A stretch of 20,253 nucleotides of DNA, taken from IMG/VR virus record IMGVR_UViG_3300017719_000300, positions 1 through 20,253 of that record; one strand, 5' to 3'. This document shows positions 1 to 20,253 of the stretch, in pieces. Both the position numbers and the translations under genes were made by a program. Source of the stretch: a virus. Below the pieces are notes generated by a model that saw only the letters and a list, made by a program, of their open reading frames with translations, was not told the DNA's origin and did no database searches. Position 1 is the stretch's first letter. Each line of letters begins with the position of its first letter.

Positions 1-1221
1 AAGCGTGAGGAGTTTTCACAACAATGCGTAGATTTAGAAGAGAAGGTCGCTATCATTACGGCTCAACAGGAACAGAACGGATTTCAGCTAGACGTAGAAC
101 AAGCAACCTTGCTCTGGGTAGACCTGTGTCACAAGATGAAACAGATAACAGAGAGTCTACAGAAAGTGTTTCCACCAATAGTGGAGGAGCGTTGGAGCGA
201 GAAGACAGGGAAGCAACTGAAGGACAAGGTGACTGAGTTTAACGTAGGCTCTCGTAAGCAAATAGCAGAGCGTCTACAAGGCGTGGGCGTGAAGTTTAAA
301 CAGAAGACAGAGAAGGGTTCTATAATTGTCAATGAGAAAGTCTTAGAAGGTATCGACATACCAGAAGCTAAGATGATCCATGAGTACCTGCTACTACAGA
401 AGCGTACAGCACAAATAGATTCCTGGTTGGGCTTTGTTAAGGACGGTAGGGTTCACGGTAGAGTGATTACCAACGGTGCTGTAACAGGCCGTATGACGCA
501 CCATAGCCCTAACATGGCTCAAGTACCAAGCGTAGGCGCACCGTATGGAACAGAGTGTAGATCGTTCTGGTGTGTGCCAGAGGGTCACAAACTAGTAGGC
601 ATAGATGCCAGTGGCTTAGAACTACGTATGCTCGCACACTACATGCGTGATGATAACTACACCAACGAGATACTTAGTGGTGACATCCACACTGCTAACA
701 TGAAAGCGGCAGGGCTTACTGACCGTAGTCAGGCTAAGACATTCATATACGCCTTCTTGTATGGTGCTGGTGCGGCTAAGATAGGTCAGATAGTAGGCGG
801 TGGCTACAAAGAAGGCCAACAACTAATTGACTCGTTCCTACGCAATACACCAGCGTTAGCTAGGTTACGAGAGCGTGTAGCTAAGTTCTCTGCTGGTGGT
901 ACGCTACCTAGCCTAGACGGCAGACGATTACGTGTCAGAAGCGAACATGCAGCACTTAACACACTGCTACAAGGTGCTGGCGCTGTTGTGATGAAGCAGG
1001 CACTGGTGTTGCTTATACAGCGTCTATCGACATACGACATACCACACAAACTTGTAGCAAATGTACACGATGAATTTCAGATAGAAGTACCAGAGAATTT
1101 TGCCAGTGTTGTAGGCAAAGCGGCAGTAAGAGCCATTAGAGATGCAGGAACGGAACTAAACCTGCGTTGCCCTCTCGATGGTGAATATAAAATAGGAAAT
1201 AACTGGGCAGAAACACATTAA
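1..1221 (+). CDS. DNA polymerase, family A (T7-like), C-terminal part, 5' end cut by window
   Basis: Replicative phage DNA polymerase. The frame is open from base 1, so the 406 residues seen are the C-terminal part (late thumb, fingers and palm). Seen: the NGAVTGR segment at 460-490 region, motif A DASGLELRM at 604-630, the O-helix (motif B) R-x3-K-x3-Y-x3-Y with KTFIYAFLYGAG starting at 736, and motif C VHDEF at 1063-1077. These match the T7 gp5 order and wording closely. The two catalytic Asp residues (604, 1069) are present. The O-helix residue equivalent to E. coli Phe762 is Tyr (748-750). Between the end of the exonuclease/thumb region and the FNVGSRKQI segment (241-267) there is only a short linker, so the T7 thioredoxin-binding insertion appears to be absent. 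An internal TTG at 109 is not the real start. Any exonuclease domain lies outside the window. The identification is very secure. Confidence 0.96.
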   Translation, partial: KREEFSQQCVDLEEKVAIITAQQEQNGFQLDVEQATLLWVDLCHKMKQITESLQKVFPPIVEERWSEKTGKQLKDKVTEFNVGSRKQIAERLQGVGVKFKQKTEKGSIIVNEKVLEGIDIPEAKMIHEYLLLQKRTAQIDSWLGFVKDGRVHGRVITNGAVTGRMTHHSPNMAQVPSVGAPYGTECRSFWCVPEGHKLVGIDASGLELRMLAHYMRDDNYTNEILSGDIHTANMKAAGLTDRSQAKTFIYAFLYGAGAAKIGQIVGGGYKEGQQLIDSFLRNTPALARLRERVAKFSAGGTLPSLDGRRLRVRSEHAALNTLLQGAGAVVMKQALVLLIQRLSTYDIPHKLVANVHDEFQIEVPENFASVVGKAAVRAIRDAGTELNLRCPLDGEYKIGNNWAETH

Positions 1222-1232
1222 TGTGCTATACT
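1204..1232 (+). promoter_or_regulatory. Probable sigma70-type promoter with extended -10
   Basis: TGCTATACT at 1224-1232 is an extended -10 box (TG, one base, then TATACT, five of six to consensus). A -35-like TGGGCA (four of six) lies at 1204-1209 with a 17-bp spacer. The -35 overlaps the last polymerase codons. A transcript would start near 1238-1240, ahead of the ssDNA-binding, exonuclease and downstream genes. The boxes are seen in the sequence; use of the site by host RNA polymerase is inferred. Confidence 0.55.
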
Positions 1233-1237
1233 AATCG

Positions 1238-1255
1238 TAGATCAGTTGTGATCTA
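1238..1255 (+). promoter_or_regulatory. Perfect inverted repeat at the presumed transcript start
   Basis: TAGATCA-GTTG-TGATCTA is a perfect 7-bp inverted repeat with a 4-base loop. It begins six bases after the -10 box, so it would form a hairpin at the extreme 5' end of the mRNA. It could instead be an operator or a stability element. It has no U-run, so it is not a terminator. Both arms contain GATC. Confidence 0.5.
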
Positions 1256-1264
1256 AAACAACCA

Positions 1265-1269
1265 AAAGG
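1265..1269 (+). promoter_or_regulatory. Ribosome binding site for the 1278 gene
   Basis: AAAGG lies 8 bases before the ATG at 1278, which supports that start. It follows the hairpin at 1238-1255 directly, so ribosome access could be affected by that structure. Confidence 0.6.
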
Positions 1270-1277
1270 TAATTATT

Positions 1278-1691
1278 ATGACAGAAGCAAAACCAGTAAC
1301 AATCAATGCAGACATCATGTGGGCAAGCCTGAACGAGCCTAACCGCATGTCTGGTAAGTTCCAAGTAGACCTGACTCAGCTATCTAAAGCGGCTATGGAA
1401 GCTCTTGAGATGATGGGACTCAGTGTACGTAACAAGGACGGACAAGGTGACTTCATCACTGCTAAGTCTAACAATCCTATCCGCGCCTATGACACTGACG
1501 GTAACGAGATCAAAGGTATACTAATTGGCAACGGCTCTAAAGCCAAAGCTGTGATAGGCTACTACGACTGGAAGTCACCCGCTGGTCAAGCTGGCCGTAG
1601 CCCTTCTCTAATGAAGCTAGTAGTCACTGACCTCATTGCCTATAACGGTGGTGCTGAAGTAACTGAAGTGGCTCTGGACGAAGCATTGTGA
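1278..1691 (+). CDS. Probable single-stranded DNA-binding protein (gp2.5-like role)
   Basis: A 137-aa protein that probably coats ssDNA during replication and recombination. It has no signal peptide or membrane segment. The pattern resembles small phage ssDNA-binding proteins: an N-terminal beta-rich part with a GKFQVDL strand (about residues 26-32), then IGNGSKAKAVIGYYDW (about 82-97), a basic/hydrophobic LMKLVVTDLIAY strand (about 111-122), and an acidic, hydrophobic-ended tail (EVTEVALDEAL). An acidic tail is typical of T7 gp2.5 and bacterial SSB, where it recruits polymerase and helicase. The gene sits between DNA polymerase and the 5'-3' exonuclease, a natural place for an SSB. A good Shine-Dalgarno and its own promoter precede it. 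Its stop TGA overlaps the next GTG start. Assignment rests on pattern and context, not on a diagnostic motif. Confidence 0.55.
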   Translation: MTEAKPVTINADIMWASLNEPNRMSGKFQVDLTQLSKAAMEALEMMGLSVRNKDGQGDFITAKSNNPIRAYDTDGNEIKGILIGNGSKAKAVIGYYDWKSPAGQAGRSPSLMKLVVTDLIAYNGGAEVTEVALDEAL

Positions 1692-2380
1692 TTTTAATTG
1701 ATGCAGACATTCTAGTCTATCGCATAGGTTGGTCATGTAACAACGAATCAGAGAAAACTGCCGTCAGCACTATTGACGGCTTTATCTCTGACATCCTGTT
1801 GCAACTCAACGTAGACAAAGAAACAGACTATTATGTTCTGTATCTCACCGGCAAAGGAAACTTCCGCAAGGAATATGCCGTCACTGCTGAGTACAAAGGA
1901 AACCGCAAGGATAAGGAAAAGCCAGTACACATCCAAGCACTGCGCCAACACCTTATCGACAAGTGGGCTGCTGTAGTTACTGAAGGAGAAGAGGCAGACG
2001 ATGCCATAGCTATAGCAGGAACTACACACGGTGATAAAGCCATCATGGTCTCTTTAGACAAGGACTTTGACCAGATTCCAGGTTGGCACTATAACTTTGT
2101 TAAACAACGCAAGTATTATGTTAAGCCAGAGGAAGGCTTACGCTTTTTCTACCGCCAGATACTAATGGGTGACAGAATTGACAACATCATAGGCATCCAC
2201 GGTATTGGCGAGAAGAAGTCAGAGAAGATTCTAAAGGACTGCGTTACTGAGCAGGAACTCTACGACAAGTGTGTAGAGATGTACGAAGGTGACGAAGACA
2301 GAGTGATAGAGAATGGTAGGATGCTCTGGTTGCGTAGGTACGAAGGTGAGATATGGAGCTTCAATGAAACCACGGAATAA
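1688..2380 (+). CDS. 5'-3' exonuclease / flap nuclease (T7 gp6-like, PIN-like fold)
   Basis: A 230-aa nuclease of the FEN/T7 gp6 family, expected to degrade host DNA, remove RNA primers and act in recombination. The metal-binding acidic residues are in place: D5 and D7 at the N-terminus (LIDADIL), the EEADD cluster at 101-105, SLDKDFD at 122-128, and GDRID at 161-165. These are followed by a helix-hairpin-helix (H3TH) element IIGIHGIGEKKSEKIL at 167-182, which binds DNA. The C-terminus (WLRRYEGEIW) is also of the gp6 type. The start is GTG at 1688 in a GTGA overlap with the stop of the upstream gene, which implies translational coupling. No better start is visible. Length and motif order are complete. 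Identification is secure. Confidence 0.92.
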   Translation: MILIDADILVYRIGWSCNNESEKTAVSTIDGFISDILLQLNVDKETDYYVLYLTGKGNFRKEYAVTAEYKGNRKDKEKPVHIQALRQHLIDKWAAVVTEGEEADDAIAIAGTTHGDKAIMVSLDKDFDQIPGWHYNFVKQRKYYVKPEEGLRFFYRQILMGDRIDNIIGIHGIGEKKSEKILKDCVTEQELYDKCVEMYEGDEDRVIENGRMLWLRRYEGEIWSFNETTE

Positions 2381-2741
2381 CGGAAGATGGACAGAAGCAC
2401 GGTTTCGTTCCTTTATCGTTTCTGCACTCCGACAGGCACATGCTAAATGGGGTGTTAAACACGATGTTAAATCAGCGGCTAGGGTAGCCAGAGGGTTGTA
2501 TAAGTGTGCCAAGTGTGGCAAAGGCTCTTCAGCTACCCTACCACCGCTAGAAGGAAAGAAGCGTAGACGTAACAACGCAGCAGTAGACCACATAGATCCA
2601 GTAGTAGACCCAGCAGTAGGCTTTATAGATTGGAACACCTACATAGACAGAATGTTCATCGAAGCTGAAGGGTATCAAGTACTGTGCCACAAGTGTCACA
2701 CTGCTAAGACTAATGCAGAACGCAAGAGGCGAAAGAAATGA
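2364..2741 (+). CDS. HNH endonuclease with a four-cysteine zinc site
   Basis: A 125-aa protein with a treble-clef HNH nuclease domain: a CAKC knuckle at 48-51, VDHIDPV at 74-80 with the catalytic-type D75-H76, a central W90-N91, then LCHKCH at 107-112 followed by AKT. The four Cys fit a structural zinc site. A basic tail (ERKRRKK) would help bind DNA. I chose ATG 2364 because GGAG at 2355-2358 lies 5 bases upstream; a longer frame from ATG 2313 has no such site and would extend 68 bases into the exonuclease gene. With the 2364 start the overlap is still 17 bases. Its place between exonuclease and metabolism genes argues for a phage function (nicking, junction resolution or host DNA breakdown) rather than a selfish homing gene, but this is inference. 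Confidence 0.8.
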   Translation: MKPRNNGRWTEARFRSFIVSALRQAHAKWGVKHDVKSAARVARGLYKCAKCGKGSSATLPPLEGKKRRRNNAAVDHIDPVVDPAVGFIDWNTYIDRMFIEAEGYQVLCHKCHTAKTNAERKRRKK

Positions 2742-3034
2742 ACGGTAAGTGGACTAAAGATAATTTCATAAGCTACGACAACGCGCATCCTGAAATATAC
2801 AGAATGTTTGTAGAATTCACTCTTCAAGTTGCGAAGAAAAGAAAAAGATATTCAGCAAAAAATGTATTTCATAGGATTAGATGGGAAACCACTGTTTCTG
2901 ACACGATGTCTTGCTTTAAAATAGACGATGGCTGGATTAGCCACTATGCTCGAAAGTTTGCTGAAGACTATCCAGAGTATTCTTCCTTCTTTGAGTTTAG
3001 AACACGAGCTTCCAGCTATCACGGAGATCAGTAA
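2738..3034 (+). CDS. Conserved-type small phage protein, function unknown
   Basis: A 98-aa soluble protein I cannot assign. It starts in an ATGA overlap with the HNH gene, with AGAGG 8 bases upstream, and its TAA shares a base with the next ATG (TAATG). It is aromatic- and charge-rich, with no signal peptide or membrane segment: an N-terminal helical part (PEIYRMFVEFTLQVAKK, about 18-34), a central FHRIRWET (44-51), and a C-terminal FKIDDGWISHYARKFAEDYP (60-79). From memory, proteins with the RIRWET...ISHYARKF pattern recur in phages and prophages without known role, so this is probably a small DNA-associated accessory protein. Its location in the replication operon is the only functional clue. 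Confidence 0.8.
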   Translation: MNGKWTKDNFISYDNAHPEIYRMFVEFTLQVAKKRKRYSAKNVFHRIRWETTVSDTMSCFKIDDGWISHYARKFAEDYPEYSSFFEFRTRASSYHGDQ

Positions 3035-3801
3035 TGACTAAGCATCTAGTAATACCAGACACACAGGTAAAGCCAGAGCATTCTATTAAGCACTTACGAT
3101 GGGCTGGTAAGTACGCAGCAGAGAAGAAGCCAGACGTTATCATCCACATTGGCGATCACTGGGATATGCCTAGTCTAAGCAGCTATGACGTAGGTAAGCG
3201 TAGCTTTGAAGGTAGACGCTACACCAAAGACATTGACGCTGGTATAGCAGGCATGGAAGCCTTCCTAGAGCCTATCAGGGCAGAGCAGAACCGCCTGAAG
3301 CGCAACAAGGATAAGCAATGGCGACCACGCATGGTGTTCACTCTAGGCAACCACGAGAACCGTATTGAACGTGCTATAGAGTCTGATCCAAAGATAGACG
3401 GTTTAATCAGCTACAGGGATTTCCAGCTAGAAGAGATGGGCTGGGAAGTTTATCCATTCCTACAACCTGTCATCATTGACGACATAGCCTACTGCCACTA
3501 CTTCACCAGTGGCGTGATGGGTAGACCTGTAAGCAGTGCTAAACTAATGTTGGCTAAGAAGTACATGTCGTGTATAATGGGTCACGTACAAGACAGAGAC
3601 ATTGCCTATGCACGTAAAGCAGACGGTACAAACATCATAGGCTTGTTCTCAGGAATCTACTATCAACACGATGAAGACTACCTAACACCACAAACTAATG
3701 GAAGCTGGTCAGGTATTTGGCTGTTGAACGAAGTAGCTAACGGTGGCTGTGACGAACTCCCAGTCAGCATAAACTATTTACGAGAGAAGTACGGAGACTG
3801 A
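3034..3801 (+). CDS. Calcineurin-like metallophosphoesterase with altered metal motifs
   Basis: A 255-aa protein of the calcineurin-like phosphoesterase superfamily. Seen: motif I as D9-T-Q11 in place of the usual DxH, motif II G40-D41-H42, motif III G105-N106-H107-E108, a His at 155 in a CHYF strand, and the last motif as G183-H184-V-Q186 in place of GHxH. Two metal-ligand histidines are therefore glutamine, while the D, N and remaining H ligands are kept. Phage members of this superfamily may act on nucleic acid ends, nucleotides or phosphoproteins; the substrate here cannot be read from sequence. The start ATG 3034 overlaps the upstream stop, with GGAG at 3023-3026 seven bases before it. 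No signal peptide, so cytoplasmic. Family is secure, substrate unknown. Confidence 0.85.
   Translation: MTKHLVIPDTQVKPEHSIKHLRWAGKYAAEKKPDVIIHIGDHWDMPSLSSYDVGKRSFEGRRYTKDIDAGIAGMEAFLEPIRAEQNRLKRNKDKQWRPRMVFTLGNHENRIERAIESDPKIDGLISYRDFQLEEMGWEVYPFLQPVIIDDIAYCHYFTSGVMGRPVSSAKLMLAKKYMSCIMGHVQDRDIAYARKADGTNIIGLFSGIYYQHDEDYLTPQTNGSWSGIWLLNEVANGGCDELPVSINYLREKYGD
3550..3578 (+). promoter_or_regulatory. Possible internal sigma70-like promoter
   Basis: TTGGCT (four of six) at 3550-3555, a 17-bp spacer, and a perfect TATAAT at 3573-3578 lie inside the phosphoesterase gene. If active it would feed the two tiny ORFs, the DUF3310 gene and the ribonucleotide reductase. Coding constraint could explain the match by chance. 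Confidence 0.25.
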
Positions 3802-3802
3802 A

Positions 3803-3955
3803 ATGGCTCTCACCTATTACGATTTACTAGAGAAGATAGCGATGCTAGACGAGCTAACAATCATAGAGATATTAGACATAGACTCAGAAGATTTAGTAGC
3901 TAAGTTCAGTGACCGCATCAACGATAGACTAGATGAATTAGCAAAGGAATTTTAA
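3803..3955 (+). CDS. Small acidic helical protein, 50 aa, unknown function
   Basis: A 50-codon ORF starting MALTYYDLLEKIAMLDEL and ending DRLDELAKEF. GGAG at 3793-3796 lies 6 bases before the ATG, and only one base separates it from the phosphoesterase stop. It is strongly acidic, leucine/isoleucine rich and predicted almost wholly helical, with no membrane segment. The tight spacing, good ribosome site and clean helical composition argue that it is a real gene. It might be a small binding partner or inhibitor; nothing in the sequence gives the role. Confidence 0.65.
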   Translation: MALTYYDLLEKIAMLDELTIIEILDIDSEDLVAKFSDRINDRLDELAKEF

Positions 3956-3956
3956 T

Positions 3957-4016
3957 ATGACTGAACTAAAATCAACAGGGCTATTAAAAAGATACCAAGG
4001 CGAGGATAAAGCATGA
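3957..4016 (+). CDS. Possible 19-aa micro-ORF linking two genes
   Basis: A 19-codon ORF (MTELKSTGLLKRYQGEDKA) with AAAGGA at 3943-3948 eight bases before its ATG. Its TGA overlaps the ATG of the DUF3310 gene (ATGA at 4013-4016). It could be a true micro-protein, or simply carry ribosomes across to the next start (translational coupling). It is the only coding content between 3956 and 4012. Confidence 0.4.
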   Translation: MTELKSTGLLKRYQGEDKA

Positions 4017-4354
4017 GACTCAATGACGCAACACCTGGTATGTGGGACAAGGCAACCCAGAAGTACGGAAAAGTAGCAGAGAAAACAGGATTAGAGCCTT
4101 GGGCTACTATGGCAGAGGAAGAAGCAGTAGAAGATGTAGTCAACAACCCTGACCACTACAACACAGGTAGCATAGAGTGTATTGATGCTATACAGGAGTC
4201 CATGTCTTCAGTGGCATTCAAAGGCTACCTCAAGGGCAACTGCATGAAGTACCTGTGGCGTTATGATTACAAAGGAAAGCAGGTGCAGGACTTACAGAAA
4301 GCTGGATGGTACTTAAACAAACTAACAAAGATGGTAACAGAGGAGAACACATAA
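4013..4354 (+). CDS. DUF3310-family protein, putative nucleotide kinase (T7 gp1.7-like)
   Basis: A 113-aa protein with the DUF3310 signature: PDHYNTGSIECIDAI at 46-60, GYLKGNCMKYLWRYDYKG at 71-88 and DLQKAGWYL at 93-101. T7 gp1.7, which has this domain, is a nucleotide kinase that phosphorylates dGMP and dTMP. The same role in dNTP supply fits here, because the very next gene is a ribonucleotide reductase with a TAATG overlap. The N-terminal 40 residues (MRLNDATPGMWDKATQ...) are a variable lead before the domain. The start ATG 4013 has GAGGA 6 bases upstream and overlaps the stop of the 19-codon ORF. Cytoplasmic. Domain call is strong; kinase activity is by analogy. Confidence 0.82.
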   Translation: MRLNDATPGMWDKATQKYGKVAEKTGLEPWATMAEEEAVEDVVNNPDHYNTGSIECIDAIQESMSSVAFKGYLKGNCMKYLWRYDYKGKQVQDLQKAGWYLNKLTKMVTEENT

Positions 4355-6231
4355 TGGATCAGTATCAACAGTTTATACACAAGAGCCGCTACGCACGTTG
4401 GCTACCAGAGGAGAAGCGTAGGGAAACTTGGGCTGAGACAGTAACTCGTTATGTTGGATTCTGGGTTGACCGTGGACAGCTAGATAATAAGACTAGCGAT
4501 AAGATGTGGCATGCTATACATAACCTAGAAGTAATGCCTAGTATGCGTTGTATGATGACAGCGGGTGAAGCACTAAACAAAGACAACGTAGCTGGGTTCA
4601 ACTGTAGCTACCTAGCCATTGACTCACCCCGTAGCTTTGACGAACTGATGTATGTCTTGATGTGTGGTACAGGTGTAGGGTTCAGTGTAGAGCGTAACTT
4701 CATTAACAAGTTGCCTACAATTGCAGAGTCTTTCCACAAGACAGACAGTGTTATTGTTGTTAGTGATAGTAAGATTGGATGGGCATCAGCATTCCGTGAG
4801 TTAATCGCTATGCTGTACGCTGGTAAGATACCTCAGTGGGACATAAGCAGAATACGTCCATCAGGTGCTAGACTAAAAACCTTTGGTGGTAGAGCGTCAG
4901 GGCCAGAGCCATTGATTGATCTGTTTAACTTCTGTGTAGAGGTGTTTCAGAAAGCCAAGGGAAGACAACTAACTAGCATAGAGTGCCATGATGTTGTCTG
5001 TAAGATTGCTGACATTGTAGTAGTCGGTGGTGTGCGTAGATCAGCCCTGATTAGCCTGTCTAACCTGTCAGATCAACGTATGGCTAGAGCCAAGGCTGGT
5101 GACTGGTGGCGCAACGAAGGGCATCGTAGGCTTGCTAACAACAGCGTAGCGTACACAGAGAAGCCTGACTTCGAGTCTTTCCTGTCAGAGATGCAGACAA
5201 TGTACGAGAGCAAGGCTGGTGAGCGTGGTATCTTTAGCCGTGTAGCAGCACAGAAGATTGCAGGACGCAACGGTAGGCGTGACCCTGAGCAGGACTTTGG
5301 GACTAACCCATGCTCTGAGATTATACTACGTAGTAATCAGTTCTGTAACCTGTCAGAGATTGTTGTACGTGAGAACGACACACTAGATACGCTTAAAGAG
5401 AAGGCAGAGATAGCCTCTATCATTGGAACACTACAGGCTACCTTGACTGACTTCCGTTACCTACGTAACTGCTGGAAGCGTAACACTGAGGAAGAGGCAC
5501 TACTGGGCGTTAGTATGACAGGTATTATGGATCACTATCTGTTGAGCAAGGGCGAGTCTAAAGACTTGAGCAAGTGGTTAGAGGAAGTACGAGATGTCTG
5601 TGTGGCAACGAACAAGAAGTGGTCGGAGAAACTTGGTATTAATCAGTCTGCGGCTATTACATGCGTTAAGCCAAGCGGTACTGTTTCTCAGCTTGTTGAC
5701 TCTGCTTCCGGCATACATCCTAGGTTTTCTAAGCATTACATTCGGAGAGTACGTTCGGACAAGAAAGATCCACTTGCAGTCTTCATGGAGTCAAAAGGAT
5801 TCCCAGTAGAGCAGGACGTTATGTCACCCACATCATCTGTGTTTAGCTTCCCTGTGAAAGCACCTAAGAAGTCTGTGACTGTCAGTGAAGTAGGTGCAAT
5901 GCAACAGCTAGAACTTTGGAAAGCATACCAGAACCATTGGTGCGAACATAAACCAAGTATCACAGTTTATTATACAGACAGTGAATTCTTGCAGATAGCG
6001 CAATGGATATGGGATAACTTTGATCTGTGTAGTGGTATTAGTTTGTTGCCGTATAGCGATCATGTATATCAGCAAGCTCCGTATGAAGAGATTGATGAAG
6101 CCAAGTACAAAGAGTTACTATCTACTGTACCTGATGTGAACTGGGAAGGGCTGGGTGAGTTTGAAGAAGAAGACAACACCACAGGTAGCCAGGAATTAGC
6201 ATGTGTAGGAGGTGCGTGTGAGATAGTGTAG
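4354..6231 (+). CDS. nrdJ: Adenosylcobalamin-dependent (class II) ribonucleotide reductase, monomeric type
   Basis: A 625-aa enzyme that reduces ribonucleotides to deoxyribonucleotides with a B12 cofactor, so it needs no oxygen and no small subunit. Seen: an N-terminal region typical of the Lactobacillus leichmannii-type triphosphate reductase (FIHKSRYARWLPEEKRRETW, 7-26); Cys84 in GFNCSY and Cys331 in NQFCNLSE as the substrate-reducing pair; the active-site N318-P-C320-S-E322 (C320 the thiyl radical residue); KPSGTVSQLVDSASGIHPRF at 439-458 as the phosphate-binding loop region; and a C-terminal C617-x4-C622 that re-reduces the active site. All key residues are intact. It is shorter than the 739-aa L. 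leichmannii enzyme. ATG 4354 is chosen because AGGAG at 4341-4345 lies 8 bases upstream and it overlaps the DUF3310 stop; the frame extends to 4306 without a better site. It ends the plus-strand operon. Confidence 0.93.
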   Translation: MDQYQQFIHKSRYARWLPEEKRRETWAETVTRYVGFWVDRGQLDNKTSDKMWHAIHNLEVMPSMRCMMTAGEALNKDNVAGFNCSYLAIDSPRSFDELMYVLMCGTGVGFSVERNFINKLPTIAESFHKTDSVIVVSDSKIGWASAFRELIAMLYAGKIPQWDISRIRPSGARLKTFGGRASGPEPLIDLFNFCVEVFQKAKGRQLTSIECHDVVCKIADIVVVGGVRRSALISLSNLSDQRMARAKAGDWWRNEGHRRLANNSVAYTEKPDFESFLSEMQTMYESKAGERGIFSRVAAQKIAGRNGRRDPEQDFGTNPCSEIILRSNQFCNLSEIVVRENDTLDTLKEKAEIASIIGTLQATLTDFRYLRNCWKRNTEEEALLGVSMTGIMDHYLLSKGESKDLSKWLEEVRDVCVATNKKWSEKLGINQSAAITCVKPSGTVSQLVDSASGIHPRFSKHYIRRVRSDKKDPLAVFMESKGFPVEQDVMSPTSSVFSFPVKAPKKSVTVSEVGAMQQLELWKAYQNHWCEHKPSITVYYTDSEFLQIAQWIWDNFDLCSGISLLPYSDHVYQQAPYEEIDEAKYKELLSTVPDVNWEGLGEFEEEDNTTGSQELACVGGACEIV

Positions 6232-6243
6232 ATTGTAGGTACT

Positions 6244-6279
6244 AAAAAGCCCTGTGTAGATGACTGCACAGGGCTTTTT
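6244..6279. terminator. Bidirectional intrinsic terminator between converging operons
   Basis: AAAAAGCCCTGTG at 6244-6256 pairs with CACAGGGCTTTTT at 6267-6279 around a 10-base loop. The A-run on one side and T-run on the other make it work on both strands. It lies 12 bases after the reductase stop and 2 bases before the stop of the minus-strand gene at 6282, exactly where two opposing transcripts meet. Confidence 0.9.
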
Positions 6280-6281
6280 TG

Positions 6282-8288
6282 TTACTGCTCTTGTTCTTGC
6301 TTCTCTACCTCTCTGCTGATGTCATCTTGAATAGCTAACAACTTAGCTAAAGCAACCCCATACGCTTTCTTGTTTACTTGAGGAGTTTTATTGACGTTTG
6401 TCAAAGCTGTTATATATTTAGGATTAGTCATCGCCCTTGCTAACAATTTAGGAGCTAATATAAAAGACGTAATAGCTCCTGGAAGAGAATCTGTAGTAGC
6501 ATACGCAGTCCCACCAGCACCACTAGCTAACAAAACCCCAGCTAGTCTGTTGTTGAAGTTCCCTCTGGTGGCTTGCTTCTCTAAAATCTCCTCAACTAAA
6601 ACAAGACCCTTGTCCAACTTTTTATAACCTTCTGAACCTAGAGTTGCTACAAGTCTTGATTTAAGCTCCCTGTCTACGTTTCTTTGGCTTATCGCTGATC
6701 TGTTCAATTGCTGTATGTTCTGAGGAAGCAATACCTCTAACACGCCTCCTTGAACTTTAGGCCACAACTCTACCCCGTCTGCGCCTTGTCTTGTCTTAGA
6801 AAGACTCAATGCTTTTTTCAATCGTATTATTTCTTCTGGGGCTGACTGAGCAATCATTCGACCAATCTCAGAAGGATTCTCTGCCTCTACAATAGACCTA
6901 ACAAACTTGTTATTAAACCTGTTTGCTCCCATTTTACTAAAAGTTCTGGCTCTCTTGTATGCCTTCTCTATATTTCCAGGGTACTTAGCAGCAGCATCGT
7001 CAAAAGACTTCTGAACTTGTCCTATTATCTCAGGCAGTCTAACCTTAATAGGGCCAGAAAATGTTTTATCTCTCTGTAGTCTTTTAAGTTCTGACAACAG
7101 CTCATGCGTGTCTCTGAAAGATAGTTCTTTTGCTCCTGATCCTACGTCACTAAGTAATTTAACTCCCTGTCCTGTAGGGTCTACAGTACCTCTGGTTTTC
7201 ATTTCCTTGACGATAGTCTGCATGTCTTTTCTTACATCGCCTAAAGAAACAGGACGTTTAAACTTAGCTACTTTTCCTGCTGGTTGTCCAGCCCTTATTG
7301 CAATTAAATCTGCGCCAGTTAAAACATCTTCAAAACCTTCTGGAATTTTCTCTGCTGTAGACTTTGCTCCTTTTTGTTTGGCAACAAACTGAACTGCTTT
7401 ATCAAGCTCGTCAAACATCACGCCTGACGCTTCTCCGTGCAATCTTTTACCATCTTTAAGAGCGTGTCTAATCAATCTAGCCATGCCAGCGTTTTCTAAA
7501 GATGCTCTGGAAGCTCCTGCCATATCAGCAATAATATCGTCATAGTATTTAACAACGATGTTTGCTTGATCTGAGGCAAGTCGATCAAACGGCCCTGCGG
7601 ATAGTTTCGATCCTCGTAGAAGCTCACCTAAGAAAGAAACTACTCCGTTATCTACCATTTGATCTAAAGCAAGAGTAGACCCTTCTTTCTCTAGTATTTC
7701 CTGTAGTTCCTTAGAACCTTCTTTTGGTTTAAACTTTATAAGACTGAAAAGTTTAGAGCCTCCCTTTACTAAGCTGTTACCTGCTACGTCCCACATAGCC
7801 TCTTCACCGCCTGCTCGTAAAGCACCTGCTAAAGAAGCATTAAGTTCTGCATCGTTAGCTGCGTTTCTTATTTGTCTTTCTCCCTCGTAGCCAATAGCGC
7901 CTCCCGTAGCAGCTTTCAGAGCAGATTGAGTAAGACCGCCAATAGCCCCTCCTATTTTCCTTCCTGTCTCTACTCCTTGAGGGGTTCTGGTTAAGAGACC
8001 CGCTGCAATAGCACCGCCTGTCTGTCCTATCTTAACTCCTTTTTCAACTCCCCCAACAAGAGGTGCTACTGCTCCTAAAACACCCTGTCCTATCTTTGAC
8101 ATTTCTTCAGCAACTGGCAGAGCTTTTGGAGAAGTCCTGCCTAAAGCCTTATCCACGGCCTCTGACTGAGCTAAAGCATCGGGCTGTACTAGTAAGTTCT
8201 CTATTAAAACCAAATCCTCTTGACTGTACATAGCCTGTAAAGTTTCTGCATCAAAATTAGATAAGGCTTCTTTTAATTCTTGTGACAT
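6282..8288 (-). CDS. Large Ala/Gly-rich protein, probable internal virion (ejection) protein
   Basis: A 668-aa protein, last gene of the virion operon. No catalytic motif is recognised. An N-terminal acidic helical part is followed by a long Gly/Ala-rich amphipathic stretch at about 64-134 (GVLGAVAPLVGG, GGAIAAGLL, KIGGAIGGLT), then a long helical body, a second small-residue hydrophobic segment near 575-615 (LAGVLLASGAGG and LPGAITSFILAP), and a charged Glu/Gln tail. Such composition fits phage internal or ejection proteins that enter the cell envelope with the DNA, like those encoded downstream of the tail genes in podoviruses. ATG 8288 has AGGAG 7 bases upstream; the gene begins 4 bases after the preceding stop. 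The role is inferred from size, composition and position only. Confidence 0.6.
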   Translation of the reverse strand: MSQELKEALSNFDAETLQAMYSQEDLVLIENLLVQPDALAQSEAVDKALGRTSPKALPVAEEMSKIGQGVLGAVAPLVGGVEKGVKIGQTGGAIAAGLLTRTPQGVETGRKIGGAIGGLTQSALKAATGGAIGYEGERQIRNAANDAELNASLAGALRAGGEEAMWDVAGNSLVKGGSKLFSLIKFKPKEGSKELQEILEKEGSTLALDQMVDNGVVSFLGELLRGSKLSAGPFDRLASDQANIVVKYYDDIIADMAGASRASLENAGMARLIRHALKDGKRLHGEASGVMFDELDKAVQFVAKQKGAKSTAEKIPEGFEDVLTGADLIAIRAGQPAGKVAKFKRPVSLGDVRKDMQTIVKEMKTRGTVDPTGQGVKLLSDVGSGAKELSFRDTHELLSELKRLQRDKTFSGPIKVRLPEIIGQVQKSFDDAAAKYPGNIEKAYKRARTFSKMGANRFNNKFVRSIVEAENPSEIGRMIAQSAPEEIIRLKKALSLSKTRQGADGVELWPKVQGGVLEVLLPQNIQQLNRSAISQRNVDRELKSRLVATLGSEGYKKLDKGLVLVEEILEKQATRGNFNNRLAGVLLASGAGGTAYATTDSLPGAITSFILAPKLLARAMTNPKYITALTNVNKTPQVNKKAYGVALAKLLAIQDDISREVEKQEQEQ

Positions 8289-8292
8289 TTAT

Positions 8293-9552
8293 TTACTCCT
8301 GCGCTGCTTTAGCAACAGCTAATAAGCGATCAACAGTTGCTTTTGATTCTTGCTGTGTTACCGTCATGTTTGAGTTGTCTTGAACAGGCGCTATTGGTCG
8401 CGTAGCGTCTTTGCTAAAATAACCTGAAATATCTAAACCGTTTTGCTTTAATAGCGTAAAATTCATTTCTTGACTGTCGCGCTCTCTTTGAAGAATCTGA
8501 GCAATTTTTGCTTTAGCAACAGCGGGTGATGTTTCTGCACTAAGTATTCCTTTACGGAGTTCTCTAAGTTCTGAAATAGCAGCGGCAGCGCCTGTAATAT
8601 CGTGACGTTTTTGGTTGAAGTAGTTTTCTAAATCTCCAAACAAAAGTCCTTGCTTTCCTGCAAATTCTTGTAAATCTAAACCAGTCCTATTCTTAATAAA
8701 ATCGTTTAAAACGTCTCCTCCCAGCCCTGAAAAACTGCTTAATGTTCTTCCTGTTCCAGCAAGGGCTTTACCCAAGAAACTGAGATAGGTGTCTATGCTT
8801 TCGTCAGTTATTCCTTCTAAAACTTTTAATTTACCTCTAGAATTTATAATATCATCACGAACAGCCCTAAATTCTTTATCCGTAAACTCAGAAACACCAG
8901 AGGCTACGTCTTCTTTTGTGCGTCCTGTGATTGTAAGTTGAGCGTCATCAGGCAGTGTAAGAGGCTGACCTGTTTCACTAAAAGCCTCGCCTTGTTCGTT
9001 AAATTGTACCAGTTGAGTTTGCGTATTACCTGCGGTGTCTGTGTAGGTAATGTTTTTAAGCGTTCTTTTTTCTTTTTCCTCTTTCGCAACAAACTTGTCT
9101 ACGTTTCCTGCGGTAATAGCACCAGACATTACTGCTGGGCGTAGTCTACCACCTTTATCGCCATACTCTAGTTCTAAAAAGTCGGCTAAAGAACTTCTCT
9201 CAGCTTTCTGTTGATCTGTAATTGCCTGCTTCTCAGTCCTAACCCTACCTTGCTGTGCAAACTGCGCCACCATAGCAGCTTCTCTTTCTGGAGCATACTT
9301 GCGTACAATCTCAAGAATCTTAGGCTGGTGTGCTGGGTTGTTAATATCTAAGCCCTGCATAGATGCTCTGGCCACTTCTTGGTTAGTGCGCGTATCAGCG
9401 CCTGTCATAGCGCCTATGCCTCTACGTAGCCCTGTACCTGCTGACTGTGCCAGTCTCATTGAAACCTGCTCTAAAGAAGACGGTAAAGCCTGCTGAGTAG
9501 GTTGAAACAAGCCTTCTGTGAGCATTCCTGTTAAATCTGTTGGTTGTGCCAT
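8293..9552 (-). CDS. Helical virion-associated protein, probable internal (ejection) protein
   Basis: A 419-aa largely helical protein without signal peptide or clear membrane segment. The N-terminus is Gln/Ala rich with a basic/glycine patch (GLRRGIGAMTGADTR); a charged helical region follows (EKQAITDQQKAERSSLADF, about 107-125). The C-terminal half holds FLGKALAGTGRTLSSFSGL and a segment YFNQKRHDITGAAAAISELR, a pattern I have seen in structural proteins of other phages without a defined function. ATG 9552 follows AAGGAG by about 8 bases, and the stop of the preceding gene falls inside that ribosome site, so the genes are tightly coupled. Best reading is one of a set of three virion proteins (6282, 8293, 9565) delivered with the genome. 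Function not directly supported. Confidence 0.6.
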   Translation of the reverse strand: MAQPTDLTGMLTEGLFQPTQQALPSSLEQVSMRLAQSAGTGLRRGIGAMTGADTRTNQEVARASMQGLDINNPAHQPKILEIVRKYAPEREAAMVAQFAQQGRVRTEKQAITDQQKAERSSLADFLELEYGDKGGRLRPAVMSGAITAGNVDKFVAKEEKEKRTLKNITYTDTAGNTQTQLVQFNEQGEAFSETGQPLTLPDDAQLTITGRTKEDVASGVSEFTDKEFRAVRDDIINSRGKLKVLEGITDESIDTYLSFLGKALAGTGRTLSSFSGLGGDVLNDFIKNRTGLDLQEFAGKQGLLFGDLENYFNQKRHDITGAAAAISELRELRKGILSAETSPAVAKAKIAQILQRERDSQEMNFTLLKQNGLDISGYFSKDATRPIAPVQDNSNMTVTQQESKATVDRLLAVAKAAQE

Positions 9553-9564
9553 TGTTCTGTCTCC

Positions 9565-10836
9565 TTAAATTTGATAACCAAAGTCATCAGGGGCTTGTAT
9601 GTTGCCTAAGTCTATTTGACTAGCGTTTGTAGGAATAGCTGGTGGAACATAACCACTAAACAAAGAACCTGTATCGTATGGGTTAGTTACTTCAGGCAAT
9701 AAAATACTGCTTAAAAAGTTACTACCGCCTAAGAAAGAGTCAGTAGCTGTTGTAGGAAATGTTAGCATATCTTGAATAGACCCGCCTCCACCAAGAAGAC
9801 TACTTAATAAACCACCAGCAAAGTCACCAGTTGAGGGGTCTTGTCTGCCCGCTAAAGATGCTGTTAAGTTTTGTAGCTGGGCAAGTCTGTTTGCTTCAGC
9901 AGTTTTAGAGCCTTGCAACAGAGATTCAATACCAGCTAATCCAGCCGTTGCTTGGCGACCTGCTCCTTCTCTACGTCCAACATCAGCAAACCCAGCAGGG
10001 ACTTGACTAGCTTTAAGCAACTCCAACGCTTGAGACTGAGGCGTGTAGCCAGAACTTAACAGTCCACCAGCAAGTGATGCAGTCTGTTGTTGCTCTGCTA
10101 ATGCCTGCTGACGCGCACCTAAGTTAGCCCGTGCCATAGCTTCTTGTCGTGCAGTCTCTTGAGCCAGTAACTCAGGAGAAGAACCACCATAAGCAGCAGA
10201 GCCTAGACCTAAGCGTCCTTGTGACAACATACGCTCTTCTAATGCTAGCCTATTACGTTCCTCTTCAGGACGTTGTACGGCTCTAATTTTCTCATACAAC
10301 TGTGCTTGTGCTAAAGCAGGGTCAGCCTGTAGTTGATTAAAGAACCCGCCAGCTTGTCCCATGATTTGATTCTGTAGAGCCTGTTGCTCTGGGCTTAGTT
10401 GTGTAGTAAATCCACCAGCAGGGTCTGTGCCAACTTTAGCTAGGTTGCTAGTTACAGTGTAGGGTTTAAATGCTGTGTTTTCTAAGGCGCGTGTGCCTAC
10501 CTGCTCTGCCATCTCTAAACCAGCACGACCTACCTCGTAAGGAGCAGAGATAGCTTCTTGACCTAGATAAGCCTGTCCAGCACTGCCTAGAATATTCTGT
10601 AAGTCAAAGTTACCACTCAGTAAACCGCCTAGAGCGCCACCTAAAGCAACCTCACCAGCGCCTACTGAACTAGGTGCAGAAGGTATGCCAGTAAGTCCTC
10701 CAGTAACAGGAGCAACTACAGGGGCTTGTGTAGGCAGTGTAGTGTCAAAGCCCGTACTTAAAGGAAATTGAGTTGCCTGTGTAGCTTGATTGTTATAAAA
10801 ACCAGGAGTACCTCCCGCAAACATATTAACAGCCAT
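9565..10836 (-). CDS. Gln/Ala/Gly-rich virion protein, probable internal or tail-associated protein
   Basis: A 423-aa protein rich in Ala, Gln, Gly and Leu. The N-terminal 100 residues are low-complexity (Pro/Thr/Gly, then GALGGLLSG). The middle is helical and arginine-dotted, with LALEERMLSQGRLGLGS (about 196-212), QETARQEAMARANLGARQQA and repeated small-residue patches GGLLSS. This EERML.QGRLG pattern recurs, as I recall, in podovirus virion proteins annotated only as hypothetical. The C-terminus is again Gly/Ser rich, then a Pro-rich tail. It starts in a TAATG overlap with the 77-aa fibre-like gene; a GGAGG site lies about 9 bases upstream. Position after the tail nozzle gene suggests an internal core or ejection protein. 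Not assignable further. Confidence 0.6.
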   Translation of the reverse strand: MAVNMFAGGTPGFYNNQATQATQFPLSTGFDTTLPTQAPVVAPVTGGLTGIPSAPSSVGAGEVALGGALGGLLSGNFDLQNILGSAGQAYLGQEAISAPYEVGRAGLEMAEQVGTRALENTAFKPYTVTSNLAKVGTDPAGGFTTQLSPEQQALQNQIMGQAGGFFNQLQADPALAQAQLYEKIRAVQRPEEERNRLALEERMLSQGRLGLGSAAYGGSSPELLAQETARQEAMARANLGARQQALAEQQQTASLAGGLLSSGYTPQSQALELLKASQVPAGFADVGRREGAGRQATAGLAGIESLLQGSKTAEANRLAQLQNLTASLAGRQDPSTGDFAGGLLSSLLGGGGSIQDMLTFPTTATDSFLGGSNFLSSILLPEVTNPYDTGSLFSGYVPPAIPTNASQIDLGNIQAPDDFGYQI

Positions 10837-11069
10837 TAGTACGCCCCTCCAGTAATTGTGTCAGCCGTTAGTGTACCTGTGACGTTTACGGTAGCGGCTG
10901 TAACAGTACCAGTAAATGTAGGGCTAGCAGTGTTAGCTTTAGTAGCACTCGCTGTCGCTATGTTATTGAACTCAGTGTCAATCTCTGTACCTCTTACAAT
11001 CTTAGCAGCATTACCAGAAGGAAGAGAATCCTTTGTAGCAAAGTTAGTTGTCTTTGTATAATCAGACAT
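10836..11069 (-). CDS. Small tail-fibre-like protein, 77 aa
   Basis: The N-terminus (TKTTNFATKDSLPSGN, residues 5-20, then IVRGTEIDTEFNNIATA) is a pattern I associate with the virion-attachment end of phage tail fibres, where it recurs. The C-terminal half (SPTFTGTVTAATVNVTGTLTA) is the Thr/Val/Gly collar-type repeat also seen in fibre shafts. Here the protein simply stops after about one shaft unit, with no receptor-binding domain. It overlaps the neighbouring genes by single TAATG junctions and has GGGAG 9 bases before its ATG. It could be a fibre adaptor, a short trimeric spike or the remnant of a longer fibre. Confidence 0.7.
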   Translation of the reverse strand: MSDYTKTTNFATKDSLPSGNAAKIVRGTEIDTEFNNIATASATKANTASPTFTGTVTAATVNVTGTLTADTITGGAY

Positions 11070-12601
11070 TAGATAAGTCTCCCTAATAGAGCGTGGATGT
11101 CAATACGTTGAATAGAAAATTGTGCGCCGTTGATTTCAGATTCCAAACCAATAGTCACTACCTCACCACTACCGCTGGTATTAACCTTCGGTGTGTTGAT
11201 TAAAATAGAAGAGGTGTACTCTGCTGCAGTGTTATACTCAGAAACACCATACTCTCCAATGTTGCTAGAGCCAAATATAAACGCTTGTTTAGTGTAGCTT
11301 TGTGTGTAGTCATAGCCCCAGTTTAAAACAGTGGGTGTGTTCTGACCACCAATGATAGTTAAGTTAAACTTTTTTAAAAACTTTAGATTAGAAGTATTTT
11401 GAAAATCAAGAGGATTACTGAAGTAACGCATTTCGTATTTTTCTGTACCGTCAAAGTACCCTTTGTACTCAACAATACCTGAAGAAATACCAATGTATAT
11501 TTCACCATCTTCTAGCACAGCAAACGACAGTGGTTCTAGACTAGACCACGTAGTAACGCGATGAGAGCCGTCTTCTAAAGGTGTTCGCATATCAAAGCAG
11601 TACACAGTGTTGCTGTCTGGTAACGTCAACAGGTAAAAAGCATTGTCAGAACTGTATAAAGATTTAATAGCATTGGTTTGTAAAACTACCAAGTTCATCA
11701 AGTCAGTACGTACATTCTTACTAATGTCCTGCATAGGCATGGACTTTTCTTGTATAGTTCTACCAAAGCTACGTACACCAGCGTCTGACAAAAACAGTAT
11801 GTCTTTCCCTGTGTGCTGTACTGAGTCACGAGCAATACAGCCAACGCCTTCTATGGTGTCTGTAAGCGTCATAGAGGCAGGAGAGGATGCACCTGAGTAC
11901 ACAAGTATAGACTTCTTACCAAAGATGATTAGGAAGCCATTGTGAGCCGCTAGAGCCACTATCTCGTCAAAGCCTGTAGGCCATACTAGAGTAACGTCTA
12001 ACGAGCCTGAAGCACCTCCTGTCCAAGCATGACCGCTGAGTGTGTCAGACCAGTAGACAGTGTGCTTGTTACCTGTAACATCTGCTACCCATAGCTTACC
12101 ATAAGCCGCTAGGACTTCATTGCCTTGTGGTGCAACACCTGTACTATGGCTATGACCTGACATAGTTTCTAGCACAAAAGAACCTGACTCGTCTGTGCCT
12201 ACCAGTGGCTCATGCCCTCTCTGGAACATATACACATGGTTGTTTAGTGATACTGTTTTCCAGTTGTTAGCTGTAGGTGTGTAACTACCAGGAGTAATGT
12301 CTGTTAAGGTTGTAGTACCTTTGAATACTTTAGCGTTGCCTGCTGACAGTACAACCTTGTCACCAGAGTTATCTATAAACTCATGTACAGTTTCAATACC
12401 ACGGCTAGTGCCTAGCACAGAAGAGCCGTTAGTAGAGACAGTTTCCCAACCCTGACGCGCACCAATACGGCCTAGTTGGTCAATAACACAGTTGTCTGCA
12501 ATAGACGCAAACGAAGGATTACCGCCTATAGGAGAGTCCTGTGTATTAAGACCAAAAAATCCTGGTGCGGCTACTGTAATGTTCTGTAGTTGTTGTGCCA
12601 T
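11069..12601 (-). CDS. Tail nozzle / tail tubular protein B-like
   Basis: A 510-aa beta-rich protein. The N-terminus (TVAAPGFFGLNTQDSP at 9-24, then SFASIADNCVIDQLGRIGARQG at about 30-51, ending GW) is the beginning typical of podovirus tail tube nozzle or stabilisation proteins (T7 gp12 and P22 gp10 groups): a line about a virion-wide set of values followed by a propeller-like body. Repeated beta-propeller-type blades follow (VYMFQRGHEPLVG, LWVADVTG, FLIIFGKKSILVYSG, ILFLSDAGVRSFG). It lies directly downstream of the adaptor-like gene at 12602, the same order as T7 gp11-gp12. No Shine-Dalgarno is obvious; the ATG abuts the upstream TAA, so translational coupling is likely. It should close the tail tube below the adaptor ring. 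Confidence 0.72.
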   Translation of the reverse strand: MAQQLQNITVAAPGFFGLNTQDSPIGGNPSFASIADNCVIDQLGRIGARQGWETVSTNGSSVLGTSRGIETVHEFIDNSGDKVVLSAGNAKVFKGTTTLTDITPGSYTPTANNWKTVSLNNHVYMFQRGHEPLVGTDESGSFVLETMSGHSHSTGVAPQGNEVLAAYGKLWVADVTGNKHTVYWSDTLSGHAWTGGASGSLDVTLVWPTGFDEIVALAAHNGFLIIFGKKSILVYSGASSPASMTLTDTIEGVGCIARDSVQHTGKDILFLSDAGVRSFGRTIQEKSMPMQDISKNVRTDLMNLVVLQTNAIKSLYSSDNAFYLLTLPDSNTVYCFDMRTPLEDGSHRVTTWSSLEPLSFAVLEDGEIYIGISSGIVEYKGYFDGTEKYEMRYFSNPLDFQNTSNLKFLKKFNLTIIGGQNTPTVLNWGYDYTQSYTKQAFIFGSSNIGEYGVSEYNTAAEYTSSILINTPKVNTSGSGEVVTIGLESEINGAQFSIQRIDIHALLGRLI

Positions 12602-13246
12602 TTAAGAATACCAGATAGTTTCTTCAGGATGTTGAGCAGCGTCCATAGCAATAGCATCAGCTAGTGTATTATCTGCCAGTGCAAACAGTTCTGCCGCTGA
12701 TGTACCACCAGTTTCTCCACGCTCTCTAGCGCCCAAAGCAGTGGCTAGTTGAATAACAGGAGACGAAGGAATAACTAAAGATGTTGCATCTTCTGTAAAG
12801 TCTACTGTACGTTGAACAACATTAAAATCTAAGTCATAAACACCATTTGGTTTAGGATATACATCAACAGTAGTATCTCCGTTAGAATCTACTCCTTTAA
12901 AGTTGTAGAACTGCGGGACTCCTGTAGGAGGTGTAGCAATTAAATAAGCATTATTCATCCAAGAAGTGCTACGGTACTGCATCTCAGTTTTTTGTGTGTC
13001 GTTATTAACAGACAGCAGTTTTGTTTTATTTTGTGAACCAACTAAAGGATAGTTATAAGAAGCATCAGAAGTAGTAACTGTAATGGTAGTACGAAGAGCA
13101 GTCCAGTCATAAGCATCTTCTACGGTGCGCTTAGAATCATTAACAAACTCACCTATAAGTTTAGAGTAGGAGTTCTGAGCAACAGTAGTTACTTCGTCCT
13201 CTCGCAATCTGCGTAATACGCTGTTAACTAATTGTAAGTAAGTCAT
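12602..13246 (-). CDS. Head-tail adaptor / tail tubular protein A-like
   Basis: A 214-aa protein starting MTYLQLVNSVLRRLREDEVT, typical of gp4 (P22) or gp11 (T7) type adaptors that join portal to tail nozzle. An N-terminal helical half (about 1-45, ending in VEDAYDWTALRTT) is followed by beta strands (YNYPLVG, FYNFKGVD, TTVDVYPKP, YDLDFNVVQRTV) and a C-terminal helical tail (VIQLATALGARERGETGG). The length of about 200 aa matches the adaptor family. It overlaps the previous stop by one base (TAATG) and immediately precedes the nozzle gene. The Shine-Dalgarno is weak (GGAG about 12 bases upstream), again suggesting coupling. Assignment is by pattern and by gene pairing. Confidence 0.7.
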   Translation of the reverse strand: MTYLQLVNSVLRRLREDEVTTVAQNSYSKLIGEFVNDSKRTVEDAYDWTALRTTITVTTSDASYNYPLVGSQNKTKLLSVNNDTQKTEMQYRSTSWMNNAYLIATPPTGVPQFYNFKGVDSNGDTTVDVYPKPNGVYDLDFNVVQRTVDFTEDATSLVIPSSPVIQLATALGARERGETGGTSAAELFALADNTLADAIAMDAAQHPEETIWYS

Positions 13247-15255
13247 TAGAACATGTAACTCCGTGGTAGTCGCTCATTAATTGTGTCTTCAAAAAAGTTC
13301 TCTACTGGTTCATTTAAATCTATGTATTCTAGACGCTCTTTTGTAGGTTCTATTTTATTTTTAAACTTAAACAACTCGTCACCAAACAAAGCATCTGTTG
13401 TGCGTGTAGCCGAGGGGTATTTCAACTCCAACATACCTGTAGAACCTAATGATGGATTGAGTCCTAAGTTAGGTAAGTCTAAGTTAGGTAAGTCTACGCT
13501 AGGTAAGTCTACGCTAGGTAAGTCTATAGAAGTATTAGGTAAAGCCTGTCTAACTGCGGTGTCTAAATCTGACAACACATCACCAGCGCCTTGCGCTACA
13601 TCTTCAATAACATCGCCAACAGGTTTAGCTACATCTTCAACAACATCTCCTACTGCTTGACCAACATCTTCAATAACATCTCCTGATGCTTGAGCGACAT
13701 CTTCAATAACATCGCCAACAGGTTTCAGTGGTTCTTCTATAGCCTTAATTATAGGTCTAGTAGCTTCTCCTATTGCTTGTGCGCCGTCTTCAACAAAATG
13801 AGCAAGGTCTGTTGCTATTGCTCCTATAGGACGTACTAAATCTTCTGCAAGTTTTTCTATACCACCTAGGTCAATACCAAGATCAACAGAAGGCAAGTCA
13901 ATGCTACCTAGTGTACCACCTTCTCTGATGTACTTACCTAGACCATGAGCCAGAGCCTCGTCCAACTCTTCGCCTTCCGCTAGTTTCTTTACCGTCTTTC
14001 CTATACCAGCTTGGAAGTCATCATACTGGATACCTGCACCTTCAATAGCTGCTTGGTCTAAACCTATTATATCTAAACCGTCTTTAATTAAACCATTACC
14101 TACCAAAGCAATAGCAGCACCTTTAGCATCTCCTGCCGCCGCTACGTTCAAGGCTGTCTGTGTTTGTGCATAGGAAGAGCCGAACAAGCCTATTCCTGTG
14201 TCTGCTACTGCTGTGCCTAAGTCTGCTGAAAAGGGGTCTACGCCTCCTAGCGCGTCACTATACTCTCCATTATCAAAAGTAGCTGGAGGTTTAACTACCC
14301 CTGCCATCTCTAGTCCAGTCAACAGACCACTGGCTATTTCCATAGGTGATACTTTCATGCCTGTAGCTGCTTTAGTGGCTGTAGTTGCTAATGCTACAAC
14401 AGGATTAACCATGCCTGCTATCTGAGTTAAAGGATTGTTTAAAGCAAACTCCAACACACCACCGCTGTCAAAACTCTGACCTGCTTTTTGACCAGGCACG
14501 TCTGCTGTTCTCCAAAAGAAAGTTTTGTTGCCCCAACCACCTATATCCCATACTTTGCCTTTAGCAACTACGTACTGTCTAATAGGCTCTCCCGTTTCTC
14601 GGTTCAAGTTATTAGCATGTGTAGTAAGAGACTGCGCCATTAAGTTTAGGCGATCATCTTTACTCACATCTAATTTATCTATATAGCGTAACTGATCTTG
14701 ATCTTGTAAAGTAGTCCAAGTATTACCAAATTGTGTAGGGTCTTCAGCCGCCAGTGACTGTAAGTTACCAAGTTGCATTTCTTGTTGTTCTTCTGTAGCT
14801 TTTTTCTCAAACTCAAGGAAAGATTCTGTGCTTTCAAATACGTTAGGATCAATTTCTTCTCTTGTAAGACCTAATTCTGTTAAAGACTTGTCCTGTAACG
14901 TAGGCACAATAGTCTCTAACAACTCTGGCGTTATTCCTGAACCTAGAGGCTTCATTTCAAAACCTCCCATATACTTGTTCAAGGCATCAACGTCAAGATT
15001 AGCTAGTAAAGACTCTGCTTCCAATAACTCTGGAGTCTTGGGTTGAAATCTGTGCTGAGTACCATACATAGTAGACTCAGTTAGTTTAGGAGAAATAGTA
15101 AAGTTAGAAGGGGCAACAGTAGACGCAAAAGCATCTGGTTGCTCGTCAAAAGGGCTATTTAAAGAAACAACTTCTTCAACAGGCTGACGAGCATTTGCCT
15201 TAGCCGCTACTGCCGCATTGACGCGATTGTTTGTACTATACGCTCCACCGCCCAT
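13246..15255 (-). CDS. Large virion-associated protein with tandem amphipathic repeats, function unknown
   Basis: A 669-aa protein. The first half is mixed, with low-complexity charged helices and an aromatic segment (WDIGGWGNKTFFWRTADVPG, about 236-255) followed by a hydrophobic stretch with Ala/Val. From about residue 440 the sequence is a long amphipathic helix. At about 509-565 it turns into near-perfect 11-residue repeats (PVGDVIEDVAQ, ASGDVIEDVGQ, AVGDVVEDVAK). Then at 577-596 come four 5-residue units (DLPSV x2, DLPNL x2), and a charged C-terminus. Hendecad repeats form long, right-handed or membrane-surface helices. No enzyme domain is recognised. AGGAAG lies 5 bases before the ATG. 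Neighbours are a holin-like gene upstream and the tail adaptor downstream, so it may be a tail or internal virion protein. The role is unknown. Confidence 0.75.
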   Translation of the reverse strand: MGGGAYSTNNRVNAAVAAKANARQPVEEVVSLNSPFDEQPDAFASTVAPSNFTISPKLTESTMYGTQHRFQPKTPELLEAESLLANLDVDALNKYMGGFEMKPLGSGITPELLETIVPTLQDKSLTELGLTREEIDPNVFESTESFLEFEKKATEEQQEMQLGNLQSLAAEDPTQFGNTWTTLQDQDQLRYIDKLDVSKDDRLNLMAQSLTTHANNLNRETGEPIRQYVVAKGKVWDIGGWGNKTFFWRTADVPGQKAGQSFDSGGVLEFALNNPLTQIAGMVNPVVALATTATKAATGMKVSPMEIASGLLTGLEMAGVVKPPATFDNGEYSDALGGVDPFSADLGTAVADTGIGLFGSSYAQTQTALNVAAAGDAKGAAIALVGNGLIKDGLDIIGLDQAAIEGAGIQYDDFQAGIGKTVKKLAEGEELDEALAHGLGKYIREGGTLGSIDLPSVDLGIDLGGIEKLAEDLVRPIGAIATDLAHFVEDGAQAIGEATRPIIKAIEEPLKPVGDVIEDVAQASGDVIEDVGQAVGDVVEDVAKPVGDVIEDVAQGAGDVLSDLDTAVRQALPNTSIDLPSVDLPSVDLPNLDLPNLGLNPSLGSTGMLELKYPSATRTTDALFGDELFKFKNKIEPTKERLEYIDLNEPVENFFEDTINERLPRSYMF
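13466..13525. repeat. Four tandem 15-bp repeats
   Basis: Units AAGTTAGGTAAGTCT (13466-13480, 13481-13495) and ACGCTAGGTAAGTCT (13496-13510, 13511-13525). Units 1 and 2 are identical, as are 3 and 4. They code, on the minus strand, for four DLPxx pentapeptides. The exact DNA identity suggests recent slippage or duplication. Confidence 0.9.
13565..13729. repeat. Tandem 33-bp repeats coding 11-residue units
   Basis: The core ACATCTTCAATAACATC recurs at 13598, 13631 (one change), 13664 and 13697, exactly 33 bp apart, with a diverged copy near 13570. On the minus strand each unit codes for one GDVIEDVxx-type hendecad. Confidence 0.88.
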
Positions 15256-15257
15256 CC

Positions 15258-15635
15258 CTACTTCCTCATGTTCATTAGTTTGTCTACGCCTTTAATACCA
15301 AAGCTGGCACTGATGGCTATAAACAACAAGTATTGATACCACTCTGGGAGACTACCTAACGCTACGAATGCTTCTTGAACTCTATCAACTACTGTCATAT
15401 CACCAACAACAATAGCGTAACCAACCATGAAGATAGGCACTGACAACACTAAAGTCCAGAACTCATCTTTCCAGCTTGACGCAGAAGCCTCAGCCATCTT
15501 AGCTTCCCAGTCAGCATCATTTTGAATAACATTCATCTTAGCTTTATGCTTTGCTTTAGATTGTTCAGCTTTGTTAGATAAATAATTCTTTGCTAAACCA
15601 GCTAGAGGAGATATTAAAGTAGTTAAAATACTCAT
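15258..15635 (-). CDS. Holin-like membrane protein
   Basis: A 125-aa protein with an amphipathic N-terminus (ISPLAGLAKNYL), a charged helical linker (NVIQNDADWEAKMAEASASS, 35-54), then two strong membrane segments at about 59-77 (WTLVLSVPIFMVGYAIVV region) and 98-116 (PEWYQYLLFIAISASFGI). A WKDEFW motif leads into the first, and the end is basic (KLMNMRK). This layout fits holin-type membrane proteins of podoviruses with an amphipathic third element. No Shine-Dalgarno precedes the ATG, which is instead immediately preceded by a perfect -10 box (see the promoter at 15638-15666). An in-frame TAA six bases before the ATG excludes any longer start; a second in-frame ATG is codon 34. Holin function is likely but not proven. 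Confidence 0.6.
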   Translation of the reverse strand: MSILTTLISPLAGLAKNYLSNKAEQSKAKHKAKMNVIQNDADWEAKMAEASASSWKDEFWTLVLSVPIFMVGYAIVVGDMTVVDRVQEAFVALGSLPEWYQYLLFIAISASFGIKGVDKLMNMRK

Positions 15636-15637
15636 AT

Positions 15638-15666
15638 ATTATACACTATTTAGTCTTGTTTGTCAA
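15638..15666 (-). promoter_or_regulatory. Perfect-consensus sigma70 promoter at the holin-like gene start
   Basis: On the minus strand, TTGACA (15661-15666), a 17-bp spacer, and TATAAT (15638-15643): both hexamers are full consensus. The -35 lies in the last codons of the 61-aa gene upstream. The -10 ends two bases before the ATG at 15633-15635, so the expected start (about 15631) falls just inside the coding region. The promoter would therefore serve the 669-aa gene, tail-tube and ejection genes, or codon-34 translation of the holin-like gene. Confidence 0.8.
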
Positions 15667-15835
15667 GCTGTTTCTTACCGTGCACTATTCTCTGCACAGT
15701 ATCTGATTCATATATTCTAATACCTAGCCACACAATAGTCAGCAAAGATGCTGCTGGTGGCAACCAGGCCGCCATAGTTAATACTGCTGTAGAGCCTGCG
15801 GCTACGTCTAGTATATCTTTAGTTGGTTCATCCAT
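15650..15835 (-). CDS. Small membrane protein, 61 aa
   Basis: Acidic N-terminus (MDEPTKDILDVAAG), a hydrophobic region at about 13-42 with a Pro-Pro turn (LTMAAWLPPAASLLTIVWLGIRI), which may be one long or two short membrane segments, then a basic tail ending in KQLDKQD. AGGA lies 7 bases before the ATG. The gene overlaps the preceding stop by 8 bases, and its last codons contain the -35 of the promoter above. Length and topology fit a small holin or antiholin-type partner of the following gene. That is inferred from size, topology and neighbours. Confidence 0.65.
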   Translation of the reverse strand: MDEPTKDILDVAAGSTAVLTMAAWLPPAASLLTIVWLGIRIYESDTVQRIVHGKKQLDKQD

Positions 15836-16307
15836 TTCCCTGTCCTATGATCAAAGAGATTGTAAAGTAAAGACCAGCGGCTAATGCTAAGATGCCTGCG
15901 ATCTGTATAGTGTTCCAGAATACTGCCTTACGCTTGCGCTCCTGTGCGTATATAGTCTTCTCTCGTTGTTCTTTAATCTTCCTACGTAAAGCTACTAACT
16001 CTGTGTATCCTGACTTACCATAGGTGTACATCAGGAGTTCTCTGAGTTCCTTCTCTTGTTGTTGTACTTTCTTTTGATGAGCATAAACCTGCATTGCTTC
16101 TTGCTCAACAGACTGTGATGACACAATCTTCTTAAACAATGGTGGGTTCTCTGCTCTACGTTGACATTCATTTAAATCACTTACAGCGCCATACCAACGC
16201 CCTATTTGTCTTAGTGTATCCTCTACTTCACGACCAGCCGCTATCATTCGTTTGATTGTACCAAATGCGTTAGTGGCTATGCTGATGGCTGTGACTGGAT
16301 CAATCAT
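15828..16307 (-). CDS. Coiled-coil protein with a C-terminal membrane anchor, function unknown
   Basis: A 159-aa protein starting MIDPVTAISIATNAFGTIKR, with an N-terminal helical part (1-55), a conserved-looking NPPLFKKI patch at 54-61, a charged coiled-coil region at about 66-128 (QEAMQVYAHQKKVQQQEKEL, and KIKEQREKTIYAQERKRK), and one membrane segment at about 130-155 (WNTIQIAGILALAAGLYFTI). This N-soluble, C-anchored form is unlike a typical inner spanin, which is anchored N-terminally. I have seen similar proteins in marine podoviruses without a known role. The start has a poor GGCGGG site 7 bases upstream. It sits in the lysis-like cluster, so an envelope-related role is plausible. Confidence 0.65.
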   Translation of the reverse strand: MIDPVTAISIATNAFGTIKRMIAAGREVEDTLRQIGRWYGAVSDLNECQRRAENPPLFKKIVSSQSVEQEAMQVYAHQKKVQQQEKELRELLMYTYGKSGYTELVALRRKIKEQREKTIYAQERKRKAVFWNTIQIAGILALAAGLYFTISLIIGQGNG

Positions 16308-16323
16308 TAAAAAACCCGCCTAT

Positions 16324-16527
16324 TCACTCAGATGCAGCGCGTATGTCTTTAGCAATACCCTCAACTGCTGTGGCAGAACCTGAGCCTACACCCTTAGCTG
16401 TGTCCACAACCATAGTCTGTGCAGAGTCTACAGTAGTGCCTACAATTTCCTGTGCGCCATCTACTGCTCCGTTAAATGTGTTACAGCCCATAAAAGCTAC
16501 TGTTGCTAGTATTATTAAGTATTTCAT
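16324..16527 (-). CDS. Small entericidin-like lipoprotein
   Basis: A 67-aa protein with a lipoprotein signal: MKYLIILATVAFMGC, the lipid-bearing Cys at residue 15. The mature start GCNTFNGAVDGAQEIVG resembles the entericidin family of small envelope lipoproteins (GCNTxxG). The rest is Ala/Gly/Val/Thr rich with a rough 11-residue periodicity (VDGAQEIVGTT, VDSAQTMVVDT) and no proline-rich segment. ATG 16527 is chosen over an upstream start at 16557: it begins the signal peptide and has AAGGA 8 or so bases upstream, whereas 16557 would add a hydrophilic decapeptide before it. The lipobox is slightly unusual (Phe at -3, Met at -2). It could be an outer spanin-like partner, a toxin/antidote protein or a superinfection factor. 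Envelope location is likely. Confidence 0.65.
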   Translation of the reverse strand: MKYLIILATVAFMGCNTFNGAVDGAQEIVGTTVDSAQTMVVDTAKGVGSGSATAVEGIAKDIRAASE

Positions 16528-16538
16528 TGTATTTTCCT

Positions 16539-16970
16539 TTAAGGCGCTGTAGGCCAAGTTACGTTAGTTGGGAAATCTGTTTGTGTTGAGATGTCTCGAA
16601 GTGCTGTGCGGTATGTAGCCCAAGAAGTTTTTGTGCTGTCGTCTAAGGGGCTGTCAGGCATTTGTGTCCAGTCACTGTCTATTAAAAACTGGTCACGCAT
16701 AGAGCGCACACGTTGGGCAACTTCAGCCTGTGGTTTATTTTCTGCAACCATAGGTAAAGTCCATTGGCCATCTACCTGAACAAACTGACCTTCAACTTTA
16801 TTCTGACTTACTGGGTCAACTTCTACATCTTGGATGACGTAGGGATAAACATCGTAACTCGCTAAGAGTTCATCAGGAATTATTTTAGGGAAAGATGTGT
16901 CTGAATTATCACGGCGTAGTTGCCCCAGTGTGTATTTAGCTGGAGTACCGTTTGTAAGTTTAATGTGCAT
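16539..16970 (-). CDS. Tail fibre assembly chaperone-like protein
   Basis: A 143-aa protein. The C-terminal half carries the pattern of phage tail assembly chaperones (fibre assembly proteins): RVRSMRDQFLIDSDWTQMPD (87-106), then SWATYRTALRDI (116-127), and a closing W-P (139-140). These proteins bind fibre ends and help them fold and attach. The N-terminal half starts with a short beta part (MHIKLTNGTPAKYTLGQLRR) and ends with Trp70 and Pro73. Such genes sit beside their fibre, as here, directly downstream of two fibre-type genes. TAGGAA lies about 7 bases before the ATG. It ends 12 bases before the lipoprotein start. Confidence 0.8.
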   Translation of the reverse strand: MHIKLTNGTPAKYTLGQLRRDNSDTSFPKIIPDELLASYDVYPYVIQDVEVDPVSQNKVEGQFVQVDGQWTLPMVAENKPQAEVAQRVRSMRDQFLIDSDWTQMPDSPLDDSTKTSWATYRTALRDISTQTDFPTNVTWPTAP

Positions 16971-16979
16971 ATAAATTTC

Positions 16980-17600
16980 CTAAGTTAAGTCAAGTTGCAT
17001 TTCTGTGCATAATTCAAAAGCGCCAGAAACGTCCAAATTTTGTGTTCCTGTATTGCCGTGGCCGGCTTTCTGATAAGCCCAATAAAATTTTATATCCCCA
17101 CTAGAATCCGTTACATCAACCTCTGTTGCAAACGAAGGTTTTACTACGGTAGTAACGCCGCTAGAAACCACTGACCCAAAGCCCATATAGAGACTGTCGT
17201 TTGTGTCCGTCATTGTGATAGACGCTGTAGCACCATTTATACCTTCATCTTCATCTACTTCTGTAAATGTGTCGTATCCAGTAGGCCGGAATACAACGAT
17301 TACGTTGTCCCTGTTGCCGTTGTTAGTCGTGTAACCAGAGGCATTAGCTATTATTCGGCTAAAAGCAAAACTTTGGAAACTTGAGTATAACCCTGAGTTA
17401 ATAAGTGTCCATCCACTCTCGGGAGATATTGCATTGTTGGAATAATAGGACATATAACTAAACAACAGGTCGCCGTCTTCATAATCAACGCCACGAATCA
17501 CAGTGACTGTAGATGCTCCCCACTTTTGACCTATAAATTCAAGATTGTTACCACCAGTCCCACCAGACGTTTGAATAATTTTTTTAGCTACGCTACTCAT
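16980..17600 (-). CDS. Beta-rich protein, putative tail-fibre or receptor-binding component
   Basis: A 206-aa protein, Ser/Thr/Gly/Asp/Tyr rich, with many short beta strands (STVTVIRGV, DGDLLFSYMSYYSN, SGWTLINSGLY, DNVIVVFRPTGY) and no signal peptide or membrane segment. The N-terminus is basic and Gly-rich (KKIIQTSGGTGGNN). I recognise no family. It lies between the repeat-containing tail fibre (TAATG overlap with its stop) and the fibre assembly chaperone-like gene, so it is probably a distal fibre subunit, adhesin or fibre-tip protein. No enzyme motif is visible. The ribosome site is weak, which suggests coupling to the fibre gene. Confidence 0.65.
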   Translation of the reverse strand: MSSVAKKIIQTSGGTGGNNLEFIGQKWGASTVTVIRGVDYEDGDLLFSYMSYYSNNAISPESGWTLINSGLYSSFQSFAFSRIIANASGYTTNNGNRDNVIVVFRPTGYDTFTEVDEDEGINGATASITMTDTNDSLYMGFGSVVSSGVTTVVKPSFATEVDVTDSSGDIKFYWAYQKAGHGNTGTQNLDVSGAFELCTEMQLDLT

Positions 17601-18952
17601 TATGCCATCGCCTGTCCAGCCGTGAAGCCGTAGTAGGTTGTACCGCCGTCAATAGTATAAAACACAAACACATCTACACCGTTGTTTGTTGCTGTAAGCG
17701 TAGGTGCTGTGCCTCCTGCCCAGTCAACACTAGCGGGCCAAGTAATTGCACGGGCTGTAGAGTCTTGAATAATCTTTAGCGTAAAGGCTGTAGCATTGCC
17801 TGTGGTTGCTGGGTTGCTAAACGTGTAAGTAGTAGCGCCTGTAAGATCATGTACAAAGTTAGTTGCAGTTGCTAGGTCAATAGTAGTAGATGTGCCTGTA
17901 AGGGTCTCTGCGTCTTCTGTGATAGCCGCCCCAAAGACTACAGTGCCTGTTACTGTACCACCAGCTTTAGGAAGCGCAGCGTCAGCCGTTGTTCCCTGAG
18001 TAGCCGTAGCATAGTCAGAAGAGTCAAAGGCTTTAACTTGTGCTAGGTTAGTGACTTCACTATCCATCAATGCGCCAGCGGCTGTTACATTAGTTGCGTC
18101 TGTTACATCTGCACTGGCTTCAATGCCGTCCAGTTTAGTTCCGTCAACAGAAACATCACGACCATCTACTGTAGAACTTGCAGCCATGACAATGTTATCG
18201 CCACTGGATACAGATAGGTCTGTGCCACCAGTGGTGTTACCAAGCGCAAGAGTCTGTGCTAAAGTTTCACCACCGCCACCTGAAGCAGTGCTTGCAATTG
18301 TACCGTCAGCAGCAATAGTAATATTAGAACCTGCGGTAAGGGAAGCTACTACATTAGTTGTGTCCGTAACGTCAGCACTGGCTTCTATGCCATCTAACTT
18401 AGTACCATCTGTAGCGACATCTCGTCCATCAAACGTGCTGTTAGTTGTTACAGCGCCTGTTAGTGCGCCACCTGCAAGCGGAAGTGCCACATCAGCGGTT
18501 GTACCCTGAGCAGCGGTAGCGTAATCTGAAGAATCAAAAGCCTTAACCTGTGCAAGGTTAGTAACCTCAGAATCCATTAACGCGCCTGCGGCGGTGACGT
18601 TAGTAGTATCTGTTACATCTGCGCTAGCTTCAATGCCGTCTAACTTAGTACCGTCAGTGGCTACGTCACGGCCGTCTACTGTGCCTGTAACTACAATGTT
18701 ACCTGTAGAGGTTACAGTAGAGCCTGTGATAGCAGCAGGAGTATTACCGCCAATAACAGCACCATCAATAGTGCCTGCGTTAATGTCTATGGTGCTAGGG
18801 TTAGTACCAAGTTCAACAATACTACCGCCGTTGTCCTCAGTAAATAATCGTTTATCAGATACGTTGACCGCCAGTTCACCTTGCACAAGATCACTAGCTG
18901 TCGGCACAGCAGAGGCTGTAGAACTGTTTTTTGTTACAATTTTTGTAGCCAT
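17600..18952 (-). CDS. Tail fibre with repeated DGTKLDGIEASADVTD units
   Basis: A 450-aa Thr/Ala/Gly/Asp-rich protein. The N-terminus (MATKIVTKNSSTASAVPTAS, then GELAVNVSDKRLFT) is the virion-binding start seen in phage fibres. The shaft holds three copies of VDGRDVATDGTKLDGIEASA at about 92-118, 174-200 and 262-288. Two of them (92-163 and 262-333) extend over 72 residues through ALMDSEVTNLAQVKAFDSSD. The C-terminus (residues 341-450: DLTGATTYTFSNPATTG, AITWPASVDWAGGTAPTLTA, VFVFYTIDGGTTYYGFTAGQ) is a beta domain found at the tip of many marine phage fibres. AGGA about 8 bases upstream supports the ATG. It probably forms the trimeric host-recognition fibre with the next two genes. Confidence 0.85.
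   Translation of the reverse strand: MATKIVTKNSSTASAVPTASDLVQGELAVNVSDKRLFTEDNGGSIVELGTNPSTIDINAGTIDGAVIGGNTPAAITGSTVTSTGNIVVTGTVDGRDVATDGTKLDGIEASADVTDTTNVTAAGALMDSEVTNLAQVKAFDSSDYATAAQGTTADVALPLAGGALTGAVTTNSTFDGRDVATDGTKLDGIEASADVTDTTNVVASLTAGSNITIAADGTIASTASGGGGETLAQTLALGNTTGGTDLSVSSGDNIVMAASSTVDGRDVSVDGTKLDGIEASADVTDATNVTAAGALMDSEVTNLAQVKAFDSSDYATATQGTTADAALPKAGGTVTGTVVFGAAITEDAETLTGTSTTIDLATATNFVHDLTGATTYTFSNPATTGNATAFTLKIIQDSTARAITWPASVDWAGGTAPTLTATNNGVDVFVFYTIDGGTTYYGFTAGQAMA
17954..18679. repeat. Internal long repeats of the tail fibre gene
   Basis: Two 216-bp copies (17954-18169 and 18464-18679) code for 72 residues that differ at only about 7 positions, plus a third shorter copy of the first 27 residues at 18350-18430. 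The DNA differs at many silent sites, so the duplication is old. Confidence 0.85.
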
Positions 18953-19040
18953 GTTTATATCCTGATAGGTTGTTGCTTTATTTGCTTTAGTAGTGGCTAT
19001 TATTAAATACTCTGTAACAGCCTAAATAACCTCTACGAAA
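18953..19040 (-). promoter_or_regulatory. Leader between capsid terminator and fibre gene
   Basis: 88 AT-rich bases without a gene. I see AGGA about 8 bases before the fibre ATG and AT-rich -10-like strings (AATAAT near 19001-19012 on the minus strand), but no convincing -35. A promoter may lie here to serve the genes beyond the terminator, but I cannot define it. Confidence 0.25.
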
Positions 19041-19080
19041 ACAAACAAATAAAAGAAAGGGGGACTCCGAAGAATCCCCC
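19041..19080 (-). terminator. Intrinsic terminator with UUCG loop after the capsid gene
   Basis: Read on the minus strand, GGGGGATTC-TTCG-GAGTCCCCC is a 9-bp stem (one U-G pair) closed by a UUCG loop on a C-G pair, a very stable tetraloop, followed by TTTCTTTTATTT. It lies 7 bases after the capsid stop at 19088 and should cut much of the transcription before the tail genes. Confidence 0.88.
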
Positions 19081-19087
19081 AGTTAGC

Positions 19088-20029
19088 TTATACTACAGCT
19101 AGGGTGAAGCCTGCTTCTGGACGCATGACTTGAACGCCATACAGAGTGTCAGCAGTGTAGAGAGTACCCAGGAATTCCTGCTTGTACTGAGTCTGTGAAC
19201 GTACAGCTTGTTGCTCTGCAAGAACAGAAGTGTCCTTGTGGATCAACTGTGCGCCACGGATGGAAGCACCACCAGTAGTGTCTATGACAGGTACGTTGGT
19301 AGAGACAAAGATGTCAACACCGTACAAGTTACCAATCTTACCAGTCTCTACGCCTTTGCCATTAACAAAGTCAGTAGAGGTGTAACGATCAATACCCATG
19401 ATAGCGTTACGCAGTGAAGGTGGTACAATAAAGCTACGACCGTCCATAGGTACGTCTGCATCGTCCATCTTCTGAATCAACGCACGGAAGGCCGCGTCAG
19501 AGAATGCACCAATGTCAGCAGCACCATCAGCGTCAAATGCTTCTAGAGCGCCAGAGGTAGTGTTGATCTGGAAAGAACCAGTGTTTACGTAGCTAGAACC
19601 ATCACCGTTACCGAAAGACTTAGCCAGAGCAAACAGATCGTTGTCTACCTGCTTTGCTAGACCGTAGCCAGCATCACCAGTGTAGAACTGACGCAATGAA
19701 GCGAGAGCCTGTACTTCGGTAATGTCTTCGATAAGACGAGAGAATTCAAAGTGCTTGTTAATGTTAATCAGAACTTCTGACTCAACAGAGTTCTGGATAG
19801 TTACGGCAGTCTCTGCAACTTTAGCGTTAGCTGAACCACGAGTAGGCTTAGGAACGTGAATGGTGTCACCTTTCTTACCAGTCATGCTCATTTTCTTAAC
19901 GAGGTTAGCCATTACAAGATTGCTCTTGTATGCAGCAATTACTTCGTCACTCCAGATTTCTGGGATAAACTTAGCTGCGCTAGTGTTGTCTACTGCTCCG
20001 CCCATATTGGGATATACTGATGTAGCCAT
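19088..20029 (-). CDS. Major capsid protein (HK97-like fold)
   Basis: A 313-aa coat protein. The N-terminus (MATSVYPNMGG, about 1-11, then FIPEIWSDEVIAAYKSNLV, 21-39) and segments MANLVKKMSMTGKKGDTIHV (40-59), EVLININKHFEFSRLIEDIT (85-104) and PPSLRNAIMG (211-220) are typical of phage coat proteins with the P22/HK97-type fold. Length of about 310 aa suits a small isometric head. It has no signal peptide and no long N-terminal prodomain, in line with a separate scaffold gene directly upstream. AGGAAG at 20037-20042 (minus strand) lies 7 bases before the ATG. A strong terminator follows, which matches high expression of this gene. Identification by pattern is strong; exact subfamily is not decided. 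Confidence 0.9.
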   Translation of the reverse strand: MATSVYPNMGGAVDNTSAAKFIPEIWSDEVIAAYKSNLVMANLVKKMSMTGKKGDTIHVPKPTRGSANAKVAETAVTIQNSVESEVLININKHFEFSRLIEDITEVQALASLRQFYTGDAGYGLAKQVDNDLFALAKSFGNGDGSSYVNTGSFQINTTSGALEAFDADGAADIGAFSDAAFRALIQKMDDADVPMDGRSFIVPPSLRNAIMGIDRYTSTDFVNGKGVETGKIGNLYGVDIFVSTNVPVIDTTGGASIRGAQLIHKDTSVLAEQQAVRSQTQYKQEFLGTLYTADTLYGVQVMRPEAGFTLAVV

Positions 20030-20050
20030 GATAATACTTCCTATAAGAGA

Positions 20051-20253
20051 TTAGTTTCGGACTCTCCCCTCTTGGTACGCTTGCATGATCTCGTCAGACA
20101 AAGACAAATACCTATCAGGGTCGGTATGCATTAGTTTAATAATGTCTGAGCGTCTATAGTCTTTGCGAGTTGCTGCTTCACCACTTCCTTTTGCACCGCC
20201 TGTTGAGGCAGTCTTAACAGCTTCTTTCCTACTTGCTTTCTCGTTAGCCGCAG
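20051..20253 (-). CDS. C-terminal end of capsid scaffolding protein, cut by window
   Basis: A partial minus-strand frame of 66 residues ending at the TAA (20051-20053): a charged Ala/Gly/Lys part (KTASTGGAKGSGEAATRKDY) followed by RRSDIIKLMHTDPDRYLSLS and a basic end (MQAYQEGRVRN). The helical, highly charged C-terminus with an R-S-D-I-I-x-L-M, DPDRY pattern, just upstream of the major capsid gene, fits a podovirus scaffold, whose C-terminal helices bind the coat. Its 5' part lies outside the window. The gap to the capsid ATG is 21 bases and contains only the capsid ribosome site. Confidence 0.72.
   Translation of the reverse strand, partial: AANEKASRKEAVKTASTGGAKGSGEAATRKDYRRSDIIKLMHTDPDRYLSLSDEIMQAYQEGRVRN

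Follow-up and report, generated by a model that had tools for sequence, protein, structure and literature searches.

A T7-like phage DNA polymerase with a short predicted hairpin in place of the thioredoxin-binding insertion

The complex of bacteriophage T7 DNA polymerase, gp5, with thioredoxin is the textbook case of a polymerase that borrows a processivity factor from its host. In published descriptions, the thioredoxin-binding insertion in the gp5 thumb is sized either at 71 residues or as the interval 258-333. Further contacts are made at the replication fork: the acidic tails of the T7 helicase are described as docking on two basic patches of gp5, a front patch and another close to the thioredoxin-binding domain (PMC12593628), and gp5 is described as meeting the fork via a beta-hairpin loop containing W579 and a cleft comprising K545, K549 and K553 (PMC8835902). 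Escherichia coli DNA polymerase I (Klenow) has the family A fold without a thioredoxin-binding insertion.

Among the matches listed, the isolates whose polymerases come closest to the one described here, with 54% identity, are Pelagibacter phages HTVC115P and HTVC103P. These also have a similar block of forward genes followed by reversed genes, but differ in having a 33-residue thumb linker of another sequence (GVPFTKVKYQE) and a single-stranded DNA-binding protein (SSB) that is encoded upstream of the primase and ends in Phe. A group IV of uncultured HTVC103P relatives, with a more distant polymerase and a G+C content of 31.9-44.4%, is distinguished in PMC8528129. The DNA analysed here, referred to as the window, is an IMG/VR record of 20,253 bases that is classed as linear; searched as a whole against phages with megablast, it gave no match. 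It may belong to the published group IV, in view of its isolate matches and its G+C content of 43.9%.

The window opens with the last 406 residues of a T7-like DNA polymerase of family A (positions 1-1221, forward strand; PF00476, E = 1.2e-51; T7 gp5 chains, 1.3e-79), the frame of which is open at the left edge, the start of the gene lying upstream; the match to the phrog_17 profile spans residues 7-405 (2.6e-110). It is followed on the same strand by a gp2.5-like SSB of 137 amino acids (1278-1691; phrog_112, 1.5e-6) with the C-terminus LDEAL, ending in Leu rather than Phe, and by a 5'-3' exonuclease, the next gene of the replication cassette (1688-2380; PF02739, phrog_107). Further downstream are genes for an HNH endonuclease, a metallophosphoesterase and a DUF3310 protein, with the forward block ending in a ribonucleotide reductase (4306-6231, forward strand; phrog_367, 2.3e-191) that matches models of the B12-dependent class II enzymes. 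The reductase terminates in CVGGACEIV, with the type of cysteine pair that thioredoxin-like proteins reduce; because of this ending, a thioredoxin-free polymerase would not imply a thioredoxin-free phage. The opposite strand carries late genes, including that of the major head protein, with a capsid match to phrog_267 detected by profile search. Two of its translations are repetitive: a probably tail-fibre-like protein with internal repeats (DGTKLDGIEASADVTDTTNV...; 17600-18952, reverse strand), and a 669-residue protein with low-complexity DVIEDVAQ-like and SVDLPSVDLP repeats (13246-15255, reverse strand).

The distinguishing feature of the polymerase lies at the tip of its thumb. Between the helix ending ITESLQKVF (residues 49-57) and the FNVGSR motif that starts at residue 80 (nucleotide 238) are the 22 residues PPIVEERWSEKTGKQLKDKVTE (residues 58-79; positions 172-237, forward strand), which the alignment and fold model place at the position of the T7 insertion and which are predicted to form a beta-hairpin. 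Counted between the same anchors, from the F closing the thumb helix (KVF) up to FN..S, the linker comprises 22 residues against 72 in T7 gp5 (262-333; 68 by a three-sequence alignment) and three in E. coli Pol I, and its net charge is 0 against +7 in T7. An earlier note, made from the sequence, had described a short linker lacking the T7 insertion, and the lengths and charges agree with it; its figure of about 15 residues, counted from PIVEE, becomes 22 with the anchors used here, so that the connection at T7 258-334 is shorter than 25 residues. The thioredoxin-binding insertion is absent from this polymerase by alignment, by fold model and in the best 80 of 80 relatives. The thumb is nevertheless not the bare thumb of Pol I, which has no hairpin at this site: 19 more residues are present, and a short beta-hairpin stays in place. 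From the missing insertion, the enzyme likely works independently of thioredoxin.

Contig L004, from another IMG/VR record, encodes a complete polymerase of 547 amino acids that served as a full-length proxy; its DNA is 98.7% identical over 2,750 bases, and all 406 residues of the window polymerase are the same. The AlphaFold2 model of this protein, built with 45 related sequences, had a pLDDT of 93.2 and a pTM of 0.88, with the linker (residues 199-220 of the model) forming strands at 201-206 and 213-219 with a mean pLDDT of 88-89. The model superposed on T7 gp5 over 542 of its 547 residues (2ajq_F; Z 41.6, rmsd 2.2) or over 521 (5ikn_C; Z 42.0, rmsd 1.6). Its overlay on Klenow covered 511 residues (1kfs_A; Z 37.6). 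An equivalent insertion elsewhere in the protein, which would have contradicted the earlier note, was not found, the fit of 542 residues to T7 gp5 leaving no space for one. The same fit indicates that there is no extra domain of the HMO-2011 type, and the partial DnaJ domain of that type, with two CXXCXGXG repeats at the junction of exonuclease and polymerase domains, was absent by eye from the translations of both the window and L004.

It could be asked whether the insertion was lost through an assembly error or the cutting of the gene by the window, as the window begins inside the gene and the record is classed as linear. The chance of such an artefact is vanishingly small: contigs L002-L004 encode the same residues at 100%, the gene in L004 is complete, and the relatives, in which the linker is 22-23 residues in the best 80 of 80, rule it out.

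The catalytic residues are intact, as judged from the aligned sequences. The counterparts of T7 D475, D654, H506, K522, Y526 and Y530 are all conserved in the alignment. In the exonuclease domain, D6, E8, D57 and D126 are invariant in 45 aligned rows, their catalytic role presumably being the one they have in T7. The window enzyme thus shares with T7 gp5 its fold, both active sites and the Tyr at 526 (762 in Pol I numbering, where E. coli Pol I has Phe). The part of the polymerase in the window is 39% identical to T7 gp5, so the description of its catalytic portion as matching T7 almost word for word was too strong, while that of its motifs as conserved was correct.

The distribution of linker lengths was surveyed in five sets of viral contigs (window, HTVC019P, HTVC115P, LUZ100 and T7), consisting of the best 80 loci per query. 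The linker was 22-23 residues long in 80 of 80 relatives of the window and 22 in 80 of 80 in the HTVC019P set, and mostly 33-34 (58 of 80; range 22-58) in the LUZ100 set. It was 33 residues in 74 and 46 in six of the 80 loci of the HTVC115P set, and 61-82 in all 80 of the T7 set, the patterns for these two sets each containing a linker-internal or linker-terminal peptide (KVKYQEFN and IFKKPKNK, respectively) and so being biased toward such linkers. A T7 segment spanning the domain matched 1,205 of 50,697 phage records (E 1e-3) against at least 5,000 records with relatives of the polymerase, a rough contrast only, as the searches differ in breadth. In a tree of 64 polymerase representatives, from which linker columns were removed and L088 (a split gene), rows of fewer than 330 residues and near-duplicates omitted, the long linkers of the T7 type formed one clade of 12 (SH-aLRT 100) nested among relatives with 34-residue linkers, and the 22-residue hairpin appeared in three separate places. 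Phages Slicky01 and 1233, with linkers of 61 and 76 residues, formed a separate pair with different linker sequences. Since the root hangs on a very long outgroup branch, calling the T7 form 'derived' depends on this nesting alone.

It looks, therefore, as if a short linker is the frequent form in T7-like phage polymerases, with the loop of T7 as the special case. The earlier note had treated the absence of the insertion as unusual, which the survey does not bear out; its suggestion that the enzyme must either be less processive or owe its processivity to something else is reasonable. With the insertion confined to one nested clade and the short hairpin widespread in aquatic phages, these polymerases offer natural controls for the contribution of the T7 domain. 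A literature search at title and abstract level, covering few subscription journals, found no paper on marine phages that lack the thioredoxin domain; both the survey of linkers and the associated lack of T7-type coupling elements described below are new to us. Two further observations concern related phages: a class of PolA thumb linker ending AGPM(K/R)V(R/K)..(P/L)FN is found in L433, L446, L512-L517 and L525, and the polymerase gene of Desulfovibrio phage ProddE (L088; MZ666938.1) is annotated as intron-split.

Short motifs within the linkers may bear on the origin of the T7 domain. TG[KR]xL was present in 74 of 80 linkers in the window set, 80 of 80 in the HTVC019P set and 66 of 80 in the T7 set, as against 0 of 80 in the HTVC115P and 2 of 80 in the LUZ100 sets. 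A GxP motif near the linker end was found in 74 of 80 (HTVC115P), 50 of 80 (LUZ100) and 71 of 80 (T7), with none in the window and HTVC019P sets. As both motifs occur in the T7 set, the T7 linker bears the signatures of both short forms, and it may be suggested, the motifs being short, that the T7 insertion is a composite of two hairpin types (TGKxL and GxPY) that are seen separately today. The hairpin of Pelagibacter phage HTVC019P (Autographiviridae), EPIVTERWSTKTGKKLKDQVTV, is of the same 22-residue type as that of the window; its polymerase is 44% identical and differs in its place in the tree, its helicase ending in Tyr and its SSB in Phe.

The interpretation that we prefer, at a probability of about 0.7, is that this is the replicative family A polymerase of an uncultured HTVC103P-related phage, in which the 22-residue hairpin replaces the T7 domain, no thioredoxin is recruited, the hairpin sits on the duplex and processivity arises through coupling within the replisome. 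Contact between the thumb-tip hairpin and the primer-template duplex is probable by analogy with T7 gp5, residues 269-288 of which, according to PMC9198812, crosslink to the template and which contain the matching HPRTGKPL. The polymerase would form part of a small replisome together with the phage's own gp4-like primase-helicase and the SSB of the cassette, without thioredoxin. In T7, coupling to the helicase brings processivity up to 17 kb, and about 5 kb still remains once the helicase has lost its tails (PMC12593628); a replisome with weak tails can therefore still be fairly processive.

Two other sources of processivity were weighed. The polymerase might be intrinsically processive without helicase or factor, much as the polymerases of phi29 and yeast mitochondria need none, its hairpin gripping the duplex: the hairpin is conserved (TG[KR]xL in 74 of 80 linkers of the window set and 80 of 80 of the HTVC019P set) and modelled with a pLDDT of about 88-89, and PMC7699545 describes intrinsic processivity for other polymerases. 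We nevertheless think this improbable, as the hairpin is short and has a net charge of 0, unlike the lysine-rich insertion 1 of the plant organellar enzymes treated in the same text (PMC7699545). A different host or phage protein binding the hairpin as a clamp would fit the discrete linker lengths of the clades (22; 33/34; 46; 61-82), which look as if each served a partner, and the existence of an additional linker class ending AGPMKVREH-FN; but the hairpin is neutral and of only 22 residues, and a search of 13 clade records, each possibly a fragment, revealed no gene for a thioredoxin, a glutaredoxin or a beta clamp, making this an unlikely alternative of similar weight.

Coupling within the replisome, as we prefer it, would not use the contacts described for T7. 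At positions 880-912 (forward strand), the alignment places an 11-residue turn, AKFSAGGTLPS, opposite the 26-residue fork-facing beta-loop region of T7 gp5 that contains W579 and KWKRR. The latter motif, which we take to be the front basic patch of T7 gp5, is absent from the window polymerase; T7 W579 and K589 fall in gaps of its alignment, the W579 column being empty in the best 80 of 80 relatives as well, and K545, K549 and K553 are replaced by Y, Q and D, removing the three-lysine cleft. The fork loop is also short (11-13 residues) in the HTVC115P, LUZ100 and HTVC019P sets, which makes the long beta-loop a feature of the T7 clade. Processivity at the fork would most likely depend mainly on contacts other than those between acidic tails and basic patches. 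Replisomes of this clade, lacking every T7 helicase-polymerase contact examined, could reveal which contacts are dispensable for a minimal replisome.

In relatives of the window, a gp4-like primase-helicase is encoded near the polymerase and a gp2.5-like SSB directly downstream of it. The helicase tail past TGR(L/M) was 7-10 residues long (about 8) in 68 of 68 loci of the window set and 20-27 (about 24) in 74 of 75 loci of the T7 set; these acidic C-terminal tails being short in the clade, coupling of helicase to polymerase may be weak. Among loci with a readable helicase end, the last residue was Leu in 58, Ile in nine and an artefact (H of L030) in one of the 68 loci of the window set; Phe in 51, Tyr in 25 and Val in one of 77 in the T7 set; Tyr in 57 and Phe in 14 of 71 in the HTVC019P set; and Phe in 52, Ile in 12 and Leu in nine of 73 in the HTVC115P set. 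Two entries were dropped as helicase tails: L030 for being out of frame, and L037 as a false hit of 33 amino acids. Because the HTVC019P set combines 22-residue linkers with aromatic ends, the helicase end does not track linker length. The SSB ended in Leu in 70 of 70 loci of the window set (EAL in 32, DVL in 13, IPL in 11, plus other endings); in the HTVC115P set the final residue was Phe at 56 of 56 loci. T7 gp2.5 ends in DGDF. This difference between Phe and Leu ends of SSB and helicase could be tested with peptides. Leu-ending tails were the subject of no paper found by the search at title and abstract level, with few subscription journals.

A natural exchange of polymerases bears on what these ends recognise. 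The SSB most similar to that of the window among phage records is that of ctYwJ313 (MW202701.1; L414/L415), at 53% identity, the next two being at 32% and 29%. The SSB of ctYwJ313 ends in DVL, and its primase-helicase, homologous to that of the window's relatives (47% over 552 amino acids to the helicase of L022), ends in FL. Its polymerase, by contrast, is a protein of 701 amino acids (phrog_1252) with no PolA match, and is not a family A relative. Among 125 further loci (L416-L540, several being the same contig twice, such as L434 and L468), 48 had this other polymerase type, 59 a PolA and 18 neither. Where both ends could be read, helicase and SSB were Leu/Leu in 40 of 40 loci with the other polymerase, and in 33 of 38 with PolA, the remainder being Phe (helicase) with Leu (SSB) in three and other combinations in two, one of them (L528) artefact-like. 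The 40 Leu/Leu pairs without PolA indicate that the ends go with the genes for helicase and SSB rather than with the polymerase.

These patterns might reflect a re-specified docking code, in which a polymerase lacking both T7 basic sites accompanied a joint move of helicase and SSB from aromatic-ended acidic tails to short Leu-ended ones (KEEAL, DEAL) with a new common receptor, the T7 insertion being perhaps a TGKxL/GxPY composite. This proposal is tentative and rather doubtful. Strict co-evolution of the two tails was not supported: HTVC115P loci with both ends had Phe on the SSB in 56 of 56, and Phe in 40, Leu in eight and Ile in eight on the helicase. A helicase tree of 62 rows, from which we omitted helicase fragments no longer than 350 residues as well as L528, whose SSB end WWLRKTLFCNDRRA resembles no SSB tail, gave one change of SSB end, four of helicase end and four of polymerase type (PolA against the 701-residue type; at least four), with one of four independent pairs concordant and long branches flagged. 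As the SSB end changed only once, the tree lends co-evolution no support, and joint re-specification of the docking peptides no statistical support. The receptor of the Leu tails may be SSB or helicase rather than polymerase, since phages with a non-homologous polymerase retain the Leu ends. Two loci, L518 and L520, have a linker of the 22-residue type, a helicase ending in Phe (EEQTF or EQTF) and an SSB ending in Leu; these are natural mismatches that would be useful for testing tail function.
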